Of a DNA stretch of 64,000 nt, positions 1 to 64,000 are shown piece after piece. The DNA is taken from the NCBI GenBank assembly GCA_022448985.1, contig JAKVCR010000027.1:1-64000 (forward strand). The letters run 5' to 3'. Under the pieces are notes generated by a model. The model was given only the letters and a program-made list of their open reading frames with translations, had not been told where the DNA came from and searched no databases. This stretch comes from Roseibacillus sp. Its GTDB lineage: Bacteria > Verrucomicrobiota > Verrucomicrobiia > Verrucomicrobiales > Akkermansiaceae. The translations under genes were made by a program, and so were the position numbers. Within the stretch, counting starts at the first letter, position 1; every line of letters begins with the position of its first letter.

Positions 1-1
1 A

Positions 2-388
2 GGGAAGGTCCTCTTCGAGCAGCGCTGTGCCCTGTGTCACAGGAGTGGGCAGGATGGAGCGGGACCGGATCTGGCGACCCTGCGCAACAAGGGCGCCCCG
101 ATGCTGCTGGAAAACCTGCTCGCGCCGGACCGTGAAGTGGCTCCGCAGTATTCGCTTTGGGAAGTCCACCTGCAGGATGGAGCAACGCTGGCGGGTGTGA
201 TCTCGGAGGAGAATACCAGGGAATTGACCCTCTGGTTCGCGGACGGGACCTCGCGCAAGGTCGCGCGGGGGGAGATCACGAAGCTGGTGAACCTGAACCG
301 CTCCCTCATGCCGACTGGGCTTGAGGGTGGATTGAATCTGCAGGAGATGGCAAACCTGCTGGCCTATATTACGGATGGGGGGGAGTGA
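2..388 (+). CDS. C-terminal part of a PVC-type heme-binding domain protein (partial)
   Basis: The reading frame is open from the left edge, so only the C-terminal 128 residues are present. They begin with a CALCH sequence, the CxxCH site for covalent heme c attachment, followed by a DGAGPDL stretch. They end with LMPTGLEGGLN and a helix reading LLAYI. This order matches the C-terminal cytochrome-like domain found at the end of large Pirellula/Verrucomicrobium-type proteins (TIGR02603-like), which usually also carry a membrane-bound dehydrogenase or propeller region and act in the periplasm. The upstream domains lie outside the window, so the substrate is unknown. Heme-domain assignment is confident; the full protein type is inferred. 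Confidence 0.85.
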   Translation, partial: GKVLFEQRCALCHRSGQDGAGPDLATLRNKGAPMLLENLLAPDREVAPQYSLWEVHLQDGATLAGVISEENTRELTLWFADGTSRKVARGEITKLVNLNRSLMPTGLEGGLNLQEMANLLAYITDGGE

Positions 389-480
389 ATTTCAGTCCAG
401 CGGGAATTGGGCGTCTTGAAGCAAGGCTCTTTCGAGCGCAGGATTTCACTGATATTCGGGGAGATCTGTCCTTGCCGGTC

Positions 481-512
481 GTGGGGGGTGATCTCACAAT
501 TCAAGCCCCCAC
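481..512. promoter_or_regulatory. Inverted repeat just before the WXG100-like gene
   Basis: GTGGGGG at 481-487 pairs perfectly with CCCCCAC at 506-512 across an 18-base loop. It lies between the heme-domain stop (388) and the ATG at 525. No T-run follows, so a simple rho-independent terminator is unlikely. It could be a leader hairpin or operator for the locus at 525-5476. Nothing else was recognised in 389-524, and no clear Shine-Dalgarno sequence precedes the ATG. Confidence 0.3.
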
Positions 513-524
513 CCCACCACAGCT

Positions 525-797
525 ATGGCCCAGGCAATAATGGATCCGGACGAAGTCCGGCGGTTCGCCAAGGAACTGAAACGATTTAATGATGAGCTTC
601 AGGTGAAGGCCTCTTCCCTGCAGTCCCGGTTCACTGCCCTGGGGGATACCTGGAAAGACCAGGAGAACCAGAAGTTCGCGGAGGAATTTGTCGGGACGAT
701 GAAGGCCTTGAAGAAATTCATCGAGGTTTCCGAGAAACACACACCCTTCCTTTTGCGAAAGGCGCAACGGATCGAGGAGTATCTCGATCAGCGCTAG
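525..797 (+). CDS. WXG100-like small helical protein (candidate ESX-like substrate)
   Basis: This 90-residue protein has the length and layout of the WXG100/ESAT-6 family: two predicted amphipathic helices joined by a turn containing W43-K44-D45. The classic motif is W-x-G, so this is a W-x-D variant. It continues with F51 and F55, the spacing usual after the turn tryptophan. No signal peptide or membrane segment is visible. The canonical YxxxD/E secretion tail is not obvious; the C-terminus reads RIEEYLDQR. It is the first gene of a tight run ending with an FtsK/SpoIIIE ATPase, which is the typical genetic partner. Family members usually form dimers and are exported by the ATPase. Assignment rests on motif, size and context; a start at 540 (second Met) is possible. 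Confidence 0.7.
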   Translation: MAQAIMDPDEVRRFAKELKRFNDELQVKASSLQSRFTALGDTWKDQENQKFAEEFVGTMKALKKFIEVSEKHTPFLLRKAQRIEEYLDQR

Positions 798-820
798 GCC
801 AGCAGTCACCCCGTTTTCGC

Positions 821-1390
821 ATGGATCGGCAGGCCAAGGTCACATCGGTTGACGCGCTCACCACATTTCGCTCAAGCCTGATCATCTACATGGGCTCGGT
901 GGGGAATGCCCTGGACGAAGTGCGTGACGAAGTGCGTCGCATGCGGACCTGGTTGCAGGTGGATCAGCGGGCTCACTGGGGTGGACAGCTGAAACGTCTG
1001 CGCAAGCAGCTTGAGCAGGCCGAGGCCGAGTTGTTCACCTCACGGCTCAGTTCCATGACAAGCCACAGCGCGGCGCGGCAGATGGCGGTGACGCGGCTCC
1101 GACGCATGGTGCGGGAGACGGAGGAAAGGGCCAAGGCGTTGCAGAAGTGGATTCGGAATTATGACAGCCTGGTCGAGCCCCTGCTCAAGAAGCTGGATGG
1201 CATGCAGCACTTTGCGGCTCATGATCTGCCCAAGGCAGTCTCCTCCCTTGCGCAGGCAGAGCGGACCCTTGACGATTACGCCCGCATCGCCCCGGAGGGC
1301 GGAGGGAATGAAGGACCCGGCGCGGCGGAAGAGGCCAAGGAGGAGAGGGCAGAGAGTGGTGCTGCCCCGGAGGAAGGGGGGGAGGGATGA
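821..1390 (+). CDS. Helical hypothetical protein of the ESX-like locus
   Basis: This 189-residue protein has no recognised domain. Residues 10-160 are predicted almost entirely helical, rich in Arg, Glu, Leu and Gln, with coiled-coil character around 55-115. An HWGG segment at 52-55 resembles a WXG turn but is not in the same register as in the small neighbours. The last 35 residues are acidic, Gly/Ala/Glu-rich and probably disordered. No signal peptide or transmembrane segment is seen. It starts 23 bases after the WXG100-like gene and overlaps the next gene by 4 bases (ATGA), so it is probably co-translated with them. It may be a further substrate, a chaperone or an adaptor for the ATPase. 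Confidence 0.65.
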   Translation: MDRQAKVTSVDALTTFRSSLIIYMGSVGNALDEVRDEVRRMRTWLQVDQRAHWGGQLKRLRKQLEQAEAELFTSRLSSMTSHSAARQMAVTRLRRMVRETEERAKALQKWIRNYDSLVEPLLKKLDGMQHFAAHDLPKAVSSLAQAERTLDDYARIAPEGGGNEGPGAAEEAKEERAESGAAPEEGGEG

Positions 1391-1602
1391 GTGCGAGAGC
1401 GAGTGCAGTGAAACTCACCAAGTCGACCAAGGCCTTCCTGCAGAGTTGGGACCGTGTGAAAACCCACTGGCGGGACAGCAGGCAGCGGGAGTTCGAAAAG
1501 GACTTTATTGAGACGCTTCCCGACGATATCTCGGCAGCCATCCGGGTAATCGAGGAGATCGACAAGATTTTAACCAGAGCCCGGCGCGATTGTGAGGACT
1601 AG
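1387..1602 (+). CDS. Second WXG100-like small protein
   Basis: This protein of only 71 residues contains W28-R29-D30, then F36 and F40. The spacing (W to first F eight residues, to second F twelve) is identical to W43/F51/F55 of the protein at 525-797. It is therefore a probable paralogue or heterodimer partner, as in EsxA/EsxB pairs, although it is short for the family (about 100 residues). Both helices are charged and no signal peptide is present. It overlaps the preceding gene by 4 bases and the following ATPase gene by 11 bases, which suggests translational coupling. The family link is an inference from the motif and context; overall sequence identity to the first small protein is low. 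Confidence 0.6.
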   Translation: MSARASAVKLTKSTKAFLQSWDRVKTHWRDSRQREFEKDFIETLPDDISAAIRVIEEIDKILTRARRDCED

Positions 1603-4600
1603 AATCGGAGTCAGCAGGGGTCTGGAACTCGCCAATGGGCTGGCCGAGGCAATCAGGGAGTTTTCGGAGCGCGAAGAGATCGCGGCAAAGGAGCGGCGCA
1701 CCAGGAACTTTGCGGCCAAGCGGGCCTTCGAGCAGGGATGCGAGAAGGAGAAGGAATCGCTGGAGACAGCCATCGCGGAGGCGGAGACGAGGTCGGTCGC
1801 TGAGAAGGAACACGCCGAGGCCCGTCACGCGGCGAGGGCGGAGTGGATTGAGCGAGCGCTGCCTTCCAGCAAGCGCCTGTTGTCCAAGCGGGCTGAGGCC
1901 CTGAAAGGCAAGACAGCCTCCGAGTTGCAGGTCCAGGCCGTAACCGACAAGGTGACCCGGCAGGCGTCTCTGGAAAAGCTGACCGAAATGTACGAGGGGC
2001 TGCACGCCGAGCTGGGGCAGGAGGAACAGAATCTCCAGAAGTTACAGCGCCGGAGCAGAGGAGCGATGCGAGGTTATCCGCGTTTCCAGAAGAAGCTCAA
2101 CCAAGCCTACGGAGAATCTCTCGAGGTAGGAGAGGTGGACCTCTCGGGACAGACGCCGGACTTCCTGGAACGTGTGCGGAAAGGAGTGGCGCAGGGTGAG
2201 GAGAAGCTGGCCCTGTTCAGGAAGAACGGCCTGGCGCGATTGCTGAGCTTTTTTCCCTGGTGGCTGTTGCTGGTCCTGGGATGGGGGGGCGCTATCTACC
2301 TTTCCAACTTCTGGGGAGAAGGGGAAGCGGACTGGGTCCTGGCTGGCGGAGTGGCCGGGGGCACTGTTTTTCTCATTTTCGTACTGCAATTCACTACAGG
2401 CCGCGGAGCAGAGCCCGCGGCCCAGGCGGTGGCGGAGCAGATCGAGAGGGCCCGGCGCGCCTCGGTCGTCTGTTCGGAGCGGATCGCGCAGCGCTACCAG
2501 GAGGAGCAGGAGCATCTCTCTGCGGAGGAGGCCGCGGGGGAGAACCGGTGGGTCCAGGCCGACGAGGCCGCGAGTCGGCTGCGGGAAGAGGGTGGCCGCC
2601 GGATCGAGGAAAAATACCAACGGGCCCGGACCAGGAATGATGAGATGCGTGAACGCATCGTGGGTCCGTTTAATTCCCTTCATGAAGGCCGCCTGGAGGA
2701 GTTGCGTCAGGGGTCCGCCGATCGAATTGCCAGGTTACAGGCGGAATACGATGAGGCGGTGGAGGAAGTGGAAACGACCTACGAGGGGAGACGGAACGAG
2801 ATGGAGGCGGAGTGGACCACGCGGGTGCAGTCGATCTACCAGGAAGCGGGGGCGATGGCGGAGTCGCTCGCGCCCCTTTCCCCGCCATGGGAGCGGAGCT
2901 ACCTGGAATGCTGGCAGCCCTCTGAGGAATTGCATGATGTGGCACGCTTCGGGCGAGTCTCAGTGGCCGGGAATACGCTGGCGGAAGAGGCCGAGCTGGG
3001 TCTGCCCGATGCGAGAGCGATCGAGGTTCCCATGGCCCTGCAGCTGCCCCACGATGGATCGCTGCTTTTCGAGACGGAGGGGTCGGGACGGGAAACCGCA
3101 ATCGGTGCGCTCAACAACATCATCCTCCGGTTGCTGGCCACCACCCCGCCGGGCAAGCTGAACTTCACCATCATCGACCCCGTTGGACTGGGAGAAAACT
3201 TTGCGGGAATCATGCACCTGGCCGACTACGAGGACAGTGTGATCGATGGGAGGATCTGGACGCAGCGGGGGCAGATCGAGGAGAAGCTGGGTGAGCTCAA
3301 CGAGCATATCGAGAAGGTGATCCAGATGTATCTCCGCAATGAGTACGAGACCATTACGGATTATAACGAGCAGGCGGGTAATATTGCGGAGAAGTATTAC
3401 TTCCTCGTTATCGCGGACTTTCCCGCGAGCTTTAGTGAGACGGCGGCCAAGCGCCTCCAGAGCATCGCGATGAGCGGGCCGCGTTGCGGGATCTATACCC
3501 TGATGCACTGGGATCACCAGCAGACCGGCGGTCCGGCTGAGCTCATGCCGGAGGTCCTGCGCGAGAACAGTATCCGTATTCGCGGCGAGGGCGAACGCTT
3601 CCTGATAGGTGCGGACGACAAGGAGGGGATGGCCCTGGAGTTTGATCCTGCGTCTAACCCCGAAATTGCGGTCGAGTTCATCCAGAAAATCGGTGCCAGC
3701 AGCATCGATGCGAACCGGGTGGAAGTGCCTTTCCAGCATGTCATTCCGAAGGAAGATGAGTTCTGGAGCAGCGACACTACCAGGGAGCTGAGAGTTCCCA
3801 TCGGGAGAACCGGAGCGACCAAGCTGCAGTATCTGGCGATCGGGAAGGGAACCCGGCAGCACGCCCTTTTTGCCGGCAAGACGGGATCCGGCAAGTCGAC
3901 ACTGTTTCACGTGATCATCTCGAATCTGTCACTCTGGTGCAGCCCGGACCAGGTGGAGTTCTACCTGGTGGACTTCAAGAAGGGGGTTGAATTCAAGTGC
4001 TATGCGGCGGCACGTCTGCCCCACGCACGGGTGGTGGCGATTGAGAGTGACCGGGAATTCGGTCTGAGCGTGCTCAAGCGGATCGACGAGGAGCTGAAGC
4101 GGCGGGGGGACATGTTCCGCAAGCTGGGGGTCCAGGATGTGGCAGGTTACAAGAAGGCTGGCGGGAGCGAGCCGGTGCCACGATCTCTCCTGATTATCGA
4201 TGAGTTCCAGGAGCTTTTCGTGGAGGACGACCGCATCGCACAGGATGCTTCTGTTCTTCTGGATCGTATCGTGCGGCAGGGTCGCGCCTTCGGCATTCAT
4301 GTTCTGCTGGGATCGCAGACCCTGGGTGGAGCCTACAGCATGGCCCGCACCACGATGGGCCAGATGGTCATCCGGGTAGCCCTGCAGTGCAACGAGTCGG
4401 ACGCCTATCTCATCATGGACGACTCCAACCCTGCTCCTCGCATGCTGACGCGGCCGGGAGAGGGGATTTACAACGATAGTGCCGGTGCCCTGGAAGCCAA
4501 CAGCCCGTTTCAGGTGGTTTGGCTGCCGGATGAGGAGCGGGACGAGTCTCTCCAGCAGGTGCTCAGGATTGCGGAGGAGAATTCCTATGAATGCTCTGTT

Positions 4601-5476
4601 CCCATTGTCTTTGAGGGGAACGCCCCGGCGGATGTCGACGAGAATGAGTTGCTGCACAGGCTCCTGCACGCCGAGTCGATTGAAACGACTGTTTCCAAGC
4701 GGTCGTGGTTGGGTTCTCCGAACTCCATCAAGGGGCCGACGGAGGCAACCTTCCATCGCCAGAGCGGAAACAATCTTATCGTGATCGGTCAGCGGGAGGA
4801 AGCGGCCCTGGCCATGCTGGCGGTCTCACTGGTCTCCCTTTCGGCCCAGTCCGGGAAGGACGGGATCAGGTTCATCGTGTGTGACGGAACCACTCCCGGG
4901 TCGTCAGAAGGAGCGTTCCTGCAGAGAGCGGTGGAAGCGGTGCCACATCAGGTGGAGGTCATCAAAAACAATGATCTGCCCCGGGTCATGGGCGAACTGG
5001 GCGAGGAAATGAAACGGCGGGCGGCGGACGAGGAGGTAGCCGCCAATGATCCGCCGGTCTTCCTGCTGATCCACAACCTGCAGAAGTTCAAGAAGCTTAA
5101 GCACGAGGATGACTTTGACTTCTCCTTTGACAGCGATGATGCGGGTCCGAACCCGGGGGCGCAGCTCAACGAGATCGTGACCGAGGGGACGAGTTATGGC
5201 CTGCACGTGATCGCGACGGTAGATACCTACAACAATCTCAACCGGTTCCTGAGCCGGAAGGCGCTCAGCGAATTCGAGATGAGGGTTATTTTCCAGATGA
5301 GCCAGAACGACTCGGCCGCCCTTGTGGACAGTCCGGCGGCAAGCAACCTCGGCCTGCACCGGGCCCTCTTCTACAACGAGCATGAAGGCTACCTGGAAAC
5401 CTTCCGGCCTTATGGTCTGCCCGGGAATGCCTGGCTGGAGGAGGCGGACAAGGAGCTCAAGAGGCTGGTTAGGTAA
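1592..5476 (+). CDS. Membrane-anchored FtsK/SpoIIIE-type ATPase, EccC/EssC-like
   Basis: This 1294-residue motor protein is predicted to power secretion of WXG100-type substrates. Residues 1-210 are highly charged and coiled-coil-like, where EssC proteins carry FHA domains. Two membrane segments lie at about 221-238 and 247-266. A second coiled coil covers about 275-430. Three ATPase-like modules follow. The first has a P-loop remnant ETEGSGRETA (494-503) and a FLVIADF strand (604-610). The second has a full Walker A, GKTGSGKST (762-770), and Walker B, LLIIDEF (866-872). The third is degenerate: VIGQREEAA around 1064-1072 and FLLIHN at 1157-1162. Start GTG at 1592 overlaps the small upstream gene. 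Three tandem modules behind two membrane helices fit EccC/EssC better than DNA-pumping FtsK, which has one module and a gamma domain. Function is inferred. Confidence 0.85.
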   Translation: MRTRIGVSRGLELANGLAEAIREFSEREEIAAKERRTRNFAAKRAFEQGCEKEKESLETAIAEAETRSVAEKEHAEARHAARAEWIERALPSSKRLLSKRAEALKGKTASELQVQAVTDKVTRQASLEKLTEMYEGLHAELGQEEQNLQKLQRRSRGAMRGYPRFQKKLNQAYGESLEVGEVDLSGQTPDFLERVRKGVAQGEEKLALFRKNGLARLLSFFPWWLLLVLGWGGAIYLSNFWGEGEADWVLAGGVAGGTVFLIFVLQFTTGRGAEPAAQAVAEQIERARRASVVCSERIAQRYQEEQEHLSAEEAAGENRWVQADEAASRLREEGGRRIEEKYQRARTRNDEMRERIVGPFNSLHEGRLEELRQGSADRIARLQAEYDEAVEEVETTYEGRRNEMEAEWTTRVQSIYQEAGAMAESLAPLSPPWERSYLECWQPSEELHDVARFGRVSVAGNTLAEEAELGLPDARAIEVPMALQLPHDGSLLFETEGSGRETAIGALNNIILRLLATTPPGKLNFTIIDPVGLGENFAGIMHLADYEDSVIDGRIWTQRGQIEEKLGELNEHIEKVIQMYLRNEYETITDYNEQAGNIAEKYYFLVIADFPASFSETAAKRLQSIAMSGPRCGIYTLMHWDHQQTGGPAELMPEVLRENSIRIRGEGERFLIGADDKEGMALEFDPASNPEIAVEFIQKIGASSIDANRVEVPFQHVIPKEDEFWSSDTTRELRVPIGRTGATKLQYLAIGKGTRQHALFAGKTGSGKSTLFHVIISNLSLWCSPDQVEFYLVDFKKGVEFKCYAAARLPHARVVAIESDREFGLSVLKRIDEELKRRGDMFRKLGVQDVAGYKKAGGSEPVPRSLLIIDEFQELFVEDDRIAQDASVLLDRIVRQGRAFGIHVLLGSQTLGGAYSMARTTMGQMVIRVALQCNESDAYLIMDDSNPAPRMLTRPGEGIYNDSAGALEANSPFQVVWLPDEERDESLQQVLRIAEENSYECSVPIVFEGNAPADVDENELLHRLLHAESIETTVSKRSWLGSPNSIKGPTEATFHRQSGNNLIVIGQREEAALAMLAVSLVSLSAQSGKDGIRFIVCDGTTPGSSEGAFLQRAVEAVPHQVEVIKNNDLPRVMGELGEEMKRRAADEEVAANDPPVFLLIHNLQKFKKLKHEDDFDFSFDSDDAGPNPGAQLNEIVTEGTSYGLHVIATVDTYNNLNRFLSRKALSEFEMRVIFQMSQNDSAALVDSPAASNLGLHRALFYNEHEGYLETFRPYGLPGNAWLEEADKELKRLVR

Positions 5477-5564
5477 TGGAATGCGGGGAGGGGTAACATG
5501 GTCCTCTCATCAGGGAGTGAAGGATGCTTGATAGCTGCCGGGGGGAAGGGTGTAGGATGAGGAC

Positions 5565-6788
5565 GTGAAGATGGTCCTGCCTTTCCTCCTGTGTTTCGTG
5601 GTCGTATGCGGATCTGCCCTGCCCGTGGGAGCGGAGGATGTCTGGCCGTCGTGGCGGGGTCTCCGGGGTGACGGATCCAGTCCCGACAAGGTGGTGCCCC
5701 TGAAATGGAGCGTGGAGAAGAACACGGTCTGGAAGACGCGCCTGCCGGGGAAGGGTCATGCCTCGCCCATCGTGTGGAAGGACGATGTCTTTATCGTGAC
5801 TGCGGTGGAGGACAAGCGACAACTGCTCTGCCTGGACCGCAGGAGCGGGAAGGTGAAGTGGTCCGAGACGGTATTGACCGCACCACAGGAACGCATTCAC
5901 CGGCGCAACAGCCTGGCCTCCTCCACTCCTGCCACGGACGGGGAGCAGGTTTACGTGAGTTTCCTGGATGGGCAGGACATGTGCGTGGCGGCCTACAGTC
6001 TGACTGGCAAGAGACGGTGGGAGAAACGACCGGGTGTATTCTCCAGCATGCACGGCTACTGCTCGAGTCCCATCCTCTGGAAAGACAAGGTGATCATCAA
6101 TGGAGATCACGATGGCGAGTCCTACCTCGTGGCCCTGGAGAAGAAGAGCGGGAAGGAAGTCTGGAAGACGATGCGAGCCAACCGGACCCGCAGTTACTGC
6201 ACCCCGGTGATCTGGACCATTGAGGGGCGCAACCAGATGGTTCTCGCAGGGGACAAGACGGTGGCAAGCTACGATCCCGATACCGGGAAACGGCACTGGG
6301 TAATCGATGGCCCCACCGACCAGTTCGTGGCTTCCCTGGTCTACAATGGAGACCTGCTCTTCATGACCTGCGGATTTCCGCAGCGGCACATGCTGGCAAT
6401 TGACCCGCGGGGATCGGGAAATGTCACCAAGTCACATGTCAGGTGGCGCACCCGGAAGGATCCTTCCTACGTGCCCAGTCCCGCCAGCATCGGGAAGTAT
6501 TTCGTGGTGGTCTCGGACAGCGGGAAGGCGAGTTGCCTGGAGGCCAGGACGGGGAGACTGGCCTGGAACAAACGGATTGGGCGCGAGCACGGTGCTTCCG
6601 CGGTCACGGTCCAGGGGCATGTCTGCTTTGTTTCAGAAAGCGGCGTCATGACCGTGATCAGGCCCGGTGAGGAATTCGTGGAGGTGGCCCGTAATACACT
6701 GGGCGAGGAGATGCACGCTTCTCCCGTGATCACGCAGGGCCAGTGGATCCTCCGGGGAGCGGAGCACCTGTTCTGTATCGGTCTATAA
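5565..6788 (+). CDS. Secreted PQQ-like beta-propeller protein
   Basis: This 407-residue protein has an N-terminal signal peptide of about 23 residues ending VGA-ED. The mature part opens with WPSWRGLRGDG, the typical start of PVC-group PQQ-like propeller proteins. Repeated blade motifs follow, of the form 'ALEKKSGKEVWK' and 'ARTGRLAWN'. Such proteins fold as a beta-propeller related to BamB and quinoprotein dehydrogenases, but this short form lacks recognisable PQQ or calcium-binding signatures, so an enzymatic role is unproven. It starts with GTG, with AGGA-like purines about ten bases upstream. It is not obviously part of the ESX-like operon, since 88 bases separate them. Two paralogues lie at 10339 and 20028. 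Confidence 0.8.
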   Translation: MKMVLPFLLCFVVVCGSALPVGAEDVWPSWRGLRGDGSSPDKVVPLKWSVEKNTVWKTRLPGKGHASPIVWKDDVFIVTAVEDKRQLLCLDRRSGKVKWSETVLTAPQERIHRRNSLASSTPATDGEQVYVSFLDGQDMCVAAYSLTGKRRWEKRPGVFSSMHGYCSSPILWKDKVIINGDHDGESYLVALEKKSGKEVWKTMRANRTRSYCTPVIWTIEGRNQMVLAGDKTVASYDPDTGKRHWVIDGPTDQFVASLVYNGDLLFMTCGFPQRHMLAIDPRGSGNVTKSHVRWRTRKDPSYVPSPASIGKYFVVVSDSGKASCLEARTGRLAWNKRIGREHGASAVTVQGHVCFVSESGVMTVIRPGEEFVEVARNTLGEEMHASPVITQGQWILRGAEHLFCIGL

Positions 6789-6790
6789 TG

Positions 6791-6844
6791 CCTTGGTGTG
6801 AACACTATTCGCGTGAATTCGCGTCCATACTGTTCACACCAAGG
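6791..6844. repeat. Perfect 14-bp inverted repeat upstream of the integrase remnant
   Basis: CCTTGGTGTGAACA at 6791-6804 is exactly reverse-complementary to TGTTCACACCAAGG at 6831-6844, separated by 26 bases. It lies directly after the propeller stop codon and two bases before the ATG of the integrase fragment. The arms contain TGTTCACAC, which recurs at 9028-9050. It may be a recombinase or regulator binding site, an element end, or a terminator for the upstream gene. Confidence 0.75.
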
Positions 6845-6846
6845 AC

Positions 6847-7023
6847 ATGTCCACCCTGTTTAGAAATGCGAATTCCCCGGTCTGGCGGGCACGGTATCAC
6901 GATCGAAATGGCAAGCGGGTGTCCCGCACAACGGGAACACGGTCAAAGCGCGAAGCACGCCGGATCGCTGAGGGATTCGAAGCAGGGGAGAATGGTCATA
7001 AAAACGGCGCGAACATTCAATGA
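6847..7023 (+). pseudogene. Truncated tyrosine integrase N-terminus
   Basis: The frame from ATG 6847 encodes only 58 residues before TGA at 7021-7023. It contains PVWRARYHDRNGKRVSRTTG followed by RSKREARRIAEGFEA. This matches the N-terminal arm-binding domain of phage-type tyrosine integrases, whose usual form is 'S-x-Y-W-x-A-R-Y-x-D-x-x-G-K-R-x-x-R-S-T-G'. Intact enzymes have about 350-400 residues and a C-terminal R-H-R-Y catalytic domain, none of which is found downstream. It is therefore a remnant of an integrated element. The remaining stretch 7024-7242 contains no gene I can support. Confidence 0.7.
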
Positions 7024-7242
7024 TGTCAGGGACCTGCCAAATCCTTCACGAGCCTTTTTTGATGAATCCCACCCAACGATCTTCCCATCGCCGCTTGAAA
7101 CTGAGCGGGCCTTTGCTCGGTGTGGCGGTCCTGGCCGGCATGATAGTGTGGTTTGGAAGCGCCATCTCCGCGGCGGCGGGATGGGTCATCGCGGCGCGCG
7201 AGGACAACGTCCCTGCCGGGATACCAGCTCTTAGCGCGATTC

Positions 7243-8742
7243 TCATCCACCTCGTCGCATCCGCTCGAGCACATTGGCCGTGATCTGTTGCACGCGCCGA
7301 TCCGGTCCTCGCGGTTCGGTGTGGGCTTTCGGACGGACGTATCCAGGCGGCTCGCTCAGCCCGTCAGCCCACCAACAGGTGGAGGCATTGAAGATAAAGT
7401 TGTCTTTCGGCCCGGGATAGACGGTCGCGGTGTAGGTGCCACCGTTGGGTTTACCCCCGCTCACGGTCGCACCACTGGCCACGATCTCTAAGCCGGGAAT
7501 GTCCGCCGGGTCGCCATGCCATTCCCAGCCAATGAGACCGGGAATGCGATCGCCCGCTTTCATTCCGGTGCCGGCATAGATCCAGTGCTCGGGTTTGGTA
7601 CAAATCCAGTCCGCTCCGCCGATGACAGGACCAGTACTGTGGGCGCCGATCAGCTCGTTCGCGTAGGGCCGCTCGTGCTTGAGAGTCTTTATCGCCTCGA
7701 ACTCCTGCGTGCCACCCGGCGGACCGAAGAGGCCCACGCGCTCGAATGCCTTCAGCTTTTTATCGAAGATGATGCGCCCGCAGATGGCGTTGCCGGAGAG
7801 AAATGCGACATTGACGCCCGCAGCGATTGCAGCTCGCACGTTCTGAAACATCTCGATGGTCCAGTATTCATCGTGACCGACGCTGAGAAATCCCTTCGCG
7901 CGCAGTAATCCCATCGCATCGCGGTGGGTGTCGAGGTTCGAGATGTAGGTCACATCGTCGCCACGCGACTCCATCCAGTAGGCGAGCGGGAATTCCCACA
8001 GCATAAACTCCCCGGATCCGGTCGAGAGGGGGGCATCAAAGATCTGGCAGTACTTGCCATAGGGACGCTGGAAGCCGACGCGCACTCCGCTGCCACAGTA
8101 CCACTGGTGCTTGCCATCGTCATAGAGCGAAAACTGCGAGGGCCAGCGGTTGTATGCCTGCCAGGTCGTGTCGCTGCATTGGAACAGGAAATCGGCCCGC
8201 CGATCGTCGCGCACGATGAAGATGACGTAACTCTGCACGCCCTCGCCCTCCTCGGTCAGCTTCCCCAGATAGACCCCGCTGAGCCAGTCGTCGGGAATGG
8301 TCAGTTCGGCACAGGCCGGCCACCCGCAACTGCGTTCGCGTTTTTTCCCGACCGGCGGATCGTCGTGGGCCGCTCCCTCGAACGGACCCAGCCGTCGAAG
8401 AAATCGCCCGCCCTTGCCGCCATAGTATCCGAGCCGGTAGAGATCGATGGTGAAGCGTTGGGCCGGATCCGTCTTCACATGGAAAGAGATCTTCTCGCCG
8501 GCCCGCACGCTGGTCTTCGAGCAATAGCCCTCAATCCAGGGGCAACGATACTTCGGCTTCGGGTCAATGCGCGGCCTCTTGAGCATCCAGTCCCGAGTGC
8601 CCGGCTTGGCGTTCTCCTCCCGGACCAGGGTGGACTGTTTCGGAGCATCGGCGGCGCCGGCCCGTCCGAGTCCGGCACCCAGTGCGCCCACGCCGAGACC
8701 ACCCAGTTTCACAAGCGCAAGGCGTCGGGATTCTTTGTTCAC
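7243..8742 (-). CDS. N,N-dimethylformamidase-like protein with a Tat signal
   Basis: This protein of 499 residues resembles the C-terminal, catalytic-like region of the large (beta) subunit of N,N-dimethylformamidase, a family common in PVC bacteria with many functionally unknown members. Characteristic stretches are SDTTWQAYN, SVGHDEYWT and GVNVAFLSGN. GTG at 8742 is preferred over the upstream in-frame ATG (8820), because it places a twin-arginine signal (SRRLALVKLGG then an Ala/Gly-rich core) at the N-terminus. The protein should thus be folded in the cytoplasm and exported. It sits alone between an integrase remnant and a tRNA-like scar, so it may have arrived by transfer. Its substrate is not known, and hydrolysis of dimethylformamide should not be assumed. 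Confidence 0.75.
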   Translation of the reverse strand: MNKESRRLALVKLGGLGVGALGAGLGRAGAADAPKQSTLVREENAKPGTRDWMLKRPRIDPKPKYRCPWIEGYCSKTSVRAGEKISFHVKTDPAQRFTIDLYRLGYYGGKGGRFLRRLGPFEGAAHDDPPVGKKRERSCGWPACAELTIPDDWLSGVYLGKLTEEGEGVQSYVIFIVRDDRRADFLFQCSDTTWQAYNRWPSQFSLYDDGKHQWYCGSGVRVGFQRPYGKYCQIFDAPLSTGSGEFMLWEFPLAYWMESRGDDVTYISNLDTHRDAMGLLRAKGFLSVGHDEYWTIEMFQNVRAAIAAGVNVAFLSGNAICGRIIFDKKLKAFERVGLFGPPGGTQEFEAIKTLKHERPYANELIGAHSTGPVIGGADWICTKPEHWIYAGTGMKAGDRIPGLIGWEWHGDPADIPGLEIVASGATVSGGKPNGGTYTATVYPGPKDNFIFNASTCWWADGLSEPPGYVRPKAHTEPRGPDRRVQQITANVLERMRRGG

Positions 8743-9027
8743 TCCACCAGTCTGCCCAATCCAGGAGCTCCCATCAAGGTCGCAAAGTCTCGAGGAGGCT
8801 CGGGAGCGCCGGGAATCCAAAGAAGATGACCGGCGGTGGGATTGCGGATCTCGATCCAGTCCGGGGTGTCGGGGCTCCCCCTACCCTCCAAGAATTTTCA
8901 TGCGGGGTGATACATACATACACGAGCGCGTGCAAAAAGTGCCGCCCCCACCGGTGGGGTGTGCGGGGCGCAGTGAACCGCCTACCGTGAACCCGTGCAG
9001 GGGACGGGGTAAGGGGTGCAGGAAAAA

Positions 9028-9050
9028 GTGTTCACACTTGGTGTTCACAC
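9028..9050 (+). repeat. Two GTGTTCACAC direct repeats
   Basis: GTGTTCACAC occurs at 9028-9037 and 9041-9050, three bases apart. The same decamer is found on the minus strand at 6796-6805, and TGTTCACAC at 6831-6839. The motif thus marks both sides of the segment holding the integrase remnant. The pattern suggests recombinase-binding or attachment sequences. Apart from these repeats and the hairpin and tRNA-like scar to the right, the 442-base gap 8743-9184 shows nothing I can support. Confidence 0.5.
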
Positions 9051-9071
9051 CTGCGTTCCCCTGGAAAGGAG

Positions 9072-9103
9072 AAGGCCCCGAAGTCGTTGAACTTCAGGGC
9101 CTT
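9072..9103 (-). terminator. Hairpin terminator, minus strand
   Basis: AAGGCCC at 9072-9078 pairs with GGGCCTT at 9097-9103, and GAAGT inside it pairs with ACTTC, leaving a short loop. Read on the minus strand, the stem is followed by a pyrimidine-rich TTCTCCTTTCC-like stretch. It could terminate the minus-strand gene ending at 9185. Originally it was probably the terminator of the tRNA whose 3' end seems to remain at 9104-9127. Confidence 0.6.
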
Positions 9104-9127
9104 CGTTAGTTACGGGGGCAGGATCCG
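9104..9127 (-). other. Probable tRNA 3'-end remnant (attachment-site scar)
   Basis: On the minus strand this reads GGTCCGGATCCTGCCCCCGT and then AACTAACG, directly before the hairpin terminator. GGATCCTGCCCCCGTA resembles the end of a T-arm plus acceptor stem of a tRNA such as tRNA-Met. The remainder of a cloverleaf cannot be drawn to the right, so no intact tRNA is present. Partial tRNA 3' ends are typical leftovers of integrase-mediated insertion. The assignment depends on recalled tRNA sequence patterns and should be tested. Confidence 0.4.
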
Positions 9128-9184
9128 GACCAGTTCTGTATCGGTTCGAACTAGCGGCCGGCGAGCCGTGGATTGCGACTCCCG

Positions 9185-10231
9185 CTACAGGATGCCGCGG
9201 GCCTTGAGGTTGTTGAGGCGGTGGGCGATGTCTTCAAGACCGTCGGCGGTGCACTCGTTGTAGTCCCGTCCGTCGGTGGTATCGATGCCATGCCCGGGAT
9301 CGAGGTCCCGGAGAGCCTGGAGGGCGTCATCATCGTGCCGGAAGAGTTCGACGAAAACATGTTCGAGGGTGCCGGTCCTGGCCACTGCGGTAAGAAGGGA
9401 GCCGATCCAGCCGTCGTCGGTGGAAAGGCATCCCCGGGTGGTCATGGCGGAAGCATGGAAGCAGCCGAGTTCGCCTGCCGCACCCATCTGCGCAATGAGG
9501 TCCTCGTTTTCCGGAATGCTGAGATCCGAGTCCCCGCAGTGGGCGGCATCGGTGAGGGACTTGAAGAACTTGTTGTCGCCGCCGACGAGGGAGTTGGCGG
9601 CCTGGAGGAATTTCCAGAGACGGCCGATGTCGGTGAAGGTGGCAAACTCGCCGGGGCGCAGGAATTCTACATGCCACGAAGCGACGCAGGAGTCAGCGAG
9701 CCCGGCCTCGGTGTAGCAGCGGTGGTGGAGCTTGGCGTTCTGCTCAACGGCGGCCTCAAAGTCGGCTCCATCCTTGCGCGGTGAGCCGCTCATCCACTCC
9801 TCAATGGAGGTGGAGGAAACGATGGTGACACCGTGGGTCTTGGCCGCTTCCAGTCCGGAGAGGAGCTGGTCCGTGACCGCGGATTCGTCACCAGGATTCA
9901 TGGGGTCGGCGCCGCCCACCATGAGGACGAAGTAGAGCTTGAGGCCGAGATCCTTGAACCCGTTGCAGATCTCGTCGAAGTCCTCCGCCTTGGTGCCGGG
10001 GATAACGGGAACCTGCACGCCGTCGAGTTTGACGCGGCTGAGTTCCTGGAGCTTTTTCATCTCGGCGAGAACGACCAGTTCCCCGTCGCTGGTGCGTGGG
10101 ACGTTCCCGTCGTCATCGGGGACGATTCCTCCCACCCACCCGGAGTGGGTGGCGACGACCCCGAGCTCAATATCGGTCTTGTTGATGATGTCAGCCATGA
10201 TGTGGGCAGGAGTGTCCAGAGTGGGAGGCAT
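9185..10231 (-). CDS. Hypothetical TIM-barrel-like protein
   Basis: This protein of 348 residues has no signal peptide. Alternating strand/helix patterns with segments such as KLYFVLMVGGADP, VTIVSSTSIEEW and SCVASWHVEF suggest a TIM barrel of the sugar-phosphate isomerase/epimerase (xylose isomerase-like) kind. His, Glu and Asp residues near strand ends could bind a metal. I do not recognise a specific enzyme. An internal ATG at 10198 (MADIINKTD) is an equally plausible start, and neither has a clear Shine-Dalgarno sequence. The gene is isolated: it ends near the terminator at 9072-9103 and is divergent from the propeller gene at 10339. Confidence 0.65.
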   Translation of the reverse strand: MPPTLDTPAHIMADIINKTDIELGVVATHSGWVGGIVPDDDGNVPRTSDGELVVLAEMKKLQELSRVKLDGVQVPVIPGTKAEDFDEICNGFKDLGLKLYFVLMVGGADPMNPGDESAVTDQLLSGLEAAKTHGVTIVSSTSIEEWMSGSPRKDGADFEAAVEQNAKLHHRCYTEAGLADSCVASWHVEFLRPGEFATFTDIGRLWKFLQAANSLVGGDNKFFKSLTDAAHCGDSDLSIPENEDLIAQMGAAGELGCFHASAMTTRGCLSTDDGWIGSLLTAVARTGTLEHVFVELFRHDDDALQALRDLDPGHGIDTTDGRDYNECTADGLEDIAHRLNNLKARGIL

Positions 10232-10338
10232 TGGTCAAGAGTCAGGGCAGGGTTATTAGTTATTGCTTATTGGTTATCAGGAGGAGGAGTTTTCGATTCT
10301 TGTTGAGCGAGGAGAGGCTGCCTTGCTGTAGTGAGGCC

Positions 10339-11601
10339 ATGAACATGCGAGTGATTTTGTTGCTGGGGATGCTCTGGGCGGGAGCCGGGGTGAGGGCGGA
10401 AAACTGGCCTACGTGGCGGGGGCCGCACAGTAACGGAGTGGTGCCGGACCGGGAGGGTCCCGCCAACTTCGCTGCGGAGCGTATGTGGAAGGTCAAACTG
10501 GAGGGTCGGGCCTGTTCGACTCCCGTGGTATGGGAGGGGAAGGTGTTCGTGACCGGATTGATCGGTGAAAAGGACGCGGTCCAGGCCTTCGATCTCAAGA
10601 GTGGAAAGGAACTCTGGCGGAAGGAGCTTGGAGCGGCCCGGTTGGGACGGACGCAGCGAATCGGCAGCAGCGCGAACTCGTCCCCGCTCACCGATGGCAG
10701 GCATCTCTTTGTCTATTTCAAATCAGGGACGGTGGCGGCCCTGACCCTGCAGGGGAAGGTGGCCTGGAAGATCAATCTCGATGAGGTCGCTCATCCGGAC
10801 AAGATTCTATGGGACCGGGGCACCTCGCCGATCTTCGCGGGGGGGCACCTCGTGATCGCGGTCATGCAGCAGGCGGGAATCTCCTATCTCGTCGCCCTCG
10901 ACAAGAAGAACGGGAAACGCGTCTGGATCACTGAGCGCTCCTTCCGGACGGTTGGAGAAAACGGGGACAGCTACTCTTCGCCCTTCGTGGCGACGGTTGG
11001 TGGGGTCGAGACGATCGTGACCTGGGGTGGAGATCACCTGACCGGTCATGAGGCCAGGACCGGAAAGCAGCTCTGGTTCTGTGGTGGATTCAATCCCAAG
11101 CCGGAGCGGGTCTGGCGCACCATCGCCTCTCCCTCAGGCACAAACGGAGTTGCCATCGTTCCCCATGGCCGGGAGGACCGGGTGGCGGGAATCAAGCTCG
11201 GGGGGAAGGGAGACATCACCAAGTCGGCGTGGCTCTGGAGCGCCCGGGGCTGGGGTTCGGATAACTGCACTCCTGCCGCCCACGGGAAGCGGGCCCTCAT
11301 GCTGACCGATACCGGGAAGGCCCGGGGGACCTTGACGATGGTGGAGGCCGGCACGGGCAAGAAGCTCTGGCAGGAGAGCCTGCCAAAGTCCGTCCACACC
11401 TTCTGCGCTTCGCCGGTGGTGGCGGGGAACAGGCTCTATGTGGCGCGCCGGGACGGAGCCGTCTTCACTGCCAGGTTGACCGCGGAGGGGATCGAGGGCT
11501 TGGAGGAGATCAACATTGGGGAGGGCGTGATCGCCTCCCCGGTGGTGGTGGATGACAAGGTGCTCATTCGTGGAGACAGGCACCTTGTCTGCCTCTGGTG
11601 A
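10339..11601 (+). CDS. Secreted PQQ-like beta-propeller protein (second copy)
   Basis: This 420-residue protein has a short signal peptide (MNMRVILLLGMLWAGAGVRA) and then WPTWRGPHSNGVVP, the hallmark opening of the family. Blade-type repeats such as 'AFDLKSGKELWRKE' and 'GTGKKLWQES' recur along the chain. The ATG at 10339 is chosen because upstream in-frame codons give no sensible signal peptide; GTGAGG lies just before it. It is closer to the copy at 20028 than to that at 5565: both contain TWG-DHLTGH and CGGFNP segments. It is predicted to be periplasmic or cell-surface. No cofactor-binding residues could be assigned, and its role is unknown. Confidence 0.8.
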   Translation: MNMRVILLLGMLWAGAGVRAENWPTWRGPHSNGVVPDREGPANFAAERMWKVKLEGRACSTPVVWEGKVFVTGLIGEKDAVQAFDLKSGKELWRKELGAARLGRTQRIGSSANSSPLTDGRHLFVYFKSGTVAALTLQGKVAWKINLDEVAHPDKILWDRGTSPIFAGGHLVIAVMQQAGISYLVALDKKNGKRVWITERSFRTVGENGDSYSSPFVATVGGVETIVTWGGDHLTGHEARTGKQLWFCGGFNPKPERVWRTIASPSGTNGVAIVPHGREDRVAGIKLGGKGDITKSAWLWSARGWGSDNCTPAAHGKRALMLTDTGKARGTLTMVEAGTGKKLWQESLPKSVHTFCASPVVAGNRLYVARRDGAVFTARLTAEGIEGLEEINIGEGVIASPVVVDDKVLIRGDRHLVCLW

Positions 11602-11615
11602 CTGGGCCGTTTAAT

Positions 11616-13001
11616 TCAGGCAATCCACCCGAGGGCCTTGGCAGACGAGATGAGGGCCACCGCGACGATGGCGATCGAACTCAGGAGAAAGGCTGTCTTG
11701 TAGAACTGCCCTCCCTTCAGCTCCCTCGGAACCCACTTGCGGTGCATGATGACCGCGGCGTAGACTACGATGAGGAGGATGAAGGCGCTGGCGACTCCTC
11801 CGATAATGACCATGAGCCCCGGGGCCTGGAACCGGAGAAAGAGAATGGCCCAGATGGCCGGAAAGACAAAGGCGCAGGTCCCCACGAACTTTTTGCGGCT
11901 CTCGGGATCCTGGAAGTTTCCCCAGCCCAGTTGGCTGAAGGCATCGCTGAAGAGCCGGGACCAGGCGGCGAGGGCGGAGAGGAGGGTGGAAAAGAGCACC
12001 ACCAGCGCCCCGCCAAGGAAGATTCCGAAGGCCCAGCCACCGAGAGACTCGGTGTAGATCGTTCCCAGCTGCGAGATCATTTCAGTTTTAGCTGGGACAA
12101 GGTCATTGCGATGAAGAATAGCGGCGCCGAGGATATAGAAGAGGACCGTGACGAGGGTGTAGCAGAGCATGGCGGCCATGGCATCCAGGGTCATGACCCT
12201 GATCCAGCCGCGCGCACGCCGTAGCCAGATGTCGTGTGCCTCCCCGCTGGTCCAGGCCGGGCGTGGTCCGGTGTGGGCGGCGTAGCCTTTTTCCAGCAGC
12301 CAGTAGTTGTAGGCCATGATTTCATCTCCGCCCACCCCGGTGATGCCGAAGGCTCCCACCGCAATGATGACCGCGGCGGCGGGCAGTTGGAAGCTCAGGC
12401 CGGAGAGGATTTCCGGGCTGCTGACCGCGTTGGGTGTCCACTGCAGCGCAATCACGGAGATCAGGGTGAAGATGGTGAAGAGCCCGATCATTATGAGAGA
12501 GAGCTTTTCGAGAAAGCCGTAGCGCCCGACCGAGACGATGACAGCCACGACGAGAGCGGTGAAGAGAGTCCACCAGACCAGTCCAAAGTCGGCCAGGGCC
12601 GGGATCTGCATGAAAATGAGAGCCACCCCTCCCACGATCCCGCCGACCTGCAGGAACTTGAAGGACATGATGAGGAGCCAGATCCAGATCGAGAGGTGTC
12701 CCCTGCCGAGGCGGGGACCGGGCAGGTCATTGAGGGCCTGCATGGTGGTCCGGCCGGTGTAGATGGCGTGTTTGCCGAACTCGAGCTGGAGGGCGACCTT
12801 GACGAGGCAGGAGAAAATGATGACCCAGAGGCAGACGAAGCCGGCCTTGGCCCCGAGGAGGGTGGTGGCAAAGAGTTCCCCGGAACCCACGATGGAGGCG
12901 GAGAGGATAAACCCGGGGCCGAGAAAGCGAAGTTTTCCGGAGAAGGCGGTGGGTGGTTCGAGGATGTCGTCCTCGGTGAGGCGATACGGATTTTCAGCCA
13001 T
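11616..13001 (-). CDS. Nramp-like membrane transporter with altered metal site
   Basis: This 461-residue polytopic membrane protein has about eleven hydrophobic segments and the overall pattern of Nramp (SLC11) proton-coupled divalent metal transporters. The first helix reads FLGPGFILSASIVGSGE; the canonical DPGN metal-binding motif is replaced by GSGE (39-42). The sixth helix has GGDEIMAYNYW where MPHN-type sequence is expected. Related proteins with these changes are common in PVC bacteria, so the transported ion may not be Mn2+ or Fe2+. The gene is convergent with the propeller gene ending at 11601, with a 14-base gap. No regulator binding site such as an MntR box was recognised. Confidence 0.8.
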   Translation of the reverse strand: MAENPYRLTEDDILEPPTAFSGKLRFLGPGFILSASIVGSGELFATTLLGAKAGFVCLWVIIFSCLVKVALQLEFGKHAIYTGRTTMQALNDLPGPRLGRGHLSIWIWLLIMSFKFLQVGGIVGGVALIFMQIPALADFGLVWWTLFTALVVAVIVSVGRYGFLEKLSLIMIGLFTIFTLISVIALQWTPNAVSSPEILSGLSFQLPAAAVIIAVGAFGITGVGGDEIMAYNYWLLEKGYAAHTGPRPAWTSGEAHDIWLRRARGWIRVMTLDAMAAMLCYTLVTVLFYILGAAILHRNDLVPAKTEMISQLGTIYTESLGGWAFGIFLGGALVVLFSTLLSALAAWSRLFSDAFSQLGWGNFQDPESRKKFVGTCAFVFPAIWAILFLRFQAPGLMVIIGGVASAFILLIVVYAAVIMHRKWVPRELKGGQFYKTAFLLSSIAIVAVALISSAKALGWIA

Positions 13002-13143
13002 GGGATAGAGCAGTTTGCACGGATTGGAGCCTTTTCAGAAGCTCCAAATAGGGCAAGGGCGGGAGAAGGGGGAAATTATGGGGAGATTTCGTTGAATAGG
13101 GGAGGGCATGATCGCCGTCGAATGAGCCGAATCCATTTATATT

Positions 13144-14889
13144 GTGATGAAGCGTTTCCTGTCCCTTTTCCTGGTGCTCGTTGGTGGGTGCGTCCTGGCC
13201 GCCTGTGATTTCGCAAAGTTCTCGGCGGATGTCGAAACCGACAAGCTGAAGGAGAAGGTCGCAGAGCTCGAGAAGGAGCGTGAGGATGCTGCCCTGGATG
13301 CGGAGTTGGAGGAGGCACGTCGCCAGCTTGAGATCGCACTCACGGCCCTGGAAGGGGAGGATCCCGATGTGGGCGGGGCGCCGGATGATGCAGGGGTCAT
13401 TGCGGTCGAACCCAGCGATGCGGCGGATTTCACGAATGTGCCCCGGGCTATCGTGGTGGAGGAAGCACCCCGGAACGATGAACTGCTTCTGGAGGAGGAA
13501 AAGGCGGTGGCAATCGAGGCGACAGTCCCGGCCGCACTGCTCGATACCGGGGACCACCAGATCTTCTTTGCAGAGCTCTCAAGGTTCGGGGAGTGGTTCG
13601 AGACCCGGGATTACGGATTCGTGTGGCAACCAGCGGCCTTGCGGGAAGATCCGGCGTGGAGGCCCTACACCCGGGGTCGCTGGGTAAATTCCGACCAGGG
13701 CTGGACCTGGCTCTCGGATGAGCCCTTTGGCTGGGCGGTCTATCATTACGGTCGCTGGGTGCTTCTTGCCGAGCACGGCTGGGTGTGGGTGCCGGGCGAT
13801 GACTGGGCCCCGGCCTGGGTGTCCTGGCGCCAGAACGATGACTATCTCGGATGGGCGCCCCTGCCCCCTGAGACCCTCTACGACGAGGTCTACGATTACG
13901 ATCCGGGGATCGACCTCGCCTACGACGTATCCCCCGACTACTACAACTTTGTCCCGGTGGACCATTTCTACGAGCCGGTACAGCCCCACTGTGTGCCGCG
14001 GGTGACGGTGATCACCATCATCATCAATACCCGCAACGTAACGCGCTTTTCGATGCGGGGGCACCACGTGCATTGCGGGGGTCCGGACTTCGGCTGGGTG
14101 AACCGGCACGCGCGGCGGCCCGCCCGTCGCTGCCAGCTCGATTTCGGGGGCGGGCACGGCCACTTTGCGCATCGGCACCGTCATCGCCTGCACGAGGACA
14201 GGTTACACGTCTTCGCTCCACGGGTCGATGCACCCTGGAATGCCGCCGTCTGTCCGAGCCGGGTGGCGAGGAACCTCGGTCGGGTCGCTATCGTGCGGGC
14301 CGGCAAGAGAGAGATCAAACGGGATCTCAGGCATCGGCATCATGAGGCCACGGTGCGGCGTCACGAGGGCGCGCGGGAAGCCATCGCGACGACGGAATGC
14401 CAGGAGGCCCTGCGCAACAATCGACAACGGCGGAGGGCTGCGGGCCAACAGCAGGGGGAGGAGAACCCCCTGGATGAAAGGCAGAGGCGGAGGGCCAAAG
14501 CGGAGGAGGGCCTGCGTGCTGCCAGCGAAGCGGTGGTGGCAGCGGAACGCCGCATGCAGGACCGAAAATTGCCGCCCAAGGAGCGTGCGGAGACACAACG
14601 GATGATCGAGAAGGCCGGGAAGGAAGTGGCAGCGGTGCGCGAATCGCTGAGAAGGCGGGGGCCGGTTGTGGAACCCGGGTCTGGCAGGGGTGAAAACGCA
14701 ACTGCTCTCCGGGAGGGCCGCCGACGGAACGCTGACGAAGAGAAAGCGGAGGAATCGAAGCGGCGTTCTCTTGCCGAGCAGAAGGCGGAGGAGGTGAAGC
14801 GTCGGACCCTGGTCGAGCAGAAGCAGGCGGAAGAGGCAAAGCGGCGGGCTCTTGCGGAGCAGAAACTATTGGAGGCGACGCGCGAGTAA
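13144..14889 (+). CDS. DUF6600-like lipoprotein with charged repeat tail, cut by an in-frame stop
   Basis: The 581-residue product begins with a lipoprotein signal peptide ending LAAC. A short coiled coil follows (about 30-75). A Trp-rich region at about 165-260 holds repeated 'GRWV', 'GWTWLSDEPFGWAVYHYGRWV' style motifs cut here for length, typical of DUF6600. A His-rich stretch and then Arg/Glu/Ala/Lys repeats of the type RxLAEQKxAEExKR complete it. The TAA at 14887-14889 interrupts the repeat array, and the same frame stays open to 16149. Equivalent repeats read CGCGAGGAAATG where this one reads CGCGAGTAACTG, so a G-to-T change made the stop. The protein is probably an outer-membrane or periplasmic structural lipoprotein; function unknown. 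Confidence 0.7.
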   Translation: MMKRFLSLFLVLVGGCVLAACDFAKFSADVETDKLKEKVAELEKEREDAALDAELEEARRQLEIALTALEGEDPDVGGAPDDAGVIAVEPSDAADFTNVPRAIVVEEAPRNDELLLEEEKAVAIEATVPAALLDTGDHQIFFAELSRFGEWFETRDYGFVWQPAALREDPAWRPYTRGRWVNSDQGWTWLSDEPFGWAVYHYGRWVLLAEHGWVWVPGDDWAPAWVSWRQNDDYLGWAPLPPETLYDEVYDYDPGIDLAYDVSPDYYNFVPVDHFYEPVQPHCVPRVTVITIIINTRNVTRFSMRGHHVHCGGPDFGWVNRHARRPARRCQLDFGGGHGHFAHRHRHRLHEDRLHVFAPRVDAPWNAAVCPSRVARNLGRVAIVRAGKREIKRDLRHRHHEATVRRHEGAREAIATTECQEALRNNRQRRRAAGQQQGEENPLDERQRRRAKAEEGLRAASEAVVAAERRMQDRKLPPKERAETQRMIEKAGKEVAAVRESLRRRGPVVEPGSGRGENATALREGRRRNADEEKAEESKRRSLAEQKAEEVKRRTLVEQKQAEEAKRRALAEQKLLEATRE

Positions 14890-15860
14890 CTGGCGCGGCA
14901 GCGTGCCGAGGAAGCGAAGCGGCGTGGTCTTGCCGAACAGAAGGCGGAGGAGGTGAAGCGTCGGGCCCTGGCCGAGCAGAAGCAGGCGGAAGAGGCGAAG
15001 CGGCGTGCTCTTGCGGAACAGAAACTGTCGGAGGCGAAGCGCGAGGAAATGGCGCGGCAGCGTGCCGAGGAAGCCAAGCGGCGTGCTCTTGCGGAGCAGA
15101 AGGCGGAGGAAGTGAAGCGTCGGGCCCTGGCCGAGCGGAAGCAGGCGGAAGCGAAGCGGGCGGAAGAGGCACAGCGGCGTGCTCTTGCGGAACAGAAACT
15201 GTCGGAGGCGAAGCGCGAGGAAATGGCGCGGCAGCGTGCCGAGGAAGCCAAGCGGCGTGGTCTTGCCGAACAGAAGGCGGAGGAGGTGAAGCGTCGGGCC
15301 TTGGCTGAGCAGAAGGCGGAAGAGGCCAAGCGCCGGGTTCTGGCCGAGCGGAAGCAGGCGGAAGCGAAGCGGGCGGAACTGGCGCGTCAGCAGGCTGAGG
15401 AGGTGAAGCGTCGGGTCCTGGCCCAGCAGCAGGCAGAGGCAGATGAAAGAAAGCGGCAGGCTCTGGCCCGCGAGAAGGCCGAGGAGACAAAACGTCGTGC
15501 CCTTGCCGAGCAGAAGCAGGTAGAGGCCAGGCGAGCCGAGATGGAACGTCAGCAGGCCCTTGCCCGCCAGAAGGCCGAGGAGGCCCAGCGCCGGGCCCTT
15601 GCGGAGCGAAAACAGGCAGAGGCCAAGCGAGTGGAACTGGCTCGTCAACAGGCTGCGGAGGCGAAGCGCCGGGCCCTGGCCCAGCAGAAGACCGAGGACG
15701 CGAGGAGGCAGGCTCTCGCCCGCCAGCAGGCCGAAGAGGTGAAACGTCGTGCTCTTGCGGAGCAGAAGGTAGCCGAGGCGAAGCGCCAGGCGATGGCGCG
15801 TCAGCAGGCCGAGGACGCGAGAAGGCAGGCTCTCGCCCGTCAGAAGATGGAAGAATCCCG
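14740..15860. repeat. Degenerate tandem repeats coding charged coiled-coil units
   Basis: Imperfect repeats of about 42-60 bases encode variants of RALAEQKQAEEAKR. Longer near-identical blocks also occur: about 65 bases starting near 14908 recur near 15241, and a block around 15023 recurs near 15195. Such arrays expand and contract by recombination. They are coding repeats, not CRISPR: there are no fixed-length unique spacers. Confidence 0.85.
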
Positions 15861-16149
15861 GAGGAGGGCTGAACTGGACGCCCGGCGCAAGGCCCAGATC
15901 GATGCCCAGCGAAGGGCAGAGGCGGATCGTGCGCGGGTTGAAGCCCAGCGCCGGTCCCAGATTGAGGAACAACGGAAGGCCGCAGCCGTGCAGGCCCGGC
16001 GCCAGGTAGAGGCCCAGCAGGCAGCTAGAGCGAGGGCGCAAGCACAGGCCAAGTCGCGGGCAGAGGCGCAGGCTGCGGCGCGCCGGCAGAAGACGGAGGC
16101 CATCCGGCGGGAGGCGGCCAAGAACTCACGCAGTCGCAAAACGCGCTAG
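14890..16149 (+). pseudogene. Detached repeat tail of the preceding lipoprotein
   Basis: This stretch continues the frame of the gene at 13144 without interruption after the TAA at 14887-14889, adding about 419 codons. It encodes Ala/Glu/Lys/Arg/Gln-rich repeats predicted as one long helical, TolA-like region and ends RREAAKNSRSRKTR. The first possible restart is GTG at 14953, preceded closely by GGAGGAG, but the product would lack a signal peptide, making an independent function unlikely. It could be reached by stop readthrough, or the stop could be a sequencing error in repetitive DNA. A perfect palindrome CGCGCTAGCGCG spans its stop (16142-16153). Confidence 0.6.
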
Positions 16150-16188
16150 CGCGGGAGATCGCTGATGGGGCGTTGGATGAGCCTCTCG

Positions 16189-16719
16189 TCAGGGGGTCCC
16201 GGGCGCATGGTTTCTCTCCAGTAAATCAACGTAGGCGTCGGGAACGAGATCTTCAGGGGTCACCCCCAGGGAGCTCATGAGCTGGTGCGTCTCGGCCTCG
16301 CCATCCCCTATGGAATCCCTCTCGGCGAGGACGACCTCGAGCTCCAGGAAGTCCCCGAGTCCCTCCACCCGGTCGAGATGGATACGGGTCCGGCCGACGA
16401 GGTAGAGGTGGCGGATTTTCCGGACCACGGCCTTTTCCCCGTAGGCGGTAGCGAGGACATGGCGCAGTCCGGTGGGATCGGAGGTGGGGGAAATGGAGTA
16501 GTGGGAGGTCTTGGGTCCCTCCTGGTCCGGGCGCTGGTAGAAAATAAGTTCACCTTGCTCCGGGCCGAGGATGCGGAGCTTGAGGCGGCCGGAGGGGCAG
16601 GGGAAGAAGATATCTTCCTGCGTGATGACGACCGGTTCGGAGCGGGATAATTCCCGGGCTCGCCGGGCGGTGTCCTCGTAGTCGGACAGACGGGCCTTGA
16701 TTTCCACATTGCGGGCCAT
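16189..16719 (-). CDS. CYTH domain protein (CyaB/thiamine triphosphatase-like)
   Basis: This soluble protein of 176 residues starts with NVEIKARL, the E-x-K signature of the CYTH fold (class IV adenylate cyclases and triphosphate-processing enzymes). Further charged beta-strands are visible: KLRILG, ELIFYQRPD, and an acidic ELEVVLAE strand near 125-132. The family binds triphosphate substrates with metal in a tunnel. Members like this with a FLELEVVL strand are often annotated CyaB, but cyclase activity is rare and a triphosphatase role is equally possible. It begins 8 bases after the sulfatase gene on the same strand, so the two are probably co-transcribed, although no functional link is obvious. 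Confidence 0.8.
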   Translation of the reverse strand: MARNVEIKARLSDYEDTARRARELSRSEPVVITQEDIFFPCPSGRLKLRILGPEQGELIFYQRPDQEGPKTSHYSISPTSDPTGLRHVLATAYGEKAVVRKIRHLYLVGRTRIHLDRVEGLGDFLELEVVLAERDSIGDGEAETHQLMSSLGVTPEDLVPDAYVDLLERNHAPGTP

Positions 16720-16727
16720 GGCGCCGG

Positions 16728-18188
16728 CTACCGCTTCAGTTTCCGGTCGTGGTAGGGGTCGCCAGCGGGGGGACGAATGGGCATGAGGAGTCCGCCGGAA
16801 TCACCGAGTTCCTTGAAGAGCTGGGTGCGGAGGGAGTCGGCTTTTTCGCGGAAGGCAGGGACCCTGATGAGGTTGTGGCGTTCGTGGGGATCGGTCTCGA
16901 GGTCGTAGAGGCCATTGATGTCCCAGTGGCCATGGGTGTAGACGTACTTCCAGCGGTTGGTACGAATGGCAAGGGTGGTGGGCTGGGCGGGAAAGTTCCA
17001 TTCCCAGTGGTATTCGTAGAGAATATGGTCGCGCCATGGGGTGGGAGGCTTGAGTCCCTTGAGGAGGGAGAGGAAGGAGCGTCCGTCGAACTTGGGGGCA
17101 TTGGCAGGAGCCTTGGTTCCGGCAGCCTCGAGGAGGGTGGGAGCGATATCAATGTTCTGGACCATTTCCTCGATCACGGTGCCGGGCTTGATGCCCGGCC
17201 CCCGGGCGAGAAGAGGGACGCGGATGCTTTCCTCGAAGGCATCGCGCTTGTCGTAGAAGCCGTGTTCGCCGAGGGCGAACCCGTTGTCTCCCATGTAAAC
17301 CACGAGGGTGTCCTTGGTGAGTTCGCTCTGGTCGAGGTGGGTGAGGAGGCGCCCGATGTTTTCATCGAGGCCGTGGATGGTCTCGCAGAAGTTGTAGTAG
17401 AGTTCGTCGAAGTCAGGGACCGGGTCGTGGTCGAGGGGACCGGTCTGCATGTGGTCGATCCCGTGGATGCCGTAGCGGCGTTCGCGGACCCAGCGGGGCT
17501 GGGTGGCGTAGTTTTCCTCGGTGTTGGCCATGGTGGCGGGGTAGGGGATTTTTTTGCCCTCGTAACGGGTAGCATGGCGGGGGGCGGGGGTGAAGGGGTA
17601 GTGGACAGCCTTATAGCCGAGGTAGAGGAGGAAGGGTTGGTCGGTGGGGCGATCCCTGAGCCACTTGATGGCCTGGTCGGTCAGGATATCCGCATTGTAG
17701 CCCTTGAAGGCCTGGCGCTTGCCATTGATGTTGAGCTCCGGATCGAAGTAGGTGCCCTGTCCCTTGAAGCTGACCCAGTGGTGGAAGCCGGGCCGTGGTT
17801 CGTCGTTGTCGTGGCCCATGTGCCACTTGCCCACGTAGGCGGTGCGGTAACCGGCTTTCTGGAGGTGCTGCGGGAAGAAGACGGTTCCCTTGGGGACGGG
17901 GCGCTGGTTGTCGACCACCCGGTGGTGGTGCATGTACTGGCCGGTCAGGACGGAGGCCCGGCTGGGGGAACAGAGGGACGTGCTGACGAAGGCGTTGGCG
18001 AGGTGAGCCCCTTCCTTGGCGAGCCGGTCGAGGGCCGGGGTTTCCAGCCACTCGGGTGCATCGGGATGGAAGCCCATGAGGTCGTAACGATGGTCGTCGC
18101 TGAGAATAAAGATGATGTTGGGCGGCTTGGCAGCGGCGAAGGCCGGGAAGAGGGAGGCGGCGAGGAGCCAGGGGAGGAGTGAACGCAT
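16728..18188 (-). CDS. Exported sulfatase
   Basis: This 486-residue protein has a signal peptide ending AFAAA and a type I sulfatase core. NIIFILSDDHRYD holds the calcium-binding Asp pair (31-32). C73-S-P-S-R is the site where Cys would be converted to formylglycine, continuing ASVLTGQY. GKWHMG and YMGDNGFALGEHG complete the active site. It probably removes sulfate from polysaccharides in the periplasm or outside the cell; marine Verrucomicrobiota carry many such enzymes. Activation needs a formylglycine-generating enzyme or anSME, and neither is clearly encoded here. It shares an operon-like spacing with the CYTH gene downstream and lies after a second sulfatase on the same strand. Substrate is not predictable from sequence. 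Confidence 0.92.
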   Translation of the reverse strand: MRSLLPWLLAASLFPAFAAAKPPNIIFILSDDHRYDLMGFHPDAPEWLETPALDRLAKEGAHLANAFVSTSLCSPSRASVLTGQYMHHHRVVDNQRPVPKGTVFFPQHLQKAGYRTAYVGKWHMGHDNDEPRPGFHHWVSFKGQGTYFDPELNINGKRQAFKGYNADILTDQAIKWLRDRPTDQPFLLYLGYKAVHYPFTPAPRHATRYEGKKIPYPATMANTEENYATQPRWVRERRYGIHGIDHMQTGPLDHDPVPDFDELYYNFCETIHGLDENIGRLLTHLDQSELTKDTLVVYMGDNGFALGEHGFYDKRDAFEESIRVPLLARGPGIKPGTVIEEMVQNIDIAPTLLEAAGTKAPANAPKFDGRSFLSLLKGLKPPTPWRDHILYEYHWEWNFPAQPTTLAIRTNRWKYVYTHGHWDINGLYDLETDPHERHNLIRVPAFREKADSLRTQLFKELGDSGGLLMPIRPPAGDPYHDRKLKR

Positions 18189-18254
18189 GGTGGCAAGATG
18201 ATGATTTGTCTGTCGGGGGCAAGAGCGGAGCTCTGGTTCCGGGCGTGCCTGGGT

Positions 18255-19799
18255 TCAGTCCCGGGTGACCTTGCTTCCCCACCAGGTCGGATTGGGCCGG
18301 AAGGCTGGATCGAGGAAGTTGGCGTGTTGTTTTTCAAGTCGGGGAAGACGCTGGGTTTTGATGGCGGCATCCTGCTGGGCCCGTCGGGCGGCATTGAAGC
18401 GGGCATCCTTCTTCGGGATGCGGGCTCCCGTCCCGGCAAGCCAGGCGTCGAGGGCGGCGCGGAGTTCCTTGACCCGTGGTCCTTCCCCGGCGGCGAGGTC
18501 GGTCTGCTCCCCGATATCCCGGGCGAGGTTGTAGAGTTCGTCCCTGTCATCCTCGTAGTAGTGAATGAGCTTCCAGTCCCCGCGGCGGATGATGGCACTT
18601 GGTTCGCCACCCTGGTTGCCATAGTGCGGGTAGTGCCAGAAGAGGTCCCGCGAGGGGATCTTTTCTCCCTTGAGGAGGGGGACGAGGCTCACACCGTCGA
18701 CGTGCTGGGCGGGGAGGGGGTCAAGGCCTGCCAGTTCAAGCAGGGTGGGATAGAAATCCGTTCCGGTGACCGGGGTCTCGCAGGTTGTCCCGGGTCGGGC
18801 GACTCCCGGGGCCTTGATGTAGTAGGGTTCGCGGATCCCGCCCTCCCACTGGCGTCCCTTGCCCCCGCGGTAGGGCAGGTTAGAGGTGGCGAAGGCATCA
18901 CCGGAGGAGACTCCGCCGTTATCGGAGGTGAAGATCACGATGGTGTTGTCTGCAACTCCCGCTGCATCGAGGGCCTTGAGGACGATACCCACTGCGTTAT
19001 CCATGGTCTCCATCATGCCGGCGTAGATGGGACAATCCTGGACCTGGCGTACGGGCAGGGTGCGATCAATGAGGAAGCGGTTGCCCTCGTGGGGGGACTT
19101 GCTGGCCTTGTCCCGGTATTTCTTCCAGAGTCCGGGGGTGGTCTGGATGGGACCGTGGACCGAGTAAAATGAGAGGAAGGCAAAAAACGGGGTGTCGGTC
19201 TTGCCCTTGATGAAGGCGGCAGTGTCATTGGCGAGGCGTAGCGGGAGTGACTGGCCCTTGGGTCCATCCGTCATTTTTGGGTTGCGGAAGGGGGAGAAGA
19301 AGCCTCCGGGAGGGCTGCCCCGGTGGTGTCCGCCTATGTTCTGGTCAAAGCCGTGGTTCTCCGGGAACGAGCCCTCGCCGCCAAGATGCCACTTGCCGGC
19401 GAAGAAGGTCCGGTAGCCACCATTTTTGAGGGCCTCGGCCAGGCTGGTATCCTCGTGAGGAAGATGGCGGACGTATTCAGAGGGCAGGATCCTGTTGTTG
19501 CGTTTCCAGTTCAGGCCAGTGGCGGCCCCGATCCAGTCGGTGACGCCGTGGCGGGCGGGATATTTCCCGGTCATGATGCTGGCGCGGGAGGGTGAGCAGA
19601 CCTGGCAGGTGGCATAGCCGTGGGTAAAGCGCACTCCCTCCCTTGCGATGCGGTCGATGTGAGGCGTCTCGTAGTAGGTGCTGCCTTCAATGGACAGGTC
19701 CCGGACCCCGAGGTCATCAGCGAGGATGAAGACGATATTGGGAGCGGCGGCGAGGGCGGGTGGGCAGGTGAGGAGGAGGATCGGGAGAAGAAAGCGCAT
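18255..19799 (-). CDS. Exported sulfatase (second)
   Basis: The ATG at 19799 is chosen because it gives a clean signal peptide (MRFLLPILLLTCPPALA); a longer frame upstream adds an implausible leader. The 514-residue product has NIVFILADDLGVRD with Asp 28-29, C68-S-P-S-R-ASIMTGKYPARHG (formylglycine site), FFAGKWHLGG and TSDNGG. This combination resembles arylsulfatase A-type enzymes of family S1. It is distinct from the neighbouring sulfatase in sequence and probably in substrate. The 66-base gap to the next sulfatase allows one transcript. It is divergent from the propeller gene at 20028; the 228-base region between them should hold both promoters but has no clear boxes. Confidence 0.92.
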   Translation of the reverse strand: MRFLLPILLLTCPPALAAAPNIVFILADDLGVRDLSIEGSTYYETPHIDRIAREGVRFTHGYATCQVCSPSRASIMTGKYPARHGVTDWIGAATGLNWKRNNRILPSEYVRHLPHEDTSLAEALKNGGYRTFFAGKWHLGGEGSFPENHGFDQNIGGHHRGSPPGGFFSPFRNPKMTDGPKGQSLPLRLANDTAAFIKGKTDTPFFAFLSFYSVHGPIQTTPGLWKKYRDKASKSPHEGNRFLIDRTLPVRQVQDCPIYAGMMETMDNAVGIVLKALDAAGVADNTIVIFTSDNGGVSSGDAFATSNLPYRGGKGRQWEGGIREPYYIKAPGVARPGTTCETPVTGTDFYPTLLELAGLDPLPAQHVDGVSLVPLLKGEKIPSRDLFWHYPHYGNQGGEPSAIIRRGDWKLIHYYEDDRDELYNLARDIGEQTDLAAGEGPRVKELRAALDAWLAGTGARIPKKDARFNAARRAQQDAAIKTQRLPRLEKQHANFLDPAFRPNPTWWGSKVTRD

Positions 19800-20027
19800 C
19801 AGGAGGGCAGTCGGTTGGTGAGGCTGGATGAGGGAGTTTGCGGTGATTACCCCACAAGCCAATTTCCAAATGCGATCCGATGCATCCGCAGGGTTAGAAG
19901 GGGAGGGACCAGAGACTGGGTAGAGAGGCTGGGAACCTGGCACACGAAGGGATGATCCACGTCTCCTGCCTGCGCGGTCTTTACATGTTGCGGGGAGACG
20001 GCACACTGGCCTGCGTAGAATTCATTC

Positions 20028-21314
20028 ATGAACACCCGGACCCTTATTATCGCAGCAATCATGGCAGCAAGCCTGTCCGTGCAGGCCAAGGAATGGAAAA
20101 GCTGGCGGGGGGACACGCATGGAAGCGGGGTTGCTCCCGAGGCCACGACCGTCTCCAAGTTCTCCGAGAAGGAGAATCTTCTCTGGAAGGTCCATCTCCC
20201 AGGCCCCGGTAATTCAACCCCCATCATCACCAACGACAGGATCCTGGTGACATGTGGGATCGACGGAAATGACGCCGTGGTAGCCTACAGTCTGTCCGGC
20301 AAGGAGCTCTGGCGCACCACCTTTGGCAGCGAGACTCCGGGTAAGGGGGATAACAAGCAGAAGGGAACGGGAGCCAACTCCTCGATCGTGACGGACGGGC
20401 GGGGGATCTTTTCCTATTTCAAGTCGGGACGGGTGGCAGCCCTTACGATGGGCGGTAAGAAGGTGTGGGAGTTCAATCTGCAGGACAAGTATGGGAGGGA
20501 CACCCTGTGGTGGGACGAGGGAAGCTCCCCGGTGATCGCGGGGGGCTTTCTCGTGGTGGCAGTCATGCAGACCGAGGGGGGCTCCTACATGATAGGGCTC
20601 AAGAAGAATACGGGGGAAGTGGCCTGGAAAGTTGATCGGAATTTTGATGTGGGAGCGGAATCGGGGGATTCCTACACCACCCCGCTGGTCATGCAGATTG
20701 ATGGACAGGAGACCCTGGTGACATGGGGAGCTGACCACCTGACCGGTCACGATCCCTCCAACGGAAAACTGCTGTGGACCTGCGGTGGATTCAACCCAAG
20801 GAAAACCAAGTTCTGGCGCGTGATCGCTTCGCCGGCTGCGGCCAAGGGAATCGTGGCTGTCTCCTACGCCCGCGGGAAGGTAACCGGGGGAATCCGGGTA
20901 GGAGGAACGGGAGATATTACCAAGGATGCCTGGGCTTGGAAGCGGGAGGGTATTGGCGCCGATTCCGTCTCCCCGGTCGCGGATGGGGCAACCGGCACAT
21001 TTATCGTGCTGAATGATTCGGAGAGGCCGCGCGGGCTGGTGTCCTGTCTGGATGCAGGTAACGGCGAGACGATCTGGGAGGAGCAACTGCCGAAGGCAGC
21101 CCAGAAATTCTATGCTTCGCCCCTCCTGGCCGGCAACAAGCTCTATCTTGCCCGGGTGGATGGTGTCGTCTATTGCGGGAACGTGGAAGGCAAGGGGTTG
21201 ACCGGCCTCACGGAGAATAAGCTGGAGGACAATATTTATGCCTCGCCGGTTGCCATCGGGAGCCACCTTTTTATCCGGGGGCGCCGCAACCTCTACTGCT
21301 TTGGAACAAAGTAG
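20028..21314 (+). CDS. Secreted PQQ-like beta-propeller protein (third copy)
   Basis: This protein of 428 residues has a signal peptide (ASLSVQA-KEW) and opens WKSWRGDTHGSG. Propeller repeats include 'GLKKNTGEVAWKV', 'PSNGKLLWTC' and 'DAGNGETIWEEQ'. It has the TWGADHLTGH and CGGFNP segments shared with the copy at 10339, showing that these two are the closer pair. It is predicted to be exported, with no membrane anchor. No quinone-binding or calcium ligands could be assigned, so it may be structural or ligand-binding rather than a dehydrogenase. Being divergent from the sulfatase gene, it may be co-regulated with polysaccharide degradation, but this is speculation. Confidence 0.82.
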   Translation: MNTRTLIIAAIMAASLSVQAKEWKSWRGDTHGSGVAPEATTVSKFSEKENLLWKVHLPGPGNSTPIITNDRILVTCGIDGNDAVVAYSLSGKELWRTTFGSETPGKGDNKQKGTGANSSIVTDGRGIFSYFKSGRVAALTMGGKKVWEFNLQDKYGRDTLWWDEGSSPVIAGGFLVVAVMQTEGGSYMIGLKKNTGEVAWKVDRNFDVGAESGDSYTTPLVMQIDGQETLVTWGADHLTGHDPSNGKLLWTCGGFNPRKTKFWRVIASPAAAKGIVAVSYARGKVTGGIRVGGTGDITKDAWAWKREGIGADSVSPVADGATGTFIVLNDSERPRGLVSCLDAGNGETIWEEQLPKAAQKFYASPLLAGNKLYLARVDGVVYCGNVEGKGLTGLTENKLEDNIYASPVAIGSHLFIRGRRNLYCFGTK

Positions 21315-21432
21315 GGAAAGGAAGAGCCGGTTGGCTTCTCTGCCGTGGCGATCCTGGGCTTGCTGGAAGAAAAAACTGAAATTATTTCGGTAGAGCTCTT
21401 GAGAAAAGGACCGGGTATCTGGCGCTGATTAC

Positions 21433-21930
21433 ATGAAGAGGAGGATGATTACCCGGATCAGGCTTCATGTGTCCGTGGCGGCTTTGACTGTGCTACTGGT
21501 CTCGTGCATCGGGATCACGCATGAAGAGGTCCTGCCGCCGGGGGCGCTGCCGATACAGGATGAAGAGTCTGCCCTGCCTAGGGAGGGGCCCAGGGCAAAA
21601 GGGCAGATCAGTCAGGTGGATATCGGGACCCTGTTCCAGTTACGGGGAGAAGGGCGAGTATTTTTGGTTGATGTCCGTCCGGCCTTTTTCTTCAGCCTCG
21701 GTCATATCCCCGGATCCATCAGCCTGCCTCTGAAGAAATTCGACACAGAGTTTCCTGCCGTCCGATCGGAGTTTGAGGCCGCCCTTGGGGCCGACAGGGT
21801 CATCGTGCTCTACTGCACCAACGCAAAATGTCCCGATGGCCTGATTGCCGCGGGCAAGTTGTCCAAGCTGGGCTACTCGACCTCAGTCTACAAGGGAGGC
21901 TGGAAGGAGTGGCAGGACGCGGGGCTTTAA
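21433..21930 (+). CDS. Rhodanese-domain lipoprotein
   Basis: This 165-residue protein has a lipoprotein signal peptide with lipobox LVSC (about residue 24). A Pro/Glu-rich linker precedes a single rhodanese domain (60-165). Domain landmarks are FLVDVRPAFFFSLGHIPGSISLPL, cited here in part as FLVDVRP and GHIPGSISLPL, and the active-site strand VIVLYCTNAKCPD, whose first Cys is the likely sulfur-accepting residue. The end GGWKEWQDAG is typical of single-domain rhodaneses. Localisation to the periplasm or outer membrane suggests handling of sulfane sulfur or a redox-sensing role; the catalytic function is inferred. It is convergent with the DUF3500 gene. Confidence 0.85.
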   Translation: MKRRMITRIRLHVSVAALTVLLVSCIGITHEEVLPPGALPIQDEESALPREGPRAKGQISQVDIGTLFQLRGEGRVFLVDVRPAFFFSLGHIPGSISLPLKKFDTEFPAVRSEFEAALGADRVIVLYCTNAKCPDGLIAAGKLSKLGYSTSVYKGGWKEWQDAGL

Positions 21931-21961
21931 GGACCTCGCTCCCGCTGCCTCATGGTCGGAT

Positions 21962-22975
21962 TCAGGCGGGTTTGCGGATGTGGAGCCAGGCATGAACGTG
22001 GGGCTTGCCACGGAAGTAGGAGACCATGTTTGGGCCCTCCAGTTGCCAGACATCCCAGACCTCATCCTTGCCGATGTTCTCGTCCTTGTAGAAGGCGAGG
22101 TGGAGGTTGTCGACGCCGCCTGCCTTGATGTAATTGAGGGCCTCGTGGGAATCCTGCTTCCGGAAGGGAGCGAGAAGATCTCCCACCACCTTCATGACGT
22201 GATCCTTCTGGTCGGAGCTGAGGTCGCCGACCCTGATTCCGTCGAGGCCCTTTTTCTTACCGGTCAACTCGATTGTCTTGTTGCCCTTTTCGCCCCTGCT
22301 CGTACCGAGGAGGGCGGCCTTGCGCTGCTTGCCGTCCAGCATCTGGTAGACCTCGTTGGCCCGGACGGCCTGGTACCAGTAGGCGTTGTCCTCGTGCTTG
22401 GGACCTTCGTTGAAACTCTTGGCGGCGTGGCCGTAGAAGATGGGGCCTCCGAAGGCGGCACCTTCCACCGAGTCGCCGTCGCAGCGGCGGGTGCAGTGGC
22501 GGCCGGTCAGGACGAACTCGAACTTGCCGGTTCCGGGCTTGCCGAAGACGGCAACCGAGGAGCCTCCCTCAAAGCCGTCGATGCCGCTGTCCCACTCAAC
22601 CTGGTCGAAGACTTTCTCGGCGTACTCCTCGCTGTGGATTCCCATGAAGATGGCCTTGATCATGGCTTGCTGGTCCTTGGTAAAGCTCTCCACCTTGGGC
22701 TTCGTGATCTGCCAGTTGTTGTCCACCTTGAGGCGCAGCTTATGTTCGAAGGGGAAGCAGATCATCTTGTGCTGTTCTTCACTCAGGGTGTCGTAAAAGG
22801 TCTTCACGAGGGTTTCCGGAGCGCCCTTGGCCTCCTTCTTTTTGGCGGCGAAGGCGGGCACGAAACTGGCCGCTCCAATTCCAGCGGCGGCACCGGCGGA
22901 AGTACGGAGGAAGGTGCGGCGACTTGTGGATGGAGTGCCTTCGGGAGTGCAATCTGGACAGGATTCGGTGTTCAT
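21962..22975 (-). CDS. DUF3500 family protein with Tat signal
   Basis: The product has 337 residues from ATG 22975, which puts SRRTFLRTSAGAAAG, a textbook twin-arginine signal, near the N-terminus. An upstream in-frame ATG adds only an Arg-rich leader. The remainder matches the DUF3500 family, common in PVC bacteria and some actinobacteria. Landmarks are an early FYDTLSEEQ, a middle FVLTGRHCTRRCDGD, FGGPIFYGH, and a C-terminal WQLEGPNMVSYFRG and HVHAWLHI. His and Cys residues in these stretches could bind metal or substrate. Biochemical function is not known to me. It ends 31 bases from the rhodanese gene on the other strand. Confidence 0.85.
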   Translation of the reverse strand: MNTESCPDCTPEGTPSTSRRTFLRTSAGAAAGIGAASFVPAFAAKKKEAKGAPETLVKTFYDTLSEEQHKMICFPFEHKLRLKVDNNWQITKPKVESFTKDQQAMIKAIFMGIHSEEYAEKVFDQVEWDSGIDGFEGGSSVAVFGKPGTGKFEFVLTGRHCTRRCDGDSVEGAAFGGPIFYGHAAKSFNEGPKHEDNAYWYQAVRANEVYQMLDGKQRKAALLGTSRGEKGNKTIELTGKKKGLDGIRVGDLSSDQKDHVMKVVGDLLAPFRKQDSHEALNYIKAGGVDNLHLAFYKDENIGKDEVWDVWQLEGPNMVSYFRGKPHVHAWLHIRKPA

Positions 22976-23249
22976 GGCTCTGGTTACTAGACGCTTAGGG
23001 ATACGGAGAGGCGGGGGCAATTCTTTTTGTGCTCCCATGCTTCGATTCGTGAGGGGTGGAGAGGAGGTCCGGTGGAAGCGAAGACCATGAATACCCGGGA
23101 TGGGTAAGGGAAACTCGGACCGGATCCTGGTGCCGGGGGTATATGTGATGAGATTAAGGAAAGTTAGAGCGCTCTGAAATTTAGGCTCTTAACAATAAAT
23201 CTGAGGTCGTAAGGGGCATCTCTGGCGCTTTATAGTAGGAACCCCTTTA

Positions 23250-23933
23250 ATGCCCGAAGAGATCCAAAGCCAAGATGTTGAAACCGCGTCCGATGCGCGG
23301 AAGAAGGGCATTGAACAGGCCTATGCGCGGACTCGCAAGAGTCTCATCGCGCGCCTGGAGAACTGGGAGGACCAGAGAACCTGGGACGAGTTTTACCAGA
23401 CCTACTGGCGGCTCATCTACTCGGTGGGATTGAAGGCCGGCCTGCGCTCGGAGGAGGCCTTTGACGTGGTCCAGGAAACGATTCTCTCGATTGCCAAGCA
23501 GAGTAAGAAACGCCTCTACGATCCGGAGCAGGGCTCCTTCAAGACCTGGCTCATGAACATGACGCGCTGGCGGATCAACGACCAGTTTCGTAAACGCAAG
23601 AAGGATACTGCGATGGCGGGGGGCGAATGGGATAACGATCGAAAGACGGATGTTATTGACCGGTTTGAAGATCCCAAGGGGGATCTCCTGGAGCGGATGT
23701 GGGATGTGGAGTGGAAGAAGAACCTGGCGGATGCGGCGCTCGCGGGGGTCAAGGCCCAGGTCTCACCGAAGCAATACCAGATTTTTGATTACTACGTGGT
23801 GAAACAGTGGGAAGCGAAGAAGGTACAGGCGCACCTTGGTGTCAGTATGGCTCAAGTCTATCTTGCCAAGCACCGGGTGGGTGCTGTGCTGAAGCGGGAG
23901 CTGGCCAAACTCAAGAAGCATGCAAAACAATAA
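23250..23933 (+). CDS. ECF-type RNA polymerase sigma factor
   Basis: This protein of 227 residues has a sigma region 2 at about 45-115, including the DxxQETxLSIAK core-binding helix and the WRINDQFRKRKKD stretch. Region 4 at about 165-220 carries a helix-turn-helix around HLGVSMAQVYLAKHRV. A 30-residue leader precedes region 2. It overlaps the following kinase gene by 14 bases, a pairing common in Verrucomicrobiota and Planctomycetota, where the kinase is thought to control the sigma factor. No anti-sigma factor is encoded nearby. The 274-base upstream gap contains the palindrome AGAGCGCTCT (23167-23176), possibly an operator, and otherwise nothing recognisable. Confidence 0.9.
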   Translation: MPEEIQSQDVETASDARKKGIEQAYARTRKSLIARLENWEDQRTWDEFYQTYWRLIYSVGLKAGLRSEEAFDVVQETILSIAKQSKKRLYDPEQGSFKTWLMNMTRWRINDQFRKRKKDTAMAGGEWDNDRKTDVIDRFEDPKGDLLERMWDVEWKKNLADAALAGVKAQVSPKQYQIFDYYVVKQWEAKKVQAHLGVSMAQVYLAKHRVGAVLKRELAKLKKHAKQ

Positions 23934-26688
23934 GGTTCGTCCGGAGCCGACGATTCCAGATCATGAGGTTTTGAGGAAGATCGGCGGAGGCGCCTATGGC
24001 GAGGTGTGGCTCGCCCGGGGGGTGACTGGCGCGCTACGGGCGGTCAAGACTGTCTGGCACAACGATTTTGAGGATGAGCGGGGTTTTGAGCGCGAGTTCG
24101 AGGGGATCCTGAAGTACGAGCCCATCTCCCGGGATCATCCCGGACTGGTACACATCCTGCACGTGGGACGTTCAGAAGCGGAGGGCGAGCCCTTTTACTA
24201 CTATGTGATGGAACTGGGCGACGACATTGCAATGGGACGGGATATCAATCCCGTGGAATACGAACCGCGAACCCTGCGCAGCGATATGAAGGAGGCGGAG
24301 GGAAATGCGATCGGGGTGGAGGAGTGCATCGCCTGTGGGCGCACTCTGGCAGAGGCTCTGGAGCATCTCCATGAGCATGGACTGGCCCACCGTGACGTGA
24401 AGCCTTCCAATGTCATTTTTGTCGATGGCAAGGCCAAGTTGGCGGATATCGGGCTGGTGGCTCTCCGGGGCCAGCAGACCTTCGTGGGAACGGAAGGGTT
24501 TGTCCCGCCGGAAGGCCCTGGTTCCGCTCAGGCCGATGTCTATAGCCTGGGCAAGGTGCTCTATGAAATGGTGACCGGGAAGGACCGTCTTGATTTTCCA
24601 GAATTGCCCGACCAGCTGCCGGAGGGCTCCAAACGCAAGCGTTGGCACGCCCTCAACCTGACCATTTGTGATATATGCGAGCCGCGGATCTCGCGGCGCA
24701 AGATCAGGTCGGCTAAGGAACTGGCTCGTGAACTCCATCGTCTGGAGCAGGGTCGACCGCGATCCATCCGGGTGCGGATGGGCTTGGTGGGTGGGGTGCT
24801 GGCCGCCGCGGTGGGAGTGGCCACGGCAGCCCAGTTGATTGCCCTCAAGCCACTTGATTCCCCTTCCAATGTGGAGCCTCCGGATCCCCCGCCATTGCAG
24901 ATGCGGCCTGTGACCGTCCTCAGCGATCCTCCGGGAGCAATGGTTTACAGCGAGAATGGAGAGACTCTGGGGCTCACGCCCCTTGACCCAATCGATTACC
25001 CCCAGGGTAGCGTCGTGACCTTCACCCTCAAGCTGAGGGGTTACCGTGAGCAGACGGTGACAGAGAAGGTCAGCGAAAAGGGGGCGGTTGTTGGACCCTC
25101 CCTGGTGGAATTCAATCCGCCCATCGAACTGGAGCCCTGGGTGGATGTCTTTGGAACGCGTTACCAGCCCGAGGAGGACTACCATATCAGCCAGTACTAT
25201 GTGACTGCGGAGTCATGGCAGTATTACCGGCAGGAGACCAACCGGCAGGTGGGACAGGTGAAAACCCTGACTGAGAACGGAATCGAGAATGAGGTTGTCC
25301 TCGTTAACGAGAAGGAGGCCCGTGAATACGTCAAGTGGCTGGAGAAACAGTGCCGGGAGACTCACCTTGAAGAGGATCAGTGGCTGGAGTTCCGGCTGGA
25401 CGACAAACGACTTATTCCAGGATTGGGTCCGGAAGATCCCAGGAGGCGGAAGATTCATCCCTTTTATGCGGTAGTGCGCACGACGGCTTATGCGTATCTC
25501 GCGCTCACGAGCAAACCTGCGGGCGCTGAAGTTTACATTCAGCGCACGCACAAGGGACAAGTCTACTCGCAGGCCCTGGGCCAGACTCCTCTTGAGGGAA
25601 CGGCCGAGGAAAAGCGGGGGGTACGTGTGGAACTGAATCCCAGAGGACAGGGAGAACTCAAACTAATCGTGGAGTTGCCCATGTTCCGCCGACACGAGCA
25701 ACCCCTCTATTTGCGTACCGACCAGGAACTGGGGGGCATGGTTGTTTCCCTCCAGCGGGAGAACCTCTTCGACTATCCACGTGAACCGCTCGAAAACAGC
25801 TTGGACATGCAGTTCATCTCCGTTCGAGCGGATTTGGAACTGCTAGCCAGCATATGGGAAACCCGGCAGCGCGACTACGACCTTTTTGTCAAAAGCATGG
25901 CCAAGAAGCCCCCCATGCCCAAGCGGAACGACAAGACCGTAGCGGCGGACTATGCTCGCTTCGTAAACCAGACGACAGGCAAAGTCCTGCCTCCGGTGCA
26001 ACCGGAGTTTGCGCGGGAAGATCCGCAGGCTCATGGTCCTGATCATCCGGTGGTGAATGTGACAAGGGAGGATGCGGAGTTGTTCTGTCTATGGCTTACC
26101 CATTACGAGCGCAAGAAGGGCGAGATCGGAGCGGGCCACCATTATCGCCTGCCGACTGATGCGGAGTGGAGTATCTTTGTGGGCTTGGATAGTGAGATCG
26201 GAGTGTTGCCGATGGAGAAGCATGGCCGAGCCGACGGGTTCTTCTGGGGAGCGGAGATGCCGCCCCCGGAACGAAGTGGAAACTTTGCGGACCTGAGCCT
26301 GGTGGCTGCCGAATTTGTGGAGGCTGGCGATCATATTGCGGGTTACGATGATGGGGTTGCATACACGTCACCGGTGGGGAGTCATGCGGGCCAACAGGTG
26401 GGTACGCACATGATGTATGATCTCGAGGGTAACGTGCTGGAGTGGGTGGCGAGCGATTACAGTTCCTTCGGTGAGTACGACGTCGCGCGTGGGGCATGCT
26501 GGAAGAGCTTCGTTGACAATCATCTCAAGGCCTCGGTTCGACGACCCGTACGCAAGCCTTCCCAGAGCGGGGGCAATGTCGATACCTCTGGTCTTTACGG
26601 GTTTCGAGTCGTCCTTGCCAAAGTCCCGGTCATTGCGGAAAAGGAGAGCGAAAACGAAACCGAACCGGGAGAGACGTTGGAGAAATGA
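23920..26688 (+). CDS. Transmembrane Ser/Thr kinase with PEGA and SUMF1-like domains
   Basis: The protein has 922 residues. The kinase domain (about 15-290) has the glycine loop GGGAYGEV (22-29), AVK Lys43, catalytic HRDVKPSN (157-164), and a metal-binding DIG (176-178) instead of DFG. A single membrane helix spans about 287-306. Outside lie PEGA-type domains at about 330-365 and 525-560, a partial SUMF1-like piece around 406-520, and a fuller one at about 710-905 with RLPTDAEW and GNVLEWV. The formylglycine-generating enzyme's catalytic cysteine pair is missing: the matching stretch reads GACWKSFVDNHLK. The outer part is thus more likely a sensor or binding module than a sulfatase-maturing enzyme. 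It overlaps the sigma gene and, by 4 bases, the OsmC gene. Confidence 0.9.
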   Translation: MQNNKVRPEPTIPDHEVLRKIGGGAYGEVWLARGVTGALRAVKTVWHNDFEDERGFEREFEGILKYEPISRDHPGLVHILHVGRSEAEGEPFYYYVMELGDDIAMGRDINPVEYEPRTLRSDMKEAEGNAIGVEECIACGRTLAEALEHLHEHGLAHRDVKPSNVIFVDGKAKLADIGLVALRGQQTFVGTEGFVPPEGPGSAQADVYSLGKVLYEMVTGKDRLDFPELPDQLPEGSKRKRWHALNLTICDICEPRISRRKIRSAKELARELHRLEQGRPRSIRVRMGLVGGVLAAAVGVATAAQLIALKPLDSPSNVEPPDPPPLQMRPVTVLSDPPGAMVYSENGETLGLTPLDPIDYPQGSVVTFTLKLRGYREQTVTEKVSEKGAVVGPSLVEFNPPIELEPWVDVFGTRYQPEEDYHISQYYVTAESWQYYRQETNRQVGQVKTLTENGIENEVVLVNEKEAREYVKWLEKQCRETHLEEDQWLEFRLDDKRLIPGLGPEDPRRRKIHPFYAVVRTTAYAYLALTSKPAGAEVYIQRTHKGQVYSQALGQTPLEGTAEEKRGVRVELNPRGQGELKLIVELPMFRRHEQPLYLRTDQELGGMVVSLQRENLFDYPREPLENSLDMQFISVRADLELLASIWETRQRDYDLFVKSMAKKPPMPKRNDKTVAADYARFVNQTTGKVLPPVQPEFAREDPQAHGPDHPVVNVTREDAELFCLWLTHYERKKGEIGAGHHYRLPTDAEWSIFVGLDSEIGVLPMEKHGRADGFFWGAEMPPPERSGNFADLSLVAAEFVEAGDHIAGYDDGVAYTSPVGSHAGQQVGTHMMYDLEGNVLEWVASDYSSFGEYDVARGACWKSFVDNHLKASVRRPVRKPSQSGGNVDTSGLYGFRVVLAKVPVIAEKESENETEPGETLEK

Positions 26689-27092
26689 TAGAGATCAGCA
26701 TTGACTACGAGGGCCAGCTTCATTGCTCGGCTACCCATGGACCCTCCGGTGATTCTCTCGCCACCGACGCCCCGGTGGACAATAATGGACTAGGAGAGGC
26801 TTTTTCGCCCACCGACCTGGTAGCCACCGCCCTTGGGACCTGTATGGCCACTGTGATGGGTATTGTGGCCCGGCAGAAGGAGATATCCCTTGAAGGGATG
26901 AGACTTAGCGTGCGCAAGGAGATGTCCGGGGATTCCCCCCGTCGGATTTCCAAGCTGGAAGTGGAAGTTGATATGCCTATTTCCGGGGATCATCCCGAGT
27001 GTAAGGTTCTTCAGGGTGCGGCCTTGGGATGCCCGGTCCATCACAGCATCCATCCGGGGATTGAAGTGCTTCTCACCTGGCGTTGGAAGTAA
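26685..27092 (+). CDS. OsmC family protein
   Basis: This 135-residue protein matches OsmC/Ohr-type thiol peroxidases. It has the two conserved cysteines, in TALGTCMATV and GAALGCPVHHS, which in the family form the redox-active pair reducing organic hydroperoxides. The N-terminal part has the usual GEAFSPTDLVATALG stretch. It is more similar to the YhfA-like/OsmC branch than to Ohr, judged only by pattern. The start codon overlaps the kinase stop (ATGA), so it is translationally coupled to the kinase and may be controlled with it. It precedes the sulfur assimilation genes by 158 bases. Confidence 0.88.
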   Translation: MIEISIDYEGQLHCSATHGPSGDSLATDAPVDNNGLGEAFSPTDLVATALGTCMATVMGIVARQKEISLEGMRLSVRKEMSGDSPRRISKLEVEVDMPISGDHPECKVLQGAALGCPVHHSIHPGIEVLLTWRWK

Positions 27093-27196
27093 AGGCTGCA
27101 GCCAGCGTGAGAGGCGAAGAGAGAGCTCCCAGTGTCCCGGGTGAGGTGAGGTTTGATCCGGGAAGAGCAGAGAGAAAATGCCTGTTTCTGGTTGCA

Positions 27197-27216
27197 TTCG
27201 GGCTAAAATGCCCGAA
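27197..27216. promoter_or_regulatory. Hairpin in the cysJ leader
   Basis: TTCGGGC (27197-27203) and GCCCGAA (27210-27216) form a perfect 7-base-pair stem with a six-base loop, in the short gap between the OsmC gene and cysJ. No T-run follows directly, although A/T-rich sequence does. It may end the OsmC transcript weakly or act together with the palindrome at 27232 in regulating the sulfur genes. Confidence 0.45.
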
Positions 27217-27231
27217 ACTTATTAACATAAC

Positions 27232-27247
27232 TTACTTGATCAAGTAA
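27232..27247. promoter_or_regulatory. Palindromic operator candidate before cysJ
   Basis: TTACTTGATCAAGTAA is a perfect 16-base palindrome ending three bases before the ATG of cysJ at 27251. Its position would let a bound dimer block transcription or translation start of the sulfur genes. The Rrf2-type regulator encoded at 32540-32953 is the natural candidate, since its CymR-type relatives control cysteine synthesis. I found no second copy next to cysK or cysE. Assignment to this regulator is inference. Confidence 0.5.
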
Positions 27248-27250
27248 CTA

Positions 27251-29014
27251 ATGATTAACTTGCCCGAGAATGCGCCGTTCGACGATGCGCAGCGCGGAGC
27301 GCTCTCAGAATTGCTGGGAGGGTGCAGTGCCGAGCAGCGGTCCTGGCTCGGCAGTTACCTTGCTGGGGACTCAAAGGCAGGGGGGACTGCGGGTAGAGGG
27401 AACTCGCTGACAGTGCTCTATGGCACAGAGTCAGGGAACTCGGAAACTCTTGCTGCCCGCACCGCCAAACTTGCCAAGGCGAGTGGATTGAAGGCCAGGT
27501 TGTATGACATGGCTGAGACCAAGCCCGGGGACCTTGCCCAGGCCAGCGCCCTGCTCGTTGTGGTAAGCACGTGGGGGGAGGGGGATCCCCCGGAGGGTAC
27601 GGAAGAGTATTACAGGACCTTCATGGCCGGTGGCATTGACCTGAGTGGATTGCGCTATTCGGTTTGCGCGCTTGGGGACACCAGTTACGAGCATTTCTGC
27701 AAGATCGGGAAGGATTTTGACCACCAGCTGGAGAAGCTGGGAGCGCAGCGAGTGGCCCCACGTGCGGATTGTGATGTGGAATTTGAGGAGACCTACCAGG
27801 AGTGGGTAGAGGGAGCCCTTAAAGCTCTGGGGGCGGGAGTAGCCGTGGACTCATCCGCAGCAACACCAGAACCGGTTGTAAAGGGACAGGAATATGGGAA
27901 GAAGAATCCCTTCCCATCCAAGGTATTGGAGAAAGTGCTTCTGAATGGTCCGGGCACTAAAAAGGAGACCTGGCACCTTGAGTTGAGTCTGGATGGTTCC
28001 GGATTGAGTTATGCGGTGGGGGACTCCCTGGCGGTGGTTCCGACTAATGCGGGAGACGTGGTGCAGTCTCTTCTGGATGCGGCGGGAATGAGCGGGGAGG
28101 AAGAAGTGGAAAGCAAGCTCTCGGGCAAGAAAGGACTGCGTGAGGCTTTGACAAGTGACTATGATATCACCGCGCTTTCTCGCAAAGTAGCGAAGGCCTG
28201 GCAGCGTCACTCTGGATCAGTGGAACTGGCCGAGTTGCTTGGTGACGAGAACAAGGAGAAGTTCAAGAAGTGGATCTGGGGGCGCCAGGTCATGGATCTC
28301 CTCCGGGAGTTTCCTGCCGAGAAGACGGAAGGGCAGCAGTTGGTCGACATGTTTCGGACTCTTCCGCCGCGCCTGTATTCTATTGCCTCCAGTCCGCGGG
28401 AGCACGAGGGGGAGGTGCATCTCACGGTAGCGGCGGTGCGCTATGAGAGTAATGGCTTCCAACGCAAGGGAGTGGCTTCCACCTGTCTTGCTGACATGGT
28501 GGAAGAGGGAGACCTGGTACCCGTCTTCGTTACGCCCAACAAGCGATTCCGCCTTCCGGAGAGCGATGCGGTGCCCATCATCATGGTCGGTCCGGGAACA
28601 GGGGTTGCGCCTTTCCGGGCCTTTGTGGAAGACCGGGCCACCCGGGATGGGAGCGGTCCCAGCTGGCTCATTTTCGGTGACCAGCATTTCACCTACGATT
28701 TCCTCTATCAGCTTGAGTGGCAGGATCATCTCAAGTCGGGAGCTCTCACCAAGCTGGATGTGGCATTCTCCCGGGACCAGCGGGAGAAGATTTATGTGCA
28801 GGACCGCATTCGTGAGAAGGCAGACGAAATCTGGCAGTGGCTGGAAGAGGGTGCCCACTTCTACGTCTGTGGTGATGCTTCCCGGATGGCCCCGGATGTC
28901 CATGGAGCATTGCTGGAAGCGATCGCGAAAGAGGGCGGCCGGAGTGCCGAGGAGGCCGAGGCCTACCTGGCCGAACTCAAGAAGAATGGTCGGTATCAAC
29001 GGGACGTCTACTAA
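27251..29014 (+). CDS. cysJ: Sulfite reductase flavoprotein subunit
   Basis: This 587-residue diflavin reductase transfers electrons from NADPH through FAD and FMN to the sulfite reductase hemoprotein. The flavodoxin-type FMN domain (about 55-195) contains VLYGTESGNSETLA and STWGEGDPPEGT. The FAD domain has RLYSIASSP and GVASTCLAD. The NADPH domain has GPGTGVAPFRAF and FGDQHFTYDFLY, and the end GRYQRDVY is the canonical CysJ terminus. Length is close to that of E. coli CysJ (599). It is followed after 20 bases by cysI, so both subunits are probably made together. A palindrome sits just before its start. Confidence 0.93.
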   Translation: MINLPENAPFDDAQRGALSELLGGCSAEQRSWLGSYLAGDSKAGGTAGRGNSLTVLYGTESGNSETLAARTAKLAKASGLKARLYDMAETKPGDLAQASALLVVVSTWGEGDPPEGTEEYYRTFMAGGIDLSGLRYSVCALGDTSYEHFCKIGKDFDHQLEKLGAQRVAPRADCDVEFEETYQEWVEGALKALGAGVAVDSSAATPEPVVKGQEYGKKNPFPSKVLEKVLLNGPGTKKETWHLELSLDGSGLSYAVGDSLAVVPTNAGDVVQSLLDAAGMSGEEEVESKLSGKKGLREALTSDYDITALSRKVAKAWQRHSGSVELAELLGDENKEKFKKWIWGRQVMDLLREFPAEKTEGQQLVDMFRTLPPRLYSIASSPREHEGEVHLTVAAVRYESNGFQRKGVASTCLADMVEEGDLVPVFVTPNKRFRLPESDAVPIIMVGPGTGVAPFRAFVEDRATRDGSGPSWLIFGDQHFTYDFLYQLEWQDHLKSGALTKLDVAFSRDQREKIYVQDRIREKADEIWQWLEEGAHFYVCGDASRMAPDVHGALLEAIAKEGGRSAEEAEAYLAELKKNGRYQRDVY

Positions 29015-29034
29015 GGCCCAAATCCAGAAGAAGC

Positions 29035-30750
29035 ATGAGCAAGAAGGACGGGAAACCATCGGCTAACGAGGGCATCAAGGAGCGGAGCAACTATCTGCGC
29101 GGCACCATTGCGGAAGGATTGCAGGATCTTTCTACCGGGGGAATCTCGGCGGATGATCAACAACTTATCAAGTTTCACGGATCCTATCAGCAGGACGACC
29201 GGGATCTGCGCTCGGCCCGACGTAAGCACAAGCTGGAGAAGGCCTTTTCCTTCATGATCCGGATCAGGGTGCCGGGAGGGGTCTCTACCCCGGAGCAGTG
29301 GATGGAGGTTGACCGGATGGCCACGGATTACGGCAACGACACGATCAAATTAACCACCCGGCAGGCCTTTCAGCTGCATGGAGTAATCAAGACCAATCTG
29401 AAGCGCACGATCAGGGAGATCAACGAGACTGCGCTGGATACTATTGCGGCCTGCGGGGATGTGAACCGAAACGTCATGTGCAACGCAAATCCCGATGCCT
29501 CCGCCCTGCATGCGGAGGTGCTTGAGGCCGCCCGGGCCATCAGTGATCATCTGACCCCGGCGACCGGAGCCTACCATGAGATCTGGCTCGATGGGGAGAA
29601 GGTGGAATCGAGCAGGGATGAGGAAGAACCTGTCTACGGGAAGCACTACCTGCCCCGGAAGTTCAAGATCGCGGTGGCTGTGCCGCCCAACAACGACGTG
29701 GATGTTTTCGCCAACGACCTCTCCTTCATAGCAATCGCCAACGGGAATGGCCTGGAGGGATTTAACGTCGCGGTGGGAGGTGGCATGGGAATGACCCATG
29801 GCCAGGAAGAGACTTATCCCAGGGTGGCGGATGTGATCGGGTTTGTTCCTGCCGACAAGGTTGTGGAGGTTGCCGAGAAGGTGGTGCTGGTCCAGCGTGA
29901 TCACGGGGACCGTATCGAACGCAAGCACGCCCGCCTGAAGTATACGGTGGATGATCACGGGGTGGACTCCTTCCGGGAACTGGTTGAGGAACGACTGGGA
30001 TACATGCTGGAGGAGGAGCGCCCCTACGAGTTTACGGAAAATGGTGATCGATACGGCTGGTCGGAGAATGAGGACGGAACTGCCAACTACACCTTCTATG
30101 TACCTGGCGGCCGGGTCTGCGACAGTGGAGACTCCCGGTGGCGGAGCGGTTTCCTGGAAATAGCGAAGATCCTGAAGGGAGAGTTTCGCCTTACTGGCAA
30201 TCAGAATCTGGTGGTGGCCCGGGTGAGTGTGGAGCAACGCTCCGAGGTGGAGAAGTTAATCACGAAGTACGGGCTTGATGCGCACGAGCGGCATACTGGT
30301 CTCCGTCTTAACTCGATGGCCTGTGTGGCACTGCCCACATGTGGACTGGCATTGGCGGAGGCGGAACGACATCTGCCCGACGTTGTCACGGAATTGGAGG
30401 AAGTTATCGAGGAGTGCGGCTTGCGTCACGATGCGATCACCATCCGGATGACAGGCTGTCCAAACGGCTGTGCCCGGCCCTATATTGCGGAGATCGCCTT
30501 CGTGGGGCGGGCTCCCAGCAAGTACAACGTCTATCTGGGCGGTGGATTTTTTGGACAGCGACTGGCGAAGCTCTATCGCGCCAGCGTGAGGAGTGAGGAG
30601 ATCCGGGCCCTCCTGCAGCCGGTGATCGAGGACTATGCCAGGAGCCGGGAGGAGGGCGAGCGCTTCGGCGATTTCGTCATCCGCCAGCGGTATGTGAAGG
30701 CCACCAGCAACGGACTCGATTTTCATCACGATGTGGTTCTCCCGGAATGA
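29035..30750 (+). CDS. cysI: Assimilatory sulfite reductase hemoprotein subunit
   Basis: This 571-residue protein reduces sulfite to sulfide with six electrons at a siroheme coupled to a 4Fe-4S cluster. The cluster cysteines are visible as CVALPTC (C-x5-C) and CPNGC (C-x3-C) in the C-terminal third, within RMTGCPNGCARP. Siroheme-binding basic residues occur in LTTRQAFQLHGV. Length matches E. coli CysI (570), and the neighbouring cysJ supplies electrons, supporting the NADPH-dependent rather than ferredoxin-dependent type. The last 5 codons lie just before the cysH start. Confidence 0.94.
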   Translation: MSKKDGKPSANEGIKERSNYLRGTIAEGLQDLSTGGISADDQQLIKFHGSYQQDDRDLRSARRKHKLEKAFSFMIRIRVPGGVSTPEQWMEVDRMATDYGNDTIKLTTRQAFQLHGVIKTNLKRTIREINETALDTIAACGDVNRNVMCNANPDASALHAEVLEAARAISDHLTPATGAYHEIWLDGEKVESSRDEEEPVYGKHYLPRKFKIAVAVPPNNDVDVFANDLSFIAIANGNGLEGFNVAVGGGMGMTHGQEETYPRVADVIGFVPADKVVEVAEKVVLVQRDHGDRIERKHARLKYTVDDHGVDSFRELVEERLGYMLEEERPYEFTENGDRYGWSENEDGTANYTFYVPGGRVCDSGDSRWRSGFLEIAKILKGEFRLTGNQNLVVARVSVEQRSEVEKLITKYGLDAHERHTGLRLNSMACVALPTCGLALAEAERHLPDVVTELEEVIEECGLRHDAITIRMTGCPNGCARPYIAEIAFVGRAPSKYNVYLGGGFFGQRLAKLYRASVRSEEIRALLQPVIEDYARSREEGERFGDFVIRQRYVKATSNGLDFHHDVVLPE

Positions 30751-30769
30751 CTGTTTCAGCGACGGCGTC

Positions 30770-31507
30770 ATGAAAACCGATATGGATACAAAATCAGGAC
30801 CGGACGAGGATATGGACGCGCTCAATGCGCGGCTCCAGTCTCTTGAGGCGGAGGAAAGGATCGAGTGGCTGGCAGAAAAATTTGAGGGTCGCATCCTGGC
30901 GACTACCAGTTTCGGGTTGCAGGCTGCGGTCATGCTGAAGCTGCTCAAGGATCACGCTCCGGGTATTCCGGTCGTATTCATCGATACCGGGTACCTTTTT
31001 GCAGAAACCTATCGCTTTGCGGATCTCCTGCAGGAGGAACTGGGCTTTGAAGTTCAGGTTTATGCTCCCCTCGTCACTGCTGCGCGGCAGGAGGCACTCC
31101 ACGGCAAGCAGTGGGAGGAAGGGTCGGAAGGGATGGATCACTACGCCCGGGTCCACAAGATCGAGCCCATGAACCGGGCTCTCCAGGAGCTGGGAGCGGA
31201 CGTCTGGATCAGCGGTTTGCGCCGTTCGCAATCAAGTGCGCGTTCAGAACGTGGCTTTGCTGAAAAACAGTCAAGGACGTTGAAGGGGTACCCCATTGTC
31301 GATTGGGATGACGAGAAAGTGGAGCGCTTTATCCGGGACCATGGATTGCCCCGCCATCCTCTTGCGGCGGCAGGCTACGTCACGATGGGGGACTGGCATT
31401 CGACCAGGCCGGGAAGCAAGTCGTCAAGGGAGTCGACGCGTTTCAACGGAGAGAAGTATGAGTGTGGCCTGCATCTTAATTCGGGCCAGCAGGATTTTCA
31501 GATATAA
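30770..31507 (+). CDS. cysH: Phosphoadenylyl-sulfate reductase
   Basis: This 245-residue enzyme reduces PAPS to sulfite using thioredoxin. It has the nucleotide-binding region TTSFGLQAAVML and VFIDTGYLF, the GLRRSQSSAR loop, and the catalytic ECGLH near the C-terminus. The two Cys pairs that hold a 4Fe-4S cluster in APS reductases are absent, so it should be the cluster-free PAPS type, as in E. coli. ATG 30770 is chosen; an earlier in-frame ATG at 30731 would overlap cysI. Genes for ATP sulfurylase and APS kinase are not in the window but are required for the pathway. Confidence 0.9.
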   Translation: MKTDMDTKSGPDEDMDALNARLQSLEAEERIEWLAEKFEGRILATTSFGLQAAVMLKLLKDHAPGIPVVFIDTGYLFAETYRFADLLQEELGFEVQVYAPLVTAARQEALHGKQWEEGSEGMDHYARVHKIEPMNRALQELGADVWISGLRRSQSSARSERGFAEKQSRTLKGYPIVDWDDEKVERFIRDHGLPRHPLAAAGYVTMGDWHSTRPGSKSSRESTRFNGEKYECGLHLNSGQQDFQI

Positions 31508-31572
31508 TTCATTGATGGCCTTGCTGCTAACAGGTAGAGGTCGTCGAACCACAAACAATAAGCACTGGATCA

Positions 31573-32535
31573 ATGAGCGGAGTCTCGGGAAACATGGTCG
31601 ATATGGTCGGGAATACCCCGATGGTTAAATTGAACAGCATCGCCAATGGCTGCAAGGCTGAGGTGATTGTGAAATCAGAGGGTTATAATCCGCTTCTCAG
31701 CGTGAAGGACCGCATTGGCAAGTCCATGATTGAGGCGGCAGAGGCGGATGGTTCGCTGAAGCCGGGGGGAACGATTATCGAGCCGACCTCGGGCAATACT
31801 GGAATTGCGCTCGCTTTCGTGGCTCGGACAAAGGGCTATCGCTGCATTCTTACCATGCCGGAAACGATGTCGATCGAGCGCCGTGTGCTTCTGAAGATGC
31901 TTGGGGCAGAGATCGTGCTTACCCCTGGACCCAAGGGGATGGGGGGCGCCATTGCGAAGGCCAAGCAGCTTTTGGAGGAGGATCCGGAAGCCTTTGGCCC
32001 CAGTCAGTTCGACAACCCTGCCAATCCGGAAGTCCATCGTAAGACAACCGCGGAGGAAATCTGGCGCGACACCGGTGGCGAAATAGACGTGTTCGTGGCT
32101 GGTGTGGGGACGGGTGGGACGATCACGGGAGTATCCGAAGTGATCAAGGCTCGTCGCGACTTGCACACCGTGGCAGTAGAGCCTTCGGCGAGTCCGGTCA
32201 TTTCGGGCGGCGATCCCGGTCCGCACAAGATCCAGGGAATCGGGGCCGGATTCATTCCCGGCAATCTGAATACCGAGATCGTGGATGAGGTGGTGCAGGT
32301 TTCCAATGAGGATGCCTTCGAAACCGCGCAGCAGCTTTGTCTGCTTGAGGGGTTTCCCGCTGGCATTTCGAGTGGTGCGACCATCTGGGCGGCCCTGCAG
32401 GTGGCCAAGCGCGAGGAGATGGAAGGGAAGCGGGTGGTGGTCATTGCGGCCAGCACGACTGAGCGCTATCTCAGTACTCCGCTGGCGGAAAGTGTGCGGG
32501 AAGAGGTGGCGAATCTGCCGGTTTCGGAGCTCTAG
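31573..32535 (+). CDS. cysK: Cysteine synthase (O-acetylserine sulfhydrylase)
   Basis: This PLP enzyme of 320 residues joins sulfide and O-acetylserine to make cysteine. The PLP-binding lysine lies in [11 protein letters not shown], the substrate loop is TSGNTGIAL, and the phosphate-binding loop is [10 protein letters not shown]. Length is normal for CysK (about 310-323). It follows cysH by 65 bases, probably in the same transcript, and faces the Rrf2 gene tail-to-tail. The serine acetyltransferase partner is encoded close by at 32971, and the two enzymes usually form a complex. In Firmicutes CysK also signals to CymR, an Rrf2 protein. Confidence 0.95.
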
Positions 32536-32539
32536 GATC

Positions 32540-32953
32540 TTAGATGAAATACATGGGAGCTCCCGCTTCGGAGGCCATCGCCTCAAGGGTGATTGTTCCG
32601 AGGCGCTCGGAGATGGACTTCGAGAGGTCGTGCCAGACGTTGCTCACGGCCGGTCCGGAAGATCCCGAGCTGTTTGCGGGAGTGGCCAGAAGCCCGGGTT
32701 CCACGGCTTGGACCACTTCGCGCAGGGAAATCTTGGCGGGGGGCCGGGCGAGGACATAGCCGCCAGCCTTGCCTCGTTTGCTGTCCACGATGTCAGATCG
32801 CTTGAGTTCGTTGAGGATCTGGACCAGAAAGCTGGGGGAGATATCTTCCCGCTGGGCGATATCTTCGAGCTTTACCACTGTGCTACCATCATACTGCTTG
32901 GCAAGGCAGACTGCCGCCCGACAGGCATACTCCAGTTTTTGGGAAACCCTCAC
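32540..32953 (-). CDS. Rrf2 family transcriptional regulator, CymR-like
   Basis: The product has 137 residues from GTG 32953. The family's usual opening is 'M-R-x-S-x-K-x-x-Y-A', and here VRVSQKLEYACRA follows that start; an in-frame upstream extension would cross the cysE start. The winged helix-turn-helix includes IAQREDISPSFLVQILNEL and KRGKAGGYVLAR. The three cluster-binding cysteines of IscR/NsrR are missing from the region after the wing (LATPANSSGSSG), so it should not be an Fe-S sensor. It is divergent from cysE with a 17-base gap and adjoins cysK, so control of cysteine synthesis is likely. Confidence 0.88.
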   Translation of the reverse strand: MRVSQKLEYACRAAVCLAKQYDGSTVVKLEDIAQREDISPSFLVQILNELKRSDIVDSKRGKAGGYVLARPPAKISLREVVQAVEPGLLATPANSSGSSGPAVSNVWHDLSKSISERLGTITLEAMASEAGAPMYFI

Positions 32954-32970
32954 CAATAGCACATAAGCAC

Positions 32971-33831
32971 ATGTCCGATACTGGCGCCAGTCCACAATCC
33001 GCAGATCTTCACGGAAAACCGGAGGAGAATGATGATCGACTCTGGGAGGGCCTGCGTAACCAGGCCAGTGAAATTTCAGCGGCAGAGCCCACCTTGAGGT
33101 CCCTTTTGACAGAAGTGGTGCTGGATCAGCCCTGCCTGGGATCGGCCCTGGGAGTACGACTCGCGCGCAAGCTTGCGCGCCAGGATATGCCTTGTGAGGA
33201 ACTGGTGCCGTTGCTCGCGGGACTGCTGCGTGACCATCCGGAACTGGTGGACAGCGCCGTTGCTGATCTTGGAGCGATCCTTGAGCGTGACCCGGCCTGT
33301 ACTTCGGCGCTTGAACCTCTCCTCTACTACAAGGGCTTTCTCGCCATCACGACTTATCGGGTGTCTCACTACCTCTGGAATAACGGGCGCCGCCCGATGG
33401 CGCTCTACTTCCAGAGTCTTGCCAGCGAGGTTTTTGGAGTGGACATCCATCCGGCGTCCCAGATTGGTTGTGGTATCCTCCTTGATCATGCCACCAGTTT
33501 CGTGGTGGGGGAGACCGCCATCATCGAGGACAATGTTTCGATCCTGCACGAGGTGACCCTGGGTGGCACCGGAAACGAGAGTGGGGCTCGCCATCCCATC
33601 GTCCGCTCTGGCGTGTTGATTGGAGCGGGAGCCAAGATCCTCGGGCGCGTGGAGATTGGACAGGGAGCCAAGATTGGAGCGGGTAGCGTGGTTCTTGAGG
33701 ATGTGCCTCCGCATACTACGGTGGCCGGGGTGCCGGCCGAGATAGTGGGTGCCAGCAAGGAGGAGAGTCCCGCTCATGCCATGGACCAGAGCCTGGAAGT
33801 AGGTGAAAGCCTGGAGTCATCGGGTCTTTGA
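32971..33831 (+). CDS. cysE: Serine O-acetyltransferase
   Basis: This protein of 286 residues makes O-acetylserine, the precursor used by CysK. An N-terminal helical domain (about 20-140) precedes left-handed beta-helix hexapeptide repeats: VDIHPASQIG, GILLDHATSFVVGE, VSILHEVTLGGTG, ARHPIVRSGVLIGAGAKIL and GAGSVVLEDVPPHTTVAG are representative. The catalytic His lies in LDHATS. Its C-terminal tail is longer than in E. coli CysE (273) and does not obviously end with the Ile that docks into CysK. It is divergent from the Rrf2 gene, sharing a very short promoter region with it. Confidence 0.93.
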   Translation: MSDTGASPQSADLHGKPEENDDRLWEGLRNQASEISAAEPTLRSLLTEVVLDQPCLGSALGVRLARKLARQDMPCEELVPLLAGLLRDHPELVDSAVADLGAILERDPACTSALEPLLYYKGFLAITTYRVSHYLWNNGRRPMALYFQSLASEVFGVDIHPASQIGCGILLDHATSFVVGETAIIEDNVSILHEVTLGGTGNESGARHPIVRSGVLIGAGAKILGRVEIGQGAKIGAGSVVLEDVPPHTTVAGVPAEIVGASKEESPAHAMDQSLEVGESLESSGL

Positions 33832-33869
33832 CCCATGGCCAAGACATGCTGGCCCCGGCTGTGGTGCTT

Positions 33870-36647
33870 TTACTTACGTCGTTTGGCCCGGTCGAAGCGT
33901 GAACTGCGCAGATCCTGATCTTCGCTGGCAGCAGTGATGGGTCTGCGGCCGGGCGTTGGCTGCGTGGGCAGGCCTGGCTCGTCCAAGCCTTGCGGAATTT
34001 CTTTCTCCGGTTCGGGCCCAGGGCCGGGGGAAGGAAGAGATTCGACCTTCTTCTGCCTGCGGGCCCTGGCTTTTGCCCGGCGGCGCTTCCTCCGGACGTT
34101 GGCACCGGCGGGGACCAGGATGGGAACACGCCATCCCATGCGGGTGATGAGCGCATCCAGCAGCATTACGAAAAGGGCAAGGAGGAGAAGCGGGATGCGG
34201 AGGTTAGAGGAGTGGATGGCAGGCGGGCGGATCCAGGCTTGGGAAAGATCAATCAGTTCGCGGCCACCGCTGAGGCGGGAGACCTCGCGCAGCTCTGCAA
34301 GTCGTTCTGGATCGAATGACCATTCCGCCGAACTTCCCACCACCACCGGACCGAAGGGGAGGGCATGTGATCCTGCCTGCACAGCGCCGCGGATAACCTG
34401 GCCCTCACCCATCTCGCGAGTGACCGAAAAGTGTCCGGGGGCGACGCGCTTCCATGCGATCTCATAGGATGCGCCTCCTCCTTCGCCCTCCAGGAGCTTG
34501 ATGCGCGGGGGGGATTGGGCGAAGCGCTGGGTCCACTCTTCTGTTTCGTAAAAGAGGTCGATGCTGAGGCGCGTTCCTTCCAGACGATGCCGAAGGCCGA
34601 GTCCCGGGGGGGTTTCAAAACCCATGAGCCATCTGGCGATGGTCTGGACAAAGTCACCGTAGCTCTCCCAGGACCGGGCCTTTTCCGAGTATTCCCCACC
34701 CAGGGGGAAGGAAATCGCCATGCAGCGACCGATCCCGCGCCTCCAGTGGGCGATGAGAGGGCCGAGGTATTCATCCTGCGCGACCAGGGAAGTGGTGGCA
34801 GATTCCCTGGCGTAGGAGAGGTTGTAGCCGTCGACTTCGGCCAGGAACTCGAATGGCTTGGGGGAGATCTCGGACCAGTGCCCGGTACTACGGGTGGAGA
34901 CTGGATCCTTGATGAAAGCCGAACGCGCTACCGTGACGGTTTCCTGAGCAAAGAGCTTGGGAATCTCCATGGGCTTGTTTGTGAAGAAGATCCTTCCATT
35001 TCCGAGCTTGGCGATGTCCTCAAGGAGACCGGCATCCGGATCCGAGCGCGTTCCGAGACCAATAACGGAGACCGAGCCACTGTTCTTTGTGATCTCACTG
35101 AGGAGTTGCCTGTAGTTGCCTGGTTGTTCCGAGTCCGCCGCGTCGGAGAAGAGGATGATATGGCGTGTTCCCAGGTCGGCCCGCTTGAGGTCGTCCCAGG
35201 CGGCCTTGAGGCCGCGGTAGACGAAGATTCCGCCCCCTGTGGAGCGCACTTTGCGGGCTGCGTTCATCAACTGGTTCTTCTTGTTGCCTACGTCGCTAAG
35301 CCTGATGACAGTATGTGGCTCACTATCCACTGCGTAGATGGCGATCTTGTCCTGGGCCCCGAGCAGTTCGATCGCCTTGGCAGCACCAGTGTTGGCGAGT
35401 TGCATCTTGGTAACCTGCTTTCCGCCGACTCCGACACTCGCTCCCATTGATCCGGACCGGTCCATTACGATGGCCATGGCTACAGCGAGCTTTCGGTGTT
35501 CGGTCTTGAGTTCCATGGAAACGGGGAGGAGGGGGTCGATCGCCGAGTCAAAATAACCGCCCGAGCCGAAGGACTGGTTTCCACCGGCCATGAGGAAGCC
35601 GCCGCCCTGCTCAAGGACGAAGAAATTCAGGGCAGCGAGGAAGTCTCCCGGCATCTCGAAGGCGGGGACATTGTTGATGATGATTGCGCGCGTTCCGGAG
35701 AGTTGCCCAATCTGGAGTTCCAGGGAGTTGGTAACTACTTCCACGGTGAAGCCCTGTTGCCGGAGAATCTGTGCCACGGGATCATCGGTGTACTTGGTGA
35801 CCAGCAGAACGCGGGGTCCCCCGGTCACTTCGATCCAGCGTTCTGCAGTATTGTTTCCCGGATGAGCATCGTCAGGTGGCGTGATGCGGGCGGTGTACCT
35901 GTAGGATCCCACGGCGGGAATTCGATCGGTGAACTCAACCTTGCCAGTGCCGTTCTGGAGGGAGACCTTGACGTTTTCCGCGATGGGGTGGCCATCACGC
36001 AGAATGTGCAGGGGGACGTCGACGTCCTTGAAGCCCCGCACCGTGATGCCCAGAACGAAAGGTTCGTTGAGCTGCGTCCGTACGGGAGTGTGGATCCGCG
36101 CGATACTGAAATCGTCGGTGGCTTCCTCGCGCACGAGACGGAAATCGAGAGGTATGCCGCGGGCCTTCAACTTGGCGGCGGCCTCCACAAGGGGCTCGGT
36201 GGCGTAGCCGTCCGTGAAGGCGAGTACCCGCGTGGGTCTCTCAGCATTGGCAAGAGCAAGGACGTTCTGGATCGCAAGGTTGGTGCGGGTGAGTTTGCGG
36301 TTTCCGGTAAAGACGGCGGAGTCGCCCCTGCCCTGTTCCAGAACCTCGGAGGCATAGTCGACGAACAGGAGCTGGTCCTTGCGGGATGGTTTCGACTTTA
36401 GCAGAAGTTCGCGCCACTCTGGCAGGCCGGTATCGACAAGGTCTTCAGTCGACTCGGAACGATCGAGGAGGACCCAGAGGTCAAGGCGGTCTTCTGTCTT
36501 TTCGATTCTGGGGTCGGCGAGAAGGAGGGTCAGGGCCAGAAGGGTGATGATCCGCAGGGGCCGCCACAGCTGCAGGTGGGGCCAGAACCATCCCGCAAAA
36601 AGGAAGGTTCCGAGGAGAAAGAACCACTCTGGAGTTTCGAAGGACAT
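33870..36647 (-). CDS. Membrane protein with VWA and GATase-like domains
   Basis: The product has 925 residues from ATG 36647; earlier in-frame codons give a leader that runs into the upstream gene. Two membrane helices lie near the N-terminus (about 8-40). A partial VWA-like domain (about 50-160) starts WVLLDRSES. A central region has GPRVLLVTKYTDD and FVLEQGGGFLMAGG, resembling glutamine amidotransferase-like folds. A full VWA domain with MIDAS DRSGSM lies near 400. A helix near the C-terminus (about 850) and a basic Pro-rich tail follow. This architecture is typical of the large partner in MoxR/BatA-type envelope clusters. The role is probably in cell-envelope assembly or stress, but is unproven. 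Confidence 0.85.
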   Translation of the reverse strand: MSFETPEWFFLLGTFLFAGWFWPHLQLWRPLRIITLLALTLLLADPRIEKTEDRLDLWVLLDRSESTEDLVDTGLPEWRELLLKSKPSRKDQLLFVDYASEVLEQGRGDSAVFTGNRKLTRTNLAIQNVLALANAERPTRVLAFTDGYATEPLVEAAAKLKARGIPLDFRLVREEATDDFSIARIHTPVRTQLNEPFVLGITVRGFKDVDVPLHILRDGHPIAENVKVSLQNGTGKVEFTDRIPAVGSYRYTARITPPDDAHPGNNTAERWIEVTGGPRVLLVTKYTDDPVAQILRQQGFTVEVVTNSLELQIGQLSGTRAIIINNVPAFEMPGDFLAALNFFVLEQGGGFLMAGGNQSFGSGGYFDSAIDPLLPVSMELKTEHRKLAVAMAIVMDRSGSMGASVGVGGKQVTKMQLANTGAAKAIELLGAQDKIAIYAVDSEPHTVIRLSDVGNKKNQLMNAARKVRSTGGGIFVYRGLKAAWDDLKRADLGTRHIILFSDAADSEQPGNYRQLLSEITKNSGSVSVIGLGTRSDPDAGLLEDIAKLGNGRIFFTNKPMEIPKLFAQETVTVARSAFIKDPVSTRSTGHWSEISPKPFEFLAEVDGYNLSYARESATTSLVAQDEYLGPLIAHWRRGIGRCMAISFPLGGEYSEKARSWESYGDFVQTIARWLMGFETPPGLGLRHRLEGTRLSIDLFYETEEWTQRFAQSPPRIKLLEGEGGGASYEIAWKRVAPGHFSVTREMGEGQVIRGAVQAGSHALPFGPVVVGSSAEWSFDPERLAELREVSRLSGGRELIDLSQAWIRPPAIHSSNLRIPLLLLALFVMLLDALITRMGWRVPILVPAGANVRRKRRRAKARARRQKKVESLPSPGPGPEPEKEIPQGLDEPGLPTQPTPGRRPITAASEDQDLRSSRFDRAKRRK

Positions 36648-36684
36648 TTCAGGAGGAGGCGGCTGGAGGGAGACGGCGTGAAGC

Positions 36685-38547
36685 TTATTGGCTGCTGGTA
36701 ACGGGTAGTGGATCGGTGGGGCGTTCTTCTTCGTCCCGGGGGCGGTCCTTGGTAAAGTGCCAGGCGAGAAGAAGGGAGACCAGAACAGCGAGTACCCAGA
36801 GGCGCCAAAGATGGTCCTCACGGGTGTTGCGTTCCACGGCCTCTCCACTCAGTTCCCCGATCTGATCTTCAGATCTGCAGCCGCGCAGATCGGCTTCGCG
36901 GGTGTCGGCAAAGTGGCATCCCGACTCAAGGAGTAGTTCGTCTCCCTGCCTGATTTCGAAGAAGCCGGGTTGGGCAGGTGCCTGCAGGAAACGGGCCTGT
37001 GTAAGGGGGACCACCCCGGGTTCGTCCTCCAGGGCCTGGCCATCGGGTCCATAGCGTATGAGGCTCAGGGGAGCAGCCCCAGCTCCGCTGCGGGTAGCAA
37101 TCCTGAGAGGTTGGCCAGCCTCGGTATTGAGAACTTCCAGGGCCACCTTACGGGCGCGTAGTTCCTGGCTGAAACGGTGGAGGAGAAGAGCGGTCGCCTC
37201 AAGGTGCTCGGCATTGGAAAGGGTGAGGTCGAAATTGAAGATCAGCTGACGCACGCGCTGGGGCTCGATTCCCTCCGGGCCCTCCAGGAGGACGGAAGTC
37301 CGCAGTGCAATGAGAGGGCGGGTTCCCTGCCAGAGGAGGACTTCATCGGTCTTGTTGAGTTGGATCTGGATGGACTCACGAACGAGCAGCGATTGCCAGT
37401 TGATCCCATCCATGAGGGGATGTTTTTCTGCCACGATGCCGCCGCGCAGGTAGTTGCGACTTTGAGTCGTCTCATCGACCATGACGATGCTGTTCCCTCC
37501 GGGGAGCGTGGGGAGAAGTGGATCGTAGGAGACCAGTGAGAGATCGGCCGAGTTGGGATCACTGACTTCTTCCAAGTTCCGGAAGCGGCCGAACTTCCTA
37601 GCGATCTTGCCGTACTTCTCCGAGAGTTGGAGGCGATACTTAAGGGTCTTGGGACGAGGGACGACGAGAGGCAGTTCGTCATCGAGGTTGAAATCATCCG
37701 GGGTGAGCACCACACGCAGGCGTTTGCTGTCGGCTGGGAAAGCCGAGCTTACGGTGATCATGGAATTCTTCGCCAGGGTGATCGCCTGGGGCTGGCTCCT
37801 GCTGCCATCAGCAAAGACGACCTGCCAGCTACGGCTTTGGGCACTGTCGGAGTAATTCCGGAGCAGAGCTTTCCACCTGACAGCAGCACCCTCATTTTCG
37901 AAGGACACTCCGGTAAAGCCCACATTGGTCCTGGGTTCCCCGATGGAGAGAGATTGAGCATTGAAGGGCAGATCGCTGCCTGGCGTGTCGCTGACGTAGA
38001 CCAGGACTCCTTCGCGACTGACCCGGCTGCGAGCCAGTCGCAGGGAGTTGGCAGGATCAATCGAACCGGCGGAGGGGACCCAGGATTCCAAGGTGGTGAG
38101 AGCCTCCTCAAGGTCATTCCCGGCGTAGATGACCGGTTTCTCCGCTGCACTTTCGAAGAGATAGAGCTGGAGGCGGGATGCGTTTCCCTGCAGCGACGGA
38201 AGTTTTTCGCGCAGGCTGCCCAACAGGTTGTCCTTGAAAACACTCATTGATGCCGAGCTGTCGAGCACGACTGCTACCTGCTGGGTGGAGGCGGGCCTGA
38301 CGTAACGCGGTAGCACCAGAAGCCAGGTCAGGAGAAGAACCATCAGGAGTTGAAGCCAGAGTGGAACGGAGTTGGTGAACCGGTCAAAGCGGCGGCCACT
38401 CACGGATTCGCGCTGTGTATGGGCGAGGAGAAAGAGGGTGCTGATGGGGATGACCTTGGCCTGCCGTTGAAGGAAATGAATGAGGATGACGGCAGGAATG
38501 CCAAGGAGCGCGAAAAAACCAGCGGGATTGGTCAGGACAATATTCAT
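36685..38547 (-). CDS. BatA-like membrane protein with VWA domain
   Basis: This protein of 620 residues starts with the BatA N-terminal pattern: a helix at 8-26 (GFFALLGIPAVILIHFL) followed by QRQAKVIPISTL, and a second helix at 61-80. A VWA domain begins VAVVLDSSASMS with the metal-site residues D96, S98 and S100. A long beta-rich periplasmic region follows, and a final helix at about 590-608. The Bat (Bacteroides aerotolerance) family works with MoxR ATPases and DUF58 proteins. It is co-directional with the next VWA gene (37-base gap), and the MoxR, DUF58 and ABC genes lie 5 kb away on the same strand. Confidence 0.87.
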   Translation of the reverse strand: MNIVLTNPAGFFALLGIPAVILIHFLQRQAKVIPISTLFLLAHTQRESVSGRRFDRFTNSVPLWLQLLMVLLLTWLLVLPRYVRPASTQQVAVVLDSSASMSVFKDNLLGSLREKLPSLQGNASRLQLYLFESAAEKPVIYAGNDLEEALTTLESWVPSAGSIDPANSLRLARSRVSREGVLVYVSDTPGSDLPFNAQSLSIGEPRTNVGFTGVSFENEGAAVRWKALLRNYSDSAQSRSWQVVFADGSRSQPQAITLAKNSMITVSSAFPADSKRLRVVLTPDDFNLDDELPLVVPRPKTLKYRLQLSEKYGKIARKFGRFRNLEEVSDPNSADLSLVSYDPLLPTLPGGNSIVMVDETTQSRNYLRGGIVAEKHPLMDGINWQSLLVRESIQIQLNKTDEVLLWQGTRPLIALRTSVLLEGPEGIEPQRVRQLIFNFDLTLSNAEHLEATALLLHRFSQELRARKVALEVLNTEAGQPLRIATRSGAGAAPLSLIRYGPDGQALEDEPGVVPLTQARFLQAPAQPGFFEIRQGDELLLESGCHFADTREADLRGCRSEDQIGELSGEAVERNTREDHLWRLWVLAVLVSLLLAWHFTKDRPRDEEERPTDPLPVTSSQ

Positions 38548-38652
38548 GCAGGGTCTCCGAGCGCTCAGAAAGAGAACTAGTCCAAGATCCTTGAGCGATC
38601 AACCTTGGTGGCCGGGAATCCCCTTTACGGGGCCGGTCCGCATGGTGGCGAT

Positions 38653-39570
38653 TCAGGGGAGGCCGAGCTGCAGGAGTTTCCGGGCGGCCTCTCCGACAGC
38701 TGTCCGCTCGGCATCGCCCAACCCGCTGAGGAGGGGGAGATGTGGTCCTGAACGGGCGATTCCTGAGAGTTCGATGGCCTCATGAAGAACACGGATGGGG
38801 TTGATGGAATTACGCAGATTTTCGAGAGGCTGGAAGAAGCTGCGAATAGTTTCAGCCCGGGGGAGGTCTCCCGTATTGAGGGCCTCCAGCATGGCCTGCG
38901 AGAGGGATGGGTTCACGCAGACGCAACCGGAGGTAAAGCCAGCGAGTTGGAATCGCTCGCGGTGAATCAGGGCCGGTTGTTCACCGATGCCACTCACGAT
39001 GATAGCGGGATCGACCACTTCCACCAGTCGGGCGAGGTAGGAATCTTCAGCGGGATCATCGCGTACGATAGCATATTTGATGCAACTGATGTGGCCGGCC
39101 TCAACGAGGCGAGCGGCATCCTCAGGTTCGAGATATCCGATGTTCTTGATGTAGAGGACGATGGGGCGTCCGAAGGCCCGGGCAAAGTGGCTGAGTCCTT
39201 CCACCACCCCTTCACTGGTTGTGAGATCCTGCATGGGCAGCACCATGGCGGTGGAGAAACCAGAGTGAGCCAGGGCTGAGGCCTGGTTCATCATGGTGCC
39301 GTAGGCCGGACCCGCGGCCGGGATAACGAGGGTCTCCTCACCCGCAGCCTCGGCAATAATCTGGAGGAGGGAGCCGTATTCGTCCGGTCGGATGTGGTAG
39401 AGATTGGCATTGCCTCCGTAGAGGAGGGTGCGGACTCCTCCCCCTTCGATATGGCTGATGATCTTTTGATTCTCTTCGGCCGAAAGGGAATAGTCGTCCG
39501 TGCGGGCGAGCGGGGGCACGGCAATCACGGAGGCGCGGAGGAGATCGGGAGTGACAGGATCAGTTCTCAT
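38653..39570 (-). CDS. Dihydrodipicolinate synthase/KDG aldolase family lyase
   Basis: This 305-residue TIM-barrel protein belongs to the DapA/NanA/KdgA-like Schiff-base family. GGNANLYHI resembles the substrate-binding loop after strand 2. YIKN and the SCIKYAI strand contain the candidate Schiff-base lysine in CIKYA, and GIGEQP lies near the barrel end. It starts 20 bases after an IlvD/Edd-type dehydratase gene, which points to sugar-acid breakdown (cleavage or dehydration of a 2-keto-3-deoxy acid) rather than lysine synthesis. The exact substrate cannot be read from the sequence. Confidence 0.85.
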   Translation of the reverse strand: MRTDPVTPDLLRASVIAVPPLARTDDYSLSAEENQKIISHIEGGGVRTLLYGGNANLYHIRPDEYGSLLQIIAEAAGEETLVIPAAGPAYGTMMNQASALAHSGFSTAMVLPMQDLTTSEGVVEGLSHFARAFGRPIVLYIKNIGYLEPEDAARLVEAGHISCIKYAIVRDDPAEDSYLARLVEVVDPAIIVSGIGEQPALIHRERFQLAGFTSGCVCVNPSLSQAMLEALNTGDLPRAETIRSFFQPLENLRNSINPIRVLHEAIELSGIARSGPHLPLLSGLGDAERTAVGEAARKLLQLGLP

Positions 39571-39590
39571 GCTGCTCGACGTGCAGGGTA

Positions 39591-41330
39591 CTAGTGGATC
39601 TCAGGATCGGGCGTGCTGGAGCCGTCGTTCTCAAGAAAGCGAAAGTCGCAGCCCTCGTGGGCTTGGGAGACTTCATCTTCAAAGAGTTTGCCGTATCCCC
39701 GGCTGAAGCGCGGGAGAGGAGCAGTCCATTGCTCCCTGCGATGGTCCAGTTCCTCTTCTCCAACATCGAGATGGAGTCGACGCTCGATGACATTGAGTTC
39801 GATCATGTCGCCGTCCTGAACCAGTGCAAGGGGTCCTCCAAGGTGTGACTCGGGAGCGATGTGGAGGACGCAGGTGCCGTAGCTGGTGCCGCTCATTCTG
39901 GCGTCGGAGAGACGCACCATGTCGCGGACGCCCTGTTCGAGAAGATAGTTCGGGAGGGGGAGCATTCCTGACTCGGGCATGCCGGGCGCGCCAAGCGGGC
40001 CTCCGCTTTGCATCACGATGACGTGGTCGGGGGTGATACCCAGGGCAGGATCGTGAATGCGGGCGCTGATGTCCGCCAGGTCCTTGAACACGACCGCAGG
40101 TCCGCGGTGGGTGAGCAGCCGGGGATCAGCAGCAGCTGGCTTGATGACGGCTCCATCTGGCGCGAGGTTGCCGCGCAGAATGGCGGTGCCACCCTCGGCG
40201 GTGAGTGGATTATCGAGGGGCCGGATCACATCGTCGTTGAATACCTCCGCATCCGTGATGGCTTCGCCCAGGGTGATGCCAGTTACCGTGGGGCAATCCA
40301 GATGGAGAAGATGGGGGATGCGTTGAAGAAGGGCAGGAAGCCCGCCGGCATCGTGGAAATCGGCCATGACGTGGGCGCCACTCGGCTTGATATTGGCAAG
40401 GACTGGCGTGCGGGCCGCGATTTCGTCGAAACACTCGAGGGGAAGGTCAATGCCAGCCCGCCGGGCGAGGGCGATGAGGTGGATGATTGCGTTGGTGCTC
40501 CCGCCGATCGCCATGTCCGTGGTGATGGCGTTGTGAAAGGCTCTTTCGCTGAGGATGTCGCTTGGTTTGAGATCTTCCCAGGTCATCTCGACGATGCGTT
40601 TTCCGCAACGGGCGGCCATGCGTGAGTGGGCTGAGTGAACGGCGGGGATGGAGGAGGAACCGGGCAGGGCGAAACCAAGGACCTCGGTGATGGAGGTCAT
40701 GGTGGAGGCTGTCCCCATGGTCATGCAGTGGCCGGGGCTGGGCGCAATGTGGTCTTCCAGGTCATTCCAAGCATCGCACGAGAGACAGCCCGCTCCGCGC
40801 TCGGCCCAGTATTTCCAGAGATCGGTTCCGGAGGCGACCGCTTCGCCACGCCAGCTTCCGCGCATCATGGGCCCGCCTGGCATGAAGATGATGGGGATGT
40901 CGACCATGAGGGCACCCATGAGGAGGCCGGGCGTGGTCTTGTCGCAACCGCCCATCAGGACGGCAGCATCTATGGGGTGGGCGCGCAGCACTTCCTCGGT
41001 CTCCATGGCCAAGAGGTTACGGTAGCTCATGGAGGTGGGCTTCATGAAGGTCTCGCTCAGACCGAGAACAGGAACTTCGACAGGCGATCCGCCAGCCTGC
41101 CAGACGCCCCTTTTGATTTCCTCGGCACGTTGGCGGAAGTGGGCATGACAGGAGATGAATTCGTTCCAGGTATTGAGGATCCCGATGACCGGCTTTCCCA
41201 TGAACTCGTCATCGTTGAAGCCGAGTTGTTTGTGGCGGGAGCGGTGGCCGAAGCCCCTCTGCGTGTCGGGTGCAAAGAAGCGGTGGCTGCGGAGTTCCTC
41301 GGGCTTCTTGCGTGGGCGCGGATCAGACAT
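39591..41330 (-). CDS. IlvD/Edd family sugar-acid dehydratase
   Basis: This protein of 579 residues contains cluster-binding cysteine regions GGCDKTTPG and SPGHCMTMGTASTM, the GGSTNAIIHL stretch, and a C-terminal SDARMSGTSYGTCVLHIAPE typical of IlvD/Edd dehydratases (quoted in part as SDARMSG). The MGTAST sequence in place of the MYTANTM of housekeeping IlvD, plus the neighbouring aldolase and GntP permease, favours L-arabinonate, xylonate or a related sugar acid as substrate. It is divergent from the permease gene at 41400 and is probably co-transcribed with the lyase gene downstream. Valine/isoleucine synthesis is the less likely alternative. Confidence 0.88.
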   Translation of the reverse strand: MSDPRPRKKPEELRSHRFFAPDTQRGFGHRSRHKQLGFNDDEFMGKPVIGILNTWNEFISCHAHFRQRAEEIKRGVWQAGGSPVEVPVLGLSETFMKPTSMSYRNLLAMETEEVLRAHPIDAAVLMGGCDKTTPGLLMGALMVDIPIIFMPGGPMMRGSWRGEAVASGTDLWKYWAERGAGCLSCDAWNDLEDHIAPSPGHCMTMGTASTMTSITEVLGFALPGSSSIPAVHSAHSRMAARCGKRIVEMTWEDLKPSDILSERAFHNAITTDMAIGGSTNAIIHLIALARRAGIDLPLECFDEIAARTPVLANIKPSGAHVMADFHDAGGLPALLQRIPHLLHLDCPTVTGITLGEAITDAEVFNDDVIRPLDNPLTAEGGTAILRGNLAPDGAVIKPAAADPRLLTHRGPAVVFKDLADISARIHDPALGITPDHVIVMQSGGPLGAPGMPESGMLPLPNYLLEQGVRDMVRLSDARMSGTSYGTCVLHIAPESHLGGPLALVQDGDMIELNVIERRLHLDVGEEELDHRREQWTAPLPRFSRGYGKLFEDEVSQAHEGCDFRFLENDGSSTPDPEIH

Positions 41331-41399
41331 ACGGGTGGTTGGGACGAACTCTCTTTACATTGGGGGCAGTTCTTTTGAAGGCTTTTCGCCCATGGAAGG

Positions 41400-42806
41400 A
41401 TGCTGTTTACGATGAGTCCGGTTGTCATTTGCCTGATAGGCATGGCGGTGGTGGCAGGAACCATCCTGAAGTTCCGTCTTCACCCGTTCCTGGCGTTGAT
41501 GCTGGGAGCGGTGGTGGTGGCCGTGCTGGCTCCGGGGGAGGAACCCCTGGCTCTGGTCGGCAAGAGGCTAGGAGCGGCCTTCGGCAGCGGTTGCGGCAAG
41601 GTGGGATTGGTCATCGCGATGGCGGCAATCATTGGTCAGTGCCTCCTGGTCAGTGGAGCAGCCGAGCGGATCGTGAGAGGATTCCTTCGTCTTTTTGGAG
41701 TAAAGCGCGCTCCGCTGGGGTTCCTGAGCAGTGGATTTCTCCTCGGGATACCGGTGTTCTTCGATACGGTGTTTTACCTCATGGTGCCGCTGGTGCGGAC
41801 CTTCGCGAAGGCCAACCCGGAGAAATTCATTCTGGCCCTCCTCGCGGTGGTGGCAGGGGGGAGCATGGCTCACTCTCTCGTTCCGCCCACTCCCGGTCCG
41901 CTCCTGGTGGTTTCTGAAATTGATGAAGCTCTCAAGGATCTCGGACGTCCGGGTCTTGATCTCAGTATCATGATTCTCGGGGGATTGCTTCTGGGGGTGA
42001 TCACCATGACAGTGGGATATCTCTATGCCCGCTGGGCAAACAACACCTTCAGGATCGAGATGCGCGAAACAGCGCTCTCACTGGATGAAGAATTCGAACC
42101 CGATCCCGGGCGGGAACTCCCCTCGCTGGGAATTGCGCTGCTCCCCATAGTCATTCCCTTTGCGCTCATCATGGCCGGGACGATCGTGGTCTCTCTGCAT
42201 GGGAAAGCTCCGGGTGCCGACTACGCCATGGGAGGGCAGATTGTCCTTCTGCTGGGGAACAAGAATATTGCTCTCGCGGTGGGAGCTCTGATCGCAATTG
42301 TCATCCTGGTGAAGCATCGTCCCAGGGACCTGGCCATTCCCAAGGTTTTGCAGTCGGCCCTGGCGGGCGGGGGTACCATTATTCTGATCACCGCGGCGGG
42401 TTCGGCCTTCGGGTCGATCATGAAGGACACCGGAATCGCGGATACCCTGAAGGAGGTTTTCAGCGGCTCCGGGCATATGATTCTCCTCGTTGCGTTTCTG
42501 TGTACCGCGCTGGTGAGGATGGCTCAGGGTTCCGCCACGGTTTCCATGATCACCTGCGGTGCCCTGATGGCGTCCCTGTTGGAGAACGTGGAACTGCCCT
42601 TCCACCCCGTCTATCTCGCGCTGGCCATCGGTTGCGGGTCCAAGCCTGGTCCCTGGATGAATGACAGCGGGTTCTGGGTCATTTCCAAGATGTCGGGGAT
42701 GACCGAGGGGGAAACCCTCAAGACATTCTCGGTCATGCTGACCCTGATGGGAATATCCGGTTTCGGGGTGGTCTGGGTTGCCTCCCGGTTGATGCCGATG
42801 GTGTAA
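41400..42806 (+). CDS. GntP family gluconate-type permease
   Basis: This polytopic membrane protein of 468 residues has about twelve hydrophobic segments. GntP-family marks include GFLSSGFLLGIPVFFDTVFYL, quoted here in part as GIPVFFDTVFYL, SMAHSLVPPTPGPL and MAQGSATVSMITCGAL. The family imports gluconate and related sugar acids with protons. It is divergent from the sugar-acid dehydratase gene (69 bases apart), so the three genes probably form an uptake and breakdown cassette. Start at 41400 follows GGAAGG directly; ATG 41412 gives better spacing and is equally possible. No regulator is encoded next to it. Confidence 0.9.
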   Translation: MLFTMSPVVICLIGMAVVAGTILKFRLHPFLALMLGAVVVAVLAPGEEPLALVGKRLGAAFGSGCGKVGLVIAMAAIIGQCLLVSGAAERIVRGFLRLFGVKRAPLGFLSSGFLLGIPVFFDTVFYLMVPLVRTFAKANPEKFILALLAVVAGGSMAHSLVPPTPGPLLVVSEIDEALKDLGRPGLDLSIMILGGLLLGVITMTVGYLYARWANNTFRIEMRETALSLDEEFEPDPGRELPSLGIALLPIVIPFALIMAGTIVVSLHGKAPGADYAMGGQIVLLLGNKNIALAVGALIAIVILVKHRPRDLAIPKVLQSALAGGGTIILITAAGSAFGSIMKDTGIADTLKEVFSGSGHMILLVAFLCTALVRMAQGSATVSMITCGALMASLLENVELPFHPVYLALAIGCGSKPGPWMNDSGFWVISKMSGMTEGETLKTFSVMLTLMGISGFGVVWVASRLMPMV

Positions 42807-42877
42807 TAGCGGATCCGGAGAAGGGCACCCGGTTGCAGCCTGCGTTTGCAGCACGCGCCCTGGGAGAGGACACCCCC

Positions 42878-43555
42878 CTATTTCTGGCCAGCCTGCTTCT
42901 TTCCCGTGCGCAGGTCGTGGTGGATCTGGGCAACCTTTCCCATATAGTGATCCATCTTGTAGTCGACCGCCGCTTTCTTCATATGCTCAGCGGACTTTTT
43001 TGTCTCGCCGAGGGCTTCGTAATAGAGTCCGAGGTAGAGGTGAGCGTAGCAGAGATGATTACGTAGTTTCAGTTTATCCGACTGGTCCTTGTCGGCTGCG
43101 GCGAGGACCTTTGCGCTCGAGCCGGTGCCCTTGAAAAGTTCGTGGACTTCCTTGAGGGGAACCCGACGATCACCGGCGTAGGGGTACATCTTCTCACGGG
43201 CGCTCTTGACCGTGCCCCCCTTTGCCCGCACGGCACAAATGAAGTGCCAGACGGCATTCTCCACGTCGGTGCCGTTGACGGTCTGGTGGATTTCGAACTG
43301 GTCCACTCCATCCCCGTAACGTCCGGCGTAATAGAGTGCGATCCCACGTTGCCAGTGGTGGGGTGCCTGCTGGGGGACCATCTTGACCACGCGGTCCCAG
43401 TCCTGCAGGGATTCTGCTATACGGCCGGCGAAGAAGTGCTCAGTTCCACGGCGGTTGAGGAAGTTGGGGCTGTCGTCCTTTTTTTTAGCGGCGTCCTGGG
43501 CTGAGATGGGCAGGACGAGCGCGGTGATCGCGAGGGTAGACAGGAACAGCTTCAT
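42878..43555 (-). CDS. Secreted TPR-like protein
   Basis: The product has 225 residues from ATG 43555, which gives a signal peptide (MKLFLSTLAITALVLPISA). The earlier in-frame Met at 43597 would place charged residues first. Helical pairs such as NFLNRRGTEHFFAG, HHWQRGIALYYAGRYGDGVDQF and HLYLGLYYEALGETKKSAEHMKKA look like tetratricopeptide repeats. It resembles NlpI-like lipoproteins but has no lipobox Cys. TPR proteins are scaffolds; the partner is unknown. It follows the DUF58 gene on the same strand with a 92-base gap and may belong to the envelope cluster. Confidence 0.75.
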   Translation of the reverse strand: MKLFLSTLAITALVLPISAQDAAKKKDDSPNFLNRRGTEHFFAGRIAESLQDWDRVVKMVPQQAPHHWQRGIALYYAGRYGDGVDQFEIHQTVNGTDVENAVWHFICAVRAKGGTVKSAREKMYPYAGDRRVPLKEVHELFKGTGSSAKVLAAADKDQSDKLKLRNHLCYAHLYLGLYYEALGETKKSAEHMKKAAVDYKMDHYMGKVAQIHHDLRTGKKQAGQK

Positions 43556-43647
43556 GAGGAGACGTTCGCCCCTTGGGGAACAAGTTGCAATGCCCAAGGG
43601 GGTTGAAATCGGATTAGCCGGCAGAAAGGGTGGCGGAACCTCCTCCC

Positions 43648-44529
43648 TCAGTTGGTTACTTCGAGGGCACCGGTCGGGACGGCTTCCTCATGGAGAGCCG
43701 ATTCGAGGTCGACATCGGCACCAATACGGGCGAGGACGGCATTGTAGCGGCGGCTGGCAGTCTTCCAGATCTCGAAGTGGCTGGCATATGCTTTTCTGTA
43801 GCGCGCTAAGACGGCCGGTTCGATGCGGTGGGGGTGACGGGTATTTTGTTCGGCCTCGATGAATTCATAGTTTCCGTGCCAGTCGGGATCGGACTCGGAC
43901 CGGGCGAAGGGGACGAATACGACCGGGCTGCCCTGGCGCTGGCCCAGCAGGCCGATGAGAGCGGTCGGATCAGCGGAGAAGAGGAGGTCGGAGAGTAAGA
44001 CGCGAAAAGCATTGGCGCGGAAGGGAATGGTGGAGAGGTCCGGAGGCTGATCCGGGTCTCCCTCCTGGAGTGTCTGGGCGGTCTTGTACCAATGGTGGTT
44101 GTGGACTGCTTCCCGTGGGATGGGGCGAATGCTGCCACCCACCACGAGGTGGATGTGGAGAGAGGCTCCCGTGCGGGCAGCGCTCTCAACGATAAAGTAG
44201 AAGAGTTCACAGGAGCGGCGGGCCTTGGCCGGCTCGAAGAACATTGAATTGGAAACGTCAAAGACGAGGTCAATGACCGGTCGCACCTCCTCGCGGTAGA
44301 GTTTCATGGTGTATTGGCCGGTCCGGGCGTAGGCCTGCCAGTTGATATGGCGCGGATCATCACCGGGGGCATAGGCCCGGTGATCCTGGAAATCGAGGGA
44401 GGAGCCGACCCCGGCCCCGAGGAACTCACCAGCCTGTCCCTTCCAGACGCGGGAGCGCAGGGGGAGGCGGAGTTTCTCGGCACAGATCGAGGCCGAGGTA
44501 GAGGCGTTTCTGAGAAGTTCGTTGTCCAA
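43648..44529 (-). CDS. DUF58 domain protein
   Basis: This protein of 293 residues has the defining DUF58 segment: SSLDFQDHRAYAPGDDPRHINW, quoted as DHRAYAPGDDPRHINW, followed by KLYREEVRPVIDLVFDVSNSM. The last part is a degenerate VWA-type metal site (DVSNSM). The N-terminal membrane helices found in many DUF58 proteins are absent, so it should be soluble or peripheral. DUF58 proteins are almost always encoded beside MoxR ATPases, here at 49034, and are believed to act as their partner in maturing envelope or metal enzymes. It follows the ABC permease gene by 19 bases on the same strand. Confidence 0.9.
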   Translation of the reverse strand: MDNELLRNASTSASICAEKLRLPLRSRVWKGQAGEFLGAGVGSSLDFQDHRAYAPGDDPRHINWQAYARTGQYTMKLYREEVRPVIDLVFDVSNSMFFEPAKARRSCELFYFIVESAARTGASLHIHLVVGGSIRPIPREAVHNHHWYKTAQTLQEGDPDQPPDLSTIPFRANAFRVLLSDLLFSADPTALIGLLGQRQGSPVVFVPFARSESDPDWHGNYEFIEAEQNTRHPHRIEPAVLARYRKAYASHFEIWKTASRRYNAVLARIGADVDLESALHEEAVPTGALEVTN

Positions 44530-44548
44530 GGGTTTCGGGAATGGGGGA

Positions 44549-46054
44549 TCAGTTGTCGGGGCTCACCTCTGCGAGGTCCTGGGTGTCGAGGTATTCAAGG
44601 GCTTCGGCTTCAAGCCGGGAGAGGGCAGCCACGCGAGGCAGGGACCTGCCAAGAATGAGGAGGAAATAAATACCGGTGACGATGGAGGCGAGAAGGAGAG
44701 CGGTGGATTGATCTGAGGAGGAGGCAGGTTGGCCGGCGAGGGGCAGGAGAACCGTGGGAATGAAGCTGAACACCCAGAGGAGTAGTTTTTCAGGGACGAC
44801 CCTGTAAAGTTCAGAGAGGATGGCGGTCAGCACGAAACAGAGGAGGAGGAGAGTAAGGTATATGCTGAATCGGTTGGGGGAGTCGCGCGCGAAGAGCTGG
44901 ATCATGGTGGCGGGAAAAGCAAGCGTTCCAAGGCCGATTGCGGCGTAGGTGTAATGCCGGGGATCGGGGTTGGTGAGAAAGATGAGGAGCAGGAGGGTCA
45001 GGGCGAGGGCGAAGAAGAAGAGTGAGCCGGTAGCCCAACCGGGATAGAGGAGTCGCCCGCCTGCACGACCGAACAGTCCCATCCGCAGGAAGCGTCGACA
45101 GATTACGGAAGGAAACTGGGACCGCTCACTGAAGAGATCGAGCGCCATGCAACCGGCGATAATGAGCGCGGTGGTGAGAGCCAGGTCTGGATCGACAGTA
45201 TGGAGGAGGAGATAGCTTCCCACCATGATGACCAGGCCGATAAGGCGTTTCCGGGTAGCACGGTTCTCGGAGGTGGGCGCAATGGCCGTGGTGCCGATTT
45301 CGAGGAAGAAGTAGCTGGCGTAGGCTGCGATGGCGAGAATGGCGAGGGCCGTCAGGGACTGGTCACTGCGAGAGAAGCTGAGAACCTCGACAAACATCGG
45401 GATCTGCTGGTGAAGGCCGAAGAGGATATAGCCCATCATGACGGCGGAGCCCCCCACCACCACCAATCCACGCAGGAGGATGGAACCGGTCGCGGACATG
45501 CCTACCGTGAAGGCGGTTAGCGCTCCTGAGATGATGAAGAGGTAGACCATGAGGGTAAGCTCCGCGAAGAGTTGCATGCCTCCGAAGAAATAGCGGAGGA
45601 TAAGATAGGGAAGAATGGCAAGGACGATGAGGAAGGACTGACTCACGATGGAAAGCCACTTGCCATATACGATGCGCCAGGCGCTGAGGCGGGTGAGGAC
45701 CATGAGGTCGATTGTATTCTGCTTGATTTCAGTCGCCACCGCCGAGATCCCACGCAGGGGTTGCACCACGAGGATTCCAAGGGCATAGATGCAGAATACG
45801 ATCTTGGAGACCACCTCACCGATTGTGCCGGAGGCACTGCCCTCGCTTGCGGCGACGGGAGTGGTGATAAGGAGGATGGTGGCGAGCAGCCCCTGCAGCA
45901 CGAGAAAGAGAATGACGAAGGTGTTGGTCCGGAGCCCCTGCCGAAGTTCCTTGACCAGCATGGGACTGAGCCGGTCCGGAAAGTCGTTGACCCGCTCGAT
46001 GGGGAGGGGAGGCAACTCGGGAGGGGTAGTTGCGGCAGGGTTGTTTTCCGCCAT
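44549..46054 (-). CDS. ABC-2 type transporter permease
   Basis: This 501-residue membrane protein has about twelve hydrophobic segments. The N-terminus reads PMLVKELRQGLRT before the first helix, a pattern typical of ABC-2 permeases of the NosY/gliding-motility type, then LFLVLQGLLATILLI. An amphipathic NTIDLMVLTRLSAW stretch is a coupling-helix candidate. It pairs with the ATPase gene just upstream (20-base gap). The substrate exported is unknown. Its place within the MoxR/DUF58 group suggests a role in envelope biogenesis. Confidence 0.87.
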   Translation of the reverse strand: MAENNPAATTPPELPPLPIERVNDFPDRLSPMLVKELRQGLRTNTFVILFLVLQGLLATILLITTPVAASEGSASGTIGEVVSKIVFCIYALGILVVQPLRGISAVATEIKQNTIDLMVLTRLSAWRIVYGKWLSIVSQSFLIVLAILPYLILRYFFGGMQLFAELTLMVYLFIISGALTAFTVGMSATGSILLRGLVVVGGSAVMMGYILFGLHQQIPMFVEVLSFSRSDQSLTALAILAIAAYASYFFLEIGTTAIAPTSENRATRKRLIGLVIMVGSYLLLHTVDPDLALTTALIIAGCMALDLFSERSQFPSVICRRFLRMGLFGRAGGRLLYPGWATGSLFFFALALTLLLLIFLTNPDPRHYTYAAIGLGTLAFPATMIQLFARDSPNRFSIYLTLLLLCFVLTAILSELYRVVPEKLLLWVFSFIPTVLLPLAGQPASSSDQSTALLLASIVTGIYFLLILGRSLPRVAALSRLEAEALEYLDTQDLAEVSPDN

Positions 46055-46074
46055 GCAGTTAGAGAAAAGAAGAG

Positions 46075-47139
46075 TTAGGTGACGGGAGGAGGAGATTCGT
46101 CGGGTGGGATGGGATCGTCCGTCACGCTTCCGAGCGTGGTAGGTCCGGTTGGTGCTGCCGTGCCTGGATGTGGAGGCGGAGTGAGTCCCGGGGCTCCTTC
46201 TTCGATCTGGCCCAGGATGTCGATAAAGGCGTCTTCAAGATTGCGCTCTTCACGGTGAAACTCCGTCACGCGGAGACCCTCACGAACCATGCGCCCAAGA
46301 ACATCGGCTGCTCTGGCGGACTCGTTCGTGGGAATCCGGATGCGTGCACCGCGTTTGCGGGTTTCCATGATCTCAACATCGGAGGAGAGGACGGCCCAGT
46401 CGGAAACGGACTCCGGGGGGCCGTCGACTTGCACGTCGTAGTAGACACCGCCCCCGGCATCCGATCCGAGTTTGAGTGAATCCGCATCACCGTGGTGGAC
46501 AATGCGCCCGGCATTGATGAAGAGCAGTGAGTCACACATCTCGCCGAGTTCGGAGAGGATGTGGGAGGAGATGAAGATGGTCTTTCCTTCCTCTGCCAGG
46601 ATACGGATGAGGTGTTTAAGTTCCACCCTGGCACGGGGATCGAGGCCGGCGGCAGGCTCGTCCATGATGAGAACCTGAGGATCGTGCAGGAGAGCCCTGC
46701 CGAGGCAGAGACGCTGAGTCATGCCCTTGGATAACTTGTTGGAGAGTCGATCGGCCAGGGGAACTAGATCGGCGAATGCCATGACCTCCTCGATACGGCT
46801 GCGGCGTTCGCTGCCGGTGTAGCCGAGCGCACGGGCGTAGAAATCAAGGTAATCGAGTACTGTCATGTGCTCGTAGTTGCCGAATTGATCGGGCATCCAT
46901 CCGATGAGGGCGCGCACCTTGTCGGGGTGATTGACGACATTAATGCCGCAGACCTCGGCGGATCCCAGGGTGGGATAGTCCAGGGTGGCGAGCATGCGCA
47001 TGGTTGTGGTCTTGCCTGCTCCATTCGCACCCACGAATCCGCATACCGATCCGTGCGGAATATCGAAGGACACTCCGTCGACAGCCTTGAGGGTCCCAAA
47101 GTAGCGGAAGAGATTACGGACGGAAATGGCTGCGGACAT
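46075..47139 (-). CDS. ABC transporter ATP-binding protein
   Basis: The product has 354 residues from ATG 47139; the longer in-frame extension is Arg/His-rich and improbable. Walker A is GANGAGKTT, the signature is LSKGMTQRL, Walker B with the catalytic Glu is VLIMDEPAAGLDP, and the H-loop lies in IFISSHIL. The CcmA/NatA-type C-terminal extension covers about 220-310, and the last 45 residues are Pro/Thr-rich and probably disordered. It works with the permease encoded directly downstream. The same gene order recurs in PVC-group MoxR clusters. Confidence 0.92.
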   Translation of the reverse strand: MSAAISVRNLFRYFGTLKAVDGVSFDIPHGSVCGFVGANGAGKTTTMRMLATLDYPTLGSAEVCGINVVNHPDKVRALIGWMPDQFGNYEHMTVLDYLDFYARALGYTGSERRSRIEEVMAFADLVPLADRLSNKLSKGMTQRLCLGRALLHDPQVLIMDEPAAGLDPRARVELKHLIRILAEEGKTIFISSHILSELGEMCDSLLFINAGRIVHHGDADSLKLGSDAGGGVYYDVQVDGPPESVSDWAVLSSDVEIMETRKRGARIRIPTNESARAADVLGRMVREGLRVTEFHREERNLEDAFIDILGQIEEGAPGLTPPPHPGTAAPTGPTTLGSVTDDPIPPDESPPPVT

Positions 47140-47165
47140 GGGAATCCCGGATTTCAGTTCATGCT

Positions 47166-49022
47166 TCAATTCCCGGCGGGAACCTCGCCGGCGAGAAAGG
47201 TGTAGGTGCCCTCCCAGTCGAGGGTATCCAGGGTGGCTATGCCGTCGGCACTGGTGGAGACAGCGAAGAAATACTCCTGGCGGTCGCTGCACAGATCAAG
47301 ACGTAGTCGGTTGCGCTGGCCAAAGCGGTCCTTTTGCTGGCTGAACCAATCGGTGAACTCCTGTTCGTCAGAGGGAGAAAGTGAGACATTGCGTCCCTGT
47401 TGGACGTCTCTGCTCCGCCAGAACTCGCCGTTACCGTCGCGGAAGAAGATCTCGTCGAGGGGAAATTCGAATGTGGAGTTGATGGCAGGTACTCCTGTGC
47501 CGCGGACGAGGTTTACGCGGCCACGGGAGGGACGGATCGTTTCGAAGAGATGTCCATGCTCGCTGCGACTCTGGAACCAGTCGCCGGTGACCTTCAGGCC
47601 GCCCTCGTCAAGGTCGACATTGTAGCGACCGTTGCCGCCACTGTTTTGTTCGGTGACGCGGGCCCAGCGTGAATCACCGAGCATGAGAGGGCTGAGATAG
47701 CCGTGTTCGCTGGTAGTGAAGCCGGTATTGAGGAGGACTCCGGTCCGGGCGATCTGTTCCTGCGATATGTAGGCTGTGTTGTCCGGGCCGATTTGGTGGA
47801 GGACGACACGCTGGCCACGGCCTCCGAATCCATCCTGGAAGAGGATGAGCACGACGAGGACGGCGCTGGCGCCAAGGGAAATCAGAGGGGTAGTGACGAA
47901 GAGTTTGTGCCGGCGCCCTGCTCGCGCAAAGACGAAGAGATTTACTGGTCCTACGAGAACTCCAAAGATCACCAGAATGAGGATGAAGAGGATGAGGTGG
48001 GAGGTTTTTTCCCCGAAGGCGGATTGAAGAGGCCAGCTGGATTGGAAATTTCTCCGCAGGTCCCGGGAGCGATGCCCGCCGGTATATTTGATGGTATTAC
48101 CCACCAGTTTGACGGTCTCTTCGGCCTCAAGAAGGCCGCTGTCGGGGAAGCCCTGGAGGTGCACGTAGCCCCAACCAAGGTTGGCGTGGGCGGTTCCCAC
48201 CGCGCCCTTCTCAAGGCCCAGGCTGTTGAGATCGGTTGCTGTGCTGGTGGTGTAGATGAGAAGCACGCCACCAAGGCGGTTCCACCTGCGCAGGGCGCTC
48301 CTGGCTCCCACCGGGAGCGCGTTCCAGTCGTTGTCGGTTAAAAGGCAGGCGTCGTATCCGCTGTAGGCACGCCAGTCATCCGGCATGGACTTGGGGCTGA
48401 AGCTGGCGCCGAACTCGAGGCCCATGCTGCCAGAATAGGCACTCGTTCCATGAAACACTCCGGAATGCGGGCTGCCATGGGATCCAAGGGAGGCCCCTGC
48501 CGCCTTGTCGAGGGCGTTCCCGTTGCGGCTTTGAATGGTTTCGCTGCACATTACGGAAGGCCAGTCGGGATGGAACTCGGTTGAGATTGTTTCACGGGAT
48601 CTCGGGAAGGGGGCGGGTGCGCTCACCTCAAGGTCAAGTTCGACGGAGGTATCGTAGCCGTGGTTAAGGACGCTTACGAGGGGGACGAGCAGGTCAACTG
48701 CAGCGACAGATTGCGAATTGCACTCCACCGAAAAACTGGATCTAAGTTCGTTATTGTCACTTCCGTAGCTGGAGTCGCGCGAAGTGCATGCGAAGGTCCA
48801 CGTCCGGTCGATCTTTCCGTCATTGATGATCTTGACGCGGAGCGGATAGTAACCGGAGGAAGGAAGCTGGGCGAAGAGGGGGGTGACTTCCAGGGAGATT
48901 GTCGGTTTTCCCTTCGCGCTGTAGGTCTCCCTGATGAGGGCTTGCGAAGCCTGGGCCGTTGCAACCTGAAGCGCCCCATCCAGTGCGGCGAGGGCGAGGA
49001 GGATGAATGCCCGGTTCCTCAT
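47166..49022 (-). CDS. Membrane protein of the MoxR/DUF58 cluster, function unknown
   Basis: The product has 618 residues from ATG 49022, giving a signal peptide (RAFILLALAALDGALQVATA). A TTG at 49037 in frame would overlap the moxR stop. The first 330 residues are beta-rich and periplasmic. A helix pair follows, LILFILILVIFGVLVGPVNLFVFA (about 345-368, cited by position) and another near 380-400, then a second beta-rich domain. I do not recognise a named family, but such proteins accompany MoxR, DUF58 and ABC-2 genes in PVC bacteria. It lies 26 bases upstream of the ABC ATPase gene. Confidence 0.75.
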   Translation of the reverse strand: MRNRAFILLALAALDGALQVATAQASQALIRETYSAKGKPTISLEVTPLFAQLPSSGYYPLRVKIINDGKIDRTWTFACTSRDSSYGSDNNELRSSFSVECNSQSVAAVDLLVPLVSVLNHGYDTSVELDLEVSAPAPFPRSRETISTEFHPDWPSVMCSETIQSRNGNALDKAAGASLGSHGSPHSGVFHGTSAYSGSMGLEFGASFSPKSMPDDWRAYSGYDACLLTDNDWNALPVGARSALRRWNRLGGVLLIYTTSTATDLNSLGLEKGAVGTAHANLGWGYVHLQGFPDSGLLEAEETVKLVGNTIKYTGGHRSRDLRRNFQSSWPLQSAFGEKTSHLILFILILVIFGVLVGPVNLFVFARAGRRHKLFVTTPLISLGASAVLVVLILFQDGFGGRGQRVVLHQIGPDNTAYISQEQIARTGVLLNTGFTTSEHGYLSPLMLGDSRWARVTEQNSGGNGRYNVDLDEGGLKVTGDWFQSRSEHGHLFETIRPSRGRVNLVRGTGVPAINSTFEFPLDEIFFRDGNGEFWRSRDVQQGRNVSLSPSDEQEFTDWFSQQKDRFGQRNRLRLDLCSDRQEYFFAVSTSADGIATLDTLDWEGTYTFLAGEVPAGN

Positions 49023-49033
49023 ACGGAGCAGGA

Positions 49034-50050
49034 TCAACTGGAGGAGGTTTGATGCAGGGTCTTCGGAGTGGCCCCCGCCTGGAAGGGGGTCTCTTCGAGA
49101 AGTGAAGTGATGACTTCGTTGGTGGTGAGACCCTCCACCCGCGCGTTGTATTCGAGAATGATGCGATGGCGCAGGACGGAGGGGGCCACGAACTTGACGT
49201 CCTCGAAGCTGGCGTGGGTGCGTTCGTTCATGAGGGCGCGGGCCCGGGCTGAGGCGGCGAGGGAGAGTGCCGCCCGGGGGCTTGAGCCGTATTTGATGTT
49301 GTGAGCGGCATTGGACTGGCCGGGGTGGGTGGCGTCCACCAGGCGTGCGATATAGTTGCCCACCACTTCCGGGAGGAAGATGCGACGGACCAGTGCGAGA
49401 ACCTCCTCCAGGGTTGTTCCGTCCATGATGGCCTCTACCTCGGGTTCGGTGCCGAGTTCACGATCATTCACGATACGTTCCAAGGTTGCAATATCATTGC
49501 GGGTGACCTCCAGCTTGAACAGGAAGCGATCGAGCTGTGCTTCCGGAAGCGGGTAAGTGCCCTCCAGTTCGATGGGGTTCTGGGTGGCCAGCACGAAGAA
49601 GGGTGAGGGAAGCTGGTGGGTCTGTCCCAGGACCGTAACACGGCATTCCTGCATGGCCTCAAGCAGGGCCGACTGGGTCTTGGGAGAGGCCCTGTTGATT
49701 TCGTCGGCGAGGACGATATTGGTAAAGAGGGGCCCAGGCTGGAAGACGAACTGGCGGTTGCCGTCCACTTCCTGGAGAACGGGGTTTCCCGTGATGTCCC
49801 CGGGCAGAAGGTCGGGTGTGAACTGGATGCGCTTGGTATCCAGATGGAGGATCCTGGAGAGACCCTTGACGAGTTCGGTTTTTCCCAGTCCAGGGAGTCC
49901 TTCAAGGAGAATGTGACCACGCGAAAGGATGCCGGTGAGGACCAGCTGGATGAGCTCCTCCTGACCGAAGAGCACCTGTTGCAGGGCCTTGGCAAGGGAC
50001 CGGACGTGCTTGCCGGCATCGGTGACTTCTGTTTCAGAGGCGTGCTCCAT
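49034..50050 (-). CDS. MoxR family AAA+ ATPase
   Basis: This 338-residue AAA+ protein has Walker A GLPGLGKTELVKG, Walker B IVLADEINRASPKTQSALLEAM (core LADEIN), sensor 1 at FVLATQNPIE and the lid domain at about 250-330. MoxR ATPases act as chaperones with VWA and DUF58 partners, using ATP to assemble or activate envelope complexes. All of those partners are encoded in this window on the same strand. Its stop lies 11 bases before the preferred start of the downstream membrane protein gene. Confidence 0.94.
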   Translation of the reverse strand: MEHASETEVTDAGKHVRSLAKALQQVLFGQEELIQLVLTGILSRGHILLEGLPGLGKTELVKGLSRILHLDTKRIQFTPDLLPGDITGNPVLQEVDGNRQFVFQPGPLFTNIVLADEINRASPKTQSALLEAMQECRVTVLGQTHQLPSPFFVLATQNPIELEGTYPLPEAQLDRFLFKLEVTRNDIATLERIVNDRELGTEPEVEAIMDGTTLEEVLALVRRIFLPEVVGNYIARLVDATHPGQSNAAHNIKYGSSPRAALSLAASARARALMNERTHASFEDVKFVAPSVLRHRIILEYNARVEGLTTNEVITSLLEETPFQAGATPKTLHQTSSS

Positions 50051-50080
50051 GGAGGCAATAGGTGGAATCGGGGCGAGGCA

Positions 50081-50124
50081 GGCGATAGGAAGCCGCAGCA
50101 GGCAGATAGTAGACGCCTATCGCC
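50081..50124. promoter_or_regulatory. Inverted repeat upstream of moxR
   Basis: GGCGATAGG (50081-50089) and CCTATCGCC (50116-50124) are perfectly complementary across 26 bases, in the 180-base gap between the coiled-coil membrane gene and moxR on the minus strand. It may be a transcript-stabilising or terminating hairpin, or an operator for a second promoter before moxR. No T-run is present. Confidence 0.4.
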
Positions 50125-50230
50125 ATGGGCAGTAAAGAATCAATACGGCAACCCCCGGCCGGATGGAGTGGAGAGGGATACCCGGTTGAGCGCTTGCGCC
50201 CCACTGTTCATCGTCCAGAGGGCTGTTGGT

Positions 50231-51583
50231 TTACTTGAAGAACTCCTTGAGGGCGTTCTTCTCGGAGGGAAGGAGGGAGCCCTTCCACACCCGGGCCCCA
50301 CCCCGGGCCTCACTGTCGACGTTTCCACCGGCGCGGGGACCGGTCTTGCTCTTGTCGACATCGTGTTCGCCATCCTTGAGTTCGAGGAGATCGCCGGGCA
50401 GGGATTTGCTCAAATCCTTTGATTCCAGACCTTCGAGGTCGCCGGAATTGACATCGGGAGAGATCTGTCCGAGCACGCCGGGAGCGGAGCCCGGTCCGCG
50501 GTCGCGTCCACCATTTCCCCCCGGGGCTTGCTCCTTCGGTTCTCCGTCGTCCGCTCCTTCGTTGAGGAGGTCGTCGAGCCAGTCCTCGCCGCCGCCCTGG
50601 CCCTGGTCGCCCTGGCCGCTACCGCCCTGGCATTGCTGGCAGTTCTCCGCATGCTGTTTCATGTTTTCGCGGAGTTGATCGAGCTGTTCCTGGTCGAGCT
50701 GTTCAAGTTTTCCGGGATCCAGTTTCTTCAACTGGTTGAGCAGTTCCTGGTTGGGTTTCATTTTTCCCTGATTCAGATCCTGCAGGGCTTCTTCAAATTC
50801 GGTGAGCATACGCTGCTTGCCAGCTTCGCTCATTTTGCCATCAGCCTTCTGCAGGTTGTGGAGGGCCCGTTCGGCCTTGCGGAGATTGCGCTCCATGCGT
50901 TCCAGTTCACTACCGTGCATCTTTCTGAGGGCATCGGTGGCTTCCACGCTGGAGTGGCTGTACCACTCCTGCTCGTTCTGATTGCGCAATTGATCGAGCC
51001 GATCTTCCAGGTCCTTAAGATAGTCTTCCTGGGCGGTTTTGTCCTCACCAAGGGACTCAATGTCGGTTTGCAGGTCCTTCCAGGTCTGCGGTTCGTCGAG
51101 GGGGTTCTCGTTGGGATCGGTCCTGGCCGAGACGGGAAGGAAAATGCTGGCGGAGAGGAAGAGAACGGCGGCAAGGAGGGGAGAGAGGAGACGGGACCAG
51201 CGCCAGCGCGTGCCGTCATCGATGGTCTTGGGCAGACTTGGCCACGGGGTGACGCCCTGCCTGGCTGCGCTGAGAGTATTGCGCATCCTCATGCTGGCTT
51301 CGATGCGGACGAGGGCACGGTCGGGGGATTCGAAGTGGCTACGGGCCAGCCACCATGCCATGAGCCCCATCCCAAGGAGCAGGACCAAGGCGATGATGAT
51401 GGTTTCCGCCCACGGGAATTGCGCCAGTTCACGCCGTACCATCAGAATGAGACAGGAGCCCACCAGGGCACTGATCACCAGAGGCACGGCCAGCTTGTCG
51501 AGCCACCAGGCCACATTGACCTTGGTCGAGACTTGGCGCGCCAGGCGACGCCACTGGGCCGCACTTGATTCCTGATTGCTCAT
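50231..51583 (-). CDS. DUF4175-like coiled-coil membrane protein
   Basis: This protein of 450 residues has two N-terminal helices (about 33-52 and 60-80) and a third near 135-152. A long Gln/Lys/Glu-rich coiled coil follows at about 170-310, then a Gly/Gln/Asp-rich segment around 320-430, and the end LPSEKNALKEFFK. This is the outline of the large DUF4175-type proteins at the head of MoxR/DUF58 clusters, but it is shorter than usual. Its first position in the minus-strand run suggests the cluster promoter lies in 51584-51718. Function unknown, probably a scaffold. Confidence 0.75.
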   Translation of the reverse strand: MSNQESSAAQWRRLARQVSTKVNVAWWLDKLAVPLVISALVGSCLILMVRRELAQFPWAETIIIALVLLLGMGLMAWWLARSHFESPDRALVRIEASMRMRNTLSAARQGVTPWPSLPKTIDDGTRWRWSRLLSPLLAAVLFLSASIFLPVSARTDPNENPLDEPQTWKDLQTDIESLGEDKTAQEDYLKDLEDRLDQLRNQNEQEWYSHSSVEATDALRKMHGSELERMERNLRKAERALHNLQKADGKMSEAGKQRMLTEFEEALQDLNQGKMKPNQELLNQLKKLDPGKLEQLDQEQLDQLRENMKQHAENCQQCQGGSGQGDQGQGGGEDWLDDLLNEGADDGEPKEQAPGGNGGRDRGPGSAPGVLGQISPDVNSGDLEGLESKDLSKSLPGDLLELKDGEHDVDKSKTGPRAGGNVDSEARGGARVWKGSLLPSEKNALKEFFK

Positions 51584-51718
51584 GAGAACAGGGATTAGTA
51601 ACCTAGAAAATCCGTTAAAGCTAGGGAGATATGTGCTGCTTGTGGGGAATGAGCTGTGTCCCGAAGCGGGGAGGCTTGGCTCGGAGCCGGGAAGAGGGGA
51701 CAGGACTGGAGCGGAAGG

Positions 51719-52741
51719 TCAGCCCTCGGTTTCCGGGCGTGGAGCGCGGGTGAGGAGTTCCTGCAGGGCATCGGCAGCCGGTTTATCCTCGTAGAGCACA
51801 CTGTAGACTGAGTCGATAAGGGGAGTGCGCACACCAGTGCGGCGAGCGACCTCGTGGATGGACTGACAGTTGGGGATCCCTTCCACCACCATCCCCTCGC
51901 CGTCGAGGGTTTGCTGCACGGTGTTGCCTTTGCCAATGGAGATTCCGGCGCGGAAATTACGGGAGTGATGTGAGTAGCAGGTGGCGATGAGATCGCCCAC
52001 CCCGGAGAGACCGACAAAGGTGTCCGGGTGTCCGCCAAGGGCGGTGCCGAGACGGATCATTTCGGCAAGACCTCGGGTGACCAGGCCGGCAGTGGCATTG
52101 TCACCGAGTCCGAGGCCGGTTGCGATGCCCGAGGCGATAGCGAAGACGTTCTTGATGGCTCCTCCCCACTCCATGCCGGTGAGGTCGGTGGATGTATACG
52201 AACGAAAGGTGGGTGATGTGAAGAGGCGTTGCAGGTAGGAACGCACCTCCTCGTCCTGTGCTCCGATCACGGTAGTGGTGGCAAGTCCCCTGGAGACTTC
52301 TTCGGCGTGGTTGGGGCCGGAGAGGACGGAGAGCGGGTGGGTGGGGAGGAGTTCAGCGATGATCTCCGACATGCGTTGCCCCGTGCCGCGTTCAATGCCC
52401 TTGGAGCAGGCCATCAGGATGGCCCGGGGCTTGAGTTGGAGGCCAGCCAGTTGTTCGGCGGTGGCCCGGGTGGCAGAGCTCGGAACAACAAAGAGAATGA
52501 GGTCCGCTTCGCAGGCGACTGCTAGGTCCTCGCTGGCCGTGATGGAGGGATCGAGGATGGCGTCGGGGAGATAACGCTCATTGCGGTGGTTTGAATTGAT
52601 GTCGTCGATGACCTCCGGATTGCGTCCGACAAGAGTGACTGCGGAGGCAGTGTGGATGAGGACGGAGGACAGGGAGGTTCCCCACGACCCACAGCCGATA
52701 ATGATGACCCGGGGGGAAGAAGAATAGGTATCAGGATTCAT
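51719..52741 (-). CDS. gpsA: NAD(P)+-dependent glycerol-3-phosphate dehydrogenase
   Basis: This 340-residue enzyme makes sn-glycerol 3-phosphate for phospholipids. It has the Rossmann motif VIIIGCGSWGTSL, ILMACSKGIE, LSGPNHAEEV, the catalytic Lys in EWGGAIKNVFAIASG, and GLSGVGDLIATCYS. ATG 52741 is chosen because the family begins shortly before the Rossmann strand; the longer frame upstream is implausible. It overlaps the end of plsY by 11 bases, so the two phospholipid enzymes are coupled in translation. Confidence 0.95.
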   Translation of the reverse strand: MNPDTYSSSPRVIIIGCGSWGTSLSSVLIHTASAVTLVGRNPEVIDDINSNHRNERYLPDAILDPSITASEDLAVACEADLILFVVPSSATRATAEQLAGLQLKPRAILMACSKGIERGTGQRMSEIIAELLPTHPLSVLSGPNHAEEVSRGLATTTVIGAQDEEVRSYLQRLFTSPTFRSYTSTDLTGMEWGGAIKNVFAIASGIATGLGLGDNATAGLVTRGLAEMIRLGTALGGHPDTFVGLSGVGDLIATCYSHHSRNFRAGISIGKGNTVQQTLDGEGMVVEGIPNCQSIHEVARRTGVRTPLIDSVYSVLYEDKPAADALQELLTRAPRPETEG

Positions 52742-53510
52742 GGTCAGTTCCTTTCTGGTCAGGGTTTGCCTCGATCCGGGAAGTCTTATGCGCCTGGGTC
52801 GAGAGGCGATCCTCGGTTCCGGCCAGGATGCGCTGGATGTTGGATCGATGTCGCCAGACAGCCAGGGCGGCGGCGATGAGGGCGAAGACCATGAGCGGTT
52901 TGTTCCAGGCTCCCGCTTCCCAGAGCGAAGGCTGGGATTTATCGTCGCCGACATGGCGCAGGCGGTCTGCCAGATGACGCAGGATGGGGATGCTGAGAGC
53001 CCCCGCCATACTTCCGAGGCTGACGTAACCAGTGAAGTAGAAGATGGTTGAGAAGACGATGAGGCCGCTGAGGAGCACCAGGGGCATGAGAGCCATCAGG
53101 ACCCCGGCGGAGGTGGCGATGCCCTTGCCGCCTTTCCCACGGAGGAAGATGGAGTAGTTGTGCCCCATGATGGCAGCCAGCGCAGTAATGACCTGGATGC
53201 TGTGGACGTAGAGTTGCCGGTCGGCTGGAAGTTCCCCGGTGAAGCTCCAGAGGAAGGGGAGGGCCACGGCCGGGCTCTCCCCGGTCACCCTCAGGAGATT
53301 GGTGGCGAGGACAACCGGGAGGAATCCCTTAAGGAAGTCGAGGAGGAGACAGGAGATGCCGAAGCCCCTGCCGACTACCCGGAACACGTTGGTGGCTCCC
53401 ACGTTGCCCGATCCGTGCTGCCGGATATCGACTCCCTTGGATCTCGCGATGAGAACCCCGAAGGGAATGGAACCGACGAGATAAGCGAAGATTGGAAGGA
53501 GCCAGGGCAT
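52731..53510 (-). CDS. plsY: Glycerol-3-phosphate acyltransferase PlsY
   Basis: This integral membrane protein of 259 residues transfers an acyl group from acyl-phosphate to glycerol 3-phosphate. Its motifs are HGSGNVGATNVFR, GHNYSIFLRGKGGKGIATSAG (core GKGGKG) and an N-terminal YLVGSIPFGVL helix. It is longer than the E. coli form (205) because of an extra loop near 80-100 and a hydrophilic tail after about 220. It supplies the step after GpsA, which is encoded directly downstream with overlap. Confidence 0.93.
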   Translation of the reverse strand: MPWLLPIFAYLVGSIPFGVLIARSKGVDIRQHGSGNVGATNVFRVVGRGFGISCLLLDFLKGFLPVVLATNLLRVTGESPAVALPFLWSFTGELPADRQLYVHSIQVITALAAIMGHNYSIFLRGKGGKGIATSAGVLMALMPLVLLSGLIVFSTIFYFTGYVSLGSMAGALSIPILRHLADRLRHVGDDKSQPSLWEAGAWNKPLMVFALIAAALAVWRHRSNIQRILAGTEDRLSTQAHKTSRIEANPDQKGTDHES

Positions 53511-53573
53511 GACGGAGGGCCTGGTTGTCCGGTATCTTCCCGGAAGGGGAAGGCGCCGGCTACTGCCGGCAGC

Positions 53574-54302
53574 CTACTGGCCTGCGGTAGCTTTCTTGAT
53601 GACTACATCCTGCAAGGGAACATTCTCCATGCGTTGCTCGATAAGCTGATCGGCCGGGCTGCGGGCCTGCAGACGTTTCACGCCGGTATCAACCTGCCTG
53701 ATCTCATCCACGACATCCATGCCTTCCACCACCTTGCCGAAGACGGCATAGCCATCGGGTGTGAATCCCTGGGGGTTTTCCGCGGTCTTGGGATCAAGGC
53801 CTGGATTGTCCACCACGTTGATGAAGAACTGGGAGGTGGCACTGTCCGGGTCATTGGTTCGTGCCATCGAGATGGCACCGCGTGTATTCTTGAGACCATT
53901 CTTCGACTCGTTCTTAATGGGAGCCTTGGTCTTCTTCTGCGTGCCCTCGAGTGCAAATCCTCCTCCCTGGATCATAAAGGTGTCCATCACGCGGTGGAAG
54001 ATGGTCCCGTCATAAAATCCTTCGTTGACGTAGCCGAGGAAGTTACTGGTGCTGATGGGAGCCTTCACCGGATCGAGTTCAAGGATGATGGTGCCATGGG
54101 AAGTCTCGAAGGTGACCCTGTTTGGGTTGGCCTCGGGCTTGGCAGGAGTGGCCTCGGGCTTGGCAGGAGCGGCCTCGGGCTTGGCAGGAGTGGCCTCGGA
54201 CTTGGCAGGAGTGGCCTCGGCTTGCTTCTCGGTCTTGGGGACACCGCTGTCACAGCCGCTGAGGGCGAAGGCGAGAGCAAATCCCATGGTGCGTATAGTC
54301 AT
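53574..54302 (-). CDS. Cyclophilin-type peptidyl-prolyl isomerase lipoprotein
   Basis: The product has 242 residues from ATG 54302, preceded by GAGGA at a good distance. A lipoprotein signal (ALSGC) is followed by a low-complexity linker of about 45 residues built from PAKPEAT units. The cyclophilin domain comes last: [34 protein letters not shown] (core FHRV and IQGG), [20 protein letters not shown] (core SQFFIN) and [16 protein letters not shown]. It should be anchored in the periplasm and help fold exported proteins. It is followed by plsY on the same strand with a 63-base gap. Confidence 0.92.
54129..54212. repeat. Four 21-base tandem repeats coding the PAKPEAT linker
   Basis: Four near-identical 21-base units occupy 54129-54149, 54150-54170, 54171-54191 and 54192-54212, with a partial fifth after. 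They differ by one base or so each. On the minus strand each unit adds seven residues to the linker of the isomerase lipoprotein. Copy number is likely to vary between strains. Confidence 0.9.
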
Positions 54303-54540
54303 GATGACTTCCTCTAGCGCTCCAGAGGATATTTGTAAACTACGGGACGTCAGGTGAGGACCCGAATCCTGTAACCGGTTGAGCGGCAAAGCGTGAAATG
54401 CCGTTTTCGCAAGAGGGATGGTGGATCTTCCTCCTGGAATGTTTTGTCCTCCAGTTCTTCACCTTTCATGATATGACGGGGATCACAATGTTGTTGGAAT
54501 TGACATCGGGTCGGAGACGCTACCTCATAGAGTTAATTCC

Positions 54541-55284
54541 ATGAGACTAGAAACCCCTGTCCGGAGGAGTGGCTTTACCCTGATCGAAGTCCTGGTGGTT
54601 GCGGCCATCATTATCACCCTTGGGGCTCTGTCGTTCATGGCAGTTGGCAAGATCACTAATATGGCCCACAGGGCTGGTTCGGTCGAGGACATCAAGCAAC
54701 TGTCCGCCATCTCGCTGGCAGGTGCCGGGGACAACAACGGGGTTTTTCCGAAGGCGCATTTTGTCACTGAAAATGGGGGAGCCCCATTCTGGTTCAGCTG
54801 GGAGTGGCGGGAGGACAACAAGATTACCAAGGACTTGGCCTATAATGCTTCCAACGAGTGCTGGACCGCGGATGGGAAGGACCGGTGCGATGAAAACAGA
54901 GACCTCTGGAACTTCGGAGGGGAGGAAGAGGGCTCCTCATCGCTGTTCTCCTACGCTTGCGTGATCGACAATCCGGTTTGGACCAGAGACGGGGAATTCG
55001 TGCAACCGGAGCAGGAGGAGTGGCAGCGCATTCGCGATGACGTCTACAACGAGGATGACGATACCTATCGCTGGACCCCGAAGCGAACCGGGGGGCAGGA
55101 AGTGGCCTATCCGATTCTCTGGGTTGATCTGGCTGTGGTCTGGAACGATCGACGTATCGGCAACTACCAGGATGGTGAGCAATTCAATGTCCACGTTGGC
55201 TTCATGGATGGCCACGTAGAGTGGCGCCAAGGCACTCAGGTCCGGGAGCGCTTCAGCCGTCCCGGGTTGACACTTCACTGGTAG
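54541..55284 (+). CDS. Prepilin-type protein (pseudopilin-like)
   Basis: This protein of 247 residues has a type IV prepilin leader: RRSGFTLIEVLVVAAIIITLGAL, with cleavage expected between Gly and Phe of SGFTLIE and the usual Glu at position 5 of the mature form. The C-terminal part ends with VGFMDGHVEWRQG, a variant of the H-x9-DG tail frequent in PVC pseudopilins. The middle is acidic and Trp-rich. No secretion or pilus genes adjoin it, so it is an orphan using a machinery encoded elsewhere. TTGACA at 54500-54505 could be a -35 box, with a weak TCATAG at 54525; upstream 54303-54540 shows nothing else. Confidence 0.85.
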   Translation: MRLETPVRRSGFTLIEVLVVAAIIITLGALSFMAVGKITNMAHRAGSVEDIKQLSAISLAGAGDNNGVFPKAHFVTENGGAPFWFSWEWREDNKITKDLAYNASNECWTADGKDRCDENRDLWNFGGEEEGSSSLFSYACVIDNPVWTRDGEFVQPEQEEWQRIRDDVYNEDDDTYRWTPKRTGGQEVAYPILWVDLAVVWNDRRIGNYQDGEQFNVHVGFMDGHVEWRQGTQVRERFSRPGLTLHW

Positions 55285-55422
55285 GTGGATCCCGGGAATG
55301 GATGCGGGATGTCCTGGAAGAGAGTCCCGTATACTTGGGCAAGTGATGCATGAGAGCGGGCGTTTCCCTCTTGTGAGGTTCGACGTGAGGTGGCACGAAA
55401 ACCAGGGCTCCCGGTGAGAAGA

Positions 55423-55932
55423 ATGGAGAGGTTGAAGATCGTGGGAGTGATGGGTTCCGGCCAACGGGGTTACGAGGATCTCTCTCTGGTCCTGGGAGAA
55501 ATGCTGGCTCGAATGGGCGTGCATCTTCTTACCGGCGGCGGATCAGGGGTGATGGATACAGTTTCGAAGGGGTTCCAGTCTGTGCCGCAACGCCGTGGCC
55601 TTGTCCTTGGGGTTCTGCCTGCCCTGGAAGGAGACGGGGCGCCGGAAGCACCCCCGGGTTATCCCAACGATCATGTGGAGCTCGTCATCCGGACCCATCT
55701 TCCGGGCCGAGGGCGGGAAGGCGGGAGTGAACTCTCCCGTAATGCGATCAATATTGCGACCGCGGACGCGGTGATAGTGTTGCCCGGGGGGGCGGGGACG
55801 GCGACCGAGGCGAGGCTCGCCCAGCGGTTTCAGAAGCCGGTCATCGGTTTCGGAGGAGGAGGAATGGCCCAGGGCCTAGCGCAGGCGGACTCGCTGGAGG
55901 AGGTAGAGCGGTTCCTGCAGACGGTGCTGTGA
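55423..55932 (+). CDS. SLOG/LOG-family nucleotide-binding protein
   Basis: The product has 169 residues from ATG 55423; a GTG at 55390 is an alternative. A Rossmann-like fold is indicated by IVGVMGSGQRG, VHLLTGGGSGVMDTVSKGF and VIVLPGGAGTATEARLAQRF. PGGAGTxTE is close to the PGGxGTxxE of LOG cytokinin-activating hydrolases and of TIGR00725-type proteins. Binding of a nucleotide or molybdenum cofactor-related ligand is plausible. It is isolated and convergent with rpsP. Confidence 0.8.
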   Translation: MERLKIVGVMGSGQRGYEDLSLVLGEMLARMGVHLLTGGGSGVMDTVSKGFQSVPQRRGLVLGVLPALEGDGAPEAPPGYPNDHVELVIRTHLPGRGREGGSELSRNAINIATADAVIVLPGGAGTATEARLAQRFQKPVIGFGGGGMAQGLAQADSLEEVERFLQTVL

Positions 55933-55975
55933 GCACATACGGCAGTGAACAAGGGGCGGCGGCCCTTCCTCGGGA

Positions 55976-56236
55976 CTAAGCTTCGGTGGCGGCGTCGCTG
56001 ATCTTGCGGGCCTTCTTGATAATGCTGGCCACCGTTTCGGATGGCTTGGCGCCCTTGCTGATCCACCCATCGGCCTTCTCAAGATCGAGGGTGTAGTTCA
56101 CGCCGTCCTGGAGAGGATCATAGGTCCCGATTTGCTCGATATAGCGGCCGTCCCGGCGTTTGCGGCGATCGACTGCCACAATCTTGTAGTAGGGGCGATC
56201 CTTGGTGCCTTTGCGTGTGAGTCGAAGAACTACCAT
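55976..56236 (-). CDS. rpsP: 30S ribosomal protein S16
   Basis: This protein of 86 residues has the S16 opening [40 protein letters not shown], cited by its parts [18 protein letters not shown] and IEQIGTYDP. The tail is Lys/Ala-rich. Length is normal. In many bacteria rpsP is followed by rimM and trmD; here neither adjoins it, and a LOG-like gene faces it. It helps assemble the 30S subunit. Confidence 0.97.
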
Positions 56237-56383
56237 TTCCTATTTGGCGTGGGGCGGCGGAACTTGGAGGAATTCCCCCGGTTTGCCAAGGAATTTTGGC
56301 CGGAAAGCCGTTTAAGGTGTGCAAAACCTGCAATTACACCTCCTGCAGTCACTTTTCCCGAGGCATGGACGCGGTGCTCCGGT

Positions 56384-56869
56384 TTAGACAGGGGTCAGGA
56401 CAATGGTCTCTGCCAGCCAGTCGTTTCCGGAGCGTTTGAACTCAATACGGCACTGGTAGCGCATGGGGTACTTGCGGCCGGGCCCCTGGGTGATTTCAGC
56501 AGCGATGGTAGCCTGGTAGATGGCGTGGTCTTCAGCCGGGAAGCGCACCGATTCTTCTTCTCGGCTGATTTTGCAGGAGACGATGCTATTCTGAAAGTCC
56601 TTGAGCATCTGTCCTGCCTGGGCCGGACGAATCGTTCCTGATTCCACAGGGTGGGGGGCATGGATTGTCAGGGTGGGTGCAAGCAGTCCCTGGAAGCGTT
56701 CCGCTTTTTCAGAGGGAGTGCCTGCACTGAGGGTCGCTTTCTCCAGGCAGGTGAAGAGGACGTTGACACGCCGGATGACGGTCTGTTCAGGGGAGAACTT
56801 CCAGAGGACGTAGAGGGTCGTGGCCACTGCGGGGACCAGGAAGAGTAGAAACTTAAACCAGGTATTCAT
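56384..56869 (-). CDS. Membrane-anchored NTF2-like hypothetical protein
   Basis: This 161-residue protein begins with an uncleaved-looking helix (WFKFLLFLVPAVATTLYVLW, residues 4-23) followed by a mixed alpha/beta domain. LFTCLEKATL, TLTIHAPHP and YQCRIEFKRSGNDWLAETIVL are consistent with an NTF2/SnoaL-like fold, ending with WLAETIVLTPV. No catalytic residues were recognised. Its start overlaps the stop of the methyltransferase gene (ATGA), so the two are coupled, but a functional link is not evident. The gap 56237-56383 to rpsP holds nothing I can support. Confidence 0.7.
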   Translation of the reverse strand: MNTWFKFLLFLVPAVATTLYVLWKFSPEQTVIRRVNVLFTCLEKATLSAGTPSEKAERFQGLLAPTLTIHAPHPVESGTIRPAQAGQMLKDFQNSIVSCKISREEESVRFPAEDHAIYQATIAAEITQGPGRKYPMRYQCRIEFKRSGNDWLAETIVLTPV

Positions 56870-58026
56870 CGACCGGGAAGAAGTTGGAAGCAGAAGCCCT
56901 TCAGATACTCGGTCTCGGGGATTGTGGGGAGGATGGGATGATCAGCGCGTTGGCTGTAGGATTCCACCAGGCGGAGCGTCCGGCGGGCGTCGACGGCGGC
57001 ATCTCGTACATTGTTGAGAAACAGTTCCCGGCTCACGTGGTGAGAACAGGAGAAGGTGGCGAGATAGCCATCGTGGTCGAGGAGTTTGAGCGCCCGGAGG
57101 TGGATCTCCTTGTAGCCGCGCATGGCATCCCCCAGGGTCTTCTTGCTGCGGGTGAAAGAGGGAGGGTCGAGGATGATCAGATCGAATTGCTTCTCGCAGT
57201 TCTTGAGGTAGTCGAAGGCATTGGCCTCTACGGGCTCGACCTGGAGGTCGTTCAGATCGGCATTACGCCTGACAGCGGCGATGGCTTCAGCTGAGATGTC
57301 GACGCAAGTCACGGAAGCGGCTCCGGCGCGAGCACATGCCAATCCAAAACCGCCCTGGTTGCTGAAGCAGTCGAGCACGCGTTTGCCCGGGGCGAGCGAA
57401 GCGACCCGGTCATAAGTATCCAATTGATCGAGGTAGAGTCCGGTTTTCTGTCCGGTCAGGAGAGTGGCTTCAAGGTGCAGACCCCCGGTCTCCAGCATCA
57501 GCGGGTCGGGGCTCTCCCCGTGGGCGACAAAGTTGGCTGGTTCGAGTCCCTCCGCCTTGCGCATCGGCGAGTCATTACGGAGGACGATAGAGTCCGGAGA
57601 GAGGAGTTCCAGTAGCGCCCCGGTGATGAGGTCGATTCGCTGGTCCATGGCAAGGGTGAGAGTCTGCACCACAAGGTGGTTTCGATAGCGGTCAACGATG
57701 AGCCCGGGTAAGCCATCGGATTCGCTCCATGCCAGTCGACAGAGGGTCGGATCGATCGGGAGGCGTTCCCGGAGGGTGAAAGCGAGTTGCAGGCGTCGGA
57801 GGAAAAAGGCCCGGTCGAGATCCTGTTTTCGGCGGGAAAAGCGGCGGGCCACGATCTGGGAGCGGGGATTATAGATTGCGCTTCCCAGGGGCTTGTCCTT
57901 GAAGTCCTTGAGAGAAATGACGTCCCCGGGCTGGGGATTACCGAAGGATTTCTTGATTTCGGAGGCATAGACCCAGTCGTGGCCGTGGAAGATCCGGGAG
58001 CGGGGTTTGATGACGAGACCGGGCAT
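56866..58026 (-). CDS. Class I rRNA methyltransferase, RlmI-like
   Basis: This protein of 386 residues has an N-terminal PUA domain (about 1-75, IKPRSRIFHGHDWVYASEI in part) and a Rossmann methyltransferase domain. Motif I is VLDCFSNQGGFGL, the acidic residue is VTCVDIS, motif IV is DLIILDPPSF and the Cys region is TFSCSHHV. These match RlmI, the 23S rRNA m5C1962 methyltransferase (E. coli, 396 residues). The exact target base is inferred from family. The downstream NTF2-like gene overlaps by 4 bases. Confidence 0.9.
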   Translation of the reverse strand: MPGLVIKPRSRIFHGHDWVYASEIKKSFGNPQPGDVISLKDFKDKPLGSAIYNPRSQIVARRFSRRKQDLDRAFFLRRLQLAFTLRERLPIDPTLCRLAWSESDGLPGLIVDRYRNHLVVQTLTLAMDQRIDLITGALLELLSPDSIVLRNDSPMRKAEGLEPANFVAHGESPDPLMLETGGLHLEATLLTGQKTGLYLDQLDTYDRVASLAPGKRVLDCFSNQGGFGLACARAGAASVTCVDISAEAIAAVRRNADLNDLQVEPVEANAFDYLKNCEKQFDLIILDPPSFTRSKKTLGDAMRGYKEIHLRALKLLDHDGYLATFSCSHHVSRELFLNNVRDAAVDARRTLRLVESYSQRADHPILPTIPETEYLKGFCFQLLPGR

Positions 58027-58094
58027 GAGGGAATGAATTGAGGGGCGATTTGTCTTGAAAGCTGGCGTGCAGAGGCTTAGGCCGTCGGCACCTC

Positions 58095-58454
58095 ATGGGT
58101 AAGCAGTACAACAAGGTCCAGAAGCGTCGACGCCGAAAGCAGTATTTTAAACGCAAGCAGGAGCAACTTAAATCCAGTATCGCCCTGAAGAAGTCCTCGG
58201 GGGGGAAGAGTGCTCCAGCTAAGAAGGCGGCTAAGAAGGCTGCTGCCAAGAAAACTGCCAAGAAAGCTGCGAAAAAGACTGCCAAGAAAGCTGCGAAAAA
58301 GACCGCTAAGAAAGCTGCGAAAAAGACCGCCAAGAAGGCTGCCAAGAAGGCTGCCAAGAAGACTGCTCCCGAGGCGGCCGAGGAGAAACCAGCCGCAGAG
58401 GCAGCCCCCGGGAAGGAACCCTCCTCCCCCGAAGAGCCTCCTGCCGCCGGGTAA
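58095..58454 (+). CDS. Lysine/alanine-rich histone H1-like protein
   Basis: This protein of 119 residues has a basic N-terminus (MGKQYNKVQKRRRRKQYFKRK), quoted only in part as KRRRRKQYFKRKQ, then repeats of AKKAAKKT over about 40-90, and an acidic Pro/Ala/Glu tail. Three exact-length 24-base units lie at 58257-58328. The composition resembles the C-terminal tail of eukaryotic histone H1 and bacterial H1-like proteins (Hc1, AlgP), which bind DNA non-specifically. A role in chromosome compaction or RNA binding is likely. It is divergent from the methyltransferase gene with 68 bases between. Confidence 0.75.
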   Translation: MGKQYNKVQKRRRRKQYFKRKQEQLKSSIALKKSSGGKSAPAKKAAKKAAAKKTAKKAAKKTAKKAAKKTAKKAAKKTAKKAAKKAAKKTAPEAAEEKPAAEAAPGKEPSSPEEPPAAG

Positions 58455-58516
58455 GGTCCAGCTGAAAGCGGCGCTCCGGTGACGGGCCTCCAATGCCTCA
58501 GCCGACGTATGCACGC

Positions 58517-59956
58517 ATGAGCACGCATCATCCCTGTCGATTGCTCCTGGTCCTTTCGCCACTGGTTTTTGCAGCGTGCCAGGAGCGGGGGGCAGTGGAT
58601 CGTGGCGAGGGCGCCGTACCCAGTGCTGAACGCATCGCGCTCTTGCAGCGGTTGGAGATGGAAGACAGTTTCAACGCCATCCTCGCAATTGCCCCGGATG
58701 CAGGGGAGCAGTTACGGGCCGTCGATTCCAGCTCCCCACGTGGGTCGTTGCACGGCGTCCCGGTCCTCGTGAAAGACAATATCCACGTTGCGGGAATGCC
58801 CACCACCGCGGGGTCGCTTGCCCTCCGCGAGAATATTGCTGCTGGCGATGCGCCCATCATCGCGAACCTGAGACGGGCCGGGGCCGTTATCATCGGCAAG
58901 ACAAATCTGTCAGAATGGGCGAACTTCCGTTCCACCTCATCCACCAGTGGCTGGAGCAGTGTTGGGGGTCTGACGACTAATCCGCATGATCCCTCCCGTA
59001 GCGCCTGCGGATCAAGTTCGGGCAGTGCGGCTGCAGTAGGATCGGGCTTGGTGGATGTTGCCATCGGCACGGAGACGGATGGCTCGGTTACCTGCCCAGC
59101 CGCCATGTGCGGAATCGTTGGACTCAAGCCGACCGTAGGTCTTCTTTCCGGCGCAGGGATTGTCCCGATTTCAGCCAGCCAGGATACTGCGGGCCCAATG
59201 ACCCGGAACGTGAGACTCGCTGCCCACACGCTTGGCGCGATGGTCGGAGCGAAGGCTGCTGATTATGAGGAGGCGCTTGATCTCGATAAGCTTCGAGGCG
59301 TCAGACTTGGTGTTCTACGACCCCTGTCCGGGGAATACGGGGATTCGGTCTCAGCTACCTTTTCTGTTGCCCTGCGAACCCTCGAGGGCGCCGGGGCAAA
59401 ACTCGTCGAAATCAGTGAGATCCCGGACCTGAAACGACTCGGGCGGCTTGAATGGGCTCTTCTTCTCCGGGAATTCAAACGAGACCTGAACGCCTACCTG
59501 GCAACGATGCCCTCCGGGGTAAAGACGCGGACACTTGCCGATCTGATCGCCTTCAACAGGGCGCATGCCGGGGAGGTAATGCCACATTTCGGGCAGGAGA
59601 TCTTCGAGCAGTCCGAGGCGACCGAGGGGGGAGAAGACCCAGCCCTGCCGGGCATCGTTGCCGAGGCAAAGCGGTTGGCCGGTCCCGAGGGGATCGACCG
59701 GATGCTTGCCGATCACGACTGCGTTGCCCTGATCGCCCCGACGACAGGAAGGGCTTTTCCCATCCGGCTCGAGGGGGGTGATAAGTTTGAAGGGGCATGC
59801 ACTACGCTGCCCGCGGTCTCGGGATATCCGCATCTTACGGTTCCAATGGGTCTCGCCGATGGACTGCCGGTCGGCCTTTCGTTTATCGGCCCAGCCTTCT
59901 CCGAGGCCAGCCTGCTCGCTCTGGGATTCGCTTATGAGCAAGCCCGGGAAGAATGA
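58517..59956 (+). CDS. Amidase signature family lipoprotein
   Basis: The product has 479 residues from ATG 58517; an in-frame ATG at 58493 is less likely. The lipoprotein signal ends FAAC. The amidase signature is complete: Lys in VLVKDNIHVAG, the Ser-Ser pair in the CGSSSGSAAAV glycine/serine stretch, and the nucleophile in GTETDGSVTCPAA. GatA-type tRNA amidases are cytoplasmic, so this exported enzyme must act on another substrate such as peptides or external amides. It is followed 89 bases later by a small membrane protein gene. Confidence 0.92.
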   Translation: MSTHHPCRLLLVLSPLVFAACQERGAVDRGEGAVPSAERIALLQRLEMEDSFNAILAIAPDAGEQLRAVDSSSPRGSLHGVPVLVKDNIHVAGMPTTAGSLALRENIAAGDAPIIANLRRAGAVIIGKTNLSEWANFRSTSSTSGWSSVGGLTTNPHDPSRSACGSSSGSAAAVGSGLVDVAIGTETDGSVTCPAAMCGIVGLKPTVGLLSGAGIVPISASQDTAGPMTRNVRLAAHTLGAMVGAKAADYEEALDLDKLRGVRLGVLRPLSGEYGDSVSATFSVALRTLEGAGAKLVEISEIPDLKRLGRLEWALLLREFKRDLNAYLATMPSGVKTRTLADLIAFNRAHAGEVMPHFGQEIFEQSEATEGGEDPALPGIVAEAKRLAGPEGIDRMLADHDCVALIAPTTGRAFPIRLEGGDKFEGACTTLPAVSGYPHLTVPMGLADGLPVGLSFIGPAFSEASLLALGFAYEQAREE

Positions 59957-60045
59957 GCGGGCATCCGGAGGACGATCAGGTGGAAGAGGATCGGCGCGCC
60001 CTCAGGATTTGACCTTGGCTCTTTCGCGTTAGATGCTTTGAGCCC

Positions 60046-60333
60046 ATGCCCAAGAAGATGAGCTGGTTTTCGTTTGCCCTGATGGCGGCGCGGGCTCTCC
60101 TGCAATTTCGTGAGACGCGGCGGAAGATCATTCTCTACACCATCGTGGCCCTCCTGGCGGTATTCGCGATGGGGACCTGGCCCCTGGCTTCCTGGCTGGA
60201 GGATAATCCGATGCGGTTTCTTTTCTATTGGGCCGGTTGTGCCTTTCTCGCCATCTTCCTTTTCCTGCTCGGACTCTATGATTTCCTTCGCATCATCAAG
60301 GATTACAAGGACGCCCGGGAGCGATTACATTAG
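60046..60333 (+). CDS. Small membrane protein, function unknown
   Basis: This protein of 95 residues has two predicted membrane helices, at about 27-47 (IILYTIVALLAVFAMGTW) and 56-76 (FYWAGCAFLAIFLFLLGLY), with a basic N-terminus and a charged C-terminal KDYKDARERLH. No domain was recognised. It lies between the amidase and M20 peptidase genes on the same strand and may be co-transcribed with them. Confidence 0.65.
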   Translation: MPKKMSWFSFALMAARALLQFRETRRKIILYTIVALLAVFAMGTWPLASWLEDNPMRFLFYWAGCAFLAIFLFLLGLYDFLRIIKDYKDARERLH

Positions 60334-60397
60334 GGTGCTGCCGCGGGGGCTAATCTCGCCGGTCATCAGGAACAGTTTAACCAGAATACATGATACC

Positions 60398-61738
60398 ATG
60401 AACCGTTGGATCGACGAATTCTTTGAGTTGTTGCGCTTTCCAAGTATTTCGACCGACTCCGGCCATAAAGGGGATGTGCAGGCCTGTGCGGATTGGCTCG
60501 CCGCCCGGATGGCATCAGCCGGATTGCAGAGTGAGATTCATCCCACCGAAGGTCATCCGGTGGTGATCGGCCGCAATGAGCGGGAAACGGGACGACCGAC
60601 CGTGCTGGTGTATGGCCACTACGACGTGCAACCCGTCGATCCTCTGGACCTGTGGGAGAGCGATCCCTTCGATCCGGTTATTCGTGACGGCAAGGTCTGG
60701 GCTCGCGGAGCGACCGACAACAAGGGGCAGTTCTTTGCTCATCTCTGTGGGATCACGGAGACCATCGAGGAAGAGGGTGAACTGCCCGTAAACCTCATCA
60801 TGTTGCTGGAGGGCGAGGAAGAGATAGGATCCCCCAACCTGCGCCCCTTTCTGGAAGCGCATCGTGGGGATCTCGCCTGCGATGTCATCGTGGTTTCCGA
60901 TACCGGAATGGTGGCGCCAGGTGTTCCTACCTTGGGCTACGGGTTACGTGGGATCACGTGCTGCGAGTTTGCCGTAAGGGGACCGGCTCGTGACCTTCAC
61001 TCCGGTGTCTATGGTGGAGCAGTGGCCAACCCGGGCACTGCAGTAGCGCGTCTGGTGGCGAGCCTGCATGATGACCATGGTCGTGTTGCGATCGATGGTT
61101 TTTACGATGATGTGGCCGCTCTGGAGGACTGGGAACGGGAGATGTGGAGCAGCGTGCCCGGTACGAGTGAGGGCGACATTCTTGGGGTGACTGGTGCGCC
61201 TTCTCTCTTCGGGGAGAGCGGCTACACCTCTGCCGAGCGCCTCTGGGCCCGGCCCACCGCGGAGGTCAACGGTATCTGGGGTGGTTACCAGGGAGAAGGT
61301 TCAAAGACTGTCCTCCCGGCAGAATCCTTCGCAAAGCTTTCCTTTCGCCTCGTTCCAAACCAGGAACCTGTCGACATCATGGACAAGGTCGAGGCCCACC
61401 TTGAGAAACATTGTCCTGAAGGAGTAACGGTGGAGGTAGAGCGGGGGCATCACGGGCAGCCTTACCATTCCGACCCCCACTCCTCCCACGGCAAGGCTGC
61501 TCAGCAGGCCCTGCTCAAGACCTTCGGGGTCGATCCCGTTCTTATCCGCGAGGGAGGCAGCATTCCGATCATCCAGGATTTCAAGGAAGTGCTCGGGGTC
61601 GATACCCTGCTTCTCGGCCTGGCTCTTCCAGACTGTCAGATTCACTCGCCCAACGAGAATTTCACGGTCGAAAATTTTGAGGGGGGGATCCGGCTGAACA
61701 GGGTGCTGTTTGAGGAGCTCGCTTCCAGTCAGGTATAA
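60398..61738 (+). CDS. M20 family dipeptidase
   Basis: The product has 446 residues from ATG 60398; an open frame upstream is a shadow of the membrane-protein gene. Metal-binding motifs are visible: VYGHYDVQP (His and Asp), ARGATDNKGQ, LEGEEEIGSP (catalytic Glu and metal Glu), VSDTGM and a late IHSPNENF with His. The order matches the PepV/CPG2-like M20 branch (carnosinase-type dipeptidases), with two zinc ions. No signal peptide is present, so the enzyme acts in the cytoplasm. It ends two bases before the glnS start. Confidence 0.93.
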   Translation: MNRWIDEFFELLRFPSISTDSGHKGDVQACADWLAARMASAGLQSEIHPTEGHPVVIGRNERETGRPTVLVYGHYDVQPVDPLDLWESDPFDPVIRDGKVWARGATDNKGQFFAHLCGITETIEEEGELPVNLIMLLEGEEEIGSPNLRPFLEAHRGDLACDVIVVSDTGMVAPGVPTLGYGLRGITCCEFAVRGPARDLHSGVYGGAVANPGTAVARLVASLHDDHGRVAIDGFYDDVAALEDWEREMWSSVPGTSEGDILGVTGAPSLFGESGYTSAERLWARPTAEVNGIWGGYQGEGSKTVLPAESFAKLSFRLVPNQEPVDIMDKVEAHLEKHCPEGVTVEVERGHHGQPYHSDPHSSHGKAAQQALLKTFGVDPVLIREGGSIPIIQDFKEVLGVDTLLLGLALPDCQIHSPNENFTVENFEGGIRLNRVLFEELASSQV

Positions 61739-61740
61739 CG

Positions 61741-63426
61741 ATGAGCGAGAATGAGACAACCAGCAGGCGCGACTTCATCCGTGATATCGTTGCAGAGGAC
61801 TTGGCGAGCGGAAAACATGCGAAGATTGTCACTCGATTTCCGCCAGAGCCGAATGGGTACCTGCACATCGGACATGCCAAGGCCATCTGCCTGAGTTGGG
61901 GTATTGCGCGGGAAAACGCCTCGACCGGGTCGGAGTTTCATCTGCGCTTCGATGATACCAATCCATCCAAGGAAGAGCAGGAATATGTCGACAGCATCCA
62001 GGAGGACATCAAGTGGCTGGGCTGCGACTGGGGCGAGCACCTCTACTTCGCCAGCAACTACTTCGAGTTTTTCTATGAATGTGCGGTGCATCTGATCAGG
62101 GAAGGCAAGGCCTTCGTGGACCAGCAAAGTCCGGAGGAAATCCGTGCGGCCCATGGCACGGTGGCGGAACCGGGGACGGAGTCTCCCTATCGCGACCGTT
62201 CTATCGAGGAGAACCTGGAACTCTTCGAGAAGATGCGGGCGGGGGAGTTCCAGGATGGGGAAGCCGTCCTGCGGGCAAAGGTGGACATGGCTTCACCCAA
62301 CATGCATATGCGGGATCCCATTATCTACCGTGTCCTGCACGAAAGCCATCATAACACGGGGGGTCAGTGGTGCATTTACCCGATGTACGATTTCGCACAT
62401 CCCCTTGAGGATGCCCACGAGCACATCACTCATTCGCTTTGTACCCTTGAGTTCGAGGACCATCGACCGATCTATGACTGGGTCATTGAGAATTGCCCGG
62501 TGCCATCAGTGCCCCGACAGATCGAGTTTTCCCGCCTTGCACTCAACTACACCATTGTAAGCAAACGCAAGCTGCTGCAACTGGTGGAGGAGGGGAAGGT
62601 TGATGGCTGGGACGATCCGCGCATGCCCACCCTTTCCGGTGCGCGTCGGCGTGGCTTCCCTCCTGAGGCCATCCGCAATTTCTGTGAGGATGTCGGGATC
62701 ACCAAGTTCAAGGGGATCACGGACGTGGCCCGGCTCGAAAACGAGGTACGGAAGGTGCTTAATAGCACTGCGCCACGCCGCATGGCGGTTCTCAACCCTC
62801 TCAAGCTCGTCCTGGTAAACATGGAACCCGGGCACGTCGAAGAGGTGGAAGTGAAGAACAATCCCGAGGATGAGAGTGCCGGATACCGCAAGCTGCCTCT
62901 TGGGCGCGAGTTGTGGATCGAGCGTGATGACTTCATGGTGGAGGCTCCAAAGAAGTATTTCCGTCTCGCCCCGGGTCGGGCGGTGCGGCTGCGTGGAGGC
63001 TATATCGTGCAATACGTCGGACACGTTACTGATCCTGAAAGCGGGGAGCTGACCGAGGTGCACTGTGAATACCTGCCGGGTACGATCGGACAGGCCTCGC
63101 CCGAGGGGGTGGTGTGCAAGGCTGCCATTCACTGGGTGGGTGCTGCCGCGGCCGAGGATGCCGAAGTGCGTCTCTACGATCGACTTTTCCATGATGAGAA
63201 CCCTGATGCGGCGGAGGGGGGCTTCCTGTCAGTTCTCAACGAGGGCTCCCTCAGGATCATCACTGGTGCAAAGTTGGAACCGGGCCTGGCCAGTGAGTCT
63301 GCCGGGTTCGTCTGCCAGTTTGAACGCCTGGGCTACTTCTGTGCTGATTCCCGCTACCACGAAGCTGGGGGCGGGGCCGTTTACAACCGCACCATCGGGC
63401 TGCGCGATTCCTGGGCAAAGAAGTAG
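61741..63426 (+). CDS. glnS: Glutaminyl-tRNA synthetase
   Basis: This 561-residue class I synthetase attaches glutamine to tRNA-Gln. The HIGH motif lies in PEPNGYLHIGHAKAI, with LRFDDTNP following, and the KMSKS-type loop is VSKRKLLQLV. The C-terminal beta-barrel anticodon-binding region is complete (about 340-550). Length is close to E. coli GlnS (554). Having GlnRS means the cell does not depend on the GatCAB amidation route for tRNA-Gln. It begins two bases after the peptidase stop and is probably co-transcribed. Confidence 0.97.
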   Translation: MSENETTSRRDFIRDIVAEDLASGKHAKIVTRFPPEPNGYLHIGHAKAICLSWGIARENASTGSEFHLRFDDTNPSKEEQEYVDSIQEDIKWLGCDWGEHLYFASNYFEFFYECAVHLIREGKAFVDQQSPEEIRAAHGTVAEPGTESPYRDRSIEENLELFEKMRAGEFQDGEAVLRAKVDMASPNMHMRDPIIYRVLHESHHNTGGQWCIYPMYDFAHPLEDAHEHITHSLCTLEFEDHRPIYDWVIENCPVPSVPRQIEFSRLALNYTIVSKRKLLQLVEEGKVDGWDDPRMPTLSGARRRGFPPEAIRNFCEDVGITKFKGITDVARLENEVRKVLNSTAPRRMAVLNPLKLVLVNMEPGHVEEVEVKNNPEDESAGYRKLPLGRELWIERDDFMVEAPKKYFRLAPGRAVRLRGGYIVQYVGHVTDPESGELTEVHCEYLPGTIGQASPEGVVCKAAIHWVGAAAAEDAEVRLYDRLFHDENPDAAEGGFLSVLNEGSLRIITGAKLEPGLASESAGFVCQFERLGYFCADSRYHEAGGGAVYNRTIGLRDSWAKK

Positions 63427-63763
63427 TTCCCAAGGCATCATAATCCCGGATGGCCCGTTAGGAGATGAATTCCCTGCCTTCCACTTTTTGAGGCAAGCTA
63501 TGGATCTCCTGGAGGCTTAGCATTACGGCTGGTCAGGACTCATTAATAAATCCAGGCCTTTCTGAAGAATACCCGAAATTCTGTATTCCTGTAAGAAGGG
63601 GATTCAGAGCCTCAATTTGTCGGTCAGGATCATTGCGGATCCGATTGTCGGGAGTTGTTGTTTTGGAAGGGTGGACTAACTCAAGGTACGAACTAAAAAA
63701 TATATATATGATCTAATAGTATCCGGGTTCTGATGGCCTCGTCCCATCAACTGCACCCGGTTC
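63427..63763. other. Intergenic region with AT-rich tract
   Basis: These 337 bases contain no gene I can support. An A/T-rich tract at about 63691-63718 (AAAAAATATATATATGATC) stands out from the GC-rich surroundings and lies 45-75 bases before the next start codon, a place suited to a promoter. No hairpin with a T-run was found behind glnS. Confidence 0.5.
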
Positions 63764-64000
63764 ATGAAAACAAACTTTTCCTTCCTTGCGCTCTTTGTTC
63801 TGCCACTTCTCAGCCCGCTGAATCTCGCGGCATCTCCTGCGGCGGAGATGCCCTTCGCCTTTCCGGATGAATGCGCTCAGGTCGTGCGGGACGGGAAACT
63901 CTACTTCAGCCCTGTCCACCCCGGGGTGGCTCTGCAGGAGGCCCGGTCGACGGAGACGTATCCCTGCGTTAATGCAAGTCTGGCCGGTGATCTTTGCGGG
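63764..64000 (+). CDS. Start of a secreted protein (partial)
   Basis: From ATG 63764 the frame stays open to the window end (79 codons). It starts MKTNFSFLALFVLPLLSPLNLAA, a signal peptide with cleavage expected near LAA-SPA. The mature part begins SPAAEMPFAFPDECAQVV. Two cysteines appear in the visible portion. There is too little sequence to name a family. It should be exported to the periplasm or beyond. Confidence 0.65.
   Translation, partial: MKTNFSFLALFVLPLLSPLNLAASPAAEMPFAFPDECAQVVRDGKLYFSPVHPGVALQEARSTETYPCVNASLAGDLCG

What the first reader, a model, noticed from the sequence alone, without database searches (positions are those of the whole stretch)
525..5476. Minimal, divergent type VII/ESX-like locus in a PVC bacterium
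Two WXG100-like small proteins, one helical protein and a three-module membrane FtsK/SpoIIIE ATPase overlap or nearly touch one another. The known core partners of type VII systems in Firmicutes (EsaA, EssA, EssB, YukD) and in Actinobacteria (EccB, EccD, EccE, mycosin) are absent from the window. The locus may be a stripped-down export system for diderm bacteria, with an unknown route across the outer membrane. The link between small proteins and ATPase is inferred from gene order and motifs.
Basis: partly seen in the sequence, partly recalled or inferred. Interest (0 to 1): 0.8.

Follow-up and report, generated by a model that had tools for sequence, protein, structure and literature searches.

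The report
Four-gene WXG100/EccC-like operon in Verrucomicrobiota
A set of four adjacent genes, two of them relatives of parts of the type VII protein export machine of Gram-positive bacteria, is kept as a single inherited unit in about half of the sampled genomes of an order of double-membraned bacteria (Verrucomicrobiota), where it may form a very small protein exporter whose cargo and outer-membrane route are unknown.

Summary
At 525-5476 four same-strand genes overlap or nearly touch: a true WXG100 protein (A, PF06013 E=1.4e-9), a long helical hairpin protein (B), a 71-aa WXG100-related protein (C) and a 1,294-aa membrane ATPase (D) with three FtsK/SpoIIIE-type domains, closest to EccC/EssC and not to DNA translocases. 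In 190 genomes of the order, 100 hold all four; every partial case lies at a contig end or is a divergent locus. The order A-B-C-D recurs in the other Verrucomicrobiota families examined. Where the operon has split (three different breakpoints), all four genes are still kept. No other neighbour is conserved. EssB and LXG-type substrates were not found; the only YukD-type hit belongs to a ThiF locus. Only the middle ATPase domain has intact Walker motifs. That architecture, with solo WXG proteins, was already noted for Verrucomicrobia in a 2012 table footnote (PMC3482391) as 'mobile versions of T7SS', so the kind is known. New here: the fixed four-gene composition, the membrane-anchored ATPase, and largely vertical inheritance in this phylum. 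Best reading: an inner-membrane WXG100 translocase that moves its own small helical proteins. Export is inferred and was not shown.

The parts
525..797 (+). Gene A: WXG100 protein, 90 aa, with a W-x-D turn instead of W-x-G and an invariant C-terminal Y-L-x-Q
   Evidence: PF06013 E=1.4e-9, above gathering score; 72.7% mean pairwise identity over 68 loci; W43, D45, Y86, L87, Q89 invariant
821..1390 (+). Gene B: 189-aa helical hairpin (helices 2-76 and 81-156) with a disordered acidic tail; no known family
   Evidence: AlphaFold2 mean pLDDT 88; no fold match at E<=0.001; L150 and Y153 invariant in 68 loci; co-occurs with A, C, D
1387..1602 (+). Gene C: 71-aa WXG100-related protein with a W-x-D motif and an invariant C-terminal Cys
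   Evidence: hhalign vs A family 75%, E 2.5e-5; reciprocal HMM hits; W21, W28, D30, F36, C69 invariant
1592..5476 (+). Gene D: EccC/EssC-like membrane ATPase, 1,294 aa, GTG start, overlaps C by 11 nt
   Evidence: EccCa 117 bits, EssC 102, EccCb 98, FtsK 25 bits; PDB best matches EccC and EccC5; Foldseek best EccC 8e-31, FtsK 8e-12
2240..2392 (+). Two predicted transmembrane segments of D (about residues 217-235 and 247-267)
   Evidence: Hydropathy; two segments in 56 of 72 homologues, one in 14, none in 2
2939..3646 (+). D1: first RecA-like domain (about residues 450-685), Walker A lost
   Evidence: Model; no conserved Walker lysine in 68 homologues
3788..4522 (+). D2: middle RecA-like domain (about residues 733-977), catalytic; Walker A GKTGSGKST at 3875-3901; Walker B D870-E871; invariant R895/R898
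   Evidence: All Walker residues invariant; 84.2% mean pairwise identity; Pfam FtsK_SpoIIIE stretch
4697..5413 (+). D3: third RecA-like domain (about residues 1036-1274), Walker A lost
   Evidence: Model; no Walker lysine

Best explanation
A self-contained four-protein WXG100 translocase of the inner membrane. D forms a hexameric motor anchored by two transmembrane helices, with ATP hydrolysed only by the middle ring of domains. A and C are WXG100-type hairpins that pair with each other or with B. Conserved C-terminal residues of A, B and C would act as recognition signals for the D rings, and D would thread one or more of these helical proteins, most likely B as cargo with A as the constant partner, across the inner membrane into the periplasm. 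Shown here: families, gene order, co-retention, single active site, membrane segments, vertical inheritance. Inferred: hexamer, pairing, export, identity of the cargo, final destination.
For: A is a true WXG100; D matches EccC/EssC far better than FtsK. All four genes are present in 100 of 190 genomes and co-vary, even where the operon is split at three different points. Complete genomes with the cassette have one WXG100 gene, this one. D2 motor and A are the most constrained parts (84% and 73% identity). Invariant C-terminal residues in A, B and C, where T7SS substrates carry signals (general knowledge). In relatives the gene between the WXG100 gene and the ATPase gene can encode a nuclease: a WHH/colicin-DNase protein followed by an SMI1/KNR4 immunity-type gene on a Helicobacter plasmid.
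Against: No export was shown. No envelope partner, protease or outer-membrane part was found. D lacks a fourth ATPase-like domain present in EccC/EssC. Some relatives without TM helices sit in defence-like loci (PMC11090510), so the pair WXG100/FtsK does not by itself imply secretion. No sequence relation between B and the nuclease proteins of relatives could be shown. B has no enzymatic domain.
Confidence: 0.5

Rival explanations
1. An intracellular, non-secretory WXG100/FtsK module: A, B and C are adaptors or scaffolds of the ATPase, which acts on nucleic acid or protein inside the cell (defence or stress), as could be read from loci next to TerY-P and CoCoNuT genes.
For: Related WXG100-ATPase operons flanked by VWA, PP2C, kinase, CARF and helicase genes in Caballeronia and in a Verrucomicrobiota paralogue (L059); those ATPases lack TM helices. 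PADLOC FtsK/HerA-type models match D weakly.
Against: D has at least one TM segment in 70 of 72 homologues; no defence genes or any other neighbour is conserved near the cassette; largely vertical, single-copy inheritance is unlike defence islands; no viral-contig hit.
Confidence: 0.22
2. A housekeeping envelope machine: D and its helical partners organise or remodel the inner membrane or periplasm, with A, B and C as permanent structural parts and not as cargo.
For: Strong purifying conservation of A and D2, single copy, vertical descent, no linked toxins; absence from small Akkermansia-type genomes.
Against: Absent from about 45% of genomes sampled in the order, so dispensable; WXG100 proteins of characterised systems are exported (general knowledge).
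Confidence: 0.2
3. A canonical type VII secretion system whose remaining parts lie elsewhere in the genome.
For: A and D belong to T7SS families.
Against: EssB 0 of 14 genomes, LXG 0 of 14, YukD only beside ThiF in one genome; equivalog cut-offs for EccC/EssC are far from met; EccB search inconclusive.
Confidence: 0.05

Closest known systems
Solo WXG proteins with a YueA-like three-domain ATPase, middle domain active (Zhang et al. 2012, PMC3482391, Table 1 footnote 6; Anantharaman et al. 2012 as cited in PMC11090510)
   Same: WXG100 protein, three FtsK/HerA domains with only the middle one intact, Verrucomicrobia named among the hosts
   Different: Described there as mobile; here inherited largely vertically and single copy. 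The four-gene composition with B and C was not described in the text read
[quoted passage not shown] 2024, PMC11090510); examples here L176 and L059
   Same: EssC-like ATPase with only D2 predicted active, two WXG100 proteins (one without the motif), a coiled-coil protein between WXG100 and ATPase genes
   Different: Those ATPases lack TM helices, their operons carry a nuclease-fused coiled-coil protein and are embedded in TerY-P/restriction loci
Type VIIa/b secretion systems and T7SSc-j (PMC11217815)
   Same: WXG100 (EsxA/TsxA) plus EccC/EssC-type ATPase
   Different: No EssB, T7SS-linked EsaB/YukD or LXG substrates found; W-x-D motif; active domain is the middle one of three; diderm host
Helicobacter pylori HP0062/HP0066 minimal WXG100-FtsK set (PMC4978471)
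   Same: Minimal WXG100 + FtsK gene set in a Gram-negative bacterium
   Different: The plasmid homologue examined (L177) carries a WHH/colicin-DNase gene and an SMI1 immunity-type gene in the slot where B lies here

Membership tests
WXG100 family (PF06013) | A scores above the curated gathering score, about 100-residue hairpin | tested here: met
   38.5 bits vs 27.3
WXG100 family (PF06013) | C scores above the curated gathering score | tested here: not met
   Of 34 members only 2 have weak PF06013 hits, best E 0.019. Relationship rests on profile-profile and HMM hits
WXG100 family (PF06013) | W-x-G motif in the turn | tested here: not met
   W-x-D invariant in A and C over 68 loci
Type VII secretion system (T7SSa/b) | EccC/EssC-type membrane ATPase | tested here: met
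   Best family and structure matches are EccC/EssC, TM segments
Type VII secretion system (T7SSa/b) | Equivalog-level match to EccC/EssC models | tested here: not met
   117 vs 509 bits, 102 vs 778, 98 vs 347
Type VII secretion system (T7SSb) | EssB/YukC present | tested here: not met
   0 of 14 genomes; control rings in B. subtilis
Type VII secretion system (T7SSb) | EsaB/YukD present | tested here: not met
   1 of 14, and that one lies next to a ThiF E1-like gene, away from the cassette
Type VII secretion system (T7SSa) | EccB present | tested here: inconclusive
   0 of 14 but the control did not ring
Type VII secretion system | EccD, EccE, mycosin, EsaA, EssA present | not tested
   No profile search of these was run; the 525-5476 cassette has no other gene
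Type VII secretion system | ATP- and D-dependent export of WXG100 proteins | not testable with these tools
   Needs bench work
WXG/three-domain ATPase operons of Zhang 2012 / Anantharaman 2012 | Three FtsK/HerA domains, only the middle one active | tested here: met
WXG/three-domain ATPase operons of Zhang 2012 / Anantharaman 2012 | Mobile | tested here: not met
   ATPase tree needs 8 family changes, minimum 7, shuffled mean 25.9; no viral hit; no plasmid record covers 80% of D
CoCoNuT type III-A EssC-like extension | Linked to VWA/TerY-P and CoCoNuT genes | tested here: not met
   No conserved neighbour beyond the four genes

The most novel reading that the evidence does not exclude
A complete protein translocase of a diderm phylum made of only four proteins, inherited vertically and distinct from type VII systems, with a non-toxin helical cargo and a housekeeping rather than warfare role.
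Probability: 0.2. Interest if true: 0.78.

Novelty: new variant of a known kind. Interest (0 to 1): 0.52.

Why it matters
Reviews still describe type VII secretion as Gram-positive, with unconfirmed WXG100/FtsK pairs in Gram-negative species (PMC10765036). A single-copy, largely vertically inherited four-gene unit found in 100 of 190 genomes of a diderm order is an unusually clean test case: it asks whether WXG100 export can work with one ATPase and three small helical proteins, and how such cargo deals with an outer membrane. It also corrects the idea that such modules are simply mobile.

Tried and rejected
Chance or shadow ORFs: rejected by conservation of all four frames and their order. 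DNA translocase (FtsK/SpoIIIE): rejected by score differences, although the middle domain alone superposes on FtsK motors as well as on EccC (VIA-align Z about 25 for both), so fold alone does not decide. Exact domain register to EccC (DUF-NBD1-NBD2 or NBD1-2-3): unresolved; by sequence D2 is nearest to NBD1, by structure the matches are mixed. B as homologue of nuclease-bearing proteins of relatives: not supported. B fold search: only generic long-helix matches. B as a WXG100 protein: hhalign probability 10%, not supported. Viral carriage: no hit. Plasmids and phages: only distant partial matches. Operon promoter and terminator: no signal above shuffles. EccB search uninformative. Complex modelling was not possible with the tool. 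The paper library lacks Sutcliffe 2011 and Anantharaman 2012, known here only through citing papers.

Full report
What is there. The window opens with the end of a cytochrome-c-like gene (to 388) and then, after 136 bases, four genes on the + strand: A 525-797, B 821-1390, C 1387-1602, D 1592-5476, with gaps of +23, -4 and -11 nt. A PQQ-like gene follows at 5565. The window is the first 64 kb of a 74-kb contig of a 4.6-Mb assembly; nearest named relatives of D are Roseibacillus, Verrucomicrobiales and Akkermansiaceae MAGs at 75-90% identity, so the host is a Verrucomicrobiota bacterium.

The proteins. A passes the WXG100 gathering score (38.5 vs 27.3 bits), with W-x-D in place of W-x-G. C has no significant Pfam match of its own, but its family and that of A find one another: hhalign probability 75%, E 2.5e-5, the C profile hits WXG100 proteins down to about 2e-6 and the A profile hits a distant C at 1.5e-6 (small databases, so these E-values are for a few thousand ORFs at most). 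I take C as a short WXG100 relative, not as a formal member. B is a helical hairpin of two 75-residue helices and a disordered tail (mean pLDDT 88); no fold match reached E 0.001, and long-helix matches in the second look are generic.

The ATPase. NCBIfam scores are 117 (EccCa), 102 (EssC), 98 (EccCb) and 25 bits (FtsK), all below equivalog cut-offs. PDB sequence and profile searches put EccC proteins first and Foldseek gives EccC 8e-31 against FtsK 8e-12. The model (mean pLDDT 78) shows three RecA-like domains. In 68 loci the middle domain keeps every Walker residue and two arginines, while the first and third have no conserved Walker lysine. Two hydrophobic segments lie at about residues 217-267; 56 of 72 homologues show two, 14 one and 2 none by the same simple measure.

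Conservation and linkage. In 190 genomes of the order, D was found in 105, A in 102, B in 101 and C in 101. Comparing the lists, 100 genomes have all four; five have a subset and in each the hit lies at a contig end (G071, G125, G139, G177, G084); G030 holds only a divergent locus; 84 have none. Twelve of the 14 genomes searched with PF06013 have a WXG100 match; eleven of them have exactly one, and the window's own assembly has in addition a truncated second match at the very end of a contig. The order A-B-C-D holds in 36 of 37 main-type loci (in the remaining one A lies on another contig) and in nearly all of 80 named loci that have contig room (the 80 were chosen by similarity of D). It also holds in four other families of the phylum, at 37-48% identity of D. 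The unit has been broken at three different points (A|BCD in G106 and G123, AB|CD in G024 and G103, ABC|D in G012), and every gene is still retained in those genomes. No other neighbouring gene is shared across families. I read this as strong evidence that the four products work together.

Inheritance. The D tree follows GTDB family labels: 8 changes where 7 is the minimum, shuffled mean 25.9 (quick method). The window's own sequence groups with another family at modest support (84), so some transfer is not excluded. No viral contig encodes it, and no plasmid or phage record covers 80% of D. This differs from the description of such modules as mobile.

Rates. Mean pairwise identity over 68 loci: A 72.7%, D2 84.2%, D1 57.9%, D3 56.2%, C 41.9%, B 39.9%, D N-terminal part 23.9%. 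The WXG100 protein and the motor are the fixed core, while B and C vary. Invariant C-terminal residues (A Y86-L87-x-Q89; B L150, Y153; C C69) fit the place of T7SS recognition signals, but none is a YxxxD/E motif; this is inference.

Relatives and literature. On a Caballeronia plasmid the neighbours are VWA, WXG100, a coiled-coil protein, two small proteins, an ATPase without TM helices, CARF, VWA, PP2C, kinase and helicase-type genes; a Verrucomicrobiota paralogue shows the same style (L059). This resembles the EssC-like extension of type III-A CoCoNuTs (PMC11090510), which also has only D2 predicted active. On a Helicobacter plasmid the gene after the WXG100 gene encodes a WHH/colicin-DNase-type nuclease, followed by an SMI1/KNR4 gene, an arrangement that suggests a toxin and its immunity gene. 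Zhang et al. 2012 (PMC3482391) listed verrucomicrobia among hosts of solo WXG proteins with a three-domain ATPase active only in the middle. A 2023 review (PMC10765036) calls such Gram-negative pairs functionally unconfirmed, and the 2024 survey of T7SS variants covers Gram-positive bacteria only (PMC11217815). I found no description of the four-gene unit in the held library, which lacks most subscription papers.

Missing parts. EssB and LXG proteins were not found in 14 genomes, with controls that ring. The single YukD hit lies beside a ThiF gene. EccB gave no hit but its control was silent. Other partners were not searched. No outer-membrane component is linked.

Verdict. A real, strongly conserved unit; a new variant of a known but functionally untested kind. 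The most likely mechanism is a minimal inner-membrane WXG100 translocase (0.5); an intracellular role (0.22) and a structural envelope role (0.2) remain open.

Noticed in passing
L059 (G156:C85), 2111-14688: A second, divergent WXG100/ATPase locus in a Verrucomicrobiota genome that also has the main cassette, with VWA, PP2C, kinase-like and MkoA-like helicase genes, resembling CoCoNuT/TerY-P-linked operons.
   Followed up: partly
L060 (G030:C12), 8734-13755: In the one genome of a small-genome genus (g2, 2.2-3.5 Mb) with any hit: two adjacent WXG100 genes, a multi-TM protein and a short (836 aa) FtsK-type ATPase, beside a Sel1-like repeat protein. Possible contamination not excluded.
   Followed up: partly
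L177 3746-8148 (Helicobacter sp. plasmid pNHP190012_1): WXG100, WHH/colicin-DNase nuclease, SMI1/KNR4, 77-aa protein and FtsK ATPase in a row: looks like an effector and immunity pair inside a minimal WXG100 operon.
   Followed up: partly
L166 (G056:C1:3614500-3634400), about 9898-11341: YukD-like ubiquitin fold next to a ThiF E1-like gene and B-box zinc finger genes: probably a bacterial ubiquitin-like conjugation locus, not type VII secretion.
   Followed up: partly
L174 (G000:C290), 6561-6701: A truncated second WXG100 copy of the A type at the very end of a contig of the window's own assembly; second locus or contaminant (assembly contamination 5.6%).
   Followed up: no
L189 (G364:C131), 2554-3939: A WXG100 domain at the C-terminal end of a 461-aa reading frame upstream of a divergent ATPase; may be a fusion or an over-long start.
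   Followed up: no
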